Assembly: GCF_000332175.1 (NCBI RefSeq)
Contig: NZ_KB235910.1
Coordinates: 435,278 to 499,277 of the forward strand
DNA: 64,000 bases
Source: Pseudanabaena sp. PCC 6802
GTDB lineage: Bacteria; Cyanobacteriota; Cyanobacteriia; Pseudanabaenales; Pseudanabaenaceae
Direction of reading: 5' to 3'
Shown here: positions 1 to 64,000 of the stretch, one piece after another
How the letters are laid out: each line of letters opens with the position of its first letter
Numbering within the stretch: position 1 is the stretch's first letter
Program-made: the position numbers and the translations under genes
The notes under the pieces: model-generated
What the model was told of the DNA's origin: nothing
Seen by the model: the letters and a program-made list of their open reading frames with translations, nothing else
Databases searched by the model: none

Positions 1-1
1 T

Positions 2-715
2 GGCGGTCGCATTCGCTTTAAAGATAGCAACGGCAATATCGTGGCGGATAACCTGAGCGAAGATGATTACCAGCAATATATCGGCGAAGCGGTCGAACCC
101 TGGTCGTACCTGAAATTTCCCTACTACAAACCGCTGGGCTACCCCAACGGTATCTATCGCGTCGGCCCCCTAGCGCGTTTGAATGTCTGCGATCGCATTG
201 GCACGCCCAAAGCAGATCGGGAATTACAAGAATTCCGCGAGCGATCGGGCGGCATGGCTACTTCTTCATTCCTCTATCACCACGCCCGTTTAGTGGAAAT
301 TTTGGCAGCGATTGAAAGAATTGCCGAACTGATCGAAGATCCAGATATCCTATCGCCGCATACCCGTGCCAAGGCAAGCATTAACTGTTTGGAAGGAATT
401 GGCGTGAGCGAAGCACCGCGCGGCACGCTATTCCATCACTATCACATTGACGAACACGGCGCGATTCAGAAGGTCAATTTGATTATCGCAACAGGCCACA
501 ACAATCTGGCTATGAACAAAACCGTAGCGCAGATTGCCAAGCACTACATTCATAACGGTAACGTAGCCGAAGGATTTCTCAATCGCGTCGAAGCTGGCAT
601 TCGCAATTACGATCCCTGCCTGAGTTGCTCTACCCACGCGGCGGGGCAGATGCCTTTACAAGTGCAACTGGTCAGTAAGGATGGCTCTATCCTCAAACAA
701 ATTCGGCGAGATTAG
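2..715 (+). CDS. hoxH: Bidirectional [NiFe] hydrogenase large subunit HoxH, C-terminal part
   Basis: The gene enters from the left edge, so only about the last 237 codons are present; the family is usually about 475 residues. HoxH holds the Ni-Fe active site of the cytoplasmic bidirectional NAD(P)-linked hydrogenase. The C-terminal nickel-binding motif DPCLSCSTH is visible and is followed by about 25 more residues. This extension matches the peptide that the endopeptidase HoxW removes after the motif His once nickel is inserted, so this is the unprocessed precursor. It also contains the [17 protein letters not shown] stretch typical of group 3d large subunits. No hox or hyp gene follows within the window. 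Confidence 0.95.
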
Positions 716-787
716 TTCGGTCAAAGCCCCTCTCCCGCTCTGGGAGAAGGATTTAGGGTGAGGTTAATGGGGGAATTTGCACATCGC

Positions 788-812
788 GTAAGGTGGGCAA
801 TGCCCACCTTAC
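788..812. repeat. Short palindromic repeat (family C)
   Basis: A perfect 12-bp inverted repeat, GTAAGGTGGGCA and its complement, around a single central base, between hoxH and the tRNA gene. Similar TAAGGTGGGCA/TGCCCACC sequences recur near 15137-15161 (after miaB) and 52502-52527 (after carB). It behaves as a dispersed intergenic palindrome and could act as a bidirectional transcript end. Confidence 0.6.
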
Positions 813-842
813 AAATATTGCGATTATTGCGATCCGTAATTA

Positions 843-916
843 CGGGCTAGGAGGGATTCGAACCCCCGACACCGTGGTCCGTAGCCACGTGCTCTAGTCC
901 ACTGAGCTACAAGCCC
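843..916 (-). tRNA. tRNA-Arg(ACG)
   Basis: The minus strand folds as a cloverleaf. The acceptor stem is GGGCTTG with CTAGCCC, with one T-T mismatch at pair 6-67. The anticodon stem is CGTGG/CCACG around the loop CTACGGA, giving anticodon ACG. The T arm carries TTCGAAT. CCA is not encoded. Anticodon ACG reads CGN arginine codons after A34 deamination. Confidence 0.93.
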
Positions 917-986
917 TTAACTTGCGTTCCTTAGCATAACACAAGTTCGCTCGAGTTTAGCTCAACCTCAAAAGAATTGGGAAAAA

Positions 987-1082
987 TATAGCCATGGACA
1001 GATCTGTTAGGACAGGGGGGGTGTGGGCTGCGCTCCCACGCAGGGTTTTCACCCCTGCACCCCGTCCTAAGCCTGTTGGCTG
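987..1082. repeat. Dispersed repeat, family B copy 1
   Basis: Begins TATAGCC, runs through GACAGATCTGTTAGGACAGG, and ends TCCTAAGCCTGTTGGCTG. The G+C-rich middle contains inverted CCCACGCAGGG/CCCCTGCACC segments. The copy at 46628-46720 is nearly the same. It lies directly against a family A element. Small apparent ORFs here are products of the repeat, not genes. Confidence 0.7.
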
Positions 1083-1191
1083 TAGCGGTTTTCAGATGAA
1101 AACGAGAAGGGGGTTTGGGGGCGTTGCCCCCAAGAAGGGGTTCCACCCCTTCACCCCAAAAATAAAACCCGTTCTCAAGTGAAAACCGCTA
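1083..1191. mobile_element. MITE-like element, family A copy 1
   Basis: A non-coding element of about 109 bp with terminal inverted repeats TAGCGGTTTTCA and TGAAAACCGCTA, and an internal GGGGGCGTTGCCCCC hairpin followed by AAGGGGTTCCACCCCTT. It is followed by TA, but the left flank is TG where it abuts a family B copy. Together, copies 1 to 6 of this family occupy much of the non-coding space in the window. Confidence 0.75.
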
Positions 1192-1304
1192 TATAGCTAT
1201 AAATTCTGGATAGTCGATCGGCTTGCGTATATAAAATAAGTTTGTAGTTTTGTATACTATGGTTATTAACTTTTAATAAAGTCACAGGCTTCCTCATTAT
1301 TGCG

Positions 1305-3053
1305 ATGGGGAGAATGCCAAAGATGAATTCAGAGGTTCTTATTAGAGTGAGCGACCATCCTCTTGCCCAGTTAAAGGGCTATGACGCAAAGGCCATTGCC
1401 AAATACTACATCCGGAGACCGTGGCAGGTGATTTGGCGAACCCTCTCGATCGTATTCATGTTCGCAGGGTTTTTATTGGGGTTACTGTGGGACAGGGCAG
1501 CAGGAAAGAGCGATCGCCACCAACCAGAACGCGCCGCCCACCTCCGCGAAATTATTACCAAACTGGGCCCCACTTATATCAAAGTCGGTCAGGCACTGTC
1601 CACCAGACCAGATCTCGTCAGAGAGGACTATCTGGCAGAACTGACCAAGCTACAGGATCGGTTGCCCCCCTTTCCCACACCGCAGGCATTCAGCATTATC
1701 GAGCGCGAACTGGGCAAGCCCGCAGACAAAATCTATAAATCGATCTCGGCAGAGCCAGTTGCGGCTGCTAGTTTGGGGCAAGTTTTCAAAGCCACTTTGT
1801 ATACGGGTGAAGACGTAGCAATTAAAGTCCAAAGACCTGACTTGCTACCCGTAATCACCCTGGACTTGTTTATCCTGCGCGTCATTGCCAAATTGCTGGC
1901 TCCTTTGCTGCCATTAAACATGGGTGTGGGTCTCGACGCGATCGTGGATGAATTTGGCATCAAGCTATTTGAAGAGATCGACTATGTCAACGAAGCCCAT
2001 AACGCCGAACGCTTTGCCAACTACTTCAAAGACGATCCCAAGGTAAAAGCGCCAAAAATTTACTGGGACTACAGCACGCGCTACGTTTTGACCATGGAGT
2101 GGATTCATGGCATCAAGTTAACCGATGTCGAAAGCATCAAAGCCGCAGGCTTAGACACTGATGAACTAGTCAGAATCGGCGTACTGGCTGGTTTAAGGCA
2201 ACTGCTAGAGTTTGGGTTTTTCCACGCCGATCCGCACCCTGGCAATTTATTCGCCACCTATGACGGTTCCATGGCCTACATTGATTTTGGCATGATGGAT
2301 CAGCTAGAGGAATCTACTAAAGAAACCCTTGTAGACTCTGTGGTGCATCTGATCAATCGGGATTACGAACAACTCGGTCAGGATTATGTGAAACTGGGTT
2401 TTCTGGCTGCCAATACAAATATGATCCCGATTGTGAAGGCCCTGGAAGTGGTGCTGGGCGATATTATGACCGAGAAAGTAGGTGATTTTAACTTTAAAGT
2501 TGTAACCGATCGCTTCTCTAGCGTCATGTATGAATATCCGTTCCGTCTGCCTGCCAAGTTTGCCCTCATTATTCGCTCTGTAGTTACCCAGGAAGGCGTA
2601 GCACTAAGCCTCAATCCCAACTTTAAGATCGTACAGGTCGCCTACCCCTATGTGGCACGTCGCCTGCTTACAGATGAATCGACAAATCTCCGCGATCGCT
2701 TGATCGAGGTCTTGTTTAAGGAAGGTAAGTTCCAGTGGTCGCGCCTGGAAAACCTGCTGGCGATCGCCAAATCCGACGGTCAGTTCGATCTTATGCCCAC
2801 AGCGCAAATTGGTTTGCAGTATCTCTTTACCGAGGATGGCAAGTTTTTGCGCCGTCGCTTATTACTTGCCTTGACCGAGGACGATCGATTGCATACAGCT
2901 GAATTGCAGCGCCTATGGCAACTAGTACGTGCAGACCTGGAGCCTGGTAAATTGTGGAATGCTGCGGTGGGAACTTTGAGCGCTTCACTGCCCAAGGCGG
3001 TTACTGCGATTTTACCGATAGCCCTACTGCCAGGTGCAAATCCTGGTAGCTAG
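1305..3053 (+). CDS. ABC1/UbiB/AarF family atypical kinase
   Basis: A member of the ABC1 (UbiB/ADCK) protein-kinase-like family, which in cyanobacteria and plastids is linked to prenyl-quinone homeostasis and photo-oxidative stress. Visible family motifs are KLGPTYIKVGQALSTRPDLV (the KxGQ region), the Ala-rich nucleotide loop AAASLGQVFKA, the lysine motif AIKVQRP, the catalytic-loop ADPHPGNLF and YIDFGMM (the DFG equivalent). A hydrophobic segment lies near residues 50-62, and the C-terminus is hydrophobic, so membrane association is likely. Alternative ATG codons at 1314 and 1323 are equally possible starts, because no clear ribosome-binding site separates them. Its exact substrate cannot be read from the sequence. 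Confidence 0.9.
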   Translation: MGRMPKMNSEVLIRVSDHPLAQLKGYDAKAIAKYYIRRPWQVIWRTLSIVFMFAGFLLGLLWDRAAGKSDRHQPERAAHLREIITKLGPTYIKVGQALSTRPDLVREDYLAELTKLQDRLPPFPTPQAFSIIERELGKPADKIYKSISAEPVAAASLGQVFKATLYTGEDVAIKVQRPDLLPVITLDLFILRVIAKLLAPLLPLNMGVGLDAIVDEFGIKLFEEIDYVNEAHNAERFANYFKDDPKVKAPKIYWDYSTRYVLTMEWIHGIKLTDVESIKAAGLDTDELVRIGVLAGLRQLLEFGFFHADPHPGNLFATYDGSMAYIDFGMMDQLEESTKETLVDSVVHLINRDYEQLGQDYVKLGFLAANTNMIPIVKALEVVLGDIMTEKVGDFNFKVVTDRFSSVMYEYPFRLPAKFALIIRSVVTQEGVALSLNPNFKIVQVAYPYVARRLLTDESTNLRDRLIEVLFKEGKFQWSRLENLLAIAKSDGQFDLMPTAQIGLQYLFTEDGKFLRRRLLLALTEDDRLHTAELQRLWQLVRADLEPGKLWNAAVGTLSASLPKAVTAILPIALLPGANPGS

Positions 3054-3231
3054 CACTCATACCAAACCTGTATTGCTGTAGTTTTTGGCACTTTTATGGC
3101 GTTAACAAGAGGTTATAGGTATAATTAACGACATTTTACGTCATTTCAGGCGTAACGAGTACAGCTAAATGGCGCTATCGAATTCGCGATATGATTAGGT
3201 GAGCGAATCCGCAAACAAAGGTTGAGGAATT

Positions 3232-3828
3232 ATGGTAAGTCAAATTAAAAAAGAGGATATGTACGAAAAACTGGGCAATATTGACCAGATTCGTGACATT
3301 ATTTTCGGCGCTCAGTTGCGCGAGTATAACGGGCGCTTTGAAAAAATTGAGTCGGATTTGCTCAGCATGCATCAGGAGCTACTGGATCGCATTAATGAGG
3401 TGCGGATGAACTATTCCACCGAGTTGCGCGTGGCTGTAGAAGCACTGGATAAAAAATTAAAGACTTTACAAACCTCAACTGACGAAGAACGGCAGGATCT
3501 CAGGGCGCAGATAGAGCGCACCCATCGTAAATCCACGGCTAGTTTTGACAAGCTCAACAGCGATTTAGAAGTGGCTACCACATCAATCCGCGACGATCTG
3601 ACTGAAACCAAGGCCAAAATGCAAGAGGATATGCGCGGACTGCGGACATACATCCAGGAAGAACTCGATCGGCGTTTATCTGCGATCGGTAATATGAAGA
3701 TCTCCCGCGATGACATGGCGGAAATTTTGTTTGAACTGGGTATGCGTCTCAAGGGTACGGAATTCGTACCAGAACTAGAAGAGGCAACGGATTTGATCCT
3801 GGTCGATCGCATGACTGGTGCTGAATAG
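3232..3828 (+). CDS. Conserved coiled-coil protein of unknown function
   Basis: A soluble protein of 198 residues, rich in Glu, Lys, Arg, Asp and Leu with heptad-like spacing over about residues 30-150, which predicts a long alpha-helical coiled coil. There is no signal peptide or membrane segment. A short globular C-terminal part (about 150-198, ISRDDMAEILFELGMRLKG) follows. The start is supported by GAGG a few bases upstream of ATG. The gene sits alone between the ABC1 kinase and a secreted protein on the same strand. I do not recognise a characterised family; its composition suggests a structural or scaffold role, which is inference only. Confidence 0.75.
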   Translation: MVSQIKKEDMYEKLGNIDQIRDIIFGAQLREYNGRFEKIESDLLSMHQELLDRINEVRMNYSTELRVAVEALDKKLKTLQTSTDEERQDLRAQIERTHRKSTASFDKLNSDLEVATTSIRDDLTETKAKMQEDMRGLRTYIQEELDRRLSAIGNMKISRDDMAEILFELGMRLKGTEFVPELEEATDLILVDRMTGAE

Positions 3829-3881
3829 CCCGATCGTTTTCTTAATTGCCCGATCTGCATAATTAGGAGTACTGCCACGCC

Positions 3882-4391
3882 ATGAGACGTATTTGTCTGA
3901 TATTAATGGCGATCGCCATAATTTGCTTTTCTATCCCAGACTACGTTAAGGCCGAGGCTGGCAACTCATCATCTAGCTCTCAACTAGTGGAAAGGTTAGA
4001 AAGAATCGCGGCATCTATGCAACAGGTGCACTTTTGCTTTAACGAAAACTGTTTTTACCGCGATATCAAAACTCAGATCGAACCACCATCTCAGCCTGAC
4101 GGTCAATACACGGCTACGATCTCAGCAATTGTCGATCGCCCTGGTGGCAACATTAATACTGCCGACTACCATTTTATTTTTAATAGCGATCGCTGGCAGT
4201 TAGTGAAGGGCGAAGAATATACCGATATGGCCGATTACTTCTTCGATGGCGATCGCTACGAAATTTATAGCTCGCATACCAATCGCACGGTTGCAGGCAA
4301 TGTCGCTCAAGCCAAAGCCCAGGGCAGTCTCAAGTCAGGCTACCTACCCCTTTACTTTGACATTCTAAATAGAGGCTTAGATCGAATTTGA
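3882..4391 (+). CDS. Secreted hypothetical protein
   Basis: 169 residues. The N-terminus MRRICLILMAIAIICFS followed by a polar region up to KAEA is a typical Sec signal peptide, so a periplasmic or exported location is likely. The mature part has two nearby cysteines (CFNENC) that could form a disulfide, and several Asp/Tyr-rich turns. TAGGAG lies upstream of the ATG at a workable distance. No known domain was recognised. The ORF ends shortly before the convergent pentapeptide-repeat gene. Confidence 0.7.
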   Translation: MRRICLILMAIAIICFSIPDYVKAEAGNSSSSSQLVERLERIAASMQQVHFCFNENCFYRDIKTQIEPPSQPDGQYTATISAIVDRPGGNINTADYHFIFNSDRWQLVKGEEYTDMADYFFDGDRYEIYSSHTNRTVAGNVAQAKAQGSLKSGYLPLYFDILNRGLDRI

Positions 4392-4420
4392 GATGGGGGA
4401 TGGGGATGTTTGTGCGTAAA

Positions 4421-4807
4421 TTACTCGTGTATGCTGCCATCAGGCATGATAGCGCCATTTAACTTGGCTTTGCTCAGATCGGCCAGGCTTAAATCGGCTT
4501 TGTGGAGGTTGGCCTGGGTGAGATTAGCACGACTGAGATCGGCACGGGTTAAAATTGCCCCTCTCAGGTCTGCACCCTGTAAGTTAGCCCTGCTCAAGTC
4601 CACCCAACCCAGATCCGCACCCCGCAGATCTGCTTTGCTCAAGTCAACGTGGGTGAGGATGGATTCGCTTAAATCGATACCGTGAAGAACTGCCCCGTGT
4701 AGATCGACTCCAACTAGGCGCGTTTGCTCGAAATTTCTGTCGCCAGCAGCATAGCGTCTGAGCAATTCGTCGGCATTTAAAGCAGCGTGGCTGGGTAAAG
4801 AAGACAT
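4421..4807 (-). CDS. Pentapeptide-repeat protein
   Basis: About 128 residues. From about residue 30 it consists of A(D/N)L-x-x pentapeptides (for example ADLRGADLGWVDLSRANLQG), about 15 repeats, which fold as a right-handed quadrilateral beta-helix. The start at 4807 (MSSLPS) is preferred over an upstream in-frame ATG at 4828 because AGGA lies 8 bases before it. The N-terminal ALNADELLRRYAAGDRNF segment is a helical cap often found in cyanobacterial members. Such proteins are very common in cyanobacteria, and the function of this one is unknown. Confidence 0.85.
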   Translation of the reverse strand: MSSLPSHAALNADELLRRYAAGDRNFEQTRLVGVDLHGAVLHGIDLSESILTHVDLSKADLRGADLGWVDLSRANLQGADLRGAILTRADLSRANLTQANLHKADLSLADLSKAKLNGAIMPDGSIHE

Positions 4808-4906
4808 ACCTAATTTCCTGTCCAGCAAATCTTAAAACTGTCGAATGGCTCCAGTTTAGCTCTAGTTGACAGCACTACCTAGAAATAAATCCTGAAATTG
4901 CCATAA

Positions 4907-5380
4907 AATTACGCTTTGACTTTCTCCTTTAAAAACCTTGTGAGATTTCCCAACAAACCCAACTGACTTTCCCCGAAGTAAAACCTGTTTGTGACAGGGA
5001 ATTTGCTTGCATCGCAGGTGTTTTTTTGCGCGAGCTATAGCGTTTTTCAGATCGGAAAGATTAGGGGGTTTGGGGGCGTTGCCCCCAAGAAGGGGTTCCA
5101 CCCCTTCACCCCAAAAATAAAACCTGTTCTCAATTGAAAAACGCTATAGGTATTAAAAGAAGTTCGTCACCTAAACCAATCACGATCGAATTAAAAGCTA
5201 TCTTTTGTACCTCAAAGGCTGAAACGTTTAGTTCGGTGGATATTTGACTTAAAGATTTCTGTCCATTGGCAGCTTGAAATAATTTCAACTCCAGAGGGTT
5301 TAATTTGACTAGCAAACCAGAACCTACCCCTGGGAGTTTATTATCAAGTACCTGACAAAATTGAGTCCAGCGATCGACTG
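4907..5380 (-). pseudogene. Decayed partial copy of the DUF4388 gene, interrupted by a MITE
   Basis: This stretch is a diverged duplicate of the 3' third of the intact DUF4388 gene at 6538-7401. Long identities include PLELKLFQAANGQKSLSQI and KIAF-IVIGL-DELLLIP on the protein level. Relative to the intact copy it has lost about 25 bp around the GNMDLPNLT segment and carries a one-base deletion near the 3' end. A family A element is inserted in it at 5038-5146. The N-terminal two thirds are missing, so no functional protein is expected. Confidence 0.8.
5038..5146. mobile_element. MITE-like element, family A copy 2, with TA target duplication
   Basis: 109 bp, starting TAGCGTTTTTCA and ending TGAAAAACGCTA, flanked by TA at 5036-5037 and 5147-5148. 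The intact paralogue reads GAGCTAGGTATT at about 6661-6672, with a single TA and no insert. The two copies therefore form a filled-site and empty-site pair. A TA duplication fits IS630/Tc1-mariner transposition; the mobilising transposase is not in the window. Confidence 0.85.
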
Positions 5381-5588
5381 GCAACAAGCATCAGCGAATG
5401 CATCACACTTACGGCTTTCTTTGCAAGGGACTCTCCAGCAGTTCAATCTTCTAAAGGTAGATTCCCCGCCGCTCCGCAGCGAAGGAGACAAAATGCAATC
5501 CGACGGGGTTTTACCAAATCTTTGGTGCTTTAGTTCTATCCCTTCCTTGAAAATACCAATTAGCAGATAGGCAACAGGCACAAAAAAG

Positions 5589-6149
5589 CTACGAAGCCAT
5601 CGTATTGGCACCAGTAGCGATCAGCCGACGGAACAAGCCTGCCGTCCAGCCAGTTTCTTTCAAAACAGCCGCCGACGAAACTTCGATGTAGGCTTGCTCG
5701 ATAAATGCCAGGTCGATCATGCAAATTTTACTCAGAGACTCTCTGAGATCTTCAGGCTTGCCGCTACTCTTGAGTAGTTTCGTCACTTCCCGCACCACAG
5801 TTGCCATTGCTGGAACGACGTGTTCGGGACCAATGCCAATTTTGACGTGAACCAGACCGATGCGCCAGCGACGTTCGGCATAGCTTTTTCCCCAATCGTC
5901 CATGCCAGTAAACATCTCGTGAAACCATTGAACGAAGGTTTCGCGCAAACGGTGAATGCGTCCTTCCGTTTCTGTTAAGATTGCATTCATTTCCGGGTCT
6001 TTCTGTAGATAGCCATAAAAGCAATCAGCCATAGCAGGAGCGATTTCTTTGCCCCAATCAGCGTTAGCCTTTAGTAGAGATTTATCTTCGGCATTAAGCT
6101 CCGTCCTTCTCTCCAACGTTTGGAGAAACTGATGAGGATCTGAAACCAT
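5589..6149 (-). CDS. Protoglobin-type single-domain sensor globin
   Basis: 186 residues matching the protoglobin/globin-coupled-sensor globin domain, which binds heme and senses O2, NO or CO. The key segment is RIGLVHVKIGIGPEHVVPAM, where H101 is the expected proximal heme ligand. W and F residues at about 74-80 (FVQWFHEMF) fit the heme pocket. No methyl-accepting, kinase or GGDEF output domain is attached, so any signal must pass to a separate partner. AAGGA upstream of ATG supports the start. Downstream of the gene is the DUF4388 pseudogene, and upstream lies the DUF4388/GTPase/Roadblock/V4R cluster on the same strand. A role as its gas-sensing input is an inference from position. Confidence 0.85.
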   Translation of the reverse strand: MVSDPHQFLQTLERRTELNAEDKSLLKANADWGKEIAPAMADCFYGYLQKDPEMNAILTETEGRIHRLRETFVQWFHEMFTGMDDWGKSYAERRWRIGLVHVKIGIGPEHVVPAMATVVREVTKLLKSSGKPEDLRESLSKICMIDLAFIEQAYIEVSSAAVLKETGWTAGLFRRLIATGANTMAS

Positions 6150-6383
6150 ACTTTTTGCTTCCTTAACTGAAATATCTCTGATATTAAATGTTTATAGATA
6201 ATTTGTCAAAAAGACTCCACATCTTCAGTAATTCCAAATCCAAAATCTGACAGTCATGAAACTCTTACACCAAGAGAAGTTTATAACTTTTGATGTTTTG
6301 TCCGATCTCTGAAATGACCTAAAATCATTCCAAATTGGGAATTGCTACCACATCTTTACATTTACTGATTTTTTATGTTTTTT

Positions 6384-6452
6384 TAATTGAGAACAGGTTT
6401 TATTGACGGGGTGAAGGGGTTCCACCCCTTCTTGGGGGCAACGCCACCACGC
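6384..6452. repeat. Truncated family A repeat
   Basis: One end of a family A element (TTGAGAACAGGTTTTATTG, then GGGGTGAAGGGGTTCCACCC and TTGGGGGCAACGCC) without its outer inverted repeats. It lies in the 388-base gap between the globin and DUF4388 genes, in which nothing else was recognised besides possible promoter sequence upstream of the globin gene. Confidence 0.6.
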
Positions 6453-6537
6453 AGAGGAGGCAGGGCGGACTTGAGTCGAGCAATATTAGCCCGTGCGATA
6501 CTGCCACAGACCGGCTGTAGTAATTAAGAGATAAATA

Positions 6538-7401
6538 CTATGCTCTGACTTTATCCTTTAAAAACCTTGTGAGATTTCCCAACAAACCCGAACTGACTTT
6601 CCCTGAAGTAGAACCTGTTTGTGATGAGGAATTTGCTTGCATCGCAGGTGTTTTTTTGCGCGAGCTAGGTATTAAAAGAAGTTCGTCAACTAAACCAATC
6701 ACGATCAAACTAAAAGCTATCTTTTGCACCTCAAAGTCTGAAATGTTTAGTTCGATAGCTATTTGACTTAAAGATTTCTGTCCATTAGCAGCTTGAAATA
6801 ATTTCAACTCCAGAGGGGTTAAATTGGGTAAATCCATATTACCTGGTTTGACTAGCAAACCCGAACCTAACCCTGGGAGTTTATTAGTCAAGTGCGTCCA
6901 ATCTTCCAGCGATCGCAAACCGCTTAAGTTAATATCGCGCATTGTTACGTGCAGGCCAGTTAACTCTAAATGAGAAGGAAACACCTTATCGTTAAACGTA
7001 TAAATGCCCTCACGTAGGGCAAACAATTTGGTGATAGGATGAATTACTTGCAAATCAAACAGGAGCGCTACTTGTTGAGGTGTAAGTAAATTTTCCTCCC
7101 GGAGGTATCGCCCTAGTGGAACTGACAAAGTTTGCTTAGATTGCACCTTATGTAGTGCTGCGATTGTGGGAATTTCCAGTTCAAATGAATCTTTGATCAG
7201 ATCGATCAGACCTTGTTTTTGCGAGGCATTAGCTACGGCAACAATTCTCCCATTCTCAAACCAAATCTGACCATATCTTTTAAATGCTTGAGTCTCAGCC
7301 TGATAGCTGTTGATGATAAGCATTCCAGTCCTTTTGCCCTGGTCTAAAACCTTGAAAACCTCCGGCAAGGATAAATCTTCTATCTTTCCAATTAGTGCCA
7401 T
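6538..7401 (-). CDS. DUF4388 (PatA N-terminal-like) protein
   Basis: 287 residues. The N-terminus MALIGKIEDLSLPEVFKVLDQGKRTGMLII with FENGRIVAV is the DUF4388 fold, found at the N-terminus of PatA/PixG regulators and beside small GTPases. The central and C-terminal parts (about 100-240) contain the segment LTPLELKLFQAANGQKSLSQIAIEL, which resembles a winged-helix-like module. The tail is Ser-rich and ends in a basic helix (LTRFLKDKVRA). Unlike the PatA paralogue at 26533 it has no receiver domain. AAGGAG just upstream of ATG gives a firm start. It follows the GTPase gene by 104 bases on the same strand, which suggests one transcript. Its role is probably adaptor-like; this is inferred. Confidence 0.8.
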   Translation of the reverse strand: MALIGKIEDLSLPEVFKVLDQGKRTGMLIINSYQAETQAFKRYGQIWFENGRIVAVANASQKQGLIDLIKDSFELEIPTIAALHKVQSKQTLSVPLGRYLREENLLTPQQVALLFDLQVIHPITKLFALREGIYTFNDKVFPSHLELTGLHVTMRDINLSGLRSLEDWTHLTNKLPGLGSGLLVKPGNMDLPNLTPLELKLFQAANGQKSLSQIAIELNISDFEVQKIAFSLIVIGLVDELLLIPSSRKKTPAMQANSSSQTGSTSGKVSSGLLGNLTRFLKDKVRA

Positions 7402-7505
7402 ACTGCTCCTTACAAAAATTCAACTCAACAGTTCTAAATTGCAACAGACAGTTTCATTCGCAAATTCGCTAGCAAGCAAATCCGTTGCCAACTAAAATCC
7501 CCAAT

Positions 7506-8045
7506 TCAGATAAGGCTCGGTTGCATGCTACCCTCAAGCAAGGTAATCAGTGCTTGAGCCACTGAGCCTGGATCGGTAGCATCAACGGCGACGACCAATG
7601 CTTCCCGATCGTCGTCATTAAGTCCTAACGCAATTGCAACGTTTTCTACACTCCAGGCATCCGAAGAATCTGTGTGAGTAACACCAACCAGCATGGGAAT
7701 ATCCGCACGTTCTCTCATAAAACTCATAATCTGATATGCATACCGAAACTCATAAGGTCGGTGAGCTGCAACTAAAAGAATAAGGCCGTGAGCCTTAGTA
7801 ATCAACATATCCCAAATAAAATCAAACCGATCTTGTCCCGGCGTACCGTAGAGGTGCAATACCTGATCGGGGCCGAATTGCAAGCGTCCAAAATCAAAAG
7901 CTATTGTCGTCTGCTGTTTGAGTAAAGCAGTATCATCTGTGGCTTTGCGATCGGTATCGACCACCTCAATTTCACTGATCGATCGAATAAAGGTCGATTT
8001 TCCTGCTCCCACCGGACCAGTTATTACTAAGCGAATTACTTCCAT
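7506..8045 (-). CDS. MglA/Rag-like small GTPase
   Basis: 179 residues, a stand-alone Ras-superfamily GTPase of the prokaryotic group that pairs with Roadblock proteins. Walker A is GPVGAGKST (residues 10-18). The switch I threonines are in LKQQTTIAFDFG, the G3 motif is YGTPGQDRF (66-74), and the G4 position is THTD (123-126) in place of NKxD, which is usual in this group. There is no lipid-anchor cysteine at the C-terminus. The Roadblock genes just upstream are the expected regulators or GAPs by analogy with MglA/MglB. A family A element (8137-8265) separates it from Roadblock copy 1. The effector process is unknown; polarity or motility control would be an analogy only. Confidence 0.87.
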   Translation of the reverse strand: MEVIRLVITGPVGAGKSTFIRSISEIEVVDTDRKATDDTALLKQQTTIAFDFGRLQFGPDQVLHLYGTPGQDRFDFIWDMLITKAHGLILLVAAHRPYEFRYAYQIMSFMRERADIPMLVGVTHTDSSDAWSVENVAIALGLNDDDREALVVAVDATDPGSVAQALITLLEGSMQPSLI

Positions 8046-8136
8046 GACTTGCGATAAATTAAAGTAATAGTAAAGTAAAAAAGCTAAATTAGGGAGAATA
8101 TTCTCCTCAAGCTTTCTTCCACAAATCTTTGAAGCA

Positions 8137-8265
8137 TAGCGTTTTTCAATTGAGAACGGGTTGTGTTGACGGAATGAAGTGGGGAGCCCCCAAGACCGCC
8201 CTAACTCCCTTGTCTTGGGGGCAATATCTCCAAACCACTACTCTTTGCCGATGTGAAAACCGCTA
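8137..8265. mobile_element. MITE-like element, family A copy 4
   Basis: About 129 bp with ends TAGCGTTTTTCA and GTGAAAACCGCTA. The interior has diverged and carries CCCCCAAGACCGCC and CTTGTCTTGGGGGC segments. The right flank is TA, the left CA. It lies in the 283-base gap between the GTPase and Roadblock copy 1 and may affect their co-transcription. Apparent ORFs across it are artefacts of the repeat. Confidence 0.7.
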
Positions 8266-8328
8266 TAACACCTTGGGCAACACCAAATCCTGGTTGATTA
8301 ACCGCTCTTCACCCAAGGTACTGAGCTT

Positions 8329-8721
8329 CTACGCGACGGCAGAAATAGTGGGTTGAATTGCTGTTTTGAGAGTAGAAACAACTTGTTTGATCTCTAACAT
8401 CAACACCCCTTGCTTCGCATTTTTATTCGCGAGTACGAGGAGAACAGCGTCATCAGCGCAACTAACGAGAATTGCATACCCCTGATCGCCCTCAATCATA
8501 ATGCGATCGATCGTACCTCTTGATAGCTCGCGACCGATGCGTTCGCCTAAGGACAAAATAGCGGCTGTCATTGCGGCGACTCTCTCTTCGTCCATCGAGC
8601 CAGGGATGCTAGTTGCTAGAGGTAAGCCATCCGGTGTCACAACTGCGGCACCCTGGATATCGCTAGTGGAAGTGACAAATTGTTGTAAGGTATTGTTGAT
8701 TTTACCTATGTTGATTCCCAT
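8329..8721 (-). CDS. Roadblock/LC7 domain protein, copy 1
   Basis: 130 residues that are entirely a Roadblock/LC7 (MglB-like) fold: an N-terminal helix (INNTLQQFVTSTSDIQGAAVV), a central helix (ERVAAMTAAILSLGERIGREL) and the strand VSCADDAVLLVLANKNAKQG. Such homodimers bind small GTPases as GAPs or adaptors. The strong AAGGA site 8 bases before ATG fixes the start. The protein is identical, residue for residue, to copy 2 at 9727-10119, with only a few silent differences, so the duplication is recent or kept homogeneous by gene conversion. It lies upstream of the GTPase on the same strand. Confidence 0.9.
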   Translation of the reverse strand: MGINIGKINNTLQQFVTSTSDIQGAAVVTPDGLPLATSIPGSMDEERVAAMTAAILSLGERIGRELSRGTIDRIMIEGDQGYAILVSCADDAVLLVLANKNAKQGVLMLEIKQVVSTLKTAIQPTISAVA

Positions 8722-8812
8722 AATTTAGTTCCTTTGATTAGTTCCTGGTTGGTTAGTGAATAGCGGACAGAGTTTTGGTCTTGTCAGTTAAGAAAACTTG
8801 TTAGCCCAATAA

Positions 8813-9286
8813 TTAGCCCAAAGTTTCAAATTCGATTACGTCATGGGTGCCACCACGCAGCACGGACTCTACTTGCTTGCCACGCAGGCGCTTGCCAGTG
8901 AGGGCTTCTAAGGCACCTTGCACTGCACCCATCGTATAGGTAAGTTGACGAGGAGAACCCTGCGATTCTCCGCTCGAACAAATTGTTTCGCGGCAATAAA
9001 CTCTGATGGTATCGCCAAAGTCAGCTTTGTCAATCAGACACAAGCGAGTTCCATCTTTGCCCAACGCTTTCTGAATTAGTGGAATAGCTGCTTCTGGCGA
9101 ACCTTGAGACAACCCAAGGCTTTCCACAAGTTGTTTACCTCTTTGCCTCCCAGCCGAAATTAATGCAATTGCAGCAGCCTTCTCTCCTAAAGCCTCTTCT
9201 GCTCCTGTAACCATTGCTTTGAAGCAAACGATACTACTGAAATCGCCTAACTCAGGGCGTTGTAATGTAGCGGTAGCGGTAGACAA
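8813..9286 (-). CDS. V4R-like domain protein, copy 1
   Basis: About 157 residues, starting at TTG 9286 with AAGGAG about 8 bases upstream. The region before it is not conserved with copy 2, so a longer start is unlikely. The layout (EKAAAIALISAGRQRGKQLVESLGL, then IRVYCRETICSSGE, then GAVQGALEALTGKRLRGKQVESVLRGGTHDVIEFE) resembles V4R (4-vinyl-reductase) small-molecule-binding domains, which end in a G-x-x-x-G helix and a strand pair. The Cys residues usual at the end of V4R are absent; two lie instead in CRETIC. The ligand is unknown. It precedes Roadblock copy 1 by 91 bases on the same strand, and the pair is duplicated upstream. Confidence 0.65.
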   Translation of the reverse strand: MSTATATLQRPELGDFSSIVCFKAMVTGAEEALGEKAAAIALISAGRQRGKQLVESLGLSQGSPEAAIPLIQKALGKDGTRLCLIDKADFGDTIRVYCRETICSSGESQGSPRQLTYTMGAVQGALEALTGKRLRGKQVESVLRGGTHDVIEFETLG

Positions 9287-9514
9287 TGTCAATCTCCTTG
9301 TATAACTAAAAAAATTTATTTGGGATAGAGAATCATTTCCCTTTAACACAACTGCTATAGAGAACTCCCTATCCCCTTACACAAAACGATGATACCCACG
9401 CGCAAAAAAAAATATCTCTGCGACTTAACAAAAGTTGACAAACTTAATCTAGGGGAATTCTAGAGGGAGGACTGGAGTTTTTTAGTTGTAGCCTATAGAG
9501 TTTTTTGCAGTCTA

Positions 9515-9536
9515 AGGTTCTCGATGGCTAGAACCT
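9515..9536. promoter_or_regulatory. Conserved inverted repeat upstream of V4R copy 1
   Basis: A perfect 7-bp inverted repeat, AGGTTCT and AGAACCT, around CGATGGCT. The same 22 bases recur at 10907-10928 upstream of V4R copy 2, although the neighbouring sequence has drifted. The rest of the 440-base gap 9287-9726 is the diverged upstream part of the duplication unit and the end of the next unit, with no ORF. Confidence 0.45.
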
Positions 9537-9726
9537 ATGTTTACGAGTGTTCGCGAGACACATTTATCCATCAATAGTCAGACAATTTTAAACTGCTAAG
9601 GGATTTGCGTAAATAAATATCCTTATTGTTAAGATGCTGTTAGCGACAGCGTAACGCATCAGCAAACTTAGGATTGGTACATTAAAACGCTAGTCCCTAG
9701 GTCCCGCCACCCAAGGTGCTGAGCTT

Positions 9727-10119
9727 CTACGCGACGGCAGAAATAGTGGGTTGAATTGCTGTTTTGAGAGTAGAAACAACTTGTTTGATCTCTAACATCA
9801 ACACCCCTTGCTTCGCATTTTTATTCGCGAGTACGAGGAGAACAGCGTCATCAGCGCAACTAACGAGAATTGCATACCCCTGATCGCCCTCAATCATAAT
9901 GCGATCGATCGTACCTCTTGATAGCTCGCGACCGATGCGTTCGCCTAAGGACAAAATAGCGGCTGTCATGGCAGCAACTCTTTCTTCGTCCATCGAGCCG
10001 GGGATGCTAGTTGCTAGAGGTAAGCCATCCGGTGTCACAACTGCGGCACCCTGGATATCGCTAGTGGAAGTGACAAATTGTTGTAAGGTATTGTTGATTT
10101 TACCTATGTTGATTCCCAT
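9727..10119 (-). CDS. Roadblock/LC7 domain protein, copy 2
   Basis: The protein is identical over all 130 residues to the Roadblock/LC7 gene at 8329-8721, and the DNA differs at only a few positions (for example silent changes in the AAMTAAI and ERVAAM codons). The same AAGGA ribosome-binding site precedes ATG. It is the second gene of the upstream duplicated unit, which runs from about 9708 to 10985. It could form the same homodimer as copy 1, so the duplication may mainly raise dosage or separate regulation. An MglB-like role with the small GTPase at 7506-8045 is inferred from family and context. Confidence 0.9.
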   Translation of the reverse strand: MGINIGKINNTLQQFVTSTSDIQGAAVVTPDGLPLATSIPGSMDEERVAAMTAAILSLGERIGRELSRGTIDRIMIEGDQGYAILVSCADDAVLLVLANKNAKQGVLMLEIKQVVSTLKTAIQPTISAVA

Positions 10120-10222
10120 AATTTAATTCCTTTGATTAGTTCCTGGTTGGTTAGTGAATAGCGGACAGAGTTTTGGTCTTGTCAGTTGAGAAAACTTGTT
10201 AGCCCAATTGTTGGCCCAATTG

Positions 10223-10696
10223 TTAGCCCAAAGTTTCAAACTCGATTACGTCATGGGTGCCACCACGCAGCACGGACTCTACTTGCTTGCCGCGCAGGCG
10301 CTTGCCAGTGAGGGCTTCTAAGGCACCTTGCACTGCACCCATCGTATAGGTAAGTTGACGAGGAGAACCCTGCGGTTCTCCACTCGAACAAATTGTTTCC
10401 CGGCAATAAACTCTGATGGTATCGCCAAATTCTGCCTTGTCAATCAGACATAGGCGAGTTCCATCTTTGCCCAGCGCTTTCTGCATCAGTGGGATAGCTG
10501 ATTCTGCTGAACCTTGAGACAACCCAAGGCTTTCTACGAGTTGTTTACCTCTTTGCCTCCCAGCCGAAATTAATGTAATTGCAGCAGCCTTCTCTCCTAA
10601 AGCCTCTTCTGCTCCTACAACCATTGCTTTGAAGCAAACGATACTACTGAAATCCCCTAACTCAGGGCGTTGCAATGTAACTGTAGCGGTAGACAC
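10223..10696 (-). CDS. V4R-like domain protein, copy 2
   Basis: About 157 residues, closely related to copy 1 with roughly a dozen substitutions (for example SAESAIPLMQ against SPEAAIPLIQ). The start is GTG at 10696, with AAGGAG 8 bases upstream, at the position where copy 1 uses TTG. It is the first gene of the whole minus-strand cluster. Unlike the Roadblock partner, which is unchanged at the protein level, this gene has diverged, so the two sensors may be drifting toward different ligands or partners. The V4R assignment rests on fold-like motifs only. Confidence 0.65.
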   Translation of the reverse strand: MSTATVTLQRPELGDFSSIVCFKAMVVGAEEALGEKAAAITLISAGRQRGKQLVESLGLSQGSAESAIPLMQKALGKDGTRLCLIDKAEFGDTIRVYCRETICSSGEPQGSPRQLTYTMGAVQGALEALTGKRLRGKQVESVLRGGTHDVIEFETLG

Positions 10697-11385
10697 TATC
10701 AATACTCCTTGTATAACTACAAAAATTACTGAGGATAGAGAATTATTTCCTCTTAACAAAACTGCTATAGAGAAATCCTTTACCCTTACAGAAAAGGATG
10801 GTACCCACGTGCAAAAAAATACTTCTGGGGCTTAATAAAAGTTGACAATCCTATTTAAGGAGGAGGACTGGAGTTTTTTAGTTGTAGCCCGTAAGGCTGC
10901 AGTCTAAGGTTCTCGATGGCTAGAACCTATGTTTGCGAGACTCACTCGATCGTCAATCGTCCGGACGCTTTTAAACTGCTAACGGTAGAATGCAGGTTTC
11001 ACCCTCCTTAATCTTAATGAGGTTAGATGCCAACGATTAGAATACGAGTAGAATACGAGCTTAATCTTAATGAGGTCAGATGGTAACAATAGAATAAGAG
11101 TTTCAGCTATTGTCTCAACAAATGTCCGAAGTGTTGACCATAATAATAGCACAGAGAAAATTTTAGTCTATGTCGTCTTAACCTCAAATTCCCAAATAAG
11201 GGTGAAGCTTTTGTGAGTCTAAAAGCCTTGTTAAAACCACTTGCCTTTCCAAATTGATAGTGATGCAGGATATCCAGATCGGTCTACTTATCAAGCGATT
11301 TGAGTTTGGTGGCGCTGTTCTGATATCATTTTCAGCGATCGGGAACATTACCTAATTCCTCAGTCATGGCAAAGCCAACTTTCAG
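10697..11385. other. Intergenic region with regulatory sequence of the signalling cluster
   Basis: A gap of 689 bases between divergent genes. It holds the second copy of the AGGTTCT/AGAACCT inverted repeat at 10907-10928 and two direct repeats of CTTAATCTTAATGAGGT(C/T)AGATG near 11010-11082. No ORF with coding character was seen. It probably contains the promoter for the minus-strand cluster and for the lipoprotein gene on the plus strand. Confidence 0.5.
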
Positions 11386-12165
11386 GTGAAATCTAAATTA
11401 AAATTTAATCTTTTGCAAACAAGGCTTTTATTGGCTGCGGTCTCGATCTCCTATAGCGCGATCGCTTGCCAGCCAGCCCAAAATATCCCAAAAAAGGTTG
11501 TAGAGAAGGCAGAAGCATACTTGCGATCGCAAATGCATTTAGATCGCAACATTCCTGTAAATACTGAAGCTCAAACCGAGCAGCAAATTAACCAGAACGA
11601 TCTATGTCAAACCACAGAACCTCTAGAAATAGGTTTTCAAATCGTTCTGGTGGCAGATGGCAGCCGCTATACTCTCCACAGCGATCGCTCTGGTAATAAC
11701 GTGGAAATATGTATGGCTGAGGATGCTCAGCCGGATGTGTTTGCCAAGTATACTGGTGCGGGTTATACCGTGAAGTATCCTCAAAGTTGGCGGGTTACAG
11801 ATGAGGGCTTAGAACCAAACGGTACCAATCGCGTGCAGTTTATGCCAACCGATCGATCGCTAGGATACATAGAAATTGATAGACTAAACCAAGTAAATGC
11901 AGAATTAGATACTGCAAAAAATATTAAGAATTTCAAAGAAGAAAAATTTGATGCTATTCCGCTAGAGACAAGCTCTGGCAGTATGCAAGAGTACGTTCAG
12001 CTCGTAGTAGAAAAATCTGGGGAACAGAGAGAATGGAAAGTTAAGGCTTTAATGTTTAAAAGCGACAAATTTGTTTACAAAATCAAACTTTTGAGTTCTG
12101 AAGATGAAAGTGCTTTAGAGAAAGACTTCGAGCAATTTGTACGCGAGTTCAGGCTAGTTAAATAG
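11386..12165 (+). CDS. Putative lipoprotein, possibly PsbP-like
   Basis: 259 residues from a GTG start. The N-terminus is basic, then hydrophobic (LLLAAVSISYSAIAC), ending in a lipobox-like AIAC that would be lipidated at the cysteine. The C-terminal half contains AGYTVKYPQSWRV and a run of strands resembling the PsbP-like/DUF1795 fold, which in cyanobacteria includes photosystem-associated and other exported lipoproteins. A middle segment has further Cys residues (LCQTTEP and EICMAED). There is no clear ribosome-binding site, so the start is tentative. Function unknown; the PsbP link is a weak fold-level guess. Confidence 0.65.
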   Translation: MKSKLKFNLLQTRLLLAAVSISYSAIACQPAQNIPKKVVEKAEAYLRSQMHLDRNIPVNTEAQTEQQINQNDLCQTTEPLEIGFQIVLVADGSRYTLHSDRSGNNVEICMAEDAQPDVFAKYTGAGYTVKYPQSWRVTDEGLEPNGTNRVQFMPTDRSLGYIEIDRLNQVNAELDTAKNIKNFKEEKFDAIPLETSSGSMQEYVQLVVEKSGEQREWKVKALMFKSDKFVYKIKLLSSEDESALEKDFEQFVREFRLVK

Positions 12166-12292
12166 TAAACAAATATTACAAAATTTACAGGATTTGTAAA
12201 AGAATTATTGAGAAGTTTGAGATTTCACAATTCGCTACTGTAATTTATTAAGCATGGCATCGAAATTTTGGTTCCTGTAAAAATCTATTGAT

Positions 12293-12470
12293 AGGGGCAG
12301 GTTTTGCCCAAGCGATCTTGCTAGGAGTCTAAAACTTCCAGCTATGCCTGCCCTTATACCAAATTCGCGCTAATTATCCCTAATATTACCTGGTGCTCAC
12401 GGCTACAAGTAAAGTCTGCCTTTGCAGACTTCAAGTAGAAGGGGGTAACTAAGCAGGGTTTGGTATTACA
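12293..12470. repeat. Two inverted-repeat units in the gap after the lipoprotein
   Basis: The first unit (about 12293-12355) has ends AGGGGCAGGTTT and CTGCCCTTAT. A related sequence with the same GGGCAGGTTT ends lies at 21826-21890. The second unit (about 12355-12470) runs from TATACCAAATTCG to AGGGTTTGGTATTA, with an internal AAGTCTGCCTTTGCAGACTT hairpin. These account for nearly half of the 381-base gap 12166-12546; no gene was seen in it. Confidence 0.5.
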
Positions 12471-12546
12471 TATGAATCAATGGAGAATTTACAGGCGAAA
12501 GATTTTATCGCAAATTTATTATCAATTTTAAATTCTTGAGAATCTC

Positions 12547-12723
12547 ATGTATAAGCCATCTACTAAAGATCCAGTTGTCGCCGCAGTTACCGCTGCTATG
12601 GGTGCAGGTGTAGTTGCAGGTTATAGTGTCAGCCAGGGGCAAAATGTCTTTGTTGGTATTGGCATCACTATTTTTGCTACGCTTGTTGCTCTGCTTGTAG
12701 ATAAGCTGTTTTTTAGCACTTAG
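12547..12723 (+). CDS. Small membrane protein
   Basis: 58 residues (MYKPSTKDPVVAAVTAAMGAG...). It has one or two hydrophobic stretches, a Gly/Ala-rich segment at about 10-25 and GIGITIFATLVALLVDKLFF at about 37-56, so it should span the membrane. TTGAGA precedes the ATG. The stop is only 10 bases before the YciI-like gene on the same strand, so co-transcription is likely. The reading frame is open and has ordinary codon usage. Function unknown. Confidence 0.6.
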   Translation: MYKPSTKDPVVAAVTAAMGAGVVAGYSVSQGQNVFVGIGITIFATLVALLVDKLFFST

Positions 12724-12733
12724 ATCTGGGTAA

Positions 12734-13006
12734 ATGTCGAAAAAATACGTTATGTGGGGTACTTATTGCGCTGATGTGCTAGAAAAGCGCGCCCCTTATC
12801 GTCAAGCGCATTTAGATAACTTAAAAGCGCTCAAGGAATCGGGTCAAGTAATTACAATAGGGCCAACTCAAGATCTAACTATGGTATTCGGCGTTTATGC
12901 AGCCGAAGATGAGGATTCTGTGCGTAAGTTAATCGAATCGGATGTCTATTGGCAAAATCAAATATGGACTAGTTACGAAGTCCGTGAATGGATTCAAGCT
13001 TTTTAG
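12734..13006 (+). CDS. YciI-like protein
   Basis: 90 residues with the YCII fold (ferredoxin-like alpha-beta barrel): KKYVMWGTYCADVLEKRAPYRQAHLDNLKALKESGQVITIGP, including the His of the RxxHLxxL motif, and GVYAAEDEDSVRKLIESDVY. YciI homologues are small soluble proteins with suspected enzymatic roles in degradative pathways. It follows the small membrane protein by 10 bases and overlaps the convergent Uma2 gene by 4 bases at its stop. Confidence 0.85.
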   Translation: MSKKYVMWGTYCADVLEKRAPYRQAHLDNLKALKESGQVITIGPTQDLTMVFGVYAAEDEDSVRKLIESDVYWQNQIWTSYEVREWIQAF

Positions 13007-13608
13007 AGATTCTTGTTTATCTCTTCTTCTAGTTCCTCAGTTTCGAGGTCGAAATTAATTTTGTTGTATATTGCAGTTGTAGAGATTTTCGCCTTCATTT
13101 CCATTAAAGAGAGTGTAGTCTCATTCTCATAGGTGGAGGAGATCCAGCGATCGCCTTGCCTCTGAAAATACTCCACATACATCCGATCCTGAGCCACCAG
13201 GAGATATTCGCTGAAGGTGCAAATAGTGCGATAGGCAGCAAACTTATCGCCGCGATCGTATCCGGCTGTGGATGGGGATAGCACCTCAACGATTAAAATG
13301 GGATTAATCAGGGTATCTTTGCGACCTTCTTGGTAGGCGATTGGCTCGGCAACCACCATCAGGTCAGGATAAGTAGCGACACGTTTATTGGGAATCCACA
13401 GGCGTTGGTCGGTCACAAAAACGCGGTAGGGATATTCCTGCAATGCAGCATAAAGCAACGACAGTAGATTAACTACCAAAGTGTTGTGATTCGGCGTACC
13501 GCCCGTCATGGGTACAATTTCCCCGTCAATATATTCATTTTTGGTTTCCGAGCGCACCTCTCGTTCAAAATATTCTGGCAAAGTATATTTCGTGGTTAAA
13601 GTAGTCAT
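13003..13608 (-). CDS. Uma2 family (DUF820) PD-(D/E)XK nuclease-like protein
   Basis: About 201 residues from ATG 13608 (MTTLTTKYTLPEYFE). An upstream in-frame ATG adds a non-conserved 26-residue tail and is disfavoured. The restriction-endonuclease-like core shows EYIDGEIVPM, then ATYPDLMVV (Asp) and PILIVEVLSPST (Glu), followed by EYLLV, as expected for the PD-(D/E)XK fold. Uma2 proteins are strongly expanded in cyanobacteria and their biological substrate is not established. This is one of three paralogues in the window (also 43276-43839 and 52578-53165). Confidence 0.88.
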   Translation of the reverse strand: MTTLTTKYTLPEYFEREVRSETKNEYIDGEIVPMTGGTPNHNTLVVNLLSLLYAALQEYPYRVFVTDQRLWIPNKRVATYPDLMVVAEPIAYQEGRKDTLINPILIVEVLSPSTAGYDRGDKFAAYRTICTFSEYLLVAQDRMYVEYFQRQGDRWISSTYENETTLSLMEMKAKISTTAIYNKINFDLETEELEEEINKNL

Positions 13609-13774
13609 AATATTTTCTCGATCCAGGGCGATCTCAAATAATTTTACATTACTCTGCAGATCGAGCAATTGCATTGGAAGTGTCAAAGAATGTAGCTACA
13701 ATAAAGCATGAGTTTTAGCAACAATGTTTTCTAACTGTTTGCTACTCATTAGATTTGCCAGAACTAGATTAATT

Positions 13775-15136
13775 ATGACTGCTAACTCTCGTCGCTACCA
13801 CATCACTACCTTTGGCTGCCAGATGAATAAAGCCGATTCCGAGCGCATGGCAGGCATACTCGAAGGCATGGGTTTTGAGTTTACCGAAGATCCCAACGAT
13901 GCCAATCTAGTGCTATACAATACCTGCACGATTCGTGACAATGCCGAACAAAAGGTTTATTCCTATCTGGGCAGACAGGCACGGCGCAAACACGAACAAG
14001 CCGATCTAACGCTGGTGGTAGCCGGATGCGTGGCGCAACAGGAGGGTGAAGCATTACTAAGACGGGTACCAGAACTAGATCTAGTTATGGGGCCGCAACA
14101 CGCCAATCGTCTGGCAGATCTGCTGGAGCAGGTGTTTGCGGGCAATCAGGTGGTGGCAACCGAGCCCATCCACATTATGGAGGACATTACCAAACCCCGC
14201 CGCGATAGTCAGGTGTCGGCATGGGTGAATGTCATTTATGGCTGTAACGAACGCTGTACCTATTGCGTTGTCCCTAATGTCCGGGGTGTCGAGCAATCGC
14301 GATCGCCAGAAGCCATTCGTAATGAAATTGTAGAACTAGGTCGCCAAGGCTATAAAGAAGTGACGTTACTGGGACAAAATATCGATGCCTATGGGCGCGA
14401 TTTACCCGGTGTTACGCCAGAGGGTCGTCACCTCCACACGCTTACGGATTTACTGCGATGCGTACACGATGTACCTGGAATCGAGCGGATTCGATTTGCC
14501 ACCAGCCACCCCCGTTATTTCACCGATCGCCTGATCGCGGCTTGTGCCGAACTGCCAAAGGTTTGCGAGCATTTCCACATTCCCTTCCAGTCCGGTGATA
14601 ATCACATCCTGAAAGCAATGGCGCGGGGCTATACTCACGAAAAATATCGCCGCATTATCCATCACATTCGGCAATCCATGCCCCACGCAGGGATCAGTGC
14701 CGATGCGATCGTGGGTTTCCCAGGCGAGACTGAGGCACAATTCCAAAATACTTTAGATTTAGTCGATGAGATTGGTTTTGACTTGCTCAATACCGCTGCC
14801 TATTCGCCTCGACCTGGAACTCCGGCTGCGCTTTGGGAGCAGCAGCTCAGCGACGAAGTAAAAGCCGATCGCTTGCAGCGCCTCAATCACCTCGTATCAA
14901 TTAAAGCGGCGGAGCGATCGCAGCGCTATCTGGGGCGCATCGAAGAAGTTCTAGTGGAAGAGCAAAATCCCAAAGATGCCACTCAGATGATGGGACGCAC
15001 GCGAGGCAACCGCATAACTTTCTTTGCTGGGGCATCTGAACTCAAGGGGCAGATCGTCAAAGTGAAAATTACCGAAGCTAGAGCCTTCAGTCTGACTGGA
15101 CATTTAGTCGAAGCTAAGCTTCCCGTCTCCGTGTAG
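13775..15136 (+). CDS. miaB: tRNA-2-methylthio-N6-dimethylallyladenosine synthase MiaB
   Basis: About 453 residues from ATG 13775 ([19 protein letters not shown]); a longer start at 13724 lacks family similarity. The N-terminal methylthiotransferase domain has the three cluster cysteines C15, C51 and C85. The radical-SAM motif [10 protein letters not shown] has C157, C161 and C164, and a TRAM RNA-binding domain lies at the end. It converts i6A37 to ms2i6A37 in tRNAs reading UNN codons. The next gene on the same strand is miaA, whose product makes the i6A37 substrate, so consecutive steps are encoded side by side. Confidence 0.96.
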
Positions 15137-15298
15137 TAAGGCGGACGTTGCCCACCCTACCTGCCACCTGCGATCGTTTTGATAGGGAATAGATTGATGG
15201 CTAATGCTACATCTCATACCAATGGGTTGCAGGGGCACAGCCCCCGCCCTGCTTCTTTTCCCCTCTCCCTGAGGGAGAGGAGCCAGGGGTGAGGGTTC
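15137..15298. repeat. Repeat-rich spacer between miaB and miaA
   Basis: The spacer contains a degenerate family C palindrome (15137-15161, AAGGCGGACGTTGCCCACCC). It also has a CTCTCCCTGAGGGAGAGGAG hairpin with GGGGTGAGGG, similar to CCCCTCTCCCGCTCTGGGAG at about 726-745 after hoxH. No ORF. Confidence 0.5.
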
Positions 15299-16237
15299 AT
15301 GCTGATTGTAATCTGCGGGGCTACGGCAACCGGAAAATCTGGCCTCGCTATGGCTTTAGCCGAGCGCTTGGGTACCGAAATTATTAGCGCCGACTCCAGA
15401 CAGGTTTACCGCGAATTTGATGTCGGCACGGCAAAACCGTCAGAGCGCGATCGCCAAAAAATTAAGCATCATCTCATCGATATTTGCGCTCCCACCGAGA
15501 CGCTCACTGTAGCCGATTATCAAATGCAGGCTCAGGCTGCGATCGCCAATTTACACTCTCAAAACCGCATTCCTCTGCTAGTTGGAGGAACCGGGCTGTA
15601 CGTGCGCTCTGTGGTGAAAGGGATGAAAATTCCCCACGTTGCGCCTCAGATGGAATTGCGATCGCAACTAGCCACATGGGGACAGAACTCTTGCTATCAG
15701 ATGCTACAGCAGGTCGATCCCATCTCTGCTACTCTAATTCATGCTAACGATGCGGTCAGAACGCTGCGGGCATTAGAAGTATTTTATGTTACAGGCATTC
15801 CTATCTCTGCCCAGCAAGGTGAAGCCCCACCCGATTATCCAATTTTACAAATTGGTCTGGACTGCCAAAGCAACCTCTTGCTCCAAAGGATTAGCCAGCG
15901 CACAGAGCAAATGCTCGCTGATGGTTGGTTAGAGGAAGTGAGATATCTCAATCAGAAATATGGTGAAGGCTTACCATTGCTACATACTCTTGGCTACAAA
16001 GAAATGCAACAGCACCTGGCAGGGAAAATTTCCTTATCGGAAGCAACAGCACAAACCATTTTGCATACCCGTCAATTTGCCAAGCGCCAACGCACTTGGT
16101 TTCGGGGCGATCGGCAAGTTGAATGGTTTGAATTAGATGATGGCGATCGCCTCGATCGCCATCATCTTTTAGAGAGAATTTGGGAACGGATCGCCCAGTT
16201 CGTCCAGGCAAATCAACGATCGTCTTGCGTTAATTAG
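15299..16237 (+). CDS. miaA: tRNA dimethylallyltransferase MiaA
   Basis: 312 residues. The P-loop is GATATGKSGLA (about residues 7-17), followed by IISADSRQVYREFDVGTAKP and LLVGGTGLYVRSVV, all MiaA signatures. The C-terminal part has LHTLGYKEMQQHLAG and TRQFAKRQRTWFRGD, the tRNA-contact region. The enzyme transfers a dimethylallyl group to A37 of tRNA. It lies 162 bases after miaB on the same strand. The stop codon falls inside a perfect HIP1 palindrome. Confidence 0.96.
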   Translation: MLIVICGATATGKSGLAMALAERLGTEIISADSRQVYREFDVGTAKPSERDRQKIKHHLIDICAPTETLTVADYQMQAQAAIANLHSQNRIPLLVGGTGLYVRSVVKGMKIPHVAPQMELRSQLATWGQNSCYQMLQQVDPISATLIHANDAVRTLRALEVFYVTGIPISAQQGEAPPDYPILQIGLDCQSNLLLQRISQRTEQMLADGWLEEVRYLNQKYGEGLPLLHTLGYKEMQQHLAGKISLSEATAQTILHTRQFAKRQRTWFRGDRQVEWFELDDGDRLDRHHLLERIWERIAQFVQANQRSSCVN

Positions 16238-16259
16238 AGCGATCGCGATCGCTCTAATT
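16232..16259. terminator. 28-bp perfect palindrome at the miaA stop
   Basis: AATTAGAGCGATCG and its complement meet without a loop, built on two overlapping GATCGC units. The miaA stop TAG (16235-16237) lies within the left arm. As RNA it would form a very stable hairpin at the end of miaA, ahead of the convergent ppa gene. It lacks a long T-tract, so terminator activity is uncertain; it may simply be HIP1 sequence. Confidence 0.4.
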
Positions 16260-16354
16260 GGTTGAGGGCAAGCATGGGGTAGTTGAGGGCAGGCACGGGG
16301 GCACTGCCCCTACAGCGGGCATCGGTAAACTTCGGGTGGAAATCCTGGAAAAAA

Positions 16355-16870
16355 TTATTTGGCTTTTCCAGCTTCCACACACTGGTTGACAATTGCCTCA
16401 ACGGCATCCAAACCCTGCCAACCTTTGATATCAGTCACCTTTTTCTCCAGATTTTTATAAGTGCGGAAAAACTCGGCAATCTCATCCAAACGATGGGGGG
16501 CAATATCGTCAATCGACTTGACATTGGCATAGCGGGGATCTTTATCAGGAACGCAGAGAATTTTCTCGTCGCGATCGCCACCATCAATCATGACCAGCAT
16601 GCCAATTGGTCGCGCCGCAATCACGCAGCCTGGGAAAGTGGGCTGATCCATCATAACCATGCCGTCAAGCGGATCGCCATCATCAGCTAGCGTATTCGGC
16701 ACGAAGCCATAATCGTAGGGGTATTGTACAGAGGCATACAAAACGCGATCGAGCGCAAAGGCATTGAGATCTTTGTCAAATTCGTACTTATTCTTGCTAC
16801 CAGCAGGAATCTCAATTAATACGTTCAAGAGTCCGGGCTTGGGTTGGGCGGGAATGCGAGATAGATCCAT
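16355..16870 (-). CDS. ppa: Inorganic pyrophosphatase, family I
   Basis: 171 residues, a soluble family I pyrophosphatase hydrolysing PPi to phosphate. Diagnostic segments are [39 protein letters not shown] (the metal-binding Asp cluster) and [14 protein letters not shown]. The length is normal for the family. It is convergent with miaA and has its own upstream region of 518 bases. Confidence 0.96.
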
Positions 16871-17388
16871 AGACTTTGTTTAACGGTTCCTTAATTATTT
16901 ATAAGCAATCGATCGAAAAAGTTCCCCAAAGGGTAACTTAAGTAAGTATAAGTTCGATCTGATACTGCTAGGCTTATAAGAGTAAATCTGATCGGAAGAT
17001 CGATCTCTAAAAAATACTTAGGGAAGCGCGGTTAAATAATCTCCCCGTTGTAAGATGTGTCAGGCGATCGCCGTAACGCATCGCGGATGTTTTATTTTGA
17101 CTCAAGTCCCTTGGCTTGACATTATTCAGGTCATTCTACCCTTTCACTTAGAGCGTTGCAGGCTACTCTCTTTTCCAAACTAAATCCAATATAAAAAATT
17201 ACTTGCCACATATGGAGCTTGCTGTATGATGGCAGCAATTTAAACTCGCTAGACGCAAATGCCTAAGATTAGAGGTCCGACTTTCAGGTCGATTCACAAA
17301 AACTTAATATTTCCGTAGTAGACACTTCGGATTTGTCAACATTTTGTAAATTATGCTTTACTGTGAGCAGTGATGTGTGAGGCAGTGA
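16871..17388. other. Intergenic region between divergent ppa and murI
   Basis: 518 bases with no ORF of note. It should contain both promoters. It includes the inverted sequence CCGACTTTCAGGTCG at 17277-17291. GAGG lies about 6 bases before the murI ATG. No further structure was recognised. Confidence 0.4.
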
Positions 17389-18240
17389 ATGGTTTCAGAA
17401 ATAAAAAGATCTAGTTACCCTATAGGTGTGTTTGATAGTGGGGTAGGTGGACTCACGGTATTGCAGGAACTTAACCGACAATTACCGCATGAATCTGTAG
17501 TGTATTTTGGCGATACAGCCAGGCTTCCCTATGGCAAGCGCACTCAAACTGAAATTATCGAGTTCGTGCAGCAGATACTAGTGTGGATGCAGTCCCAGCA
17601 AGTCAAGATGGTAATCATGGCTTGTAACACTAGTTCCGCTTTAGCACTGGACGCTTTGCGTCAGGAGTTTGACTTCCCAATTTTAGGGGTGATCTTGCCT
17701 GGGGCAAGGGCAGCAGTAAAAAAGGGAAGGCGCATTGGTGTCATCGCCACGACTGCTACTGTAAACAGCGAAGCTTACGTACAGGCGATCTCAGAAAGCC
17801 TGGCAGAAATGCAATCCCACGCTCAGATCTGGCAAGTGGCGTGTCCGGAGTTTGTCCCTCTGATTGAATCGAATCGCATTAACGATCCCTACACTCTAGA
17901 GGTGGCAAGGGAATATTTGACCCCCATGCTAGCAGCCGATATTGACACTTTGGTGTTTGGCTGTACCCATTACCCCCATCTAGCAGACGTGTTCAGGCAA
18001 ATACTTCCAGCTCATGTCCGATTTGTCGATCCTGCGGTCTCCGTCGTACGGGCTGCTGCTAAGGAACTAGAAATTCTGGGCTTGCGTCATACCGACCCTA
18101 GGTCTGCAATTAGCCGCGATCTGACTAAATTTTACGTTAGTGGGGATCCAGAACAGTTTGCTCAAATTTCAAGTCGCTGGTTAAATAAGATGCCGACGGT
18201 AGAAAAAGTTGTGCTTTCTCCTGTAGAATTGCTTTCCTAA
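17389..18240 (+). CDS. murI: Glutamate racemase MurI
   Basis: 283 residues. It provides D-glutamate for peptidoglycan. Characteristic segments are IGVFDSGVGGLTVLQEL, VYFGDTARLPYGKR, and the two catalytic cysteines in MACNTSSALAL and VFGCTHYPHL. The start is supported by GAGG upstream. The next gene on the same strand is a peptidoglycan amidase, so the two form a small cell-wall pair. Confidence 0.96.
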   Translation: MVSEIKRSSYPIGVFDSGVGGLTVLQELNRQLPHESVVYFGDTARLPYGKRTQTEIIEFVQQILVWMQSQQVKMVIMACNTSSALALDALRQEFDFPILGVILPGARAAVKKGRRIGVIATTATVNSEAYVQAISESLAEMQSHAQIWQVACPEFVPLIESNRINDPYTLEVAREYLTPMLAADIDTLVFGCTHYPHLADVFRQILPAHVRFVDPAVSVVRAAAKELEILGLRHTDPRSAISRDLTKFYVSGDPEQFAQISSRWLNKMPTVEKVVLSPVELLS

Positions 18241-18283
18241 GTTCTGCCCATAATTATTTAAGCTTGCGGAGTGGCGTAGATTA

Positions 18284-19852
18284 ATGCGACAGCAGTTACG
18301 GTTTGGACTATGCCTGTGGTTTTTCGGTAATTTCTTTAGTGGGCCAGTTCAATCCCAAACTGCTCCGCCCCCTACCTCCCCAGAGCGCGAACAATTGCAA
18401 GCACAAATCCCAGTGCAAGCACAAGTTCCCGTGCCATTTGTGACTGGTTTATTGCGGCTGCGAAACGTTCAAGTTGCCCCCGAAGGTTTGCTGTTAATAA
18501 TGAATGGCAATCCTCGGATCGAGATGCAGCGAGTGGAATCTCCCGATCGCCTGATCGTCGATTTAATGTCAACTTCCGTGCCGCGCGATATGCACGGTAC
18601 TTCTATTCCTATTAATCAGTTTGGCATCAGGCAAATTAGGGTGGCGCAATTTCAGAAAAGCCCCTCAGTTGCTCGAATCGTGCTGGATTTAGATCCCAAC
18701 GATCCAAATAGCAAATTAAATTGGCAGACGGTTTTTAACCCCAGTCGGGGTGGTTTAATAATATTGCCTGCTGGTCGTCAAGTCACGCAACCTGGTGGAG
18801 TTCCACCAGCCGTTCCGAATTCTCCAGTTGTAATTAACAACAGTCCCGTTACAAACTCTGGGCTAACGTTAATTCAAAGTTTGTCTCTGACAAATTCCGG
18901 GCAGTTATTAATTCAGGCTAATCGCGATATCGCTTACAGAGGCAGCCTGGATTTACCCAGCCGGACATTCAACATTACAATTAGCTCGGCTCAGATTTCC
19001 CCACAAATCCAGCGCCCTGCTTTACCGGCCAGCAGCCCCATAGAAAGACTGCGGCTCACGCAGGTGGGCAGTTCAGTTTTAGTGGGAATTAAGGTGGCAC
19101 CAGGTTGGCAGCTACGCGAAATTACAGATGGTAACCGGGCGCAAATTGCCTTACAGATGAGTGGAGCCAGTTGGGGTACGGTTGAACAAGTTCCGCCAGT
19201 CAATTCACCCGTTCCTTCGCCTTCAGCATCTCCCTATCCCACCCCAGCTTACCCTAGACCTCGTCCCTATCCATCCCCTTCAGTGAACGTACCTAATCGC
19301 GGGCGTGGTGTGATTGTTGTCGATCCCGGTCATGGCGGGCCAGACCCTGGCACGATTGGCAACGGTATTCAAGAGAAGAATGTTACCTTACCCATTAGCC
19401 TGCGTTTGGGACGCATTCTTCAACAAATGGGATATTCGGTGGTTTATACGCGCACCGATGATATTGACTTAGATCTTGAGCCGCGTGTCAGTCTGGCAGA
19501 GAGGGTTAGAGCCGAGGTGTTTGTCAGCATTCATGCCAATGCTCTAGAGACAAGATCCAGCGACATTAGCGGGATCGAGACCTATCATGCTAGGGGCGCT
19601 ACGGTTAGCCGCCAACTGGCGGCCATAGTGCACGAGCAGATCATGGCTGGTACGGGCGCGCTCGATCGCGGTGTGAGAGGTGCTGGGTTCTATGTAATCA
19701 AACATACTTCTATGCCAGCTATTTTGGTGGAGACGGGCTTTGTGACAAATCCACGCGAGGCTGCTAACTTGAGTAACCCAGCCTATCAGGAACGAATGGC
19801 TGCTTCGATCGCCCGAGGTGTAGATCAATTTATCAAGTCCTACAGGCGTTAA
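18284..19852 (+). CDS. N-acetylmuramoyl-L-alanine amidase with AMIN domains (AmiC type)
   Basis: 522 residues. An N-terminal signal peptide (about 1-25) is followed by an AMIN domain (about 58-150), a second AMIN-like region (about 190-290), a Pro/Ser-rich linker (about 298-335) and a C-terminal Amidase_3 domain (about 340-520). The zinc and catalytic residues are visible in VVDPGHGGPDPG (His), IQEKN (Glu), VSIHANA (His) and ILVETGF (Glu). AMIN domains target such amidases to the cell envelope and septum, where the enzyme cleaves the peptide from MurNAc to split daughter cells. It follows murI by 43 bases. Confidence 0.94.
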   Translation: MRQQLRFGLCLWFFGNFFSGPVQSQTAPPPTSPEREQLQAQIPVQAQVPVPFVTGLLRLRNVQVAPEGLLLIMNGNPRIEMQRVESPDRLIVDLMSTSVPRDMHGTSIPINQFGIRQIRVAQFQKSPSVARIVLDLDPNDPNSKLNWQTVFNPSRGGLIILPAGRQVTQPGGVPPAVPNSPVVINNSPVTNSGLTLIQSLSLTNSGQLLIQANRDIAYRGSLDLPSRTFNITISSAQISPQIQRPALPASSPIERLRLTQVGSSVLVGIKVAPGWQLREITDGNRAQIALQMSGASWGTVEQVPPVNSPVPSPSASPYPTPAYPRPRPYPSPSVNVPNRGRGVIVVDPGHGGPDPGTIGNGIQEKNVTLPISLRLGRILQQMGYSVVYTRTDDIDLDLEPRVSLAERVRAEVFVSIHANALETRSSDISGIETYHARGATVSRQLAAIVHEQIMAGTGALDRGVRGAGFYVIKHTSMPAILVETGFVTNPREAANLSNPAYQERMAASIARGVDQFIKSYRR

Positions 19853-19853
19853 C

Positions 19854-20420
19854 TTAGCGCCTGATTTCCTTCCTGCCGTTTTGGATGATTTTAATCATTT
19901 CCACCAACTGGTTTTCCAGGTTGCTCAGAATGCGATCGCTATACTCATCTGCACCGCGTTGCATTTCTTCGGACTCAGTCATAGCTTTGTGCCGCATGGC
20001 TTCCCACTCTTTTTGCGCCTGGCGGCGTACCCGATCGATTTCGTTGATTGTTTGGGCTCGCATTTGTTCGCAATCTTCCTGGGTGTGACGGCGGATCTGT
20101 TGCGCCTCAGTTTCAACCTGACGCAGAATTACTGAATCTTCAACCAGTTTGGCGGCCCTTAATTCTGCGGCTTTGACGACATCAGCAGCGTATTGCTCTG
20201 CTTCGGTAATTATTTGTTGCTTGTACTGCAGAATCTCTTGAGCTTTGTTCACTGAATCGGGAATGGCAAAACGTACCTGGTCGATCTGCTGGCATATTTT
20301 CTCCTCGTCGATCAGAGTCCGACCCATAATTCGAGGCCCACTTTCCAAAATCATTTCTTCCAGAGTATCTAATTCCTTATGCAGATTCATAAAAGTTTCG
20401 GTTATGGTGTCCAAAATCAT
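19854..20420 (-). CDS. Coiled-coil protein of unknown function (DivIVA/AtpF-like composition)
   Basis: Up to 188 residues; an internal ATG at 20390 (MNLHKELDTLEEM) is an equally plausible start. Almost the entire protein from about residue 60 is charged heptad helix rich in Glu, Arg, Gln and Ala (for example IRRHTQEDCEQMRAQ). It resembles DivIVA-like or ATP synthase subunit b-like coiled coils without proving either relationship. There is no membrane segment. It lies just downstream of coaD on the same strand and converges with the amidase gene with one base between the stops. Function unknown. Confidence 0.72.
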   Translation of the reverse strand: MILDTITETFMNLHKELDTLEEMILESGPRIMGRTLIDEEKICQQIDQVRFAIPDSVNKAQEILQYKQQIITEAEQYAADVVKAAELRAAKLVEDSVILRQVETEAQQIRRHTQEDCEQMRAQTINEIDRVRRQAQKEWEAMRHKAMTESEEMQRGADEYSDRILSNLENQLVEMIKIIQNGRKEIRR

Positions 20421-20533
20421 TAGGGACGGGAGCTATTCCATTGCCTCTTCTTACTCGCAGATTTCCGTATACGACATTGTACTATGAACTACCCCGCCGA
20501 ATAGACGGGTGGGAAATTCCGCTGAATTCAGGT

Positions 20534-21013
20534 TTAGCCAGCATTAAAGCGTTGCTTCAGCAAAGATGCGATCGCATCTGGGACAAGATGCTCGATCGGC
20601 CCTCCTAGTTTGGCAATTTCCTTGACTACACTGCTGCTGAGAAAGCTATATTCGTTCGATGTTGCCAGAAATACAGTTTCGATTTCTTCAGACAGCGTCT
20701 TATTGGTATGAGCCATTTGCAGTTCCATTTCAAAGTCAGAGACCGCTCGCAAGCCTCGAATCAGTACTTTAGCGCCCTTGCTTTTAGCGTATGCTACAGT
20801 TAAGCCCGAAAAGCAGTCCACCTCAACACCGCTAATATGGCTAGTTGCAGTTAAGATCTGCTCTATGCGTTCTTGCATAGTAAATAAGGGGGTTTTGTTA
20901 GGGTTGCTCACCACCGCTACAATCACGCGATCGAATAGGCGACAGCCCCTTTCAATAATGTCTACATGCCCAAACGTGATTGGGTCAAAACTGCCTGGAT
21001 AGATCGCAATCAA
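20534..21013 (-). CDS. coaD: Phosphopantetheine adenylyltransferase CoaD
   Basis: 159 residues. It catalyses the fourth step of coenzyme A synthesis, transfer of AMP to 4'-phosphopantetheine. The nucleotidyltransferase motif is [16 protein letters not shown] (TxGH), followed by [21 protein letters not shown] and [16 protein letters not shown], all diagnostic of CoaD. Length and start match the family. It is followed by the coiled-coil gene and preceded 34 bases upstream by the chorismate lyase gene on the same strand. Confidence 0.96.
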
Positions 21014-21047
21014 TTTAGGAATAACCCCATTAAAACTATGCTTGGGA

Positions 21048-21677
21048 TTATATTCTGCTTGGCCCTAAATATTTAGCGATCGCAGGTGAATATATTTCAT
21101 AAATCATCGTGAGCGGCTGACCGCCGTTCCACAGCAGATAATGCCTGCCCCAGTAAGGGCCTGGATGGCTAAAAGCCTTAGCCAGACCAGGACAATAACC
21201 TTGATGAATACCCCGCAGATCGCGGTACAGTTCTGTATGTTTTTGGTTGAGGCTCGACCAAATCGGTAGGGATGGATCTTTGAGGTGCTGGGCAATCTTA
21301 GCCGTAGACCACCAGGAAGTGGCATGGGATAGTATTTCGCCTGTCTTAGCACACTTCAGCCAAATCTGGCGACGGGTGCGCGGTGCGGGTATATCGTTAA
21401 TGTCTGAAGGAGCATTGTCATTGCTATCATCAATTGGTGTCATAGCAATCACATCCACAACAATTTCAGACTGAGCGAGCAGTTGCAGGTGACGTGTAGG
21501 CGCTCCGTCCCCCAGTAAAAACATTTGCCAGTGTGGCGACATCAGATTAAATGGTAGACCTTGACGCATGTCTGTCGCATTACCCTGCCATAGGGGATCG
21601 ACGATCCAATTCCAAGCATTCTTAACTTCAGTTGTTTGGCTATCTAACTGCTTGTCTAATTGCGAGTAGGTTTGCAT
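21048..21677 (-). CDS. Chorismate lyase-like protein (DUF98, Ycf21 type)
   Basis: 209 residues resembling cyanobacterial and plastid Ycf21 chorismate pyruvate-lyases, which make 4-hydroxybenzoate for plastoquinone synthesis. Visible features are [16 protein letters not shown] (the LLxxDGSxTxxL pattern), [22 protein letters not shown] (a substrate-site arginine region and the SxW motif), and LSPSRI-type C-terminal strands. Two insertions near residues 80-100 are Asn/Asp-rich. It precedes coaD on the same strand. Confidence 0.8.
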
Positions 21678-21748
21678 ACAATGCCTGCCTTAACATTACT
21701 TCATAAAGCAATTGTAATCTACTTTCAACTGTTAGTGCAAAAGAATAG

Positions 21749-21890
21749 CGATCGCAGGTTAAGCAGCGATCGCTATTTTTCTCGAAATTATTCTAACTGT
21801 AAATTTTTCATTGATATGCTCTATGTAAGGGCAGGTTTAGCTAGAAGTTTTTGCTTGTTACCGATAACGCTCGTACAAAACCTGCCCCTA
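21749..21890. repeat. HIP1 hairpin and GGGCAGGTTT inverted repeat
   Basis: At 21749-21775, AGCGATCGC and its complement flank a 9-base loop. At 21826-21890, GTAAGGGCAGGTTT and AAACCTGCCCCTAC form the ends of a roughly 65-base unit related to 12293-12355. Both lie in the 297-base gap 21678-21974 upstream of the chorismate lyase gene; no ORF was accepted there. Confidence 0.5.
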
Positions 21891-21974
21891 CACCTACGTC
21901 AATGAATTTTTTACAGCTACAAATTATTTGTCGCAACTGCATGAATGTATGCGAGAAACCTATTAGGTAAATCC

Positions 21975-22283
21975 CTAGGCAACAGCATTCTTCACAGAGA
22001 TAGATGGCTTGTTAGCGCCAGAACTTGCGGTTTGTCTTTGGGTTTCTTCGATTGGTTCGACCTCAATATGATTAAAGAGCGTACTGACAAAGGCAAAAAG
22101 CAGGAATGGTAAAGACACTACAATAATCAAGCCCACTACTGCCAGGGCATACATGGGATGACTCATTAACGACAATGCTGCGGCTAAGCTTGCAAACACG
22201 ACGGCTAGCCACACAATGACCTGACCGTAGATATCGCCGAGCGAAAGGGTACATTTAAAGCGGTACTTACTTAATTCATTCAT
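21975..22283 (-). CDS. Small two-TM membrane protein
   Basis: 102 residues with two hydrophobic segments (about 20-42, VIVWLAVVFASLAAALSL, and about 45-68, ALAVVGLIIVVSLPFLLFAF). A polar C-terminal tail has IEVEPIEE and a Ser/Lys-rich end. No catalytic motif is seen. It is transcribed from its own region, with no clear operon partner. Family not recognised. Confidence 0.65.
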   Translation of the reverse strand: MNELSKYRFKCTLSLGDIYGQVIVWLAVVFASLAAALSLMSHPMYALAVVGLIIVVSLPFLLFAFVSTLFNHIEVEPIEETQRQTASSGANKPSISVKNAVA

Positions 22284-22489
22284 AAACGATTACCTAAAAA
22301 CTTTGCAAATTATTGGCTATATAGCAATGCTAACTTGATTTTCTGGTTTTGTTAGGTTAGGAGAATATTGGCAAAACTCACGAATTAAACTTTTATATTT
22401 TTGCGATCGTTAATCGACCCATGTGGAGATTATAGAATTATATAAACTTTGATAATGTAGCGATCGCTAACTAAACAGATTACCTCCTG

Positions 22490-23014
22490 ATGAATATACG
22501 TGGAATTCTGCCTGCTGCTCTGACAATCTGCTGCTTGTCGTATTCGGGGATTGCGCCCTTATCAGTAACAGCGCAGAATAATATCGTGATCTTTGGGTCG
22601 GGCCGGGATTCCACCTTACCCTACACAACACGTACAAAGCGGCCTGGAGCTAGACTCAATACCTACAGCTTCTTTGCCAAGTTACCTAGCAATAAAGCCG
22701 TTGCCGAATTTCAGGTCATTTACCCGCAAGCGTTTCGAGGCATATTTGACGAAAGCGTTGAAATCGTAAACCGACAAACCAAAAAGAAGTATGCCATCCA
22801 AGAGACGATCGTCGATAAAGAGGTTGGTAGCACCAGATACGTGTTTAAAGAAGCGATCGCCGCTGCGCCTAACAACGAACTGGAACTAATTGTCACGGGA
22901 GTAAGCAACCCCAGCGATTCTGGCATGTATCGGATTCAGGCTCAAGCACTAGGCACAGAAGCTAACCCCTTGTTCAAGTTTTTAGGACAATGGCTAGTTG
23001 ACATTTATAACTAG
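22490..23014 (+). CDS. Secreted DUF2808-like protein
   Basis: 174 residues with a signal peptide (MNIRGILPAALTICCLSYSG... SVTAQ). The mature part has YSFFAKLPSNKAVAEFQVIYPQAFRG and IVTGVSNPSDSGMYRIQAQA, which resemble cyanobacteria-specific DUF2808 exported proteins. These often sit in the periplasm or outer envelope and their role is unknown. The start is preceded by ACCTCCTG, not a good ribosome-binding site on this strand, so it is not confirmed. It is a single gene. Confidence 0.6.
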   Translation: MNIRGILPAALTICCLSYSGIAPLSVTAQNNIVIFGSGRDSTLPYTTRTKRPGARLNTYSFFAKLPSNKAVAEFQVIYPQAFRGIFDESVEIVNRQTKKKYAIQETIVDKEVGSTRYVFKEAIAAAPNNELELIVTGVSNPSDSGMYRIQAQALGTEANPLFKFLGQWLVDIYN

Positions 23015-23109
23015 AAAATCCGAACAGAAATATAACAATCTGGGAAATATATTAAATGTCAAACTAAAATAGCAAGCATTAAGGTCATACAGTTTACTTT
23101 TTTGCAAAG

Positions 23110-23628
23110 ATGGATTTCCTGTTCTCTACCCAAGGGGTAATGGTTCTTTTGCTTGGCGCTTATGCAGTTGCCATGTGGATGTTTTTGACCAGCGCGCCCA
23201 AGGTTCATACCGTGATGGTATCTGATATGGAGCAGGCTAAGGTTTTTTATGAAGGTCAGTTGGAGCTACCTCATGCCGATGTGCCATTACATTACTACTA
23301 CGGCTACGATCAGGGTTTAGGTACGACGATCGATCCCATGTATTTGCCCAGGGATTCCATGGGAACAAAAACTAAATCCCAGTATGCTACCGAAGGGTTG
23401 TGGTATCAGTTGCAGAAAAATGCTCAGATCCATATAGTTCCTGGTGCCAGGATGGTTAACCCGAAGCGCAGCCGTCACGTTTGCTTCAATCGGGACTGCG
23501 TCGAAAAAGTCCTGTTAAGGATTCAAACTCTCGGCATGAAACATAAGATCCTGAATGAAAATCCTCTACAGTTTCTAGTCAAAGATCCAGACGGGCGGGT
23601 TATTGAGATCGAAGAAATAGTTGGCTAG
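23110..23628 (+). CDS. Membrane-anchored VOC (glyoxalase-like) family protein
   Basis: 172 residues. An N-terminal transmembrane segment (about 9-28, GVMVLLLGAYAVAMWMFLT) is followed by a vicinal-oxygen-chelate-like domain: KVHTVMVSDMEQAKVFYEGQLELP, then SRHVCFNRDCVEKVL, then LQFLVKDPDGRVIEIEE. The end motif F-x-x-DPDG-x-x-IE is typical of glyoxalase/bleomycin-resistance folds. Only some of the usual metal ligands are evident, so enzymatic activity is uncertain. It lies upstream of ndk on the same strand. Confidence 0.75.
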   Translation: MDFLFSTQGVMVLLLGAYAVAMWMFLTSAPKVHTVMVSDMEQAKVFYEGQLELPHADVPLHYYYGYDQGLGTTIDPMYLPRDSMGTKTKSQYATEGLWYQLQKNAQIHIVPGARMVNPKRSRHVCFNRDCVEKVLLRIQTLGMKHKILNENPLQFLVKDPDGRVIEIEEIVG

Positions 23629-23642
23629 GTTTTTATAGAGCC

Positions 23643-23659
23643 TTCTGAAAACCGCTATA
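23643..23659. repeat. Family A end fragment
   Basis: CTGAAAACCGCTATAGG matches the terminal inverted repeat of family A plus its TA flank, without the rest of the element. It lies between the VOC gene and ndk and marks an old or truncated insertion. Confidence 0.4.
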
Positions 23660-23719
23660 GGTTTTGCGAACAATGCTGTGAAATAATTGATTGCTGTGGT
23701 TAAACAATAAGGATTTCAC

Positions 23720-24169
23720 ATGCAAAGGACATTTCTAGCAGTCAAGCCTGATGGCGTACAACGCGCTCTAGTTGGCAACATTATCAGTAGGTTTGAAGCC
23801 AAAGGGTTTCAGCTAGTCGGTCTTAAAATGATTATGGTCAGCCGCGAGCTAGCTGAAAAGCATTACGGAGAGCATAAAGAAAAGCCGTTTTTCCCTGGCT
23901 TGGTAAACTTCATTACCTCTGGCCCAGTTGTAGCTATGGTATGGGAAGGCAAAGAAGTAATCGCTACTGCTCGTAAGATCGTCGGTGCGACAAATCCTCT
24001 CAATGCCGACAACGGAACTATACGCGGTGAATTTGGCGTTGATGTTGGGCGCAATATCATCCACGGCTCAGATGCCCCGGAGACCGCCGAACGAGAAATA
24101 GCACTCTGGTTTACGGATTCTGAATTGGTAAGTTGGCAACCAACAATTTCCCCCTGGATATACGAATAA
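23720..24169 (+). CDS. ndk: Nucleoside diphosphate kinase
   Basis: 149 residues. It balances NTP pools by phosphotransfer through a phosphohistidine. The active-site motif is [10 protein letters not shown] with H115. The N-terminal [20 protein letters not shown] and [20 protein letters not shown] regions are standard. Length and start fit the family. It lies upstream of psbA on the same strand but is separated by a promoter-bearing gap. Confidence 0.97.
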
Positions 24170-24232
24170 GGGTGACTCCAAGCCTGAAAGCCGAATGTAA
24201 CAATTTCTTAATAATTAATATAGCGATCGCTA

Positions 24233-24260
24233 TTGACTGTTCTTAACATTTCGATATATT
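24233..24260 (+). promoter_or_regulatory. Probable psbA promoter
   Basis: TTGACT (24233-24238) and TATATT (24255-24260) are separated by 16 bases, a good match to a sigma-70 type promoter. It lies 66 bases before the psbA start and directly after a HIP1 octamer. Confidence 0.6.
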
Positions 24261-24267
24261 CTGTAAC

Positions 24268-24286
24268 AAGTAAGTTAATCTTACTT
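24268..24286 (+). promoter_or_regulatory. Inverted repeat in the psbA leader
   Basis: AAGTAAG and CTTACTT flank a TTAAT loop just after the expected transcription start. It could form a small 5' hairpin affecting transcript stability, or be an operator. Which of these applies cannot be told from the sequence. Confidence 0.45.
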
Positions 24287-24325
24287 AACAATCTTCCGTA
24301 ACTTTAATAAGGTTAAGAACAGTAA

Positions 24326-25408
24326 ATGACAATCGCAGCCCAAAGACGCGAGAGCGCTTCGCTGTGGGATCAGTTCTGCAACTGGATTACCAGCACCGAG
24401 AACCGCCTCTATATCGGTTGGTTCGGCGTTCTGATGATTCCCTGCTTGCTGGCAGCTACCACATGCTTCGTCATCGCCTTCATCGCCGCTCCCCCCGTGG
24501 ATATCGACGGCATCCGCGAGCCTGTTTCCGGCTCCTTAGTCTATGGCAACAACATGATCTCTGGTGCCGTAGTTCCTTCTTCCAACGCTATTGGCTTGCA
24601 CTTTTACCCCATTTGGGAAGCAGACAGCTTAGACGAGTGGCTCTATAACGGTGGTCCTTACCAATTTGTGATCTTCCATTTCCTGATCGGCATTTTTTGC
24701 TACATGGGTCGAGAATGGGAGTTGAGCTACCGCTTAGGTATGCGCCCGTGGATTGCTGTGGCTTACAGCGCTCCCGTCGCCGCCGCCACCGCCGTATTCT
24801 TGATTTACCCCATCGGTCAAGGCTCCTTCTCTGATGGTATGCCTCTGGGTATCTCTGGTACGTTCAACTTCATGATCGTGTTCCAAGCCGAGCACAACAT
24901 CTTGATGCACCCCTTCCACATGTTGGGCGTAGCGGGTGTGTTCGGTGGTAGCTTGTTCAGCGCCATGCACGGTTCTTTAGTTACCTCTAGCTTGATCCGC
25001 GAAACGACCGAGAACGAATCTGCCAACTACGGTTACAAGTTCGGTCAAGAGGAAGAAACCTACAACATTGTTGCCGCTCACGGTTACTTTGGACGATTGA
25101 TTTTCCAATACGCAAGCTTCAGCAATAGCCGTAGCTTGCACTTCTTCTTGGCACTATGGCCAGTGGCAGGTATCTGGTTCACCTCGTTGGGCGTAAGCAC
25201 GATGGCGTTCAACCTGAATGGGTTTAACTTCAACCAGTCAATTGCAGACAGCCAGGGACATGTGGTGCCGAGCTGGGCAGATGTCATCAACCGCGCCAAT
25301 CTGGGTATGGAAGTCATGCACGAGCGCAACGCTCACAACTTCCCGCTCGACCTGGCCGCGATTGATGTAGCTCCAGTGGCATTGACTGCTCCTGCGATTA
25401 ACGGCTAA
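24326..25408 (+). CDS. psbA: Photosystem II D1 protein, Glu130 (high-light) form
   Basis: 360 residues, the normal length including the 16-residue C-terminal extension after A344, which CtpA removes. Functional residues are in place: Y161 (YZ), D170, H190, H198, H215, S264, H272, H332, E333, H337 and D342. Position 130 is Glu (YMGREWEL). Glu130 is found in the high-light D1:2 type, in contrast to Gln130 in the D1:1 type. D1 binds P680, pheophytin, QB and the Mn4CaO5 cluster. A strong hairpin terminator follows, so the gene is probably monocistronic. Confidence 0.98.
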
Positions 25409-25455
25409 TCTGGCTAGTCCAGTCAATCTAGTATTCTCCAATTAGTCTAAATTAG

Positions 25456-25493
25456 AAACAAAGAGCCATCCTTTTGGGTGGCCCTTTGTTTTT
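25456..25493 (+). terminator. Rho-independent terminator of psbA
   Basis: ACAAAGAGCCATCC, loop TTTT, then GGGTGGCCCTTTGT, followed by TTTT. A GC-rich stem with an A-tract before it and a T-tract after it, 48 bases beyond the psbA stop. Confidence 0.8.
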
Positions 25494-25530
25494 CAGCTAT
25501 GGCTATATACCCGTAGCTTTAGAATTATAG

Positions 25531-25629
25531 CTATAGCCAACAGGCTTAGGACGGGGTGCAGGGGTTACGCCCCTGCGTGGGGACTGTAACCCTACTACCC
25601 CCTGTACTAAAAGATTTGCACGCGGCTAT
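25531..25629. repeat. Dispersed repeat, family B copy 3, overlapping the rnhB end
   Basis: In reverse orientation to copy 1: CTATAGCCAACAGGCTTAGG, then ACGGGGTGCAGGGG, a hairpin centre, and CCCCCTGTACTAAAAGATTT up to GCGGCTAT. It resembles 46628-46720 read backwards. Its right end includes the rnhB stop codon and last codons. Confidence 0.7.
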
Positions 25630-26245
25630 CATCTTCGCAGTATTCCTGAATCCGAAATGACTGGCGGTGTCGATCTGAATAACCCAATCGCAAAATGGCT
25701 TCCCGATGTTTGACCGTGCCATAGCCTTTATTCTTAGCTAAATCGTAACCGGGATATTCAAGATCCAGCTCTGTCATCAGACGATCGCGCCACACCTTTG
25801 CCACAATACTAGCTGCTGCGATCGAAAGGCACGTAGCATCGCCTTTTACAACCGTTGTCTGCGGTAAAGGCTCGATCAGCCGAAATCTCAGTGGTTGATT
25901 CCCGTCAATTAAACAGTGGTTGGGTTTGATTTTTAGCTTGGCAATCGATCGCTCCATCGCCAGCAGGCTAGCCTCCAAAATATTCATGCGATCAATTTCC
26001 TCAACTGTCGCCATACCCACCTGACAATCCACAGCCACCTCACGAATCAGGCGATCGAGGGTCGCCCGACGCTGAGGTGCGAGGCGCTTACTGTCAGTTA
26101 CCCCTGCTTTATGTAAGACTGAGAATCGATCTACTGGTAAAATTACTGCTGCTGCCACCACCGCACCGAATAATGCGCCTCGGCCAACCTCATCTACCCC
26201 TGCAACAGGTTGAAGTTGCGATTCAATTTCTTGGCAATTAAGCAC
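25607..26245 (-). CDS. rnhB: Ribonuclease HII
   Basis: 212 residues. It removes RNA from RNA-DNA hybrids, including single ribonucleotides. The signature VAGVDEVGRGALFGAVVAAA contains the DEVGRG active-site Asp and Glu, and LIDGNQPL and DATCLSIAAASIVAKV carry the remaining acidic and conserved residues. The core ends around SFRI; the final residues (about DSRVQIF) and the stop are encoded by the end of a family B repeat, so the C-terminus was altered by the repeat. Confidence 0.94.
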   Translation of the reverse strand: MLNCQEIESQLQPVAGVDEVGRGALFGAVVAAAVILPVDRFSVLHKAGVTDSKRLAPQRRATLDRLIREVAVDCQVGMATVEEIDRMNILEASLLAMERSIAKLKIKPNHCLIDGNQPLRFRLIEPLPQTTVVKGDATCLSIAAASIVAKVWRDRLMTELDLEYPGYDLAKNKGYGTVKHREAILRLGYSDRHRQSFRIQEYCEDDSRVQIF

Positions 26246-26282
26246 AGTGCAAATTTAATTAAAAAATAGTCGTAAACTACTT

Positions 26283-26375
26283 AGGTAGAGGTGGCAGGGC
26301 TAGAACCCCTGAGTGAAGAACAATCCCTACACCCTCTGTACTAACAGATCTGTATGCAGCTATATTTAACTTTAA
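26283..26375. repeat. Degenerate family B repeat
   Basis: Contains GGCAGGGCTAGAACCCCTG and ends CTGTACTAACAGATCTGTAT followed by GCAGCTATA, matching the right end of reversed family B. It is much more diverged than copies 1 to 3. It lies in the 287-base gap upstream of rnhB. Confidence 0.5.
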
Positions 26376-26393
26376 TACTAGCTTAAGTAGTTA

Positions 26394-26496
26394 TAGCGGT
26401 TTTCAGGTCTAAGTAGGGGGGTGGGGCGTTGCCCCTAACAAGGGGTGGAACCCCTTCACCCCAAAAATAAAACCCGCTCTCAGTTGAAAAGTGCTA
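26394..26496. mobile_element. MITE-like element, family A copy 5
   Basis: About 103 bp, TAGCGGTTTTCAGG to GTTGAAAAGTGCTA, flanked on both sides by TA (26392-26393 and 26497-26498). The interior has GGGGCGTTGCCCC and AAGGGGTGGAACCCCTT hairpins. It ends 36 bases before the first chemotaxis gene. Confidence 0.75.
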
Positions 26497-26532
26497 TAAA
26501 GCAGTTTGCAAGTCAGGCATTAATTGGAATAA

Positions 26533-27645
26533 ATGCAAGGCACCCTTAGCGAGATCGATGTAAATAGTCTGCTTAAACTCATAGAGTTTGGACAGCGTAC
26601 TGGAGAGCTATTAGTTGAGTCCAGTACAGGACAGTTTTGGTTTATGTTTTTCCGTAATGGTCAAATTGTCTACTCTACGGATCCAGACAGAAATCTAAAT
26701 CGGCTGAGAGATTACTTGTACGGATTAAACCTGGAAAACCGCTTAGAGCGATTAGTGACATCAAAGCTTGGCATTAACGTTTTAGAATACGGTCAAATTT
26801 GGACTTTACTAGAGTCCCGCATCTTAACCCCCACCCAAGCCAGAAAAATTATCCACAGCATGACCCTTGAGGTTCTATTTGATATACTCAGCCTCTGCCA
26901 GGGGACTTTTGCATTTCAAACTGGCTCGGCCCTATCCCCACAACTGACTGCACTTAAGTTTTCGCTATTATCAGGTGTTGTACTTAGGCAACTACAGGCA
27001 TGGAAGCAGCTTTATCCCCTCATCCAGACACCTAACCAGTGCCCTGTAGTACTAAGAAGTGAGGCCATACCGCCATCCCTCCACAACATAACATCGTGGT
27101 TTGATGGCAAGACATCACTCAGACAAATCGCTCGCTACTCCAGGAAAAGTACATTCGCGATCGCCAAATCTATTTATGCCGCAATTGAAATGCGTAGCAT
27201 TGGCATGGCAAACGTGCGCTCTAATATACCAACCCGACTCAAACACGAAGCGCCTCGGGTAGTTTGCATTGATGACAGCATGACGATCTGCCGAGCGGTA
27301 GAGTATATTCTACATAATGATGGCTATCAAGTTACAGCTATTTCTAATCCTATCAAAGCCCTCAGTCTGGTCTTCCAACTCAAACCCAACCTTATATTGT
27401 GCGATATAGCTATGCCAGAACTAGATGGCTACGAGCTATGTGCCATGTTAAGAAAGTCAAGTACATTCCAGCACACACCAATTGTTATGCTTACAGGTAA
27501 AGATGGGTATATTGATCGAGTAAAGGCAAGGATAGTTGGCGCAACTGAGTATCTAACAAAGCCCTTCGGAGAAAAAGAACTGCTAACCACAGTAGAAAAA
27601 TATCTAGGTATGAGTACCAATTCCGGTAATGCTGTCATATCCTGA
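26533..27645 (+). CDS. PatA/PixG-PilG type response regulator (DUF4388 + REC)
   Basis: 370 residues. The N-terminal part (about 1-230) carries the DUF4388/PATAN module (MQGTLSEIDVNSLLKLIEFGQRTGELLVES, FFRNGQIVYS) and a helical extension. The C-terminal receiver domain (about 240-365) has the acidic pair in CIDDS, the phospho-acceptor D291 in LCDIAMPELDG, and the lysine in LTKPFG. Such proteins open the pixGHIJL, pilGHIJL and hmp phototaxis/motility operons of cyanobacteria. There is no DNA-binding output domain, so it acts by protein contacts. It is followed by a CheY gene 94 bases downstream. Confidence 0.9.
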   Translation: MQGTLSEIDVNSLLKLIEFGQRTGELLVESSTGQFWFMFFRNGQIVYSTDPDRNLNRLRDYLYGLNLENRLERLVTSKLGINVLEYGQIWTLLESRILTPTQARKIIHSMTLEVLFDILSLCQGTFAFQTGSALSPQLTALKFSLLSGVVLRQLQAWKQLYPLIQTPNQCPVVLRSEAIPPSLHNITSWFDGKTSLRQIARYSRKSTFAIAKSIYAAIEMRSIGMANVRSNIPTRLKHEAPRVVCIDDSMTICRAVEYILHNDGYQVTAISNPIKALSLVFQLKPNLILCDIAMPELDGYELCAMLRKSSTFQHTPIVMLTGKDGYIDRVKARIVGATEYLTKPFGEKELLTTVEKYLGMSTNSGNAVIS

Positions 27646-27739
27646 GCACCTTACTAGTAAGCAGTGCATCAAAGCCTAGAGCACAAGAGACAAAATAATG
27701 AGGAATAGATCGCGAGCAAATTAGGAACGGTAATTTTAT

Positions 27740-28108
27740 ATGAGTAAAGTTTTAGTAGTTGAAGATAGCCCGCCTCAACGAGAAATGATCTCCGATCTGT
27801 TAAAGGGGATTGGCCTATCAGTTACCTCAGCAGGAGATGGGGTGGAAGCATTAGAACAAATCAAAAACTCCCGACCTGACATTGTTGTTCTTGACATCGT
27901 CATGCCGCGCATGAATGGCTATGAGTTGTGCCGTCGCATAAAACTAGACCCCAAAACCCAAGAAGTCCCAGTGGTAATGTGCTCGACTAAAGGTGAAGAA
28001 TTCGATCGTTACTGGGGTATGAGACAGGGCGCTGATGCATATATTGCTAAGCCATTTCAGCCACAAGAATTAGTTGGCACCGTTAAACAATTACTGAGAA
28101 AAAGTTAG
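27740..28108 (+). CDS. CheY-like response regulator (PixH/PilH type)
   Basis: 122 residues, a single receiver domain. The acidic pair is E8/D9 (VVEDSPPQ), the phospho-acceptor is D52 (VVLDIVMPRMNGYE), and the switch lysine is K104 (YIAKPF). As second gene of the cluster it should accept phosphate from the CheA at 31442-38032 and act on type IV pilus motility. The family assignment is firm; the Pix, Pil or Hmp subtype is not decided by sequence alone. Confidence 0.92.
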   Translation: MSKVLVVEDSPPQREMISDLLKGIGLSVTSAGDGVEALEQIKNSRPDIVVLDIVMPRMNGYELCRRIKLDPKTQEVPVVMCSTKGEEFDRYWGMRQGADAYIAKPFQPQELVGTVKQLLRKS

Positions 28109-28261
28109 ATAAAGATAACTCTATCTTTACTATTTATTTGAGTTGATTATTTCACTACTGTTAGCTACTATCTGTAGTTTAACCCAGAGCTAGAACTTTT
28201 CAGTCCGCAAAAGCAAGTTCGCAAAAGTGCAAGCAATATTTTGAGGTAATACTTCCAGACT

Positions 28262-28792
28262 ATGGTGGCGAATGAAGACTTACTACCAGGAATAGATCGG
28301 GATCGAGTCACTGAGTTTCAAGGGGAACTTGAAGCACCAGAGGGCGAACTTTACCTGCGTTTTTTTGTGGGTTCTGGCATGGAGTTTGCACTGCCTGCAA
28401 CGGGAATTAAAGAGGTATTAGAATACACTCCCGATCGCATCAACCCCATACCCAATGTTTCACCTTTACTGTTAGGTACGGTTAACATTAGAGGTAGGGT
28501 AGTCTGGGTAGGCGATTTGGGTCAGTTCTTAGGTAATTCTACCGCAGTTAATACAGATCGCTCCGAAATATCAATAATTGCAATTGAAGACCAGGGTTTA
28601 ATGCTTGGTCTAGCCATTGAAAGTATTGGCGTTATGACCTGGCTTGACCCCGATCGACTCCGGGTTCCCAGATCGAACTTAGATAGTATGGCTCCGTTTG
28701 TGAAAGGAGAGTGGCAGCTAGAGTCAGAGAACGTGCCATTAAAGCTCCTGGATCAAACAAGTATTTTGCGATCGGCACGTTGGGCATCTTAA
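28262..28792 (+). CDS. CheW-like adaptor (PixI/PilI type)
   Basis: 176 residues with a CheW domain (about 28-170): LYLRFFVGSGMEFALPATGIKEVLEYTPDRINPIPNVSPLLLGTVNIRGRVVWVGDLG. The conserved NIRGRVVWV segment fits the CheW fold. It should couple the receptor encoded next to the CheA kinase. It sits 153 bases after the CheY gene and 60 bases before the receptor gene. Confidence 0.92.
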   Translation: MVANEDLLPGIDRDRVTEFQGELEAPEGELYLRFFVGSGMEFALPATGIKEVLEYTPDRINPIPNVSPLLLGTVNIRGRVVWVGDLGQFLGNSTAVNTDRSEISIIAIEDQGLMLGLAIESIGVMTWLDPDRLRVPRSNLDSMAPFVKGEWQLESENVPLKLLDQTSILRSARWAS

Positions 28793-28852
28793 GGTTTCTA
28801 TTTAACAAGGTTTTAGTAGCAAAAATGGTCAGGTATAGATTGGGAGAAAGCA

Positions 28853-31351
28853 ATGGCACCTAGCATCGAAAGTCAAAAAGAGTACGAAAAAGCATCCCTA
28901 GCTTATATGCAGGGAGACTACGAAGCAGCGATCGATCTAACAAATCAGTTAGTGCAAGAGCAACCTGACAACCCAACGTATCATCTTTTGCACGGTCATG
29001 TAAACCTTGTTTTAAATAACTGTCAGGAGGCCATTAAAGAGTATCAGGTGGTTTTAACGCTTACCCAAGATACATCAATTGTTGAAAATGCTAACTGGGG
29101 TATGGCTAATGCCATAGACAGGCTAAACCAGAATACTGATGCCAATGATTCTGATGCCATCGATCAATACTACGAAAGCGAGTCACCCGAGCGGGAGGTA
29201 GCATATAGTTCATCTGTAAATAAAACAGTTTTGGAGACTGGTAGTTATTCGGACGAGCCATTTGAATTAGATGAGTTAAGGGAGTTAGACGATCCCTTTC
29301 TGTTTGGGCAAGAAAACCTCTCCTCTCCACCTACTAACTTGCAAGGGGAAAGGACTACCAACATACAGATGCCTAATAGTGCTAACAGCCATGCCGAGCC
29401 TGCCAGCACGGCTAATATGGCCAGGGGAATTGATAATTTCGACTTTGATTCAATCGAAGATATAGCTGATATAGAGAGTGGTGAATTTGACTACTCTAAT
29501 AATCTTACTCAGATGGTGGGGATGTCAAACAACTACGAGCGCGGGAGTAATATTGACAATGCCTCCGACGATGTCGTCTTTATAGATGAGTTTGACAGCT
29601 TCGACGATATTTCTGGCTTCGCTAGTTCTTCGTTCGACGACCCAGATACTACTGAAATAGTAACGAATGATGATACTAGTGATTTCAGCTCTGATGAGTT
29701 TGACACGGCATTTAATATGGGTGATTTAGGCAGTACCTCACCTCAGCTTTCTATTGCCGGGTTTGGCGGTGATGACGATACTGATGCGGAACTGTTTAGT
29801 AGTACTACCTCTCGTAGCCCAGTAGCTGCTGTCAAATCGCAGGTGGGCGAAACTGCCAAAGTAGAAACGGCTAAGCAAGGCACATTGGCATTCTTTGACA
29901 ATATGCCATTACGAGCAAAGACCTTATCTACAGCGATCTTAGCAGGTCTAGCAGCAGCGATCGCTGCTGGTGTAGTGACCAATGTTTCGGTAAATCAGAT
30001 GAATAGTACGGCACCGAAACAGATAAATAAGGCAGAGCTAGCTACGCAACTGAGAAACAATGGTGGTGCGATCGCCTTGGTAGCCGCTCTAGCTAGCGGT
30101 GGCATTGCCCTTTTAGTTGGAATGCACGTAGCCAGAGTTATCAAGCGTTCCACAGATAACCTGCAATCTCAGATCGAGCTAGTTATACGCGGTGAAACGA
30201 ATCCACAGGCTACTGTCTATACAGAAGATGACTTTGGTAAGCTCTCCCGTAGTTTTAACCAAATGACTCAATCAATCTTAGCCAGTACCAGTGAAGCGCA
30301 ACGTAAAGCAGAAGAGCAAGAGCAAGCTAAAGAAGATCTCCAAAGGCAGGTTATTCGTCTATTAGACGACGTAGAAGGGGCGGCGCGAGGCGACTTAACC
30401 GTACAAGCAGAGGTAACAGCGGACGTATTAGGCGCTGTAGCTGACTCATTTAACCTTACTATTCAGAACCTCAGAGAAATTGTGCTGCAGGTTAAGGTGG
30501 CAGCTAAGCAAGTGAGTGAAGGTTCAAGGGAGAATGAAAGTTTTGCGCGCAGTCTATCATCTGACGCGCTGCGTCAAGCGGAGGAATTAAGCGTTACTTT
30601 GAATTCCGTGCAGATGATGACGGAGTCGATTCAACGGGTGGCTGAAAGCGCCAGGGAAGCAGAACAAGTAGCCAAGCTAGCCTCTCAAACTGCAATTAAA
30701 GGCGGCGAGGCAGTAGAACGTACGGTGGCAGGTATCCTGGACATTCGCAATACCGTTGCCGAAACTACCCGTAAGGTCAAACGATTGGGCGAGTCTTCCC
30801 AAGAAATTTCTAAGATTGTGGGGCTGATTTCTCAAATTGCATCTCGAACCAATCTTCTGGCATTGAATGCCAGTATTGAAGCAGCAAGAGCAGGCGAAGC
30901 AGGTAGAGGCTTTGCGATCGTTGCAGATGAAGTCAGGCAGTTGGCAGATAAGGCATCCAAGGCATCTAAAGACATTGAGGCCATTGTATTGCAAATTCAA
31001 AGCGAGACAAGTAACGTACAGCAGGCGATGGATGTCGGTACGCAACAGGTAATTGACGGTACTAAGAAAGCCGAACAGGCAAGACAATCTCTGAGCGAGA
31101 TTATCCAGGTATCGCAGCGCATCGACACGCTAGTGCGATCGATTACGGAAGATACGATTAAACAGACAGAAACATCCAGAACTGTGGCTCAAGTTATGCA
31201 GTCAGTCGAATTGACCGCCCAAGAGACATCACAAGAGTCACAGAGAGTATCGGGATCGCTGCAAAATCTCGTTAGTGTTGCCCGTAGCTTGCAGGAGTCT
31301 GTAGAGCGGTTCCGAGTGGAGTCAGATAAAGCAGGAGGTAATAGATCTTAA
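28853..31351 (+). CDS. Methyl-accepting chemotaxis protein with N-terminal TPR (PilJ/HmpD type)
   Basis: 832 residues. An N-terminal TPR-like region (about 1-85) is followed by an acidic low-complexity stretch (about 95-330) with FDEFDSFDD-type runs. Two transmembrane segments follow (about 355-377 and 403-425) with only about 25 residues between them, then a HAMP (about 424-480) and a second HAMP-like segment (about 500-545). The MA signalling domain (about 560-825) has the hairpin tip [20 protein letters not shown] near 661-680. No GAF or phytochrome domain is present, unlike Synechocystis PixJ1. With almost no periplasmic loop, input probably arrives through the cytoplasmic N-terminus. Confidence 0.92.
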
Positions 31352-31441
31352 TTAACATGCATGCTTGCATGTCTTGGGCTAGACGTGATATTTAAGCCCT
31401 CAGCAATTATTAAGTCACATTAAAATAAAAATGAGCCTGTC

Positions 31442-34400
31442 ATGAATTCAGAACAACAGCAATCTGCAACTATAATCAGATACTTCATTGAAGAAGCCCA
31501 AGAGCATCTTCAAACAATCGAGCAGGGGGTGCTCTCACTCCAGGAAGTACTCGCTGATGCAGAGGGGATTAATGAGCTATTTCGTGCTGCTCACTCGATT
31601 AAAGGTGGAGCAGCTATGCTCAGCTTTGACAGCGTTCAGCATATATCTCATAGATTAGAAGACTACTTCAAAATCCTGAAAGATCGTCCTGGTATAGCAG
31701 TGGACGAAAAGCTCAAGAGTTTGTTGCTGGCAAGTTGCGATCACCTGCAAGCTCTTCTTGACCACTTGGAAGAGAACTTTACTATTTCCCAAGAGTTTGC
31801 GACAGAAACGATCGCTGAGGCTGAACCAGTATTTGCCTATCTAGAATTGCACCTCAACGCTCTAGTTGCATCCATGCCTGGAGTTGACGATACGGCCTTC
31901 AAGGAACAACTCGCCGAAAGCGAAGCATACGATAGGCTGATGGTAAGGTTCCAGGAGGGGGTTGCCGATCGACTCAGGGATATGTTGCAGCTACTCAAGC
32001 AGGATGATAACCAAACCACCAGACAGCAACTCCAGGAAGTTTGCGATCGCTTGCTACAGCTAGGAGAAAGTTTAACTATAAGTGGCTGGCGGGATCTGAT
32101 AACCGCGTCAAAGTCAGCGATCGCTAATCTAGATAATCCTTATCTAACTCTAGCGCAGACAATTATTCGGGAGATTAGACATGCTCAGGATCTGGTTTTG
32201 GCTGAGAAGAGCTATGAGATAGGGGTTTCCGAGCAGCTTCAGGCTTTAGTTGGCGACACCAGTGGTTCCGAGGACGATGTATTTGCCGAAGACGATCTAG
32301 GGCTTGAAGATTATACTTTTACAGAAGATGTAACAGATAGCAGCGATGAGTTCCCGGGCAGCTTTGAAGGCGATCTAGAAGATGACTTTACCAGTAATTT
32401 AGATGTCGAAGATCCGTTCTCGTTCCAGGAAGAGGGGGAAGTAGCCAGCTTAGATGCAGTTGATGATTTTAGCTTTGAACCTTCAACAGCAGATGACTTC
32501 AACGCTGCTATAGATGATGAGGACAGCACAGAAAGCTTCAGTTGGGATGATAGCTCTGCATCCAACAATTTCGAGTCAGATAATGTAACCTTTTCCGATC
32601 GCGTTGCCGAAACTGATGACTTAGCTAGAGATCGCGATATTGATGCTGAATCTGTAATATCTGAAGCAGACGATTTATCATTTGCATCTACAGCAGAAAC
32701 TGAGCCCAGCGATGAGGAAGGTCTTAATTTAGAGGGTGAATTTGAAAGTAATCTAGATAGCGATCTCGAAGTAATAGAACTGGGCGAAACAATAGATAAT
32801 TTGACCGATCGCTCAGGCAGCGATCTTGATGCATCGCTCGACTTTGCAAGCGATATTGAACTAAATCAAAGCGAGGGCAATCTAGAGGGGCTGCCAGTTA
32901 ATCTTCTGGAAAACGAAGAAGATTTTGGGGGTGAGGTTGCAGATTTTGAGGAAGAGGCGGTTACCGTTGGTAGCGCCGACGAACAACTGGTGACAGATGA
33001 ATTGGATAAAGAATTATCGTCGGCTCTCGTTTTAGATGAAACGATCGAACTAGAGATTTTGGGTTTCGATCTCGATGATGCTGATGAGGAAGATAATATT
33101 ATCTATCAAGGTTTAGCGGCATCTAGCCAAATACTGGAGCCGATCGACAATGCTTCATCGGACGTTGGCGAGTTATATCCCGCGATCGCTGAAGAACAGG
33201 TAGCAGAGTTTTTCTCCGAAGATAACACTAGTAGTCGAAATAGCGACACGAAATTACAAGCAGGGTACGATGACGTAGTTGCGCCTAGCGTAGATGATGG
33301 AACGGCATCGGACGATCTTACTCATGAAGGTGACTTAGAACTTTCTGGTTTCTCAGATGCAGAGGTTGTTGACCTGGAAAGTAATGTCGATCTAGAGACT
33401 GATGAGATGGAAATCGATCTCGAAGCTCCTAATACCCCTGATAATTTTGCCACAAACCTGCAGGTGGAGCCTGATACTCAATCCGAGTCAGACCTTCAGC
33501 TTGAGTCAGCAACTGTGTCGGACGACGAAATGCAGAATATGTTTGCAATCCCTGACGACACTGAAACCAGCTCTGAAGTCTCATGGGATTTTGAAGTGGG
33601 CGATGCAGGGGTTGTTGACCTGGAAAGTAGTGTCGATCTAGAGACTGGTGAGGTAGAAATCGATCTCGAAGCTCCTAATACCCCTGATAGTTTTGCCACA
33701 AATCTGCAGGTGGAGCCTGATACTCAATCCGAGCTAGATCTTCAGCTTGACTCAGCAACTGTGTCGGACGACGAAATGCAGAATATGTTTGCAATCCCTG
33801 ACGACACTGAAATCAGCTCTGAAGTCTCATGGGATTTTGAAGTGGGTAGTGACTCTGTCGTTGATATCGGCACAGATGTCAGTGTAAATGAGGTGGAGCA
33901 AGCCTTTGAAACTCCCGAATTTGGTGACTTTTCAGATCTGCTAACTGTCGGAGAGGACTTGGAACTTGCAGCTACAACAGAAGTAAGCCCTGAATCTACT
34001 CGATTAGAGGAGCGCACGGCGATTCAGGAAGACGATGCCGCAGTGCTCGACGATCTAAGCGTTTTGGATGAAACGGTAAACGATGAAGTTGACTTAGAGA
34101 ATTTATTTGCAGATGATGATGCGCCGGAGAACGCCTTGCAAGGGGACGGTGAGTATTCGGAAGAAATCGATCTAGGTCTAGATCTTCCAGATTTCGCAGA
34201 ACCTTCCTCCTCTGCTGGACTAGACGATGTAGGGGAAACGGCGAGCGATGTTGCTAGTTTGTCATGGTTGGGCGCTAGTGAAGAGGTGCCTGAAGTGGCA
34301 ACTGAAACTGCGAGTGCTAGCATCCAAGCTCAAGAGGATATTAACCCGGAAGACTTTGGCGATTTGATGGCTCTAGCCCCAGATGATAGTTCTGAGGAAT

Positions 34401-37400
34401 TATCTTTTGCTACTCTTACTCAAGAGGATATTTCTCAGCCAGAAGATATACCTCTAGCCTCTAATAGTAGTAATGCTGCTGTTGTGACTGCTGAAGATGA
34501 GGAATCCGTATTCGTCGATGATGCCGAAGATTTGCTCGGCGATACCGCTGGTCGCGTATCTGCGCTTTACGAGAAGCTGCATCAGGCAGAAATTGAGAAA
34601 CTTGCCGCAGAGAGTTCCATCTCGGAGACAGACAGCACCGCCTCGCAAGAAGAAACGCGAGATAGCCTACCAGAAAATGCTGTAGATATTAGTTCAACAG
34701 ATGTTGATTCGGGCAGTCTACCTGATGATGATACTGCCCATCAGATTGAGCCAGCTTCTGAATCGGCATCCGAACATTCCTGGGAAAACTACTTAGTTTC
34801 TGACGACCCAGATGATTTTAGCGTCCCAGATCTGAATATGCCTAACTATTTAGTTTCTGACGACTCAAATGATTTTAGCGTCCCAGATCTGAATATGACT
34901 GATGATTCTAACGTTGACGATCTGCTGGAGATCGCTACTAGCGATGTTGCGCGAGATGAGGCGGTAGAAAACCTGTTAGATGAAAATCTAGCTCAAGATA
35001 ATCTAGCTCAAGATAGTGGTGAGGAAGGTCGAGATTTTAGCTTTGAAGCTACTTCTGACGCTACTACAGATGACATTCTGGGGATTAGCTCCGATGCTAC
35101 TACAGACGACGCGCTAAGCTTTAGTTCCTCTGATGCTCTGGAATCGTCTGAAGATGACATTCTGGGGATTAGCTCCGATGCTACTACAGACGACGCGCTA
35201 AGCTTTAGTTCCTCTGATGCTCTGGAATCGTCTGAAGATCTGGCCAAGCTACTAGATGATGAGCTGACTAGTAGCTTAGAAGCTGAGGTAAATAATTCTG
35301 AATTCGCTGATTTATCTGCAATGCTTGGTGACGAAGAGTTCTCTAGTAGTTCAGGTATTGAAGCAAACGATTCTGACTTCTCTGACTTATCCGCGATACT
35401 TGGTGATGAGGAGAGCGATATTTCAGACATCTTTGGACTGGCGGATGATGAACTCTCAGATCCCGATCTTGATAGCGACGATCGCGATGGAGGATCTGCA
35501 AAGCTGAAAGACGATCGCCCCGATCCTGTAAGCCCTAATAGCGATGTCGATCCATCCGGTGATGACGGTGGTAAAGCTGAAACTGTGGGGCAAGAGTCAT
35601 CTCAAGAGCCGGCTTTTGATTCATGGGAGGAGTTAGGCAGTATTATTGACGATACTGTAGGTACTTTTCGCAACCACAGTGACACGGTTGGTAACGCGCT
35701 TGACTCTGCCGCGATCGCAGCACAGCAATCGTCGATCGCAAATAGCCACGATCGCTCAGATCGCAGCGATCGATCGGAAGGTTTTGACGAGTTGGACGCT
35801 TTGCTGGCTTCATCTGCTCCTTCTATAACTACTGCATCTAAGATCGTGCCAGCTAGACAACCTGCTAGTCCTTTGCCTAATGACAGTTTTGAAGATCTTG
35901 AGGCTTTACTCAGCAGCCCTCCTCCAAAACTGCCAAAGCCTTCAGCAAGTGTGTCTCAACCCCTCAAGAACAAGCAGGTAGCAAAGGATGAGTTTGACGA
36001 GTTAGAATCCCTTTTGGTCGATACCTATGCTAAAGACTCAGGCTCTGTCAGCACAAAGACTGCAAAGCGACAAACATTAGCGAAGCGCGCAGTTACTAAA
36101 ATTGTTTCCCAGACCATGAAGGTAGATGTAAAGCACCTGGATAGTCTGAATAATCTGGTAGGGGAACTGGTAGTCAACCGCAACCTTCTAGCCCAAGATC
36201 AAGAAAAGCTACAGCAATTTATTGCTAATTTACTCTTTAAGGTGCAGCAGCTCGGAGATGTCGCGCAGAGAATGAGGGATCAATACGATCGCTCTTTATT
36301 AGATAGTTCGATGAAGACTAATATTCCCAGTTCCTTCACTTCAGATGCTCTGACGGTAAGGCAAGTTTTAGATAGTGGTAGCAGTGGCAACACCATTACT
36401 GCTACTTTTGAAGATATTGAATTCGATCGTTATAACTCATTTCATATTCTATCCCAAGAAATTATTGAGTTAGTTGTAAGAGTGAGGGAATCGGCCTCGG
36501 ATATTGAGTTCGTGGTAGATGAAACTGAACAGGTCAGCCGTCAGTTAGGTACGATCACTACGCAAATTCAAGATGACTTGAAACAAGTTCGCATGGTGCC
36601 ATTTGCGCAAATTGCCGATCGTCTTCCCAGAGCGGTTCGCGATCTCTCATTCAAAACAGGTAAGCAAGCAGAATTAGAAATTCATGGCAGAGAAACTTTG
36701 ATTGATAAAGCCATCCTGGAGCAGCTTTATGACCCGCTGACCCACCTGGTGAATAACGCCATCGTACATGGCTTAGAAGATCCAGGCACGCGAAGGGCTG
36801 CAGGGAAAAATAGTTCTGGCAAGATCGCGATCCGAGCGTTTCACCAGGGCAATCAAACCGTGATTTCGATTGGTGATGATGGTGCTGGTATTAATACTGA
36901 GAAAGTAAAGCAAAGTGCTGTTAAAAAGGGCTTGTACACTCAAAGCGAGGTTGATGAATTAAGCGATATTCAGGCTTACGATCTATTATTTGAGGCAGGA
37001 TTCAGTACGAAAATGAAAGCTGATGAGCTAGCTGGTAGAGGAGTTGGTTTGGATGTGGTGCGAACCACCCTCAACGAGATTCGCGGTACGGTGCATACTG
37101 ACTCTGCCCTTGGCAAGGGTACTACTTTTACAATCAGGTTACCCCTCACTCTCAGTATCTCTAAGGCAATGTTCTGTATTAGCGATCGCACGAGGATTGC
37201 ATTCCCTGTAGATGGCTTTGAAGATATCATCGAAATTCCGCAGAGTCAGGTACAACTCAACGGTAAAGGGCAACCCTGTATACCCTGGCGCGATACAATT
37301 TTACCCTTCCAACCATTATCTAACTTGCTATCTTACAAACGCTATGTCGGTCGCAGCGGTATCTATAGCAGACAAGATGACGACGTACTCTCTGTGATTA

Positions 37401-38032
37401 TTCTGCGCAATGAAGGGAATTACTTAGCACTGCAAGTCGATCAGTTTTTAGGTGAGAATGAAATCGTAATTAAGCAACTGGAAGGGCCGATTCCTAAACC
37501 GGCTGGTATTGCTGGCGCTACTATTCTGGGGGATGGTAAGGTGATGGCGATCGCCAGCGTGTTGGAGCTATTCGACATTGCCTCTGGCAGACTGCGTCCC
37601 AGCACCTCCACAATTGCCATCGAACCGATCGAACAAGATCGCGATACCCTCGAACCTACAGTGCTGATTGTAGACGACTCCATCACCGTACGCGAGTTAC
37701 TCTCTCTCACATTGTCCAAGGTCGGCTATCGGGTAGAGCAAGCTAGAGACGGACAGGATGCATGGGAGAAATTGCGTTCGGGGCTGCCCTGCAATCTAAT
37801 TATCTGCGATATTGAAATGCCACGCATGGACGGTCTAGAGCTACTTTCTAGACTGCAAAAGGACGAACACCTGAGTCAGATTCCGATGGCCATGTTGACC
37901 TCGCGCGGTGCCGATCGCCACCGCCAAACCGCCAAGGAACTAGGAGCGAAGGGTTACTTTACCAAGCCATATCAGGATGAAGTACTGCTCAGCGCTACGC
38001 AAAGGCTGCTGCAGGGCGAGGTATTGGTCTAA
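31442..38032 (+). CDS. CheA hybrid histidine kinase (PixL/PilL/HmpE type) with giant acidic linker
   Basis: 2196 residues. An N-terminal Hpt domain (about 1-120) carries the phospho-histidine H51 in AHSIKGGAAML. Residues about 275-1510 form an Asp/Glu/Ser-rich linker with tandem duplications. Then come the dimerisation domain (from about 1559), HATPase (N-box near 1763, GDDGAGI near 1812, GRGVGLDVV near 1866), a CheW domain (about 1905-2050) and a C-terminal receiver (about 2070-2190) with D2123 in ICDIEMPRMDG. The HPt and kinase parts look intact. Known PixL/PilL kinases are mostly about 1000-1500 residues, so the linker is unusually long. The gene ends 18 bases before cbiD. Confidence 0.94.
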   Translation: MNSEQQQSATIIRYFIEEAQEHLQTIEQGVLSLQEVLADAEGINELFRAAHSIKGGAAMLSFDSVQHISHRLEDYFKILKDRPGIAVDEKLKSLLLASCDHLQALLDHLEENFTISQEFATETIAEAEPVFAYLELHLNALVASMPGVDDTAFKEQLAESEAYDRLMVRFQEGVADRLRDMLQLLKQDDNQTTRQQLQEVCDRLLQLGESLTISGWRDLITASKSAIANLDNPYLTLAQTIIREIRHAQDLVLAEKSYEIGVSEQLQALVGDTSGSEDDVFAEDDLGLEDYTFTEDVTDSSDEFPGSFEGDLEDDFTSNLDVEDPFSFQEEGEVASLDAVDDFSFEPSTADDFNAAIDDEDSTESFSWDDSSASNNFESDNVTFSDRVAETDDLARDRDIDAESVISEADDLSFASTAETEPSDEEGLNLEGEFESNLDSDLEVIELGETIDNLTDRSGSDLDASLDFASDIELNQSEGNLEGLPVNLLENEEDFGGEVADFEEEAVTVGSADEQLVTDELDKELSSALVLDETIELEILGFDLDDADEEDNIIYQGLAASSQILEPIDNASSDVGELYPAIAEEQVAEFFSEDNTSSRNSDTKLQAGYDDVVAPSVDDGTASDDLTHEGDLELSGFSDAEVVDLESNVDLETDEMEIDLEAPNTPDNFATNLQVEPDTQSESDLQLESATVSDDEMQNMFAIPDDTETSSEVSWDFEVGDAGVVDLESSVDLETGEVEIDLEAPNTPDSFATNLQVEPDTQSELDLQLDSATVSDDEMQNMFAIPDDTEISSEVSWDFEVGSDSVVDIGTDVSVNEVEQAFETPEFGDFSDLLTVGEDLELAATTEVSPESTRLEERTAIQEDDAAVLDDLSVLDETVNDEVDLENLFADDDAPENALQGDGEYSEEIDLGLDLPDFAEPSSSAGLDDVGETASDVASLSWLGASEEVPEVATETASASIQAQEDINPEDFGDLMALAPDDSSEELSFATLTQEDISQPEDIPLASNSSNAAVVTAEDEESVFVDDAEDLLGDTAGRVSALYEKLHQAEIEKLAAESSISETDSTASQEETRDSLPENAVDISSTDVDSGSLPDDDTAHQIEPASESASEHSWENYLVSDDPDDFSVPDLNMPNYLVSDDSNDFSVPDLNMTDDSNVDDLLEIATSDVARDEAVENLLDENLAQDNLAQDSGEEGRDFSFEATSDATTDDILGISSDATTDDALSFSSSDALESSEDDILGISSDATTDDALSFSSSDALESSEDLAKLLDDELTSSLEAEVNNSEFADLSAMLGDEEFSSSSGIEANDSDFSDLSAILGDEESDISDIFGLADDELSDPDLDSDDRDGGSAKLKDDRPDPVSPNSDVDPSGDDGGKAETVGQESSQEPAFDSWEELGSIIDDTVGTFRNHSDTVGNALDSAAIAAQQSSIANSHDRSDRSDRSEGFDELDALLASSAPSITTASKIVPARQPASPLPNDSFEDLEALLSSPPPKLPKPSASVSQPLKNKQVAKDEFDELESLLVDTYAKDSGSVSTKTAKRQTLAKRAVTKIVSQTMKVDVKHLDSLNNLVGELVVNRNLLAQDQEKLQQFIANLLFKVQQLGDVAQRMRDQYDRSLLDSSMKTNIPSSFTSDALTVRQVLDSGSSGNTITATFEDIEFDRYNSFHILSQEIIELVVRVRESASDIEFVVDETEQVSRQLGTITTQIQDDLKQVRMVPFAQIADRLPRAVRDLSFKTGKQAELEIHGRETLIDKAILEQLYDPLTHLVNNAIVHGLEDPGTRRAAGKNSSGKIAIRAFHQGNQTVISIGDDGAGINTEKVKQSAVKKGLYTQSEVDELSDIQAYDLLFEAGFSTKMKADELAGRGVGLDVVRTTLNEIRGTVHTDSALGKGTTFTIRLPLTLSISKAMFCISDRTRIAFPVDGFEDIIEIPQSQVQLNGKGQPCIPWRDTILPFQPLSNLLSYKRYVGRSGIYSRQDDDVLSVIILRNEGNYLALQVDQFLGENEIVIKQLEGPIPKPAGIAGATILGDGKVMAIASVLELFDIASGRLRPSTSTIAIEPIEQDRDTLEPTVLIVDDSITVRELLSLTLSKVGYRVEQARDGQDAWEKLRSGLPCNLIICDIEMPRMDGLELLSRLQKDEHLSQIPMAMLTSRGADRHRQTAKELGAKGYFTKPYQDEVLLSATQRLLQGEVLV
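33356..33847 (+). repeat. 246-bp tandem duplication inside the CheA gene
   Basis: Two consecutive copies (33356-33601 and 33602-33847), each encoding 82 residues, with few substitutions. Both encode VVDLESNVDLET- or VVDLESSVDLET-like starts and the DDEMQNMFAIPDDTE and SSEVSWDFEVG ends. The frame is preserved. Confidence 0.9.
34787..34900 (+). repeat. 57-bp tandem duplication inside the CheA gene
   Basis: Two copies (34787-34843 and 34844-34900) encoding NYLVSDD(P/S)(D/N)DFSVPDLNM, 19 residues each. They differ at a few bases. The frame is preserved. Confidence 0.85.
35069..35236 (+). repeat. Perfect 84-bp tandem duplication inside the CheA gene
   Basis: Two identical copies (35069-35152 and 35153-35236), 28 residues each, starting DDILGISSDATTDDALSFSS. 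Perfect identity points to a very recent duplication, or to an array in which copy number can vary. Confidence 0.92.
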
Positions 38033-38050
38033 AAGAAAGTCTCAAGTAGT

Positions 38051-39133
38051 ATGACTGCTCTGGGCAAGAGGTCTGGTTTTACATTGTCGGTGTTTGCGAT
38101 CGCTTCAGCTAAGGCAGCACTGCAATCTTTACTCGATCGACAACAAACCGCCACGTCTAGTGTGACGTTGGATTTGTTGGATGGAAATGTTGGTGAAATA
38201 GAGATCGTGCAACGTGCTTGCTTATCAAGTGATTCGGCACTAGCAATTACTGCAAGCGATCCTGGCGATAATCTCGACCTTACAGCAGGTACGCCAATTT
38301 GGGCATGGGTGCAACTGCAACCGTGGCAGGGTGAGAGTTTAATTCTAGAAGCGGGCGAGGGATTGGGTAGAACCGCAGATGGGAACCCCGCCATTTACAA
38401 ATTTGCGCGGGATTTAGCCGATACTAACTTGTTATCATTAGTGCCATTAGGTAAAACCGTGCGAGTGAGATTCATCTTACCCGAAGGGCGATCGCTGGCC
38501 GAGCGTACTTCTAATGCTGTGTTTGGCATTCTAGAGGGTTTGGCATTACTGGGTACCAGTGCAATTTCACAGCCACTTTCTGCCGAAGAAAAGTTGGCGG
38601 ATTTTCGAGAAGACCTGCAACTCAAGGCGCAGCAAGGTTTGGACTTAGCCTTTTGTATTGGTGCCAACGGTTATCAGGTAGCGCTTAAGCTGGGATTTGA
38701 ACCGACATGCATCGTGCAGACCTCTAATTGGATTGGTGCGATGTTGGTGGAAGCGGCGCTGCTGGGCGTGCAACAGGTGACCCTGGTTGGATATCACGGC
38801 AAGTTGTTGAAACTGGCGGGCGGTATTTTTAATACATCCAGTCACTTAGCCGACGGTAGAATCGAAATTCTCACAGCAGCATCGGTACATGAAGGTCTCC
38901 CACTAGAGTTATTGCAGCAAATCCAACAAATGCCGACGGCTGAAGCAGTGCAGAAATTTTTAGCCGAACGTGGCTGCGATCGCGCCATATTCGATTATAT
39001 TGCCCGACGAATTAGTCAGCGGGCGATCGCCTATGTCCGCAAATATGCCGAACGGGATTTGAGGATCGGAACCGTACTTTGCGATCGCTCTGGGAAAATC
39101 ATTTCCACTTATAACTATAGCCAACAGGCTTAG
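38051..39133 (+). CDS. cbiD: Cobalt-precorrin-5B (C1)-methyltransferase CbiD
   Basis: 360 residues of the CbiD family, which methylates C1 of cobalt-precorrin-5B in the oxygen-independent (early cobalt insertion) cobalamin pathway. Recognisable segments are RSGFTLSVFAIASAKAAL, LLDGNVGEIEIVQRA, EAGEGLGRTADGNPAIYK, and QQVTLVGYHGKLLKLAGGIFNTSSHLADGR. The start is 18 bases after the CheA stop, so it may be transcribed with the chemotaxis operon. The last codons (about NYSQQA) and the stop fall in a fragment of a family B repeat. Confidence 0.93.
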   Translation: MTALGKRSGFTLSVFAIASAKAALQSLLDRQQTATSSVTLDLLDGNVGEIEIVQRACLSSDSALAITASDPGDNLDLTAGTPIWAWVQLQPWQGESLILEAGEGLGRTADGNPAIYKFARDLADTNLLSLVPLGKTVRVRFILPEGRSLAERTSNAVFGILEGLALLGTSAISQPLSAEEKLADFREDLQLKAQQGLDLAFCIGANGYQVALKLGFEPTCIVQTSNWIGAMLVEAALLGVQQVTLVGYHGKLLKLAGGIFNTSSHLADGRIEILTAASVHEGLPLELLQQIQQMPTAEAVQKFLAERGCDRAIFDYIARRISQRAIAYVRKYAERDLRIGTVLCDRSGKIISTYNYSQQA

Positions 39134-39145
39134 AACGGGGTGCAG
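39112..39145. repeat. Family B end fragment at the cbiD stop
   Basis: CTATAGCCAACAGGCTTAGA followed by ACGGGGTGCAGG matches the left end of reversed family B (25531 onward). It overlaps the last codons and stop of cbiD. The rest of the element is absent; nothing else was recognised up to 39272. Confidence 0.55.
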
Positions 39146-39272
39146 GAAGCTCAATACTTTGCAACTTTTTGTCCTGCACTCAGGACATTTATGCAAGAAT
39201 TAGAAAACAAATCCTTGCAAAGTAGAAGTAAATTCTGACTCCAGAAACTAATAAGAAAGGTACCAGAATCCT

Positions 39273-41225
39273 ATGACCTCTAAGGCTGATGTGCTGCTTG
39301 TCACTGTAACTAAAGTGGAAAGTCGTGCAGTGATGAAAGCTTTTGAGCAAGCCACTGATTGCAAAGCAACGCCACAATCGATTGACAATCGCGTCTATTT
39401 CAACTTGGGGACAGTTAACGGGGCGCGGGTTTTCATGACGCAGTCGGAGATGGGTAGCGGTGGGTTGGGTTCTGCCTTGGTTACAGTTAGCAAAGGGATC
39501 GATGCGCTTTCACCTGTTGCCGTCATTATGGTGGGAATTGCTTTTGGTATTAACGAGGAGAAGCAAGCGATTGGCGATATTTTGGTGACGGAACAATTGC
39601 GTCTATATGACCTGCAACGGGTAGGTATACAGAATGGGCAATTGCAGATTATCTTGCGGGGAGATAAACCCCATGCCTCACCGTGGCTTATCAATCTTTT
39701 CAAGAGTACCGTTCTGCTTAGGGAGGAGGAGCCGAAGGTACGCTTTGGCGTAGTGTTAACTGGCGATAAGCTGGTGGACAATGTTGACTTTCGCGACCAA
39801 TTGCATTGCTTTGAACCAGAAGCAATTGGCGGCGAGATGGAGGGTGCGGGTCTGTACGTCGCCTGTCAAGAAAACAGAGTGGACTGGATTTTGGTGAAAG
39901 CCATTTGCGACTGGGCAGATGGTAATAAGGCACAGGATAAAGACGCTCGCCAGCAAACTGCCGCCCAGAACGCCGCAAAATTTGTGTTGGAGGCATTACA
40001 GTTTGTGCGGATTGATTGGCAGCAAAAACGAGGAGGAGTTACGCAAATTGACCGGAGTCGAGAAGTAATTACAGAACCAGAGAAACAGAAGACACCTTCA
40101 TTAAGTAATAAAAACTATCCAAATCGCATCAATTCTCCAGAATCTGTCAACGACCAGCCAGACATCACAACAAAGTCGCAGGCAAGTGGCACGGACTATA
40201 CAGAACTTCGCGATCTGCTGCGCGATAAGAAGTGGCGAGAAGCAGACGAGAAAACGGCAGAGCTGATGCTGGAAGTCTCTAAGCGAAAGAAGGAAGGCTG
40301 GCTAGATGTAGAGGCGATCAAGAACTTCCCCATCGAAGATTTACAAATAATTGACCGCCTGTGGGTAACCTACAGCAAGAATCTTTACGGCTTTAGCGTG
40401 CAGAAACAAATCTGGAATGAAAGAAAAGACAATAAAGACTGGAAAATATTTGGCTATTATGTCGGTTGGTATAAAAATGATAGGTGGCTTGACTATTCGG
40501 ATATAATTTCTCAACTCGATAAATCACCTCTAGGAGTACTCCCTCGTGGGGGAGGTGTGGCACGACAGGGGCGTTGGCTGGGAGGAGTATCTTGGGAATG
40601 TGCGGAACTATTCTTCTCTCACATCCCATCATTAGATCGTAGAGGAGACTCAGTAATACCTTCTAGTGCTGATGCAAATGCAGCAAGCGATCGCATCAAT
40701 TCACCTGTACCTGTCAACAGTCAGTCAGAATTCGCAACGCGATCACAGACAAGTGGCATAGATTATAAAGAACTCAGCGATCTGCTGCGCGATAAGCAGT
40801 GGCGAGAAGCAGACCAAAAAACAGCAGAGCTGATGCTGAAAGTCGCCAAGCGAGAAAATGAGGGCTGGCTAGATGCAGAAGCGATTAAGAAATTCCCGCT
40901 TGAAGACTTGCTGATCGTAGATCGCTTGTGGGTAGAATATAGTGACGGTAAATATGGCTTTAGCGTCCAGAAAAAAGTGTGGGAAGAATGCGGTAGCCCT
41001 AAAGACTATGGGCGAGAATGGAAGGAATTTGGTGATCGCGTCGGCTGGCGACGAGAAAACCAGTGGCTATCTTACAATAGCCTGGTTTTTCACCCCGAAA
41101 CAAACCCTATGACCCTCCCAGCCCGTTGTTCGGGTCGGGTCATTTGTGCTGAGGGTGGGTGGTTTGTGTGTGTTGGTGGGTCTGGGTTTTGCTGGAGCCT
41201 TCTCTTCTCTCGCATCACGCCTTGA
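39273..41225 (+). CDS. Nucleoside phosphorylase (PNP_UDP_1/MTAN-like) domain fused to two GUN4 domains
   Basis: 650 residues. The N-terminal domain (about 1-250) is a PNP/UDP-phosphorylase or MTA/SAH-nucleosidase fold. MVGIAFGINEEKQAIGDILVTEQL, the ribose-contact GGEMEGAGLYVA and the catalytic Asp of AICDWADGNKA are visible. A spacer (about 255-305) leads to GUN4 domain 1 (about 309-455, LRDLLRDKKWREADEKTAEL, IIDRLWVTYSKNLYGFSVQK), another linker, and GUN4 domain 2 (about 497-648, LIVDRLWVEYSDGKYGFSVQ). GUN4 is best known as the porphyrin-binding activator of Mg-chelatase. PNP-like domains also serve as effectors in some NTPase-based immune proteins. The two GUN4 domains look like a duplication. 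Activity and ligand are not shown. Confidence 0.87.
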   Translation: MTSKADVLLVTVTKVESRAVMKAFEQATDCKATPQSIDNRVYFNLGTVNGARVFMTQSEMGSGGLGSALVTVSKGIDALSPVAVIMVGIAFGINEEKQAIGDILVTEQLRLYDLQRVGIQNGQLQIILRGDKPHASPWLINLFKSTVLLREEEPKVRFGVVLTGDKLVDNVDFRDQLHCFEPEAIGGEMEGAGLYVACQENRVDWILVKAICDWADGNKAQDKDARQQTAAQNAAKFVLEALQFVRIDWQQKRGGVTQIDRSREVITEPEKQKTPSLSNKNYPNRINSPESVNDQPDITTKSQASGTDYTELRDLLRDKKWREADEKTAELMLEVSKRKKEGWLDVEAIKNFPIEDLQIIDRLWVTYSKNLYGFSVQKQIWNERKDNKDWKIFGYYVGWYKNDRWLDYSDIISQLDKSPLGVLPRGGGVARQGRWLGGVSWECAELFFSHIPSLDRRGDSVIPSSADANAASDRINSPVPVNSQSEFATRSQTSGIDYKELSDLLRDKQWREADQKTAELMLKVAKRENEGWLDAEAIKKFPLEDLLIVDRLWVEYSDGKYGFSVQKKVWEECGSPKDYGREWKEFGDRVGWRRENQWLSYNSLVFHPETNPMTLPARCSGRVICAEGGWFVCVGGSGFCWSLLFSRITP

Positions 41226-41391
41226 ACTATAGCAGATAAGCATTTCAAGTTGCAATTAGTCGCTTTGCTCCTCGGCTGTTTCAACGGTTTCATCGGCTTT
41301 TTGGGGTTCCGATACCTGGCACCGTTGCATTCTTTCGAGGGCTGCATCCTGCTCCCCAAAACTATCTAGCGTTAAGGTTAATCAAATAATC

Positions 41392-41425
41392 TATAATTAG
41401 ATCGGTAGTTAGCTCTTAACTACCG
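41392..41425 (+). promoter_or_regulatory. Putative promoter and operator of the AbiE operon
   Basis: A TATAAT box (41392-41397) is followed by a perfect 9-bp inverted repeat CGGTAGTTA and TAACTACCG (41403-41425) over the expected start of transcription. AbiEi antitoxins are known to bind inverted repeats upstream of their own operon, so autorepression is likely. A -35 element could not be placed with confidence. Confidence 0.5.
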
Positions 41426-41455
41426 CGTGGTTTACAAGAAAATGGAGAGTAAGCC

Positions 41456-42049
41456 TTGACTACAATAGTTTCTCGGAAGCATATACCCACATCGGGTCTC
41501 TTTAGCCCGCGCAATATGTCTGAACGCAAAAATATTCAAGCAACTCTACAAAAACTCCTCAAAGAAGAAGCGATCGAGCACGTTGGGCACGGGGTATATC
41601 GCAATCTAAATCTATCGATGACTCGGCATCATAGTTTTCTAGAGCCTGCACTCCGTAGTCCACAGGGAGTGATTTGCCTACTTTCCGCCCTAAGTTTTCA
41701 TCGTCTTACAACCCAACAACCATCGGAAATTTGGTTCGCGATCGCTAACAAAGCGCATCCGCCCAAAGTGATTGAAGCACGCCTGAGAATTATTCACATG
41801 TCGGGAAATTCACTTCACGAAGGCGTAGAAACCCATATCCTTGAAGGACTACCCATTCGTATTTTTGGCATTGCTAAAACCATTGCTGACTGCTTTAAAT
41901 TTCGCAGCAAAGTGGGACTCGATGTCGCGATCGAAGCTCTTAAAGAATGTCGGGAGCAGCAACTTTGTTCCATCCAGGAACTTTGGCACTTTGCCCAGAT
42001 TTGTCGTGTGAGTAGTGTGATGCGTCCCTATCTTGAACTGCTGGCATGA
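41456..42049 (+). CDS. AbiEi-type antitoxin (type IV toxin-antitoxin)
   Basis: 197 residues from TTG 41456, with GGAGAG just upstream. An in-frame stop lies two codons before, so no longer start exists. The N-terminus resembles the winged-helix of AbiEi (TLQKLLKEEAIEHVGHGVYRN), and the C-terminal domain contains LRSPQGVICLLSALSFHRL and the IFGIAKTIADCFKFRSKVGLDVAIEALKE segment typical of the family. The antitoxin counteracts the toxin encoded next. Its stop overlaps the toxin start as ATGA, so the two are translationally coupled. Confidence 0.88.
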   Translation: MTTIVSRKHIPTSGLFSPRNMSERKNIQATLQKLLKEEAIEHVGHGVYRNLNLSMTRHHSFLEPALRSPQGVICLLSALSFHRLTTQQPSEIWFAIANKAHPPKVIEARLRIIHMSGNSLHEGVETHILEGLPIRIFGIAKTIADCFKFRSKVGLDVAIEALKECREQQLCSIQELWHFAQICRVSSVMRPYLELLA

Positions 42050-42963
42050 AGAAAGGAAATATAAAAAATATAGGAGCATCTATTCGCGCTCGTTTACTAA
42101 ACGAAGCTAAGCGCCAAGGAAATGACTTTAATCTAATTCTTGAGCGGTATGCTTTAGAACGTGTCTTGTATCGGCTAGGCTGTTCAGAGTATAGATCGAG
42201 ATTTATTCTTAAAGGCGGAATACTTCTATCTATTTGGGCAACAGATCCCTATCGACCAACACGGGATGCAGATTTACTTTCCTACGGTAATAGCGAACCC
42301 ACAAATTTAGCTGAAATTTTCCACAAAATTTGCCATTTGGATGTCGAGCGGAATGATGGACTTACCTTTGACCTCAGCGGTGAGATACACTCCAAAATCA
42401 AAGAAGCACAAGAATATGAGGGAATACGGTTAAAATTTAAAGCGTTTCTTGACAGCATTGAGATTTTTCTGCAATTCGATATTGGTTTTGGCGACCATGT
42501 GACTCCTGCTCCAGAGGAAATGGAATGTCCTGCTCTTTTGGACTTGCCAAAGCCTAGTTTGTTTGTCTATCCTAAGGCAACTGTTGTGGCAGAAAAGTAT
42601 GAGGCAATGGTCAAGTTGGGGTTGTTAAATAGTCGAATGAAGGACTATTACGATCTCTATTATTTGAGCAATAATTTCTCTTTTGATGGGGAAATTTTAT
42701 CAAAGGCGATCGAGAATACATTTACTCGCAGGAAAACAACGATTCCAGCAGCCCTTCCAGAGTGTTTGAGCAATAAGTTTTCGGAAGGCCAAGCCAAGCT
42801 TCAACAATGGAAAGCATTTCTCAATCGTACACCACTCAAAACCGAGCAAAAGACTCTTACTGAGATCGTTGATATCTTGAAGCTTTTTTTGATGCCTCCA
42901 ACGCAAGCAATAGCTACAGGCAAGTCTTTTACTAATTATTGGAATCCCTGTAGATGGAATTAA
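42046..42963 (+). CDS. AbiEii/AbiGii family nucleotidyltransferase toxin
   Basis: 305 residues. The nucleotidyltransferase core has FILKGGILLSI (K56, G57, G58) and TRDADLLSYG with the metal-binding D74 and D76. A further lysine-containing motif, YPKATVVAEKYEAMVKLG, is at about 181-198. The family acts as a nucleotidyltransferase toxin; related toxins modify tRNA. The 4-base overlap with the antitoxin gene confirms the pair. The catalytic residues are present, so the toxin looks intact. Confidence 0.9.
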   Translation: MKKGNIKNIGASIRARLLNEAKRQGNDFNLILERYALERVLYRLGCSEYRSRFILKGGILLSIWATDPYRPTRDADLLSYGNSEPTNLAEIFHKICHLDVERNDGLTFDLSGEIHSKIKEAQEYEGIRLKFKAFLDSIEIFLQFDIGFGDHVTPAPEEMECPALLDLPKPSLFVYPKATVVAEKYEAMVKLGLLNSRMKDYYDLYYLSNNFSFDGEILSKAIENTFTRRKTTIPAALPECLSNKFSEGQAKLQQWKAFLNRTPLKTEQKTLTEIVDILKLFLMPPTQAIATGKSFTNYWNPCRWN

Positions 42964-43251
42964 CACTCTATTGCTTTTGCGATAGAAATTTGTTGTCGTT
43001 ATCCCGACAACTACAAGAGCGTATTGACCCCATTCTATTCAAGCGCACCGCAATCTCACACAAACCAGAGAATACCATTCACCACGATTTAGAACAACTG
43101 CGCCAAGACCAACAATTATCCTCAGATCTACTGCTAAAAGACCCCTACATTCTGGATTTTTTGGATTTAAGCGAAAGAATTATTCCAAGCAAAACTACAA
43201 GAAGCGATCGCTGCTGCCCGTCGCCGATTACCTTCATCGGAATCTGATTGA
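42954..43251 (+). pseudogene. Remnant of a DUF1016 (YhcG-like) nuclease gene
   Basis: One frame reads LSRQLQERIDPILFKRTAISHKPENTIHHDLEQL and LLKDPYILDFLDL, matching the N-terminal part of DUF1016/YhcG PD-(D/E)XK proteins. It then breaks off before the nuclease core. Near the end a second frame (ELFQAKLQEAIAAARRRLP) looks like an unrelated gene end. The segment overlaps the toxin stop by 10 bases. It is probably a decayed piece of a defence-type gene. Confidence 0.5.
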
Positions 43252-43275
43252 TGTGGTCTTGAGCGATCGCCAGAA

Positions 43276-43839
43276 TCAAAAAATATCCTCATAAATATCT
43301 GCCATCGTTAGAGACAAATTGACTGAATTCAAGACTAATTTATCTTCACTTCCCAATATTTCCTTAGTCCAATTTCCTTGCAGATCTTGACGATAGACTT
43401 CCACTTTTATCTCATCTTGCGAAATCAGGACATACTCTTGCAAACTATCAATCGTTTGATAATTAACTAGCTTCTCACGGCGATCGCTTGCCTCAGTACC
43501 CGGCGACAACACCTCAAATATCAGACAAGGGTGGTTCACAAAATAGAGATCTCGATCTTCAGGACTGCAAGTAACCACCACATCGGGATAATAAAATATC
43601 GTTTTACTTTGATTCGCAGACTTCAGTTTCACCTTCATATCTGACATAAACACGTCGCAAGTTCCACCCCGTAACTGAGAACGCAAACCACTCGCAATAT
43701 TTAAAGTAATGATATTGTGTGCCTTACTGCCCCCCGCCATCGCAAAAACATGACCGCCCAGATACTCATGGCGAACCTCGCTCTTACTCTCTGCTTCTAA
43801 ATATTCAGTAACTGAGAAAATGCGGATCGGCGATCGCAT
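43276..43839 (-). CDS. Uma2 family (DUF820) PD-(D/E)XK nuclease-like protein
   Basis: 187 residues (MRSPIRIFSVTEYLEAESKSEVRHEYLGGHVFAMAGGSKAHN). The fold is seen in FYYPDVVVTC (Asp) and CLIFEVLSPGTEASDRREK (Glu, then Arg/Lys), then SLQEYVLISQDEIKVEVYRQD. This subtype has the HNIITLNI segment near residue 42. As with its paralogues, no cellular role is established. It lies after the AbiE region on the opposite strand. Confidence 0.9.
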   Translation of the reverse strand: MRSPIRIFSVTEYLEAESKSEVRHEYLGGHVFAMAGGSKAHNIITLNIASGLRSQLRGGTCDVFMSDMKVKLKSANQSKTIFYYPDVVVTCSPEDRDLYFVNHPCLIFEVLSPGTEASDRREKLVNYQTIDSLQEYVLISQDEIKVEVYRQDLQGNWTKEILGSEDKLVLNSVNLSLTMADIYEDIF

Positions 43840-44072
43840 ACTTTTTGCTGCTAGATATCTTTAGCAATTATAACCCTGGCACCCTCAATTGAGGAAAATA
43901 GCAGACTTCATCAGGCCATTCCTGAAAGCCTTGCTACACAAGGCTTTGACTGTTTGCAATTAAGTCTAGTGGGTGCGATCGGAATTTTGTGTATCGAGCC
44001 TCTGAAACAGCGTAAATACGTACTTCAGGACTCAATTTACACAAAAATCTGAACACTCTCGTCTAGTGAATA

Positions 44073-44226
44073 TAGCGGTTTTCACTTGAGAACGGGTTTT
44101 ATTGACGGGGTGAAGGGGTTTCACACGGCAGTGGCTCTAGCGGGGAACCCCCAAAACCGCCCTGCCTCCCCTTTTTGGGGGCGTTGCCCCCACCCCCCCT
44201 GCTCACCTCCGATCTGAAAACCGCTA
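44073..44226. mobile_element. MITE-like element, family A copy 6
   Basis: About 154 bp, TAGCGGTTTTCACTTGAGAA to CTGAAAACCGCTA, flanked by TA at 44071-44072 and 44227-44228. It is longer than other copies because of a CGGCAGTGGCTCTAGCGGGG insertion in the centre. It lies in the 446-base gap 43840-44285, in which no gene was seen. Confidence 0.75.
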
Positions 44227-44285
44227 TAGTATATGCTGATCGATGGTTAGCGTGCTGTTCTTGAAGTGAAAATAACGTGTGAATT

Positions 44286-44618
44286 ATGAATAGCGTAATT
44301 AATAATGATAATGATGATAGCGCACACAGTCAGCCTCAAGCGGATGGTAAGCGCAGAATTAAGGTGGATAAAGAGGCGGTGACTGAGGCGATTGAGAAGT
44401 TAACTGCCGCGATCGCCGATGCGGCGGCAAATAATATCAAGCAAGGATTATTCCACTTGCCCGATACCATGCACGATGCTTTGTGGGTAGCGACCGATCT
44501 GGTGGAGAAATCTCGGAAATTCCCCAACTACAAACTCACTTTCTATCACAAGGGTATGGGAGAGGGATCCAATACCTGTGCGGTTACGTTTATCGATAAT
44601 ACCGATTCTCCCAAATAA
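44286..44618 (+). CDS. Small conserved hypothetical protein
   Basis: 110 residues. An Asn/Asp/Ser/Gln-rich N-terminus (about 1-25) is followed by VDKEAVTEAIEKLTAAIADAAANNIKQGLFHLPDTMHDALWVATDLVEKSRKF, a helical region with Ala repeats, then KLTFYHKGMGEGSNTCAVTFIDN. No signal peptide or membrane segment. It ends before a strong palindrome shared with the convergent ABC transporter gene. Family not recognised. Confidence 0.6.
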   Translation: MNSVINNDNDDSAHSQPQADGKRRIKVDKEAVTEAIEKLTAAIADAAANNIKQGLFHLPDTMHDALWVATDLVEKSRKFPNYKLTFYHKGMGEGSNTCAVTFIDNTDSPK

Positions 44619-44626
44619 AAGATTAC

Positions 44627-44656
44627 AGTAGGGTCAAACGCTTGTTTGACCCTACT
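44627..44656. terminator. Bidirectional hairpin terminator
   Basis: A perfect 13-bp stem, AGTAGGGTCAAAC and GTTTGACCCTACT, with a GCTT loop, between convergent genes (stops at 44618 and 44662). It could end transcripts from both sides. Confidence 0.65.
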
Positions 44657-44661
44657 ATGCC

Positions 44662-46506
44662 CTACAATAACTGGCCTGTCTCTTGCAGAGAATGGAGGCG
44701 GTGATAGATGCCCTCCTGTTTGAGTAGTTCGTCGTGGCTGCCAACTTCGACAATCCTGCCGCGATCGAGTACCACAATCCGATCGGCTTCGCGTACCGTA
44801 CTGAGGCGGTGCGCGATGATAATTGTGGTGCGCGTTCCCTGAATGCGACGCATCGCTAGCTGGATCGATCGCTCCGACTCGTAATCAAGACTGGAAGTAG
44901 CTTCGTCAAACACCAGCACATCTGGCTGCATTAACAAAGCCCTGGCAATCCCTAGCCGCTGCCTCTGCCCACCCGACAGTCTCACGCCGCGTTCTCCCAC
45001 AATCGTGTAGTAGCCTTGGGGTAACACGTGCAGAAACTCATTCACGCGGGCGATCGCGCAGGCTTCTTCGACCTGGTCAAAGGTGGCACTGCTATTGCCA
45101 TAGGTGAGATTATCTAACAGCGTACCGTTAAAGATATCCACCTCTTGATGCACGATCGCCAGACGGCGGCGATAGCCTCGAATATCCAAACTGCGAATAT
45201 CTTGACCGTCGATCGAGATTTTGCCATGACTCGGTTCAAAATATCGAAATAGCAGCTTTACCAGCGTTGACTTACCCGAACCAGAACGTCCCACCAACGC
45301 CACCGTTTGATATGGCTCGACGATCAAATTGATATCGTCAAGCACGGGGCGATCGCGCTCGTAGGCGAAACTGAGATGACTGAACTCTAACTTCCCAGTA
45401 AATTCATAAGTAGCTGATGGTGTCTGTCTTCTTCCCATAGTTTGCCCAATATTAAGGGCAATGTTGGCAGCATCTTGTCCGTCTGGTTGATGCATAAATT
45501 CATGGAAGCGCAGCATGGAAGCATAGCGACGGGCAAATACTTCAGCAAGATTGCTAATGGGATCTAACTCCGAATATGCCATGCTAGAGATGGTGAGAGT
45601 CGTAACAAAATGTCCCAATGAGATGTCACCGCGCACAGTCGCCATCAGGGTCAAGGCCAGCACCACAAACACGCAGGTTTGCACGAGCGTGCGTTGCAAA
45701 GTAGCCAATTTCACGTAGCCCAAGTGAATGCTATATAACACCGTCTTTAACTCGCGATTGAGTCGTTCGCTCTGGCGGCGCATCTCCTCCGGCTCGGCAG
45801 CAAACGCCTTTACCGTCTTGATATTGGTGATAATTTCTGAAGTCCGACTTTCCGTATTTTCCTGATGCTTGTCCAGAATTTCTTCCTTATCGATCAGGCG
45901 CTTCAGTTTTCTAAAAGTCAGTCCCAGAATTGCCACAAACGAAATCAGAAAGAGAACGGCAATCCGCCACTCGATCGGCCAGATCGCGACAAATATGCCC
46001 AGAATCCGAAACAGTTTTGGGATAAGCTGTCCCGCCACTTCGGGATACGTCCAGGTATGATTGGCTAGTCCTCTCGCTACTCGTCCCGCAATCCGTCCCG
46101 GATTGTTCTCATCATAGAAATCGAGCGGTAGCATCAGAATCTTGGCGATCGCTCGTTGAGTATGATCCCGCCGCGCTCGCAGCGCGATCTCCCAGTGATA
46201 CCACGCTCCGATCCAGGGCTGAATCGGTGCTCTCACCACAGTGACAATAAAGATAATTCCCAACAGCACTGCCAGCGACAGATTTTTCTGAGAGCCGTCA
46301 GTTTGACCAGTCAAATAAGCAACTGCCGCGATCGTTTTTTGCATAATGCTATCAACGGGCTGCCCGGACAGCACGTTGAGAATTTGCCCGATCGCGTAGG
46401 GAACGACTAAATCGATAATTTCAAACAGGCTGGATGCAGCAATGCTGAAAATAGAGCTACGACAATAGCGACGGTAATAGTTGAGTATGTGCTGGAATGT
46501 TGCCAT
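44662..46506 (-). CDS. ABC transporter, fused permease and ATPase (MsbA/exporter type)
   Basis: About 614 residues from ATG 46506, with AGAGG about 6 bases upstream. An extra in-frame ATG at 46530 lacks such a site. Six hydrophobic segments in the first 330 residues form the transmembrane domain. The C-terminal ATPase has Walker A GRSGSGKST, the signature LSGGQRQRLGIARAL, Walker B VLVFDEATSSLD and the His of IIAHRLSTV. This is a homodimeric exporter, as in MsbA or LmrA-like families. The substrate is unknown; lipids or peptides are usual possibilities. Confidence 0.93.
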   Translation of the reverse strand: MATFQHILNYYRRYCRSSIFSIAASSLFEIIDLVVPYAIGQILNVLSGQPVDSIMQKTIAAVAYLTGQTDGSQKNLSLAVLLGIIFIVTVVRAPIQPWIGAWYHWEIALRARRDHTQRAIAKILMLPLDFYDENNPGRIAGRVARGLANHTWTYPEVAGQLIPKLFRILGIFVAIWPIEWRIAVLFLISFVAILGLTFRKLKRLIDKEEILDKHQENTESRTSEIITNIKTVKAFAAEPEEMRRQSERLNRELKTVLYSIHLGYVKLATLQRTLVQTCVFVVLALTLMATVRGDISLGHFVTTLTISSMAYSELDPISNLAEVFARRYASMLRFHEFMHQPDGQDAANIALNIGQTMGRRQTPSATYEFTGKLEFSHLSFAYERDRPVLDDINLIVEPYQTVALVGRSGSGKSTLVKLLFRYFEPSHGKISIDGQDIRSLDIRGYRRRLAIVHQEVDIFNGTLLDNLTYGNSSATFDQVEEACAIARVNEFLHVLPQGYYTIVGERGVRLSGGQRQRLGIARALLMQPDVLVFDEATSSLDYESERSIQLAMRRIQGTRTTIIIAHRLSTVREADRIVVLDRGRIVEVGSHDELLKQEGIYHRLHSLQETGQLL

Positions 46507-46627
46507 AATGCCTCTGCGATCGCCATTCACGCTATACAGATGTAATACTACAACATACTACAAAGGCGCTATCTATCTACCTCACCCATTTGTATGATTG
46601 CCGTTAGCTTTCAGTCAAACTGGCTTG

Positions 46628-46720
46628 TATAGCCATAGACAGATCTGTTAAGACAGGGGGGGCTGCGCCCCCACGCAGGGGTGGAATCCCTGCACCCCGT
46701 CCTAAGCCTGTTGGCTATAG
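46628..46720. repeat. Dispersed repeat, family B copy 2
   Basis: TATAGCCATAGACAGATCTG to CCTAAGCCTGTTGGCTATAG. The middle has GGGGGGCTGCGCCCCC and CACGCAGGGGTGG. Nearly identical to copy 1, so it is a useful family reference. It lies between the ABC gene and psbJ. Confidence 0.7.
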
Positions 46721-46742
46721 CTATAAAACTGCAAGATCGAAA

Positions 46743-46775
46743 AGTGCCAGATACCTGTTTCAGGTACCTGGCACT
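46743..46775 (-). terminator. Terminator of the psbEFLJ operon
   Basis: AGTGCCAG with CTGGCACT and an inner TACCTG/CAGGTA pairing form a long stem 59 bases after the psbJ stop on the minus strand. On the minus strand it is followed by TTTT. Fits a Rho-independent terminator. Confidence 0.65.
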
Positions 46776-46833
46776 CTAGAAAAATTACCTTTATTTTTGT
46801 GGAGTTTTGTTTAGGAAATTTCCCAACTAGCCT

Positions 46834-46953
46834 CTACTGGGCAGAACCGATGCCGATGTAAGAACCATAGAAAAAGATTCCAACTACGGTGAGCAAGCCT
46901 ATACCAGCGACAGTGGCAACCAGCCACAAAGGAATACGTCCACCTTGAATCAT
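46834..46953 (-). CDS. psbJ: Photosystem II protein PsbJ
   Basis: 39 residues: [20 protein letters not shown], then [20 protein letters not shown] single transmembrane helix with the conserved GRIPLW start and FFYGSYxGxGS end. PsbJ is a small PSII subunit affecting electron flow from QA to plastoquinone. Last gene of the conserved psbE-F-L-J order. Confidence 0.96.
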
Positions 46954-47057
46954 TTAGTTTAATCTCCTTGAAACGATTACGATCTTAAAGTTATGAATGC
47001 AAATAAATAATTGCTATGTCTTAGCTACATCCAATTAGCGATCTTAATGATATCTAA

Positions 47058-47174
47058 TTAGTTAAAGAAGTAGCTGGCAAACAGCAGCACGGTAACGAAG
47101 ATTAGCAACAGACCTAGGTAGAGAGAGGTACGATTCAGCTCTACAGGTTGGCTATTCGGATTTCTTTCAGCCAT
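47058..47174 (-). CDS. psbL: Photosystem II protein PsbL
   Basis: 38 residues: [20 protein letters not shown], then [19 protein letters not shown] single transmembrane helix with the family motif [18 protein letters not shown]. PsbL sits at the PSII dimer interface and protects QA. Third gene of the operon. Confidence 0.97.
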
Positions 47175-47217
47175 GAATGGTATAACCTCAACGTAAGTTT
47201 GACAGTCCAGGGATAAA

Positions 47218-47352
47218 CTAGCGCGAAATAAACTGCATAGCAGTTATTGCACCGATAAAAAATGTAGCTGGTACGCCTAAGGCATGGATTGCAAGCCAAC
47301 GCACGGTGAAAACGGGGTACTGAACTGGTTGATTAGGATTACTGGTAGCCAT
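47218..47352 (-). CDS. psbF: Cytochrome b559 beta subunit PsbF
   Basis: 44 residues: [20 protein letters not shown], then [20 protein letters not shown]. The heme ligand is H23 in [12 protein letters not shown]. Together with PsbE it forms the cytochrome b559 heterodimer, part of the PSII core. It follows psbE by 11 bases. Confidence 0.97.
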
Positions 47353-47363
47353 GATGATAATTG

Positions 47364-47609
47364 TTATTTATTAAAACTAGGGATTTCTTTGTTTGCATCG
47401 TAGCGATCGCGCAGAATAGGAGCTTCCTGGCGATCGGCGGTGTAGTATTCATTGGGGCGTGGTGTGCCAAATACGTCATAGGCAAGCCCAGTAGACACAA
47501 ACAACCACCCTGCTAAGAACAAAGCGGGGATGGTGAGGCTGTGAATAAGCCAGTAGCGTACGCTGGTAATAATGTCAGAAAAGGGACGCTCTCCCGTTGT
47601 ACCTGCCAT
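47364..47609 (-). CDS. psbE: Cytochrome b559 alpha subunit PsbE
   Basis: 81 residues. The heme ligand is H23 in [21 protein letters not shown], and the lumenal tail contains [27 protein letters not shown], standard for PsbE. First gene of the operon. The leader (about 47610-47740) is AT-rich; no promoter could be assigned with confidence. Confidence 0.97.
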
Positions 47610-47752
47610 AAATGTTCTCTCTTCCTATACCTAAAATAAGTGATTAATCTTTACAAATAATAAATTATTATCTTAGCAATTACTTAACAATTACAACTCT
47701 CCGCACTGCTTTTGCCGATCGAGTATTACTACTCAAACTGCCGATCGTGCAA

Positions 47753-47855
47753 TATAGCTATGCGCAATCCGGTTTAAGGTGGGGCGTGGGAGCCACGCTC
47801 CTACGCAGGAGTTCTACCCCTGCACCTCATCCTAAGCCTGCTGCTATAGCTATAT
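47753..47855. repeat. Degenerate family B repeat in the gap upstream of psbE
   Basis: TATAGCTATGCGCAATCCGG to CCTAAGCCTGCTGCTATAGC, with AGGTGGGGCGTGGGAGCCAC and CGCAGGAGTTCTACCCCTGC in the middle. It resembles family B with many changes. It lies in the 320-base gap 47610-47929 between divergent psbE and the Eis-like gene; the rest is probably promoter sequence. Confidence 0.55.
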
Positions 47856-47929
47856 AAGGAATTGAAATTAGCAATTAGCGCATATTGATGATTGTATAGG
47901 TTTTCGTTCACTACAAAATTAATAAACCT

Positions 47930-49138
47930 ATGGAAATTAGGAAGCTTGCCCCAGAAGAGCGTTCTGAATTGCTGCACGGCTTTGACTATGCCTTTTTTGA
48001 ATGGACGGGGCGGGCGATCGCAGAGGACGATACAGAAGGTATTAACAGTCATGACGTACTTGGGGTATTTGTAGACGGTCGGCTAGCGTCTGCTCTCATT
48101 AACTACAAGTTTCAGCAGTCGATCAGGGGTGCAGTCAAAGGCATGGGGGGAATTGGTGGCGTGTGGACGTACCCCGAATATCGCGCGCGTGGGTTTGTGC
48201 GCGCCTTAATCAAAGCCGCCTTACACGAAATGCACGAGTTGGGCATCGCTACCAGCATGCTCATTCCGTTTAAAGATCGTTTTTATGCCAATTTTGGCTA
48301 TGTCACCAGTAATGCCAACCTGGAGGTAAAAGTGCCGATCGCTGCCCTCAGCTACACCTTGCACTCAAACATAGCGGGAAATTGGCAAGTAGAAAGGGTT
48401 AACGCCAGCACTGTCAGGGATGAATTTCTGACATTTATGCTCGATCTTGCACCGTCGCAGCATCACGGCATTACCATACCTATTAATGCGACTGCCAAAC
48501 AGTGGCAGGAAGTAATGGACAAACGCCTGTGCGTGCGCGTTCAGCAGGACGGTAAACTAGCAGCAATCGCCATTTACCGCATTAATAGCGACTACCGCGC
48601 CGCACCCAGCGATCGCCTCATTCAAGTCTTTCACATGTACTGGAGAACCCTGGAGGCTAGAACTAAGCTATTTAGTTTTTTTGCTCTGCATCGAGATCAG
48701 GTGCGCTACATCAGCATGGACTTACCGATGGGCTTGAACTTTTATCAATGGTTCCAGAATCTAAACGATCCCTGTGCCACTAAAGTGGCTATTAATCCCT
48801 ATATGGTGCGGGTGACGGACGTGGAGAAAGCGATCGCCGATCTACCCGCCCCCACCACTGGTAAAGTCACGATCGCCGTTTCCGATTCCTTCTGCGGCTG
48901 GAACGATCGTACTTTTGCGATCTTTGCTAAGGATGGCAAACTCACCGCCCAACGTAGCGAGACGAGCGAGCCGGATGCGATCGCCACAATTCAAGCCATT
49001 TCGGCGCTGGTCTACGGCACTGTAAATGTAGAGGAACTCGAATATAGAGATTGGTTAAAGATTAGCAATCCTCAAGCGAGAGCTACTCTATCTAGTTGGT
49101 TTCCAACCATGATGCTCTACAGCACGTTTAAATTTTGA
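47930..49138 (+). CDS. Eis-like GNAT acetyltransferase
   Basis: 402 residues arranged like the Eis family: an N-terminal GNAT domain (about 1-145) with the acetyl-CoA loop WTYPEYRARGFVRALIKA, a second GNAT-like domain (about 160-290), and a C-terminal sterol-carrier (SCP2)-like domain (about 295-400). Eis in Mycobacterium acetylates amines, including aminoglycosides; the substrate of the cyanobacterial version is unknown. The start ATG is preceded by weakly matching sequence only. Single gene ahead of carB. Confidence 0.85.
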   Translation: MEIRKLAPEERSELLHGFDYAFFEWTGRAIAEDDTEGINSHDVLGVFVDGRLASALINYKFQQSIRGAVKGMGGIGGVWTYPEYRARGFVRALIKAALHEMHELGIATSMLIPFKDRFYANFGYVTSNANLEVKVPIAALSYTLHSNIAGNWQVERVNASTVRDEFLTFMLDLAPSQHHGITIPINATAKQWQEVMDKRLCVRVQQDGKLAAIAIYRINSDYRAAPSDRLIQVFHMYWRTLEARTKLFSFFALHRDQVRYISMDLPMGLNFYQWFQNLNDPCATKVAINPYMVRVTDVEKAIADLPAPTTGKVTIAVSDSFCGWNDRTFAIFAKDGKLTAQRSETSEPDAIATIQAISALVYGTVNVEELEYRDWLKISNPQARATLSSWFPTMMLYSTFKF

Positions 49139-49235
49139 TGGCGGACAGAATTAGCATTATGGGCTACATATTGCGCAATCGCCTTGAGGCTATAAAATTA
49201 AGTGCGATCTAACTAAACCTAGCAGCAAATCTCCT

Positions 49236-52200
49236 ATGCCACGTCGTACCGATATACATAAAATTTTGCTGATTGGGGCTGGCCCCATCGTGATCGGCCA
49301 AGCTTGTGAGTTTGACTATTCCGGTACCCAAGCCTGTAAAGTACTGCGCGATGAAGGCTACTATGTCATTCTGGTTAACTCCAATCCCGCCACGATCATG
49401 ACCGACCCGGCAACAGCGGATCGGACATATATCGAGCCAATTACACCGGAAATTGTGGCGCAAATTATTGCTAAAGAACGACCAGATGCCATTTTGCCCA
49501 CCATGGGCGGACAAACGGCTCTGAATACTGCCGTAGCTCTAGCCAAAAGTGGCGTTTTGGACGAGTATGGCGTTGAGTTGATCGGTGCTAAACTGCCAGC
49601 GATCGAAATGGCAGAGGATCGCAAACTATTTAAAGAGGCAATGCAGCGCATTGGCGTGGGCGTGTGCCCCTCTGGTCTGGCGAATACTATGCCCGAAGCC
49701 CGCGAAATTAGCCAGCAAATCGCCTCCTACCCCCTGATTATTCGCCCTGCTTTTACCTTAGGCGGCACGGGTGGCGGCATTGCCTACAACCAGGAGGAAT
49801 TTGAGGAGATTGCCGCATCTGGGTTAGAAGCCAGTCCCACCTCTCAGATCCTGATCGAGAAATCTTTAATTGGGTGGAAGGAATACGAGCTAGAGGTCAT
49901 GCGGGATCTAGCCGATAACGTGGTGATTATTTGCAGCATTGAAAATATCGATCCGATGGGCATCCATACGGGGGATTCGATTACGGTCGCGCCCGCCCAA
50001 ACCCTCACCGATAAGGAATACCAACGCTTGCGGGACTACTCGATCGCGATTATTCGCGAGATCGGCGTAGAAACGGGGGGGTCTAATATCCAGTTTGCAG
50101 TTAATCCGGAGAACGGTGAGGTAATTGTCATTGAGATGAACCCCCGCGTCTCCCGCAGTTCTGCTCTAGCGTCAAAGGCAACGGGTTTCCCAATCGCCAA
50201 GTTTGCTGCCAAACTTGCTGTGGGCTATACGCTGGATGAGATTTCCAATGACATTACCAAGAAAACACCGGCCAGTTTCGAGCCAAGCATTGACTATGTC
50301 GTTACCAAAATTCCGCGCTTTGCCTTCGAGAAATTTCCCGGCTCCGAACCAGTCCTGACCACGCAGATGAAATCCGTAGGCGAGGCAATGGCGATCGGGC
50401 GCACGTTCCAGGAATCTTTCCAAAAAGCCCTGCGATCGCTAGAAATCGGAAGATTTGGCTTTGGCGGAGATCGCGACGAGCAGTTACCCACCCTGGAGCA
50501 TATTAAAACCAGCCTGCGCATTCCCAATCCAGATCGGATCTTCTCTGTGCGACATGGGTTTCTATCTGGGCTATCTGTGAGCGCGATCGCCGACCTGACC
50601 GGAATTGACCCCTGGTTCCTGCAAAAGATGCGGGAAATTACCGATATGGAATTAGCACTCAAGGGACGATCGCTGGATCGAATTAGCAGCGACGAAATGC
50701 GGGAAATTAAGCAGATGGGCTTTAGCGATCGCGCGATCGCCTATCTCACGAGTAGCAGCGAAGACGATGTGCGCGATCGTCGCAAGCAGATGGGAATTAT
50801 CCCCGTCTATAAAACCGTCGATACCTGCGCGGCAGAATTTGAAGCGCTCACACCCTACCACTACTCCACCTACGAAGAAGAATCGGAAATTCTCCCTTCT
50901 ACTAAAAGGAAGGTAATGATTTTAGGTGGCGGGCCGAATCGGATCGGACAAGGAATCGAATTTGACTACTGCTGCTGTCACACCAGCTATGCTCTGAGAG
51001 CGGCGGGGTTCGAGACGATTATGGTAAATTCCAATCCCGAAACGGTTTCCACTGACTACGACACCAGCGATCGCCTCTACTTTGAGCCGCTTACCCGCGA
51101 AGATGTCCTGAATATTATTGAAGCGGAACAGCCCGAGGGTATCATTATCCAATTTGGCGGCCAAACACCCTTGAAACTGGCGATGCCATTGCTGAAGTAT
51201 CTGGAGGCTCATCCCGAGATCCCGACCAAAATTTGGGGAACATCGCCTAATTCTATCGATATAGCTGAAGATAGAGAGCGCTTCGAGGCAATTTGTAAAG
51301 ATCTCGGCATTATGCAACCCAATAATGGCTTAGCTCGTTCTTACGAAGAAGCCCTTGCAGTTTCTCGGCGCGTCAGCTATCCCGTTGTGGTACGACCTAG
51401 CTATGTTCTGGGCGGACGCGGTATGGAAGTAGTTTATTCCGATGAAGAATTAGAGAACTACATGTCCAAAGCGATTCTAATCGAGCCAGAACATCCCATT
51501 TTAATCGATCAATTCCTGGAAGGGGCGATTGAAGTAGATGTAGATGCGATCGCTGACAGCACTGGTAGTGTCATAATTGGCGGCATCATGGAGCACATCG
51601 AAGAGGCAGGAATTCACTCGGGGGACTCCGCCTGTGCCATCCCCACCTTCTCCCTATCATCTGACGTGCTGGATACGATTCGCAACTGGACGATTAAGTT
51701 GGCGCAGCGCCTGCAAGTTGTGGGTTTGATGAATATTCAGTTTGCCGTCCAAACCAATTTGAATGGCACGAGACAGGAGCAGGTCTACATTCTCGAAGCC
51801 AATCCCCGCGCTTCCCGTACCGTTCCGTATGTCAGCAAAGCGATCGGTATCCCATTGGTTAACTATGCCTCGCGGATTATGGCTGGCGCAACCCTTGCAG
51901 AATTGGGCATGACTGAGGAAATCGTACCTAAACACATTGCCATCAAGGAGGCGGTCTTGCCTTTTTCCAAATTTAGCGGCACCGATACGATCCTGGGGCC
52001 AGAAATGCGCTCCACGGGCGAGGTGATGGGGATTGACGTAGATTTTGGTCGTGCTTTTGCCAAGGCGCAAATTGCGGCAGGAGAGCGCCTCCCACTCAAG
52101 GGTACGGCCTTTATTTCGGTAAACGATCGCGATAAGTCGGGAGTTACGGCTGTGGCTGAGGGATTTCTGGAGTTAGGCTTCAAAATCGTTGCCACCGAAG

Positions 52201-52493
52201 GCACGCACAAAGTTCTGCGTCGCAATAATATCGACAGTCAGCTAGTGCTCAAAGTACATGAAGGTCGTCCCCATGTCATCGATGCGATTAAGAACGGCCA
52301 GGTGCAAATTGCCATCAATTCTCCCAGTGGCGGCGATGCCAAAATCGATGACAAACTGATTCGGCGTACTGCGCTGGCTTACAAAATACCTGTAATCACT
52401 ACCTTAGCGGGGGCAAAGGCAGCGATCGCCGCCATCCGCTCCCTCCAAAACGATTCAGTGGCAGTCAGAGCACTCCAGGATTATTTTAGTTAA
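49236..52493 (+). CDS. carB: Carbamoyl-phosphate synthase large subunit
   Basis: 1085 residues, the family's usual length. Two homologous halves each carry ATP-grasp nucleotide sites: [22 protein letters not shown] near residue 10, and [24 protein letters not shown] near residue 560. The C-terminal part has a regulatory MGS-like domain. The enzyme makes carbamoyl phosphate from ammonia (delivered by CarA), bicarbonate and two ATP, for pyrimidines and arginine. carA is not adjacent. It is followed by a spacer with a family C palindrome. Confidence 0.97.
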
Positions 52494-52501
52494 TATGAGA
52501 A

Positions 52502-52527
52502 GTAGGGTGGATATTGCCCACCTTACA
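52502..52527. repeat. Short palindromic repeat (family C) after carB
   Basis: GTAGGGTGG and CCCACCTTAC around ATATTG. Related to the repeat at 788-812. It lies 8 bases after the carB stop and may act in transcript ending. Confidence 0.5.
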
Positions 52528-52577
52528 ATACTAAAAGCTTGCATAGCAGCAAGGCCGCTCGCAATGAGGCAAAGATC

Positions 52578-53165
52578 GTGACTCAAATAGTTGAATCCAA
52601 AACGAAGCTGTTAACCTTTGACGAGTTTCTCGCCTATGAGGATGGCACTGACACCCGCTATGAGTTAGTAGATGGAGAACTGGTGGAGATGCCCGCTGAA
52701 AGTGATGTAAATGCTACTATTACCAGGTTATTGTTTGTCGAACTGCTTAAGTTTTTCTCCTACCTACTTATTGCTTGGGGAACCGAAATTGAAGTAAGCG
52801 GACAACGATCGCGCTGTCGATTGCCCGATTTGATCGTGCATACAGAAGCATCAAAAGCGGCACTGACTGGAGCTTCGCGATCGCTGATTACAAGAGATAT
52901 GCCGCCGCCCGCTCTGGTAATTGAAGTAGTCAGCCCTGGAGTTACTAACCGCAGCCGAGATTACCGCCATAAGCGCACGGAATATGCCGCACGCGGCATC
53001 AGCGAGTATTGGATTGTAGATCCGGAAGAACAGCGAATTACAGTCTGCAAATGGGTCGATGGGCAATACGAAGATCGGATATTTACTGGTAACCAGCTAA
53101 TTGAGTCCGACGTGGTTTCTGGTTTCTCCTTAACACCCCAGCAAATTTTCGAGGCTGCTCGATAG
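52578..53165 (+). CDS. Uma2 family (DUF820) PD-(D/E)XK nuclease-like protein
   Basis: About 195 residues from GTG 52578, which has GAGG 8 bases upstream; a TTG start 13 codons earlier is less likely. The core has LLTFDEFLAYEDGTDTRYELVDGELVEMP, then RLPDLIV (Asp), and ALVIEVVSPGVTNRSRDYRHKRTEYAARGISEYWIVDP, with the Glu and Lys-rich region of the fold. It resembles the common cyanobacterial subtype that has EYWIVDP. Role unknown. Confidence 0.9.
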   Translation: MTQIVESKTKLLTFDEFLAYEDGTDTRYELVDGELVEMPAESDVNATITRLLFVELLKFFSYLLIAWGTEIEVSGQRSRCRLPDLIVHTEASKAALTGASRSLITRDMPPPALVIEVVSPGVTNRSRDYRHKRTEYAARGISEYWIVDPEEQRITVCKWVDGQYEDRIFTGNQLIESDVVSGFSLTPQQIFEAAR

Positions 53166-53177
53166 TAAGAATGCATC

Positions 53178-53885
53178 TCAATCGCGCCAAAGCGCGATAC
53201 CACCCAATAGACCTAATTTATTCGAGATGACTTTGACGTTGACAGGTAACTCTAGTTCTATTTTTTTAGCATTGCCACCGCCAATGTAAAGATACTCGTA
53301 GTTAAATAATTTGGACAGCGTAGCGATCGCCTTGCTTAAACGCCGATTCCAAGTTTTCTGACCGTACTTCTCAAAGGCAGCGTTGCCGAGGTGTTCTTCA
53401 TAGGTTTTGTCATCGCTAAAGGGATGCTGTCCCAGTTGCAGGTTGGGCAATAGTTTGCCATCCACGAATAAAGATGAACCAAAGCCCGTTCCCAACGTAA
53501 TTACCAGTTCCACGCCACTGCCAGCGATCGCCCCCAAGCCCTGCACGTCGGCATCATTAGCAATGCGGATGGGTTTGCCTAAAGCCCGACCGAGCGCGTT
53601 ACCCAGATCGAAACCGTCCCAAACAGGGGAAAGATTGATCGCACCTCTGGTGATGCCATGCTGCACTACAGAGGGGAAACCAACCGCAACGCGGTCAAAC
53701 GCGCCTACGGTACTGGCTAATTGCGCGATCGCGGGGATAACGCGATCTGGCGTAGCTGGCTGGGGCGTATCGATACGGACTCGCTCGGTCTGCGGTTGAC
53801 CCTGCTCGTCTAAAATCAGCATTTTGATCCCGCTGCCACCTACATCAACCGCTAATGTCAATTTACTAGTACTGGATGCAGTCAT
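53178..53885 (-). CDS. ROK family / polyphosphate glucokinase-like sugar kinase
   Basis: 235 residues. The N-terminal phosphate loop LAVDVGGSGIKMLILDEQG and the second LGTGFGSSLFVDGKLL segment are ROK-type kinase motifs, and a catalytic Asp is in IRIANDADVQGLGAIAG. The compact length and VGFPSVVQHGITRGAINL fit PpgK polyphosphate glucokinases, which phosphorylate glucose using polyphosphate or ATP. The donor cannot be decided from sequence. It converges with the Uma2 gene and is followed upstream by the TnpB element. Confidence 0.88.
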   Translation of the reverse strand: MTASSTSKLTLAVDVGGSGIKMLILDEQGQPQTERVRIDTPQPATPDRVIPAIAQLASTVGAFDRVAVGFPSVVQHGITRGAINLSPVWDGFDLGNALGRALGKPIRIANDADVQGLGAIAGSGVELVITLGTGFGSSLFVDGKLLPNLQLGQHPFSDDKTYEEHLGNAAFEKYGQKTWNRRLSKAIATLSKLFNYEYLYIGGGNAKKIELELPVNVKVISNKLGLLGGIALWRD

Positions 53886-53918
53886 GCCTAATATTTCAGC
53901 TATTAATCTTTGACACTC

Positions 53919-55151
53919 TCAGGTCTGAAGACGCTGAGATTCTTGGTTCACTGACTCGCCGTTAGACAGCAGGTTTTCACCAACTGCCCAAGAGGGCAAA
54001 TCTCCCCAAGCGTAAGTTCCCGTATGCCCTACGGTACTGAGACCTAATCTCAAAATATTGATAGCTGCGTTGACATCTCTGTCTTCTGTGTACCCACAAT
54101 GTGGGCAAACATGAGTTCTCGTAGACAGAGATTTTTTCACCTTCTTACCACATGAAGCACAATTTTGACTTGTATTTTGGGGAGGAACAGCAACTGTTAC
54201 CTTCTCATATTTATGTCCAAAATATTCTAACCACGCTCGAAAAGTTGACCAACCAGCATCGCTGATAGATTTAGCCAGATGTCGATTGCGTACCAGCCCT
54301 TTAACATTTAAATCTTCATAAGCTACCAAGTCGTTAGATTGGATCACGGAGTATGCTATTCTCTTGCAATACTCTTTTCGCTGCCTACTTACTTTTAAAT
54401 GCTTGCGAGCATATCTATTTCTGGCTTTGTGGTAGTTGATTGATTGTCTCTGCTTAGCTTTCTTTTTAGCTGTACTGAACTTCTTGGATTTTTTACGATT
54501 AGCACGATTAAGCTGTTTTTCAGACTGGCGGTAAAACTGAGGAGACTGCTCGACATTACCTTTGTCATCGGCAATGAAATATTTCAATCCCAAGTCAATA
54601 CCAACTACTTGATTAGTAGGTTGTGTTTCAACCCTGACATTAACAGCAATCGCAAATTGAGCATAATACCCATCTGCTCGACGTACTAGCCGAACACGCT
54701 TAATCTGTTCAATGTTGTAATAGTTCAAGTCATAGGTTCCTTTTAATTTCAGAGTCCCTATTCCTTTTTTGTCTGAAAAAGTTATGGCTTTACGAGTTAG
54801 AGAAAGCTGCCATCCTGATGTTTTGTATTCCACAGAACGACAGTTTTTCTTAAACTTAGGAAAACCTTTTTTACCTTTAACTTTCTTCTTGCAGCGATCG
54901 TAAAATCTTGCTATTGCACTCCAAGCACGTTCAGCAGCAGATTGTCTAGCCATTGAGTTGAGTTCGTCAGCAAAAGGAAACAAGTCAGCTAATACAGCGC
55001 AATATTTATTGAGGTCATATCTACTAATTCCTCTGTTATCCATCCAATAGCGCAAAGCTTTATTTTGAATGAATTGACTAGTGCGAATGGCATCGTCTAT
55101 TGCACGATACTGCTTATCTTTTCCTTTAACTTTAAACTCGTAAACTATCAT
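53919..55151 (-). CDS. tnpB: TnpB, RNA-guided nuclease of IS200/IS605 type
   Basis: 410 residues, full length. The RuvC active site is complete: D186 in VVGIDLGLKYF, E279 in LVAYEDLNVKG and D359 in EDRDVNAA. A zinc finger has C331, C334, C349 and C352. The N-terminal helix-turn-helix region has AIDDAIRTSQFIQNKALRYW. TnpB is a guide-RNA nuclease; its omega-RNA normally overlaps the 3' end of the gene. The stop codon here falls in the right terminal hairpin. A partner transposase gene is absent, so mobility would need TnpA in trans. Confidence 0.92.
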   Translation of the reverse strand: MIVYEFKVKGKDKQYRAIDDAIRTSQFIQNKALRYWMDNRGISRYDLNKYCAVLADLFPFADELNSMARQSAAERAWSAIARFYDRCKKKVKGKKGFPKFKKNCRSVEYKTSGWQLSLTRKAITFSDKKGIGTLKLKGTYDLNYYNIEQIKRVRLVRRADGYYAQFAIAVNVRVETQPTNQVVGIDLGLKYFIADDKGNVEQSPQFYRQSEKQLNRANRKKSKKFSTAKKKAKQRQSINYHKARNRYARKHLKVSRQRKEYCKRIAYSVIQSNDLVAYEDLNVKGLVRNRHLAKSISDAGWSTFRAWLEYFGHKYEKVTVAVPPQNTSQNCASCGKKVKKSLSTRTHVCPHCGYTEDRDVNAAINILRLGLSTVGHTGTYAWGDLPSWAVGENLLSNGESVNQESQRLQT

Positions 55152-55177
55152 CGGCTCGACCTAACCAACTGCACTTT

Positions 55178-55214
55178 TATCTTCACACATTTTACATAAA
55201 AGTGTGTGAAGATA
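55178..55214. repeat. Inverted repeat upstream of tnpB
   Basis: TATCTTCACACA and TGTGTGAAGATA form a perfect 12-bp stem with a 13-base loop, 27 bases before the tnpB start. Possibly part of the left end or a leader structure. Confidence 0.5.
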
Positions 55215-55352
55215 TCAAAAAGATTAAAGCGACTAAAGTCGCTCGAGTCGCTTATATCTCAGGTCTAAAGACTCTGAGTTTTATGCATACCGAGAGGTCT
55301 TATAATCTGGAGCTAAACCCAAATTATAGGGTTTAGTGTTAAAAACATAAGC

Positions 55353-57470
55353 ATGCCCCTGTATCGAATACCTCGGCCATACCTACTAATGACAAATCAG
55401 TTAATCAAGACATCTAATTTTCCCCAACCTAACGATCGAGAAGGTGAGGCGAATGCTAGTCTGCAATTAGAGCACCACTCCGCGCAGATTGCTGATTACG
55501 TAGAAAGAGCCTGCGATCGCTTACGGGTGATGGGGTTGACGAAGCCACTTAAGTTGAGCGATGTTTATGTTCCCCTGCATGTAATTAGGAATGATAGTAA
55601 TTTTAGGTATGCCACAACCGAGATCTCGGCAAATGATGACCTTCGCGCTAAACTTGCTGATGCAAATGAAAAGTCTGTACCAGCATTAGCAGTTTTAGAG
55701 AAACTTTCCAGAGTAATTATTCTGGGAAACATGGGCAGCGGTAAAACCACCCTACTCAAGCAACTGGCATTGCAGTGCACAGTCGGTAAGTTTCAGTCCC
55801 ATCGCATTCCGATATCGATCTCGCTGCACGAATTTAGTGCCGTGATGTCGCAGGTTAGCTTGCTCGATTATATTGCGTCTCAAGCACTGCAATCCGGTAC
55901 GATCGAGTCGTCTATGGTGATGCGACTGCTGGTACAAGGCAAACTATTGTTGTCGATCGACGAACTAGATGAATTAACGCCAAGCGATGCCAATCTAGCC
56001 ATGCGACAAATTCGCAACCTGGCCGACTACTTTCCAGGTAATTACTGGGCGATCGCCTGCAGGCCAACGGTTTCCACTCAGATCTTAGAGCAATTTACTG
56101 AAGTAGAATTAGCAGGCTTCAATCGCCAGCAGATCGAAACATTTGTCCATAAATGGTTACCCCAACTGAGTAGTTCTACACCTATTAAATCAAAGGTTTT
56201 GCTCGCGCAATTGTTCGGTAATCCGTCGATCGGTGAAATTGCCACTAATCCTTTACTCTTAACCTTATTATGTAAGAAGTTTGCGGTATCTTCTTATCTA
56301 TCTTTCGGCCACGCGATTCAAGATGCAATCGACTTGTGGCTCTATGAATGGGATTGTTGCAATTACAAATTCTACAGCGATCGCTCTCAGGAACCTACCA
56401 AGCGCGACTTAAAAAGACAGAAAGATATACTTAGTTGGATCGCATTGTCTAGCTTTAACCACGGTACTTCTCTATTCGATCTGCCGCGCATCGAACAATA
56501 CGTCGCCCAATACACCAAAAATTTCCCAGGTCAATCCACTTGGGATGATATTCCCAGCACTTCAATGGTGGAAAGGACAAAAGGCATTTATAGTTTTGCC
56601 TATGTCTCATTTCAGGAATATCTGGTAGCCTACCATCTCATCCACAGCCCTAACCCCTCAGCGATTAAATATTTAGTGGAGAGAATTACAGACAAGCGCT
56701 GGCATAACGTCATTATCATGGCAGTTAGTATCCTTCCGAATGCCAACGATGTGGTTAGGCAAATGAAGCAAAGGATAGATAAATCGATTGGCCACGAGCG
56801 ACTCCAGCAATTCCTAGAGTGGGTCAACCAACAGGTATCGCAATTGCAATCTCCCTACAGCCCTGAAACTCTACGTGCTTTTTATCTTGATATCGATCTA
56901 GAGAGGACTCGCGCCCTCGATCGCGCCCGTGCTTTGGAAATTGCTCACATGCGCTCTCTCGAACGCGCTCGCGTCAGAGCTGAAGGTAAAGCCAACGACA
57001 TGGATACCGAAATTGATATCGACTATGCTCTTACCAACGCCATCAATCTCGATCTGACTCTTTATTGCGCCCAATTCCCAATTCTAGAGTTAGCCTGTGC
57101 CTTAGAACCAATCTTAAGCGAGCAATTAGAGAATTTGAAGCGCAGCCTACCCAGTCCTACCAAAGAAGCAGCTAAGTTCAAGAAGTGGTGGGCAGTTCAA
57201 GGTCTGGAATGGGCGCAAAAACTACGCAAGATTATTATTCAACATCGTCGAGGCATTCAAGATTGGGAACTAAGCGAGGCACAAATACAAGCGCTAAAGC
57301 GCTACTATGATGCCAACAAAACCCTGGTTGAGTGTCTCCATAGTTCTACAGTTAGCGAAGCAGTTCGACAAGAAATCAAGTCTACTTTACTATTGTCGAT
57401 CGCCAGAATTGAGCAATCCAAACCCAGCGAACCAGCTACAAAACATCAGCAAAAACAACCCAAGAAATAG
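55353..57470 (+). CDS. NACHT-domain STAND NTPase
   Basis: 705 residues; an internal ATG at 55389 (MTNQLIKTSN) is an alternative start, since neither has a clear ribosome-binding site. The NACHT domain has Walker A GNMGSGKTTLLKQLA (about 125-139) and Walker B LLLSIDELDEL (about 199-209), followed by a conserved winged helical part with FAYVSFQEYLVAYHL. The C-terminal half is a helical array rich in Arg and Glu (RARALEIAHMRSLERARVRAEG) and a basic tail. NACHT proteins are prokaryotic members of the NLR-like class and several defend against phages. No known effector domain is at the N-terminus, so the output is not clear. Confidence 0.87.
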   Translation: MPLYRIPRPYLLMTNQLIKTSNFPQPNDREGEANASLQLEHHSAQIADYVERACDRLRVMGLTKPLKLSDVYVPLHVIRNDSNFRYATTEISANDDLRAKLADANEKSVPALAVLEKLSRVIILGNMGSGKTTLLKQLALQCTVGKFQSHRIPISISLHEFSAVMSQVSLLDYIASQALQSGTIESSMVMRLLVQGKLLLSIDELDELTPSDANLAMRQIRNLADYFPGNYWAIACRPTVSTQILEQFTEVELAGFNRQQIETFVHKWLPQLSSSTPIKSKVLLAQLFGNPSIGEIATNPLLLTLLCKKFAVSSYLSFGHAIQDAIDLWLYEWDCCNYKFYSDRSQEPTKRDLKRQKDILSWIALSSFNHGTSLFDLPRIEQYVAQYTKNFPGQSTWDDIPSTSMVERTKGIYSFAYVSFQEYLVAYHLIHSPNPSAIKYLVERITDKRWHNVIIMAVSILPNANDVVRQMKQRIDKSIGHERLQQFLEWVNQQVSQLQSPYSPETLRAFYLDIDLERTRALDRARALEIAHMRSLERARVRAEGKANDMDTEIDIDYALTNAINLDLTLYCAQFPILELACALEPILSEQLENLKRSLPSPTKEAAKFKKWWAVQGLEWAQKLRKIIIQHRRGIQDWELSEAQIQALKRYYDANKTLVECLHSSTVSEAVRQEIKSTLLLSIARIEQSKPSEPATKHQQKQPKK

Positions 57471-57568
57471 CAATAGGATTACACAACGATGGTTTTATCC
57501 TCAAAGCGCGACAATTCTGGATTCGTGGTGGCTGGCATCCACCCGCAGACGATCTACTAGAAAGTTGA
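57447..57568 (+). pseudogene. Short gene-end fragment after the NACHT gene
   Basis: In another frame the sequence reads KTTQEIAIGLHNDGFILKAR followed by QFWIRGGWHPPADDLLES and a stop. It looks coding and may be the displaced C-terminus of the NACHT protein, lost by a frameshift near 57440, or the tail of an old gene. Weak evidence only. Confidence 0.25.
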
Positions 57569-57612
57569 TTTTCTCGTTTCCAAATTGAGATCGCTTTATA
57601 TCTCAAAATCTC

Positions 57613-58209
57613 TTAAGGTTGGCGATCTATCCAGATGATTGTTTCAGTTTTTACGCCTTCTTTCCAGAGAATCTCGCTGGCAAGGCCATCGCCGATGCGC
57701 CAGCTCCATTTATTCATAAAGTCGTCATAGGATAATTGGTAAGTTGTACTGTTGGTATCTGAATAGTAAATTAGCTGCTCAGGCTCGTTAACTCCGACGG
57801 CAACTACCCAATGGAGTTCTGGGAATGTGCCGAGAATGGAAGCATCTATGCTCCCCGTGCGAAGGAGAACGACGACTGGCTTGCCATCTTTTAGGAGATC
57901 GACAAGTAGTGGGAAACCTGCTTTTCGCTCTAGCTTGACGTTGTCACCTTCCCATCGTTTCATGATGTCTCGCAATAGGTGAGGAGGTGTACCTGCACGG
58001 ATGTCTACTCGTCTGGTTCTGAATGGATCTGACCAGGTTGGATTGGGAATCTTGACGGATGAGGGTAACAGGAATTGTCGGTCTGTGGTTGCTCTAACGG
58101 TGGCATAATCGACGTTGTGACCATAGTGTTTCAACACTCGCGCTGTTGAATTGGGGCCGCAGCTCCAGGTATCGTCTTGAGAGCCTGTATCAGGCAAATG
58201 GATGAACAT
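57613..58209 (-). CDS. C39-like cysteine peptidase domain protein
   Basis: 198 residues with a papain-like C39 arrangement: QDDTWSCGPNSTARVLKHYG (catalytic C17), LHWVVAVGV (H133) and YYSDTNSTT (D151). There is no ABC transporter or membrane segment attached, unlike peptidase domains of bacteriocin exporters. No signal peptide is seen, so it is probably cytoplasmic. The region between the NACHT gene and this gene has no other ORF. The target is unknown. Confidence 0.8.
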   Translation of the reverse strand: MFIHLPDTGSQDDTWSCGPNSTARVLKHYGHNVDYATVRATTDRQFLLPSSVKIPNPTWSDPFRTRRVDIRAGTPPHLLRDIMKRWEGDNVKLERKAGFPLLVDLLKDGKPVVVLLRTGSIDASILGTFPELHWVVAVGVNEPEQLIYYSDTNSTTYQLSYDDFMNKWSWRIGDGLASEILWKEGVKTETIIWIDRQP

Positions 58210-58369
58210 ATAATAGAATTAGTGATCGTTTGTCAAAATTGCTAGTAGACTTCAGGCCAGTAACTGTACGATTGCAAAAATCAGGCTTATGCTTAAGCGT
58301 TTTGCTACTGCTTCCTAAGATCTCAAATAAGCTCTATAGGAAGCTAGGTCTAGTTCTATTAAGTTTCAT

Positions 58370-58531
58370 TTATGTAAGAGCTTCCATTAAGATTCTTAAC
58401 AGACCTACAACCAATTTTGTGGCTGAGCTAGCAGAGAGGCTCGCCCTGAAGTGGTAGCAAAGGATAAACCCAACACCTACTATCAATCCACTCACAAGTA
58501 GTTTTCTTAGGATTTTCAAGCCTTCTTCCAT
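58370..58531 (-). CDS. Possible small membrane protein
   Basis: 53 residues (MEEGLKILRKLLVSGLIVGVG, then FILCYHFRASLSASS). One hydrophobic helix is predicted at about residues 10-27. No good ribosome-binding site is seen, and the codons are ordinary. A competing plus-strand ORF (58230-58457) overlaps it; neither is well supported. Confidence 0.3.
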   Translation of the reverse strand: MEEGLKILRKLLVSGLIVGVGFILCYHFRASLSASSATKLVVGLLRILMEALT

Positions 58532-58749
58532 AGTGTTTTAAAGATATTGCAAATTAGCTCAAATAATTTAACAGCTTGGTTCTTAGTCATTAAATTGAGA
58601 GCTGCCTGAAGACAGGAAGCTATCGGGACTTAGACATTTTTGGGTAAGAAAAAAGTCTCAAACCTAGATACTTTAAGCACTTAACTTCGATCTGGATGTT
58701 TTCTTGATATATCTGGGTTTCAGCCATTTTTTGTCTAAAAGAAATAGGC

Positions 58750-58776
58750 GGGAATGGGCAATTTGGGCTCATTCCC
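58750..58776 (-). terminator. Hairpin after the DUF1232 gene
   Basis: GGGAATG and CATTCCC with an inner GC pair form a stem 13-39 bases beyond the stop at 58789 on the minus strand, followed there by a T-rich stretch. Probably a terminator. Confidence 0.5.
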
Positions 58777-58788
58777 ATTTCAACAGCG

Positions 58789-59073
58789 TTAGGTGAGGAA
58801 TTCCTCCGCTTTTCTAATATGATTTTCGTTGATGCTTGAGTAAATTGCCAACAGAATAGTGCTTACCACCATCGCATCGTCGGTATATCCAATGGCGATA
58901 AGGAAATCCGGGAAAGTATCGTAGGGTGAAATGAAATAGGCAATAGCTCCAACGATAGCCACTTTAACCACGAGTGGAACTGCTGGATCTTGCATTGCGT
59001 AGTACATAGTTAAAATGTTCTTGCCAAGCGGGGTCTTGGCTCCAATTCGCTTACATTTCTCGAGAATATTCAT
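58789..59073 (-). CDS. YkvA-like DUF1232 membrane protein
   Basis: 94 residues. The DUF1232 motif is VVKVAIVGAIAYFISPYDTFPDFLIAIGYTDDAMVV, with the diagnostic SPxDxxPD and DD pattern and hydrophobic flanks. AGGAG upstream (GAGAGGCTAATG region) supports the start. YkvA-type proteins are small membrane proteins of unknown role. Confidence 0.85.
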   Translation of the reverse strand: MNILEKCKRIGAKTPLGKNILTMYYAMQDPAVPLVVKVAIVGAIAYFISPYDTFPDFLIAIGYTDDAMVVSTILLAIYSSINENHIRKAEEFLT

Positions 59074-59280
59074 TAGCCTCTCCTCTTCTTGAGTTTTCTA
59101 AATGCAAATACAGACTGTAATAACAGTCTCACACTGCTACAGGAATGTCGATATGATATTTATCCTTAAAAAATAGTCTATTCTATGCAGATTCGACCAA
59201 TTGGTTATGGTGGGATGCTCGTTATGACAAGAAACGCTTTGGCGATCGCGATACGATGAGTGAAGTACTTGGGAAATCGA

Positions 59281-59637
59281 CTACTTACGCCACTGATTGA
59301 GCCAATTTACTTGACCAAGCCAATCTGCTGCTTCTGCCTCAGATAATAGGCGATCTAATGCCGCAATCAACTCTGAAAGCGACCAACTATTCTGAGCAGC
59401 AAGGATAATCCCGCCATGTTGAGGATATAGTTGTGCTAGAACCAGAAAGTCTTTCACATTGAATGTAAAGATGCTTCTGCCCTGAGCAGTTGTGCGTAAT
59501 AATTGCGTTTCATCGCTGGCATCAAAGGGCATCCAGTCATTTGGAGTACGTGTTACATCATGTCCTTTCGATACCAATGCTGAATGCAGGGCTTTACTTG
59601 AGGTATCAGCATCCAGATGGAGTTTGAGCCTAGCCAT
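59281..59637 (-). CDS. DUF5615 PIN-like protein (toxin of a DUF433/DUF5615 pair)
   Basis: About 118 residues, starting ATG 59637 (MARLKLHLDADTSS). The PIN-like core has LDADTSSKALHSALVSKGHDVTRT and FTFNVKDFLVLAQLY, with the acidic residues expected of a PIN-type nuclease active site (D9, D11, D61). It overlaps the DUF433 gene by 8 bases, which suggests translational coupling. DUF433 and DUF5615 genes are commonly paired as a toxin-antitoxin-like system. Confidence 0.85.
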   Translation of the reverse strand: MARLKLHLDADTSSKALHSALVSKGHDVTRTPNDWMPFDASDETQLLRTTAQGRSIFTFNVKDFLVLAQLYPQHGGIILAAQNSWSLSELIAALDRLLSEAEAADWLGQVNWLNQWRK

Positions 59638-60013
59638 TAGCAACCTCTAAAGATTGCTCCGCCGCGATCGCCAGATCAATCTGCCCCTTATTTGCTGCAT
59701 AGAAAGTCAAGGCTTCGTTTATTTGGGCTTCAGTCAGGTCATATTCATTGGCGATTTGGCTTGGACTCATACCCCATTTTTGGGCAGCGATCGCGATCGT
59801 TTGTACGCGAATCCCCGTTCCTTTGACGATTGGTATGAGTTGACCGCTTACCCCCTGCCGATATGCAATTTGCGGAAAAGATGCTTTGAGGGTGCTGACT
59901 TTTTCTGTTACAGCCCATAAAATAAATTGGTCAAGGGAAATGCCTTGACTCTGTGCTAGTTGCTCTATTTCATGCTGCAACTGGTCAGGCAGATTTAGCG
60001 CATGTGCTGTCAT
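59630..60013 (-). CDS. DUF433 protein (antitoxin of a DUF433/DUF5615 pair)
   Basis: About 127 residues from ATG 60013 (MTAHALNLPDQLQHEIEQLA). A ribbon-helix-helix-like N-terminus (about 1-40) is followed by the DUF433 domain with VKGTGIRVQTIAIAAQKWGMSPSQIANEYDLTEAQINEALTFYAAN, typical of the family. An in-frame ATG at 60067 would add 18 residues without family similarity. It is the upstream gene of the coupled pair and probably autoregulates. Confidence 0.85.
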   Translation of the reverse strand: MTAHALNLPDQLQHEIEQLAQSQGISLDQFILWAVTEKVSTLKASFPQIAYRQGVSGQLIPIVKGTGIRVQTIAIAAQKWGMSPSQIANEYDLTEAQINEALTFYAANKGQIDLAIAAEQSLEVANG

Positions 60014-60072
60014 AGATTTAATCGTCAAACAATTAAAATCATATCTTAGCAAATGATTGAGCAGCATAAAAA

Positions 60073-60096
60073 ATCACACCCAAGTGGGTGTGATTC
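60073..60096. terminator. Short hairpin upstream of the DUF433 gene
   Basis: AATCACACCC and GGGTGTGATT with an AAGT loop, a perfect 10-bp stem, just after an A-run. It could be a terminator of an upstream transcript or an operator of the DUF433 operon. Confidence 0.45.
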
Positions 60097-60162
60097 ATAA
60101 GAAGTTTAGCTAGACTAAAGTCTCGATTAAGAATCGTTGGAACACTACCCTGCTATTTAATA

Positions 60163-61108
60163 GACCTCTTGCAAATTAGCCAACTGAGGAGCCTTGAGAG
60201 CGTTCAAAATTGTAGAGACCAGCAATTAGATTGCAACGCAAACCAAAGCGGTGACGACGATTGCGATAGCGTCCAGATAAGATGCGGAAGATCTTCAAGC
60301 GGCGATTAACATGCTCAATGCCAACCCGTTGGCGCGCAAGTTGGCGGTTGAACGCTTTCTGCTCGGGCGTAAGCTGACCACCTTTCGGTTTCTTGTGGGG
60401 TAAGCGGCAGTAGAGATGCAGTTTCTGGATGCCTTGATAACCCTTGTCCTGCAAACTCTCGGTTTGAGGATGGAAATGGATGCCAGAAGCTTTGAACAGC
60501 TTGAAATCATGCCGTCGCCCCTTGCCGAAAAACGTACAGATAATCTGCCCAGTAAGAGCGTCAATTATGAGTTGACATTTGAGCGTGTGCCCTTTCTGTT
60601 TGCCGCTATAAAAGGCACGTTGGTGCCGCTTAGGACGCTCAATGCGAGTTTCAGTCACATCAACGATCGCGACTGTAGGTATCCCAAAGCCCCGCACCAA
60701 CTGGCGCTTCCCAGGTAGTCGAAAGCGACGTGAGCGGATTAAAGTCTCCTCTACCCAATGCACTATTCGACAAACTGTAGACTCGCTGATGCCCCAACTA
60801 GTGGCGATGTGAAAGTAGGTGCGATATTCCCGCCAATACTCGAAGGCAACCAATATGCGGTCTTCTAGTCCGAGTTTAGGCTTGGCTCCAGGTGTTGGCG
60901 TTGCTCGCCACTCTGGTTTAAGCACTTTCACAATTGCTTTGAACGTATTAGTCTCGATACCAAATCGACGCTTAAAGTGTGCAGCAGGTAGGGTTTGCGC
61001 TATTATATAGTTCATCATCAGGACGCTTTTTCGTTATTGCTATGTCCTGATATTTTCCTATCTTGGGGTTCTTTGGCAACTCAACCTCAACCTAATCTGC
61101 AAGAGGTC
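60163..61108 (-). mobile_element. IS5-type insertion sequence
   Basis: Terminal inverted repeats GACCTCTTGCAAATTAG (left) and CTAATCTGCAAGAGGTC (right) bound the transposase gene, with TA on each side (60161-60162 and 61109-61110). One mismatch separates the two ends. The 2-bp duplication fits some IS5 groups (for example IS427). Confidence 0.85.
60176..61018 (-). CDS. IS5 family transposase (DDE_Tnp_4)
   Basis: 280 residues, apparently complete. N-terminal helix-turn-helix (FHIATSWGISESTVCRIVHWVEETLI), then the DDE core: AIVDVTETRIERP (first D), CTFFGKGRRHDFKLF and LQDKGYQGIQKLH (second D), and QRVGIEHVNRRLKIFRILSGRY (E). The intact frame and matched ends suggest the element could still move. 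Start MMNY is close to the left inverted repeat end. Confidence 0.92.
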   Translation of the reverse strand: MMNYIIAQTLPAAHFKRRFGIETNTFKAIVKVLKPEWRATPTPGAKPKLGLEDRILVAFEYWREYRTYFHIATSWGISESTVCRIVHWVEETLIRSRRFRLPGKRQLVRGFGIPTVAIVDVTETRIERPKRHQRAFYSGKQKGHTLKCQLIIDALTGQIICTFFGKGRRHDFKLFKASGIHFHPQTESLQDKGYQGIQKLHLYCRLPHKKPKGGQLTPEQKAFNRQLARQRVGIEHVNRRLKIFRILSGRYRNRRHRFGLRCNLIAGLYNFERSQGSSVG

Positions 61109-61281
61109 TAATCTTTAGCCGATTCTTTTGTGTTGCCCTCCAAACTCCGGAAATACTCCTTGCCGCCTACGGCTCCAATGGCTAAGGCAATTAAGCCACC
61201 GATCGCATATTTCCAGAGGCTGCTAGCATCTCGAACTAAGCCTCTGGTGGTGGCAAAGTACTCCTTCAACAACTCAGTCAT
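61108..61281 (-). CDS. Small single-TM protein, second gene of a coupled pair
   Basis: 57 residues (MTELLKEYFATTRGLVRDAS...). An amphipathic N-terminus, a transmembrane helix at about 25-43 (LWKYAIGGLIALAIGAVGG) and a charged tail KEYFRSLEGNTKESAKD. Its ATG overlaps the stop of the Gly-rich gene as ATGA, so the two are translated together. The stop codon TAG is partly made of the IS5 element: T-A from the duplicated target and G from its first base. The insertion thus ended at or within the natural terminus. Confidence 0.6.
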   Translation of the reverse strand: MTELLKEYFATTRGLVRDASSLWKYAIGGLIALAIGAVGGKEYFRSLEGNTKESAKD

Positions 61282-61607
61282 CTATTTTTTGGTTTCGCAA
61301 GTTGCCAAGCGTACCCAATGCCAACAAGAACAGCACCTACTCCCAGAAAAGGAAGAGCCGCTGGCGAAACTGCCGTTAAAGCAATACCCAGAACTGAGCC
61401 TGCCGCATTAGAACCCATGCCAGCAGCGAAAGCTACAGATCCCACAGCAGAAGACCCAGGACCTACTGCTATGGCAAGGACAGTTGAGCTAGTTCCTACA
61501 GTAATGCCCGTTCCAGTACCAACTGCAACTGTTCCAGTCACTACACCGCCTGCGGCTGTTGCACATGCTAAACATGCAGCACTCGCTGTCTTATCCAAAT
61601 TAGACAT
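61278..61607 (-). CDS. Gly/Ala-rich hydrophobic small protein, first gene of a coupled pair
   Basis: 109 residues from ATG 61607 (MSNLDKTASAACLACATAAG), preceded by GAAAGA. Most of it consists of Gly, Ala, Val, Thr and Ser in long hydrophobic stretches with GxxxG-type spacing (GTVAVGTGTGITVG, AVGPGSSAVGSVAFAAG, LGVGAVLVGIGY) and a short basic tail KPKNR. This resembles pore-forming or holin-like peptides in composition, but no family was recognised. It overlaps the next gene by 4 bases. A longer start at 61658 is less likely. Confidence 0.55.
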   Translation of the reverse strand: MSNLDKTASAACLACATAAGGVVTGTVAVGTGTGITVGTSSTVLAIAVGPGSSAVGSVAFAAGMGSNAAGSVLGIALTAVSPAALPFLGVGAVLVGIGYAWQLAKPKNR

Positions 61608-61696
61608 GATTCTTTCTTCAAAACTGAACTCTAGTAACAATGTCCCACACTCCCTCAAGGCTGTCGCTCTGCTATTTAACTTTTAAAAATAACCGA

Positions 61697-61882
61697 TCAT
61701 TTAGTATTAGTATTGGCGATGGGGAGTACTTTAGAAATAATCCTTAGCATCTTGGGCAAGGCTTCAGATATTCGAATCAGGAGTGGATTGGGAAGTTTAG
61801 CTGAATTGAATCGGGAAAAGTCGCAATTTGTTTTAGTGTGATGCTTGGCTTCCCATCTCGGGATTGAGCTTGAATTCGGCAT
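61697..61882 (-). CDS. Possible short ORF, unconfirmed
   Basis: 61 residues with AAAGGGTATC before ATG. The ORF lies in the 393-base gap 61608-62000 between the small-protein pair and an insertion sequence, and no other gene was seen there. The protein (FSRFNSAKLPNPLLIRISEAL and similar) has no recognised similarity and could be chance or residual coding sequence. Confidence 0.25.
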   Translation of the reverse strand: MPNSSSIPRWEAKHHTKTNCDFSRFNSAKLPNPLLIRISEALPKMLRIISKVLPIANTNTK

Positions 61883-62000
61883 GATACCCTTTCCTTATCA
61901 ATCTTTACTTTCCTGGGGAGGGATGGCGCAGCCCAAATATTGCGCCCCATTAGACTAGATAAGCGCATTATCTCAGCGCACCATTTGCTAGTGTTGTGGT

Positions 62001-63197
62001 GGGAGCATCTCAGTTTTGCAAGGCAAGGTTAAGAGAGCCATTAAGGTAAGCAGAACGGTGTTTGAGGACTTGTGGCACATTATCACGGTTCCATTGAGCG
62101 CCAGAGATTTTGATGCGTCTAGCGATTTGCTTAACAGCAGATTCCACTGCGCCAGAACCAATAGAGCAAATCTGCTCGGTTTGGAAATACCAATAATCAG
62201 GAATACGATGGCGATGCTTGTGCAGATAAGCAATAAAATTGATGCTCTGAGGACTAGCTAAGTGATTGAGCTCAGCAATAGCTGCAGTCACATTACCCCG
62301 CCACAAAAAAGCTTCGACCCCAGTCAAAAGTTGAGCTGTAGCCTCAATTTTATGCAGGTTTTCCACCAAATGGAACCAGTCCAAGATTTCATAGCGACTA
62401 TCAGGTATAGAGATCTGGGCAATAATATTCCAAATCCCATCATGTCCATCCCCAATACAGGTAACCATATCTGCTAAAGGCTGTCGATTTACCCAGTCTG
62501 TTAAGGCAATGTTATCTTGAAATGTGGCAAATATGGCTTGTCCATGCAAGTTCACAGCTTTATAGTCCTTCCACTCACTTGGCTGTCCAAGTGGCGTGCG
62601 CAGTCTGATTCTGCCTCCATCGACACTTAATTCCTCGACCGACTCTTCTACCTCTAGGGGGCTAAATTCATGGCGATGCACCAGGCGCTGTTGTGTACTG
62701 CGCGATATTTGCACTCCCATCAACATGGCTAAGTCTTTGGCGGCTTGTTCGTAGGATACATTCGCACTCAAGATCAGGCTACATCTTTCCACATACGGGC
62801 TCACCTGGCTATAGGGGGCTACTTTGAGCTTCTGCGCTTGCTTTTGCGTGAGGTGGAGCTGTCCGATGCTGCTTTGCACTCGCCTGCGGCGTCCTGCTTC
62901 TGTGCCCGTAACTGTGCGGATAAAAAACTCCCTATTTCTGGGCTGACATGTTCGAGGATTTGCTGCCGCACAGCGATTTCGATCCCTTCCAAGCTGGTTA
63001 GTTGTTCCGATGGTGTATTCTGATAAAGGATGGCGGCAATAGCTTGAACGTGCGCTTGCATTTCTTTTTCCTGCTCTGGAGTCATGGTTGCTCTCCTTGG
63101 GGTTGGTTTCTCGTATTCCTATCTTCTGATTTCTTCCCCCTTTTGGCTACCCATCTATATTAAGCATTATTACTCAGTGCAAAGTTGAGATGCTCCC
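62001..63197 (-). mobile_element. ISKra4-type insertion sequence
   Basis: Ends carry the inverted repeat GGGAGCATCTCAGTTTTGCA (left) and TGCAAAGTTGAGATGCTCCC (right), with a few mismatches. Between them lie the two parts of a transposase. No clear target duplication is seen next to the ends. Confidence 0.8.
62010..63085 (-). CDS. ISKra4 family transposase in two overlapping frames (probable -1 frameshift)
   Basis: ORF 1 (from 63085, MTPEQEKEMQAHVQAIAAIL) leads into the second frame, which contains the DDE-type core: ELSVDGGRIRL, VTCIGDGHDGIW, FHLVENLHKIE and ICSIGSGAVESAVKQIARRIKISGAQWN. The frames join at the heptamer T-TTT-TTA (minus strand, 62931-62937). After a one-base slip back the protein reads SFFIRTVTGTEAGRRRRVQ, as expected for an uninterrupted ISKra4 transposase of about 358 residues. 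A plain frameshift mutation is an alternative. The second frame alone begins at 62879. Confidence 0.85.
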
Positions 63198-63266
63198 GAT
63201 TAAGTAGTGCTGATATACTTACACAAGTGCTGCATCAAAACCGAGTTGTTAATTCCCCAAACTTTT

Positions 63267-64000
63267 ATGCCCAAAGCTAGTTCAGATATTCGTGGGTATT
63301 CTGAAGCATCCTCTCAGTGGGAAATAGATAGACTATTTCGCGATCTTGGCAGCATTAAAAAGCAGTACTTTGCTCCCAATAGTGATGGCTTATCCTTGAC
63401 TGAGAAAGAGTATTTATGCTTGTTCCTGAATGGCAAGAGCCTTGAAGAGATAGCAGATCTAAAGGCGATGAGCGTGAAAACTCTTAGTTCTGTTCTTTCT
63501 CCAAAACTTTATCGATACCTTAAGACTTTATTAGAAAATACCCCAAGTAAAAGTATAGAATTTGGTGACTGGAGAGATATATACAGATTCTGCCAGGATG
63601 CTGGATATAAAGTTGCCCCATCTGCTGTTGAAGAGCCGCCGCAAAGCTCCAATTTGTCTCCTCCCCCACTGGGTTGGATCTGGCTTGGTTTCGCCCAAGC
63701 TACTTCTCATGAGTTGCCACCAACCGGGACGAAACTGATTGCAGCGGGGCAATTTGTCACTATTTCACCAGCAGAAGTTCCCCATCCCAAAGCAAAGGTA
63801 ACAACCGTTGTACCTGTGAACATCAGATTACAGAGGCTTCAGGAAGCAGATAACTACACGGTTATGCCTAAAAAAGTGGGGGTAATCCAGCCAGATACCG
63901 AGCTAATAGTTCTCGATTTACATGCTTTTTTGCCTACCCCAGCCCCTGAATCAGCCCCCAGTTCAGTTATCCCATACACAAGAATTTGGGCGCAAGTTGG
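63267..64000 (+). CDS. HTH protein with SH3-like domain, truncated by the window end
   Basis: At least 244 residues, open to the right edge. The N-terminus (MPKASSDIRGYSEASSQWEI...) is followed by a LuxR-type-like helix-turn-helix (about 45-95, LTEKEYLCLFLNGKSLEEIA, DLKAMSVKTLSSVLSPKLYR). After a Pro-rich linker (about 125-140) comes a region where NIRLQRLQEADNYTVM and KVGVIQPDTELIVLDL fit the bacterial SH3 (SH3b) pattern, up to IWAQVG. The true role depends on the missing C-terminus. There is no clear ribosome-binding site before ATG. Confidence 0.6.
   Translation, partial: MPKASSDIRGYSEASSQWEIDRLFRDLGSIKKQYFAPNSDGLSLTEKEYLCLFLNGKSLEEIADLKAMSVKTLSSVLSPKLYRYLKTLLENTPSKSIEFGDWRDIYRFCQDAGYKVAPSAVEEPPQSSNLSPPPLGWIWLGFAQATSHELPPTGTKLIAAGQFVTISPAEVPHPKAKVTTVVPVNIRLQRLQEADNYTVMPKKVGVIQPDTELIVLDLHAFLPTPAPESAPSSVIPYTRIWAQV

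Follow-up and report, generated by a model that had tools for sequence, protein, structure and literature searches.

Among the mobile elements of cyanobacteria, a characterised representative of the IS630/Tc1 type is ISY100 (ISTcSa) from Synechocystis, which has 24-bp ends, duplicates its TA target and moves by cut and paste (PMC2170065). The MITEs of prokaryotes, cyanobacterial ones included, have been reviewed (PMC10969869). A different literature concerns the inversion of short spacers within inverted repeats. In yeast, such inversions arise by intermolecular template switching, were seen only where arms exceed 9 bp and spacers are short, and are reversible; loop inversions were described there for 10 coding genes (PMC8604942). 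Hairpin loop inversion in rRNA was reported for 69 rRNA clusters (PMC8794818). The repeat described here, referred to as family A, belongs to a familiar type of element, the IS630/Tc1-type MITE, but is new as a family. The explanation that best accounts for the data, and in which we place high confidence, is that family A is an IS630/Tc1-type MITE, likely moved by a matching IS630 element, and that its hairpin loops separately invert.

The window analysed was a stretch of 64,000 nucleotides from Pseudanabaena sp. PCC 6802, hereafter the source genome. The closest hits that carried a name were Pseudanabaena plasmids. The family A copies and the corresponding empty sites within it are given below.

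1083 to 1191, plus strand: family A MITE of 109 bp, flanked by TG (left, formerly TA) and TA, within the end of a family B repeat
5038 to 5146, plus strand: family A MITE of 109 bp that interrupts a decayed DUF4388 copy; TA at 5036-5037 and 5147-5148
About 6379 to 6450, minus strand: family A fragment, model positions 35-106
6608 to 6725, unstranded: paralogous empty site, where only one TA is present (6666-6667); it reads GCGAGCTAGGTATT
8137 to 8265, minus strand: decayed family A copy of 129 bp, flanked by CA (left) and TA
26394 to 26496, plus strand: family A MITE of 103 bp, TA on both flanks
43913 to 43968, unstranded: empty site paralogous to the one that family A fills at L074 15561-15669; 89% identical over 56 bp
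44073 to 44226, minus strand: family A MITE, long form of 154 bp, TA on both flanks

The element at positions 5038-5146 has the termini TAGCGTTTTTCAG...TTGAAAAACGCTA and inverted ends of 12 bp (TAGCGTTTTTCA). The coordinates 5036-5148, assigned to it in the first-pass annotation, correspond to the element plus both flanking TA dinucleotides. According to that annotation the 109-bp element sits exactly where the intact DUF4388 paralogue has one TA. Indeed, when its flanks are rejoined with one TA, they align with positions 6608-6725 over 118 bp without a gap and with 94% identity. The intact paralogue, an open reading frame of 287 aa, contains a DUF4388 domain (Pfam E = 8e-21). Between the two DUF4388 paralogues, at 5589-6149 on the minus strand and ~440 bp away from the inserted MITE, is a gene for a protoglobin (Pfam PF11563, 6e-23). 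A second pair of sites is formed by the filled copy at L074 15561-15669 and the empty sequence at 43913-43968 of the window. Note that the empty sites of family A are known from paralogues, within one genome. The copies at 26394-26496 and 44073-44226 are flanked by TA on either side, as had been claimed, and the two-ended copies at 1083-1191 and 8137-8265 are additional to those listed earlier. The 14-mer that forms the end of the element, with up to 2 mismatches allowed, occurs 11 times in the window versus 2.2 times expected. A search of Rfam revealed no known RNA family at the repeats, and one tRNA was the sole match in the window.

The suggestion that several copies in 64 kb signify a genome-wide family proved correct. 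A strict two-ended pattern gave 87 forward and 81 reverse matches throughout the genome and 0 matches for the reversed control. In a survey of 864 kb, comprising the window and 40 spaced stretches of the genome, 54 two-ended copies were observed, which extrapolates to ~350 for the genome. The TA dinucleotide is present on both sides of 50 of these 54 copies and is missing at one side only in the other four. Since TA accounts for only 5.6% of the dinucleotides in the surveyed 864 kb, the chance of this outcome is about 3e-120. Tabulation of the flanks for 93 distinct copies, from the sampled stretches and the searched loci, showed TA on both sides in 87, the other six deviating at one flank. 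The dominant size classes are 109 bp and 153 bp, with the 153-bp form carrying ~44 bp extra inside hairpin 2. Family A is short, present in many copies and devoid of a transposase gene, as is characteristic of MITEs, and both the flank counts and the filled and empty paralogues demonstrate insertion into TA with TA duplication. The small contig G000:C2 (108,934 bases) seems rich in family A, with seven strict copies, five of which lie within one 20-kb stretch.

An IS630-type element with the same terminal repeats, for which the first-pass annotation had proposed a search, was found outside the window at G000:C5:1425188-1426209 (L026 1006-2027). It is 1022 bp in length, is bounded by a perfect terminal repeat of 25 bp (TATAGCGGTTTTCAGATGAGAACAG, the outer TA counted), and carries the TA duplication at both flanks. 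There are 16 DDE_3 transposase matches in the genome, one of which is bounded by family A ends. The terminal repeat of this candidate helper agrees with the left end of the MITE at 19 of 19 bp and with the right end at 22 of 25 bp; left ends of the GATC type agree with it at 20 of 26 positions only. The interiors of the two elements are unrelated. The first frame of the helper encodes an N-terminal HTH region of 140 aa (PF01710 and other HTH models), and the second a DDE_3 region of 238 aa (NCBIfam IS630 NF033545, 6e-36; Pfam PF13358, 4e-33). The two frames overlap at an A9 run. In the IS element of the relative G023, which is 66% identical to the helper, A9 occurs at exactly the same position, and thus recoding by slippage is likely. 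Judging from the sequence, the helper transposase would likely be produced from the two overlapping frames via slippage at A9. The helper may be inactive, however, given that one copy was found and that it is split into two frames. The other DDE_3 loci examined were rejected as helpers, there being no family A ends at their boundaries; an abundant multi-copy DDE_3 type terminates in an ATTGCC-type sequence. A contig search with the transposase as the query returned distant Rickettsia-associated matches only.

Related IS elements in the genomes G023 and G025 have the ends TATAGCGGTTTTCAAATGAGC, and a sister MITE of 105 bp in G026 and G030 carries 20 bases of TATAGCGGTTTTCAAATGAGC at one end. 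The outer 14 bp of these IS elements and of the 105-bp MITE are the same as those of family A. Because the IS elements and the MITE of the relatives share the variant end, transposase and ends change together. Of the sister MITE copies, 49 of 50 in G026 and 59 of 62 in G030 lie between two TA dinucleotides. No empty site of the sister MITE was observed between the two genomes in the stretches compared (50 and 62 copies), which argues that it has not been recently mobile. One locus of G026, L224 6799-7878, contains an IS630 element with one end joined to 79 bp of sister-MITE sequence, including the hairpin, and is possibly a MITE-IS recombinant.

On the basis of the matching ends, the transposase of G000:C5:1425188-1426209 most likely binds the ~25-bp ends of the short elements. 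It would then excise the MITEs and paste them into TA, duplicating the TA in the process. The earlier reading of family A as a non-autonomous element of the IS630/Tc1 type is supported by its structure, the TA duplication, the filled and empty sites, and the IS630 element with the same ends. It is distinctly unlikely that the matching IS is coincidental and that a different TA-duplicating transposase, for example of the IS5 group, or a different IS630 moves family A. Such a mover would fit the disparity between ~350 copies and one matching IS in two frames, as well as the deviation of some ends from the helper terminal repeat at 6 of 26 positions, and a now-lost element could have spread the copies. 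Among the DDE_3 loci examined, however, family A ends are found on the matching IS only, and ends and transposase covary in the relatives. The strong secondary structure (z = -7.2) and the intergenic location in the window might suggest a structural repeat, REP-like or terminator-like, that was dispersed without target duplication, but this reading is hardly credible inasmuch as it is contradicted by the terminal repeats common to the IS, the TA duplication, and the filled and empty sites.

Family A folds into a terminal stem of 14 bp plus two hairpins, each with a stem of 8 bp and a loop of 3 nt (DNA fold z = -7.2). In the copy at 5038-5146 the loops are positioned as follows.

5078 to 5080, plus strand: loop of hairpin 1, GTT between TTGGGGGC and GCCCCCAA (element positions 41-43); AAC in other copies
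5097 to 5099, plus strand: loop of hairpin 2, TCC between GAAGGGGT and ACCCCTTC (element positions 60-62); GGA in other copies

The stems hardly vary among 62 full-length copies, and the loops adopt the alternative forms GTT/AAC and TCC/GGA, TCT/AGA or TTC/GAA. Eight copies that are identical elsewhere display six loop combinations. Further subfamily markers occur at element positions 76-78.

A related repeat, family B, is located at 989-1077, about 25536-25629, and 46630-46720 of the window, with 25 two-ended copies in the surveyed 864 kb. Its ends (TATAGCCRTAGACAGATCTG...CCTAAGCCTRTTGGCTATAGCTATA) are not those of family A, with which it has a two-hairpin core in common; its left flank is TA in 23 of the 25 copies, and its loops are likewise found in both orientations (TGC/GCA and TCC/GGA). 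The ~44-bp insert inside hairpin 2 (AGGCAGGGCRGTCTTGGGGGTTCCCCGCTAGAGCCACTGCCGTG) is nearly the same in the long forms of A and B (44073-44226, and L066 at about 4019, minus strand), and thus cores appear to have been swapped among elements with different ends.

The behavior of such loops could be followed at individual loci in G026 and G030. The core of the sister MITE, which is unrelated to that of family A, reads TTTTCATTTTGCC, then TAC or GTA, then GGCAAAATGAAAA; in its second hairpin the stem is 14 bp long and the loop 4 nt. When 45 orthologous copies were paired by both flanks, the loops were the same in 26, and in 17 the loop was replaced at the same locus by its exact reverse complement with the arms unchanged. 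The remaining two pairs show an inversion plus one base change. The two genomes differ by 0.52% in the MITE outside of the loop and by 0.71% in the flanks. A two-state correction yields ~0.9 inversions per hairpin, more than 100 times the per-base change. In the pair L234/L179 a stem mismatch was inverted along with the loop, which favors genuine inversion over repair copied from the opposite arm. Insertions of the sister MITE were not polymorphic in the compared stretches, and the loop flips are therefore not produced by transposition.

Aligned orthologous G026/G030 DNA, 365 kb in all and 0.68% different, was used to consider hairpins irrespective of the MITE. Among hairpins unrelated to the MITE, those that have 3-nt loops on stems of 11 bp or longer were inverted in 21 of 55 cases. 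Stems of 7-8 bp were never inverted at any loop length (0/182), and stems of 9-10 bp were inverted once in 34. For 4-nt loops with long stems the count is 2 of 39, versus 3-nt loops a Fisher p of 5e-5. Odd loop lengths were inverted in 45 of 128 cases versus 3 of 49 for even lengths, but because most of the even loops belong to one MITE hairpin, an odd/even effect is not claimed. Between Escherichia coli K-12 and REL606 (193 kb, 1.0% diverged) not one loop was inverted, but just two hairpins there combined a 3-nt loop with a stem of 11 bp or more. Perfect hairpins with a stem of at least 11 bp and a loop of 2-10 nt number ~30 per 100 kb in G026/G030 (L253-L292), 16 of them with a 3-nt loop; the corresponding densities are ~4 and 0.8 in the source genome and 6 and 1 in E. 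coli K-12. Since unrelated hairpins also flip, in a manner dependent upon stem and loop, the inversions reflect a mutational process governed by structure rather than any trait of the transposon. The hairpins that flip in the source genome have G+C-rich stems of 8 bp; stems of that length are unflipped in the relatives, so the source-genome flips assume more time or the higher G+C content of the stems. On balance, the perfect hairpins of this cyanobacterial family with a stem of ~10 bp or more and a 3-nt loop are probably continuously inverting sites, with flips ~100 times as frequent as substitutions and a sharp dependence on stem and loop length. If so, one MITE family provides ready-made replicate reporters for strand switching in nature.

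Two other origins of the loop differences were weighed. Within one genome, loops can be inherited from different source elements, and the markers at 76-78 attest to subfamilies; the differences might then be old ones distributed by transposition or gene conversion. This is very improbable, however, as the same insertions in G026 and G030 have opposite loops in 19 of 45 cases while other positions differ by 0.52%, unrelated single hairpins flip as well, and flips of the 4-nt loops in those copies are very rare. It is also unlikely, if less so, that the opposite loops are artefacts introduced when the DNA was amplified or the genomes were assembled or polished. Of the two genomes, one exists as a draft of ~160 contigs, and polymerases are able to switch strands at hairpins in vitro. 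On the other hand, the loop lies ~21 bases from unique flank, inside the reach of short reads; other copy-specific differences are concordant between orthologues; 4-nt loops and short stems do not flip; and the separately assembled source genome also has both loops in otherwise identical copies. We thus favor inversion in place. The 3-nt loops would invert, separately from transposition, most likely when replication switches strand or template at the perfect inverted repeat. Template switching is the most likely cause by analogy with the yeast and rRNA cases (PMC8604942, PMC8794818), and cruciform cutting followed by rejoining may be an alternative.

With family A, a likely helper, a target rule and hundreds of copies are now linked in one genome. 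The loop inversions carry more weight than the MITE itself, which is an ordinary kind of element. They would mislead subfamily sorting or tree building from such repeats, and they allow strand switching at hairpins to be measured in nature with many replicates, the two hairpins of one element, with 3-nt and 4-nt loops and similar stems, serving as mutual controls. A comparable rate of loop inversion in bacterial genomes was not found in the open-access literature searched.

The helper resembles ISY100 in its IS630/Tc1-type transposase, its length of ~1 kb, its terminal repeats of ~24 bp, and its insertion into TA with duplication (PMC2170065). ISY100 encodes one protein of 282 aa (PMC2170065), however, whereas the helper has two overlapping frames with A9 and different ends. 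Unlike those of ISY100, the ends of the helper are tied to a very large non-autonomous family. Family A is similar to Nezha, Chunjie and Correia in being short and non-coding, with terminal inverted repeats, target duplication, many copies and size classes (PMC10969869). It differs from them in its sequences and ends, its ~350 copies are at the high end of the quoted numbers (PMC10969869), and its core contains two flipping 3-nt hairpins. As in yeast and rRNA, a short loop flanked by perfect arms is exchanged for its exact reverse complement, and the change is recurrent and reversible (PMC8604942, PMC8794818). The limits noted in yeast, arms over 9 bp and short spacers, apply to the present loops as well (PMC8604942). 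In contrast to those cases, ~40% of the long-stem hairpins with 3-nt loops differ between genomes that are 0.7% diverged, and inversions of 3-nt loops far exceed those of 4-nt loops.

Follow-up and report, generated by a model that had tools for sequence, protein, structure and literature searches.

The window analysed here is a 64,000 nt stretch of the 5.6 Mb genome of Pseudanabaena sp. PCC 6802. Its minus strand encodes, in order, a protein of predicted V4R/Bet3 fold (V), a Roadblock protein (R), a second V, a second Roadblock, a small GTPase, a DUF4388 protein and a protoglobin, followed by a partial second DUF4388 gene. The suffixes u and d denote upstream and downstream copies, G-numbers the genomes compared and L-numbers the loci fetched from a phylum-wide search for V. 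The features are the following:

9708..10980, minus strand: upstream copy of the unit (leader, V, Roadblock), 1,273 nt of homology
8310..9597, minus strand: downstream copy of the unit (leader, V, Roadblock), 1,288 nt of homology
10223..10696, minus strand: V_u, predicted V4R/Bet3-fold protein, GTG start (the ORF list gives 10759; fold modelled on V_d)
8813..9286, minus strand: V_d, predicted V4R/Bet3-fold protein, TTG start (the ORF list gives 9349; source of the fold model)
9727..10119, minus strand: R_u, Roadblock/LC7 protein of 130 aa (PF03259)
8329..8721, minus strand: R_d, Roadblock/LC7 protein identical to R_u (PF03259)
8310..8964, minus strand: low-divergence, presumably converted block of the downstream copy (counterpart in the other unit at about 9708-10374)
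8572..8602, minus strand: 31-nt island with all five Roadblock synonymous differences (partner 9970-10000)
7506..8045, minus strand: MglA-like small GTPase with a GTPGQ G3 motif
6538..7401, minus strand: DUF4388 protein, presumably of the PATAN type
5589..6149, minus strand: protoglobin, linked in relatives to the V, Roadblock, GTPase and DUF4388 genes

The two V-Roadblock units are direct copies whose matched pieces lie 1,392-1,410 nt apart, start to start; about 110 nt without homology separate them, and no convincing alignment between the copies was obtained outside 8310-9597 and 9708-10980. The tandem Roadblock/V4R duplication reported in an earlier, sequence-only reading of this DNA is thereby confirmed, as two direct units of 1.27-1.29 kb on the minus strand, and their Roadblock genes are the only ones in the whole genome. 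The V starts at 9286 (TTG) and 10696 (GTG) were set by eye, beside AAGGAG and with regard to the starts of relatives, the ORFs that begin there being taken in place of the longer listed ones. Promoter and terminator scans and RNA folds of the leaders yielded nothing reliable. A repeat at 8136-8268 lies between the downstream unit and the GTPase gene.

The similarity of the two units is far beyond chance, yet it is unevenly spread. As the sequence-only reading had noticed, the Roadblock proteins are identical over 130/130 residues while the V proteins have begun to differ (148/156 residues identical). The Roadblock genes differ at 5 nt, each change being synonymous and lying within the same 31 nt (CDS positions 120-150), and the V genes at 26 of 468 nt (dN 0.026, dS 0.164); the leaders, which differ at 20 of 126 and at 24 of 159 aligned sites, are 84-85% identical apart from further indels. 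Synonymous change alone is unequal between the genes, 17 differences in 115.5 sites of V versus 5 in 94.3 sites of Roadblock (Fisher P 0.04). Synonymous divergence reaches 0.225 in V codons 1-107 (15 differences in 77.2 sites) and falls to 0.054 in the rest of V (2 in 38.3 sites from codon 108) and 0.055 in Roadblock, V codons 1-107 differing from the rest with P 0.0019 at a border picked after the data had been seen. At all sites, a low-divergence block running from inside V, across the V-Roadblock spacer, to a point 20 nt beyond the stop codon of Roadblock contains 12 differences in 653 sites, versus 24 in 321 for V codons 1-107. The spacer (4 differences in 91 sites, 95.6% identity) lies in this quiet block and the leader outside it, and the block therefore ignores gene borders. 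The counts from which the mosaic is drawn are small, 5 versus 17 synonymous differences.

The clustering was also assessed by tests that need no border fixed beforehand. Among 974 sites with 36 differences, the longest identical run spans 251 nt (permutation P 0.0006), and a changepoint scan of all sites sets the border at 8965, in V codon 107 (P 0.0006). Restricted to the 271 degenerate codons that encode the same residue in both copies, the scan moves the border to after Roadblock codon 50 (P 0.0036), and the longest unchanged run comprises 77 codons (P 0.014). Also, the five Roadblock changes are crowded into 31 nt of an otherwise quiet block (P 0.010). Divergence is uneven beyond protein constraint, its exact border being test-dependent (V codon 107 or Roadblock codon 50). 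Constraint on the Roadblock protein is insufficient as a cause, because synonymous and non-coding sites are alike as well. Of the two explanations offered from the sequence alone, gene conversion is thus supported by unequal synonymous divergence, whereas the supposed contrast between one gene and the other dissolves, the border falling inside V with all sites and inside Roadblock with synonymous sites only.

The history that fits these sequence comparisons best, and the simplest, is an older duplication of which most of the 3' half was overwritten later, with one island spared. We give a probability of about two in three to the reading in which the V-Roadblock pair of a small-GTPase control cluster was duplicated in tandem, as is evident from the two units, the copies diverged, and homologous exchange at a later time, by gene conversion or unequal crossing-over, replaced some 650 nt that take in the last third of V, the spacer and most of Roadblock, so that a mosaic remains in a module that would control the GTPase. 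The 31-nt island would then be the unconverted remainder. Purifying selection, documented by dN/dS and by the relatives, acts on both proteins, most tightly on Roadblock. That the duplication is recent, as had been claimed, appears doubtful, since the dS of 0.225 in V codons 1-107 matches the divergence between separate Pseudanabaenaceae genomes (0.20-0.26 in four of five pairs, 0.07 in the fifth), suggesting that it is older than it looks.

An unlikely alternative is a single duplication without any exchange, the smaller amount of change in Roadblock and in the 3' end of V being put down to chance and to selection acting on protein, codons or RNA. Three of five pairs of separate genomes also have less synonymous divergence in Roadblock than in the V 5' part (ratios 0.68, 0.80 and 0.81; the others 1.17 and 2.87), but the window pair, at 0.24, lies below all five. 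Likewise, Roadblock dN is lower than V dN in 10 of 16 pairs, with one tie and five opposite cases, some of which count codons past a stop (17 units were compared, and the 16 pairs shown are those with V synonymous divergence <0.9). Against this account stand the runs and changepoint tests (P 0.0001-0.014), the crowding of five synonymous changes in the island, and the spacer, which is much better preserved than the leader. An import by recombination from another strain, of either the island or the divergent 5' part of V, in place of an unconverted old remainder, seems less likely still. Mosaics between genomes do occur at this locus, as between G029 and G015 (V dS 0.045, Roadblock 0.198) and between G032 and the upstream unit of G017 (V dS 0.21, Roadblock 0.91, the latter value being slightly off because the G017 match extends beyond the stop codon); however, leader, V 5' part and island are all substantially diverged, as expected from one old duplication, and no donor was found among 58 genomes.

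The V proteins are under ordinary purifying selection and not under diversifying selection. Their dN/dS is 0.16 (0.05-0.33 in other pairs), and synonymous change exceeds non-synonymous change with P 7e-6 for the departure from neutrality. All eight amino acid differences fall at positions that vary in a family of 47 sequences (45 other V proteins), none of them conserved, and the residue resembling the relatives is found sometimes in one copy and sometimes in the other. Relaxed or diversifying evolution of V after the duplication was the view of the sequence-only reading. Such evolution, by which the copies would come to sense different ligands, is made very improbable by the low dN/dS, similar to that of other pairs, by the absence of change at conserved positions and by the mixed polarity of relative-like states, even though V carries all nine non-synonymous changes seen in the V and Roadblock pairs. 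The comparison of synonymous and non-synonymous change that had been proposed as a check hence came out divided: synonymous divergence is unequal, but the amino acid excess in V (9:17 versus 0:5 in Roadblock) is not significant (P 0.29). A faster rate in one V copy was also considered, a first tree having assigned every change to the downstream V, and was rejected when a larger alignment gave mixed polarity.

Copy number in relatives, the other check proposed, shows tandem V genes in 4/58 genomes and a pair of Roadblock genes no more than about 2 kb apart in 5/58, the host genome included in both counts. Tandem V-Roadblock copies occur also in G017 and G024, a second V gene is present in G036, and G014 and G021 show the arrangement V, Roadblock, globin, Roadblock. 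The G024 pair is itself a patchwork of identical stretches alternating with divergent ones, and its homology ends some 6 nt beyond the stop codon of Roadblock, compared with 20 nt in the window. In the V tree, the G024 copies group with the upstream V of G017 and the downstream V of G017 lies outside them; the duplication seen in these two genomes therefore precedes their split, despite the near-alike copies of G024. Roadblock is not the favoured target of such events. The synonymous divergence of the Roadblock pairs is 1.36 in G014 and 1.29 in G021, and in G024 Roadblock, with a dS of 0.151, is no less diverged than V, with 0.119. Homogenisation is thus not general among the Roadblock pairs of relatives, and exchange does not favour Roadblock. 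Nevertheless, these pairs share 122/123, 121/123 and 121/121 residues (the last with 12 synonymous differences), indicating that the Roadblock protein is strongly held without help from homogenisation. Strong constraint on Roadblock, as a general statement, was therefore correctly surmised.

Sequence searches gave no family for V, which was consequently placed only by fold comparison. V has no match to Pfam V4R or to NCBIfam models, none to PF02830 at E up to 10, and nothing meaningful among PDB sequences, where the best hits (E 0.25) are unrelated enzymes. The true PF02830 members of the genome are three other genes, located elsewhere (contig C5), and hhalign of the V profile against these proteins gives a short, weak match of 34 columns (probability 2.7%, E 0.017). 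Relative to V4R proteins of the Slr0144/Slr0147 kind, V is alike in fold class and differs in lacking any PF02830 score. An AlphaFold2 model of V_d built from 10 sequences, of moderate confidence (pLDDT 68), has the four-stranded sheet with helices on one side that characterizes the V4R/Bet3 fold. It matches MopR (5kbg; Z 13.6, 3.2 A over 134 residues), Bet3-TPC6B (2cfh; Z 13.5, 3.3 A over 136 residues) and the V4R protein MJ1460 (2oso; Z 11.8, 4.3 A over 126 residues), as well as PoxR and DmpR; BcsD (Z 11.8) and H-NOX (8.8) are also in the list, and the best Foldseek match is again Bet3. An H-NOX-like heme sensor was rejected as an identity for V: heme ligation would need a histidine, and there is none among the invariant positions of the 47-sequence alignment. 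Bet3 and V4R proteins are described by Podar and colleagues (PMC2253512) as having glycine pairs three residues apart in two helices; in V, G45/G49 and G119/G123 are invariant in 47/47 sequences and both pairs lie within helices of the model. V is thus predicted to have a V4R/Bet3 fold although it lies outside the Pfam V4R family (PF02830), and the earlier label "V4R-like" stands for the predicted fold but not for family membership.

The Roadblock assignment is straightforward, residues 9-98 matching PF03259 (Roadblock/LC7) with 72.4 bits for a curated cut-off of 23. According to PMC4316618, an Asp-Gly pair marks the MglBs coupled to MglA Groups 2-5, and those MglAs have GTPGQ in G3 and Thr instead of Arg at G2. 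A candidate for this pair is found in both Roadblock copies (TPDGLPLA). In 37 aligned GTPases of the family, VGAGK (P-loop), TT and GTPGQ are conserved, and a PDB search gives a match to MglA 3t12 (E 6e-4); G4 reads THxD, not the [NT]KxD of Group 5. Judged by these motifs, the GTPase is an MglA-family protein with the features of Groups 2-5, minus the Group 5 G4.

The genes of the locus tend to stay together. Among the relatives, V lies within about 1 kb of a Roadblock gene at 22/26 V loci, the four exceptions being G033 (at a contig edge), G036 (two) and G054. In the phylum, V was detected in 25/386 genomes, one of them as a split fragment. At the 20 loci fetched from this search, Roadblock and DUF4388 are each present in the same 10-15 kb stretch as V in 15 cases, the GTPase in 14 and protoglobin in 9; V stands alone at 5/20 (G291 and G428 are not among these loci, the split gene of G121, in two fragments, is not taken as a V locus, and L060 and L064, which repeat G027 and G018, are excluded). 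Gene orders vary from V-R-GTPase-DUF4388-globin (L107) to R-GTPase-DUF4388-V-globin (L100) and DUF4388-GTPase-R-globin-V (L103), and persistence of the association despite reshuffling speaks for a common task. Across cyanobacteria, V is usually accompanied by Roadblock, an MglA-like GTPase and DUF4388, and often by protoglobin, in a conserved small-GTPase module. PATAN proteins near MglA and MglB are already known (PMC4316618). In the literature, judged largely from titles and abstract openings, no account was found of a cyanobacterial cluster that unites V4R-fold, Roadblock, GTPase and protoglobin genes.

The V-Roadblock pair probably controls the small GTPase switch. By analogy with their families, V may dimerize in the manner of Bet3/V4R proteins and bind a small hydrophobic ligand, and Roadblock may form an MglB-like dimer, the two together setting the nucleotide state of the adjacent GTPase; output would pass through DUF4388, and the protoglobin could provide a gas or redox input. 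MglB, a Roadblock dimer, is described as both GAP and GEF for MglA (PMC11016934). Two V-Roadblock pairs would supply a higher dose of regulator for one GTPase and possibly slightly different V subunits. More tentatively, and as an analogy that we consider doubtful, V, Roadblock and the MglA-like GTPase may assemble into a single complex that would be the bacterial equivalent of TRAPP/Ragulator. Its Bet3-fold subunit and its Roadblock dimer would together drive the nucleotide cycle of the GTPase, gated by hydrophobic ligand and by gas sensing through protoglobin, with output via the PATAN-type protein. A V dimer and a Roadblock dimer on one GTPase would then mirror, on a small scale, the way in which Bet3 and longin proteins are arranged in TRAPP.

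As molecular evolution, the duplication is nothing unusual, and its lesson is that identical proteins from tandem copies can mislead on age and selection. The module is the more interesting part. Bet3-fold, longin/Roadblock and small-GTPase parts come together in eukaryotic TRAPP and Ragulator, and in Asgard archaea the parts are mostly unlinked; a predicted Bet3/V4R-fold gene clustered with Roadblock and small GTPase genes, in shuffled order, in many cyanobacteria could offer a small, testable system for the effect of a Bet3-fold protein on a GTPase, with protoglobin hinting at the signal.

Several known systems resemble the module in part. It shares with the MglA/MglB systems of Myxococcus and Thermus, and with MglA Group 5 and its PATAN neighbours (PMC4316618), a Roadblock gene beside a GTPGQ GTPase and a DUF4388 neighbour, and differs in adding a predicted V4R-fold protein and often a protoglobin, and in a G4 of THxD instead of [NT]KxD. 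Compared with the actinobacterial conservons CvnA-D (same source), its shared genes do not include a histidine kinase, the V4R-fold protein, protoglobin and DUF4388 being present instead. With TRAPP and the Asgard set of TRAPPC3, Roadblock and GTPase (PMC10933270), it has in common a putative Bet3/V4R-fold protein encoded with a Roadblock and a small GTPase; unlike these, it is bacterial and contains Roadblock and not longin, and its GEF activity is hypothetical. In the Asgard archaeon MK-D1, finally, such genes are generally not in shared operons according to PMC10933270, whereas in cyanobacteria they are clustered.

Synonymous divergence at the locus carrying the genes for the V4R-fold protein (V) and the Roadblock/LC7 protein differs between the two genes when relatives are compared, being 0.045 in V and 0.198 in Roadblock between G029 and G015 (loci L077 and L076), and 0.21 and 0.91, respectively, between G032 and the upstream unit of G017 (loci L078 and L065). 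This inequality across genomes suggests between-species recombination at the V-Roadblock locus. The two Roadblock paralogues in each of the relatives G014 and G021 (L067 and L068), which flank a protoglobin gene, have 121-122 of 123 residues in common at a synonymous divergence of about 1.3, pointing to very strong constraint on the protein.

Repeated sequences around the cluster are as follows.

11007-11090: 31-nt repeat, second copy after 53 nt, 87% identity
8136-8268: short MITE-like repeat with inverted ends; related pieces near 5036-5147 and 6379-6449
4903-5349: DUF4388 fragment, 83-92% identical in DNA to 6531-6893, at the 3' end of the DUF4388 gene

The 31-nt pair lies immediately upstream of the duplicated V-Roadblock units. 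Besides the V-Roadblock duplication, the GTPase cluster contains a second, partial one that affects the 3' portion of DUF4388; the fragment lies beyond the protoglobin gene and carries an insertion. The MITE-like repeat occurs in at least about 40 places of this genome (59 matching pieces), with one copy between the downstream Roadblock gene and the GTPase gene and another inside the DUF4388 fragment.

A whole-genome PF02830 search recovered three true V4R genes (L095, L096 and L097), all on contig C5, two of them adjoining genes that read like 2Fe-2S ferredoxins. This arrangement resembles the photosystem II-linked slr0144-slr0152 cluster.
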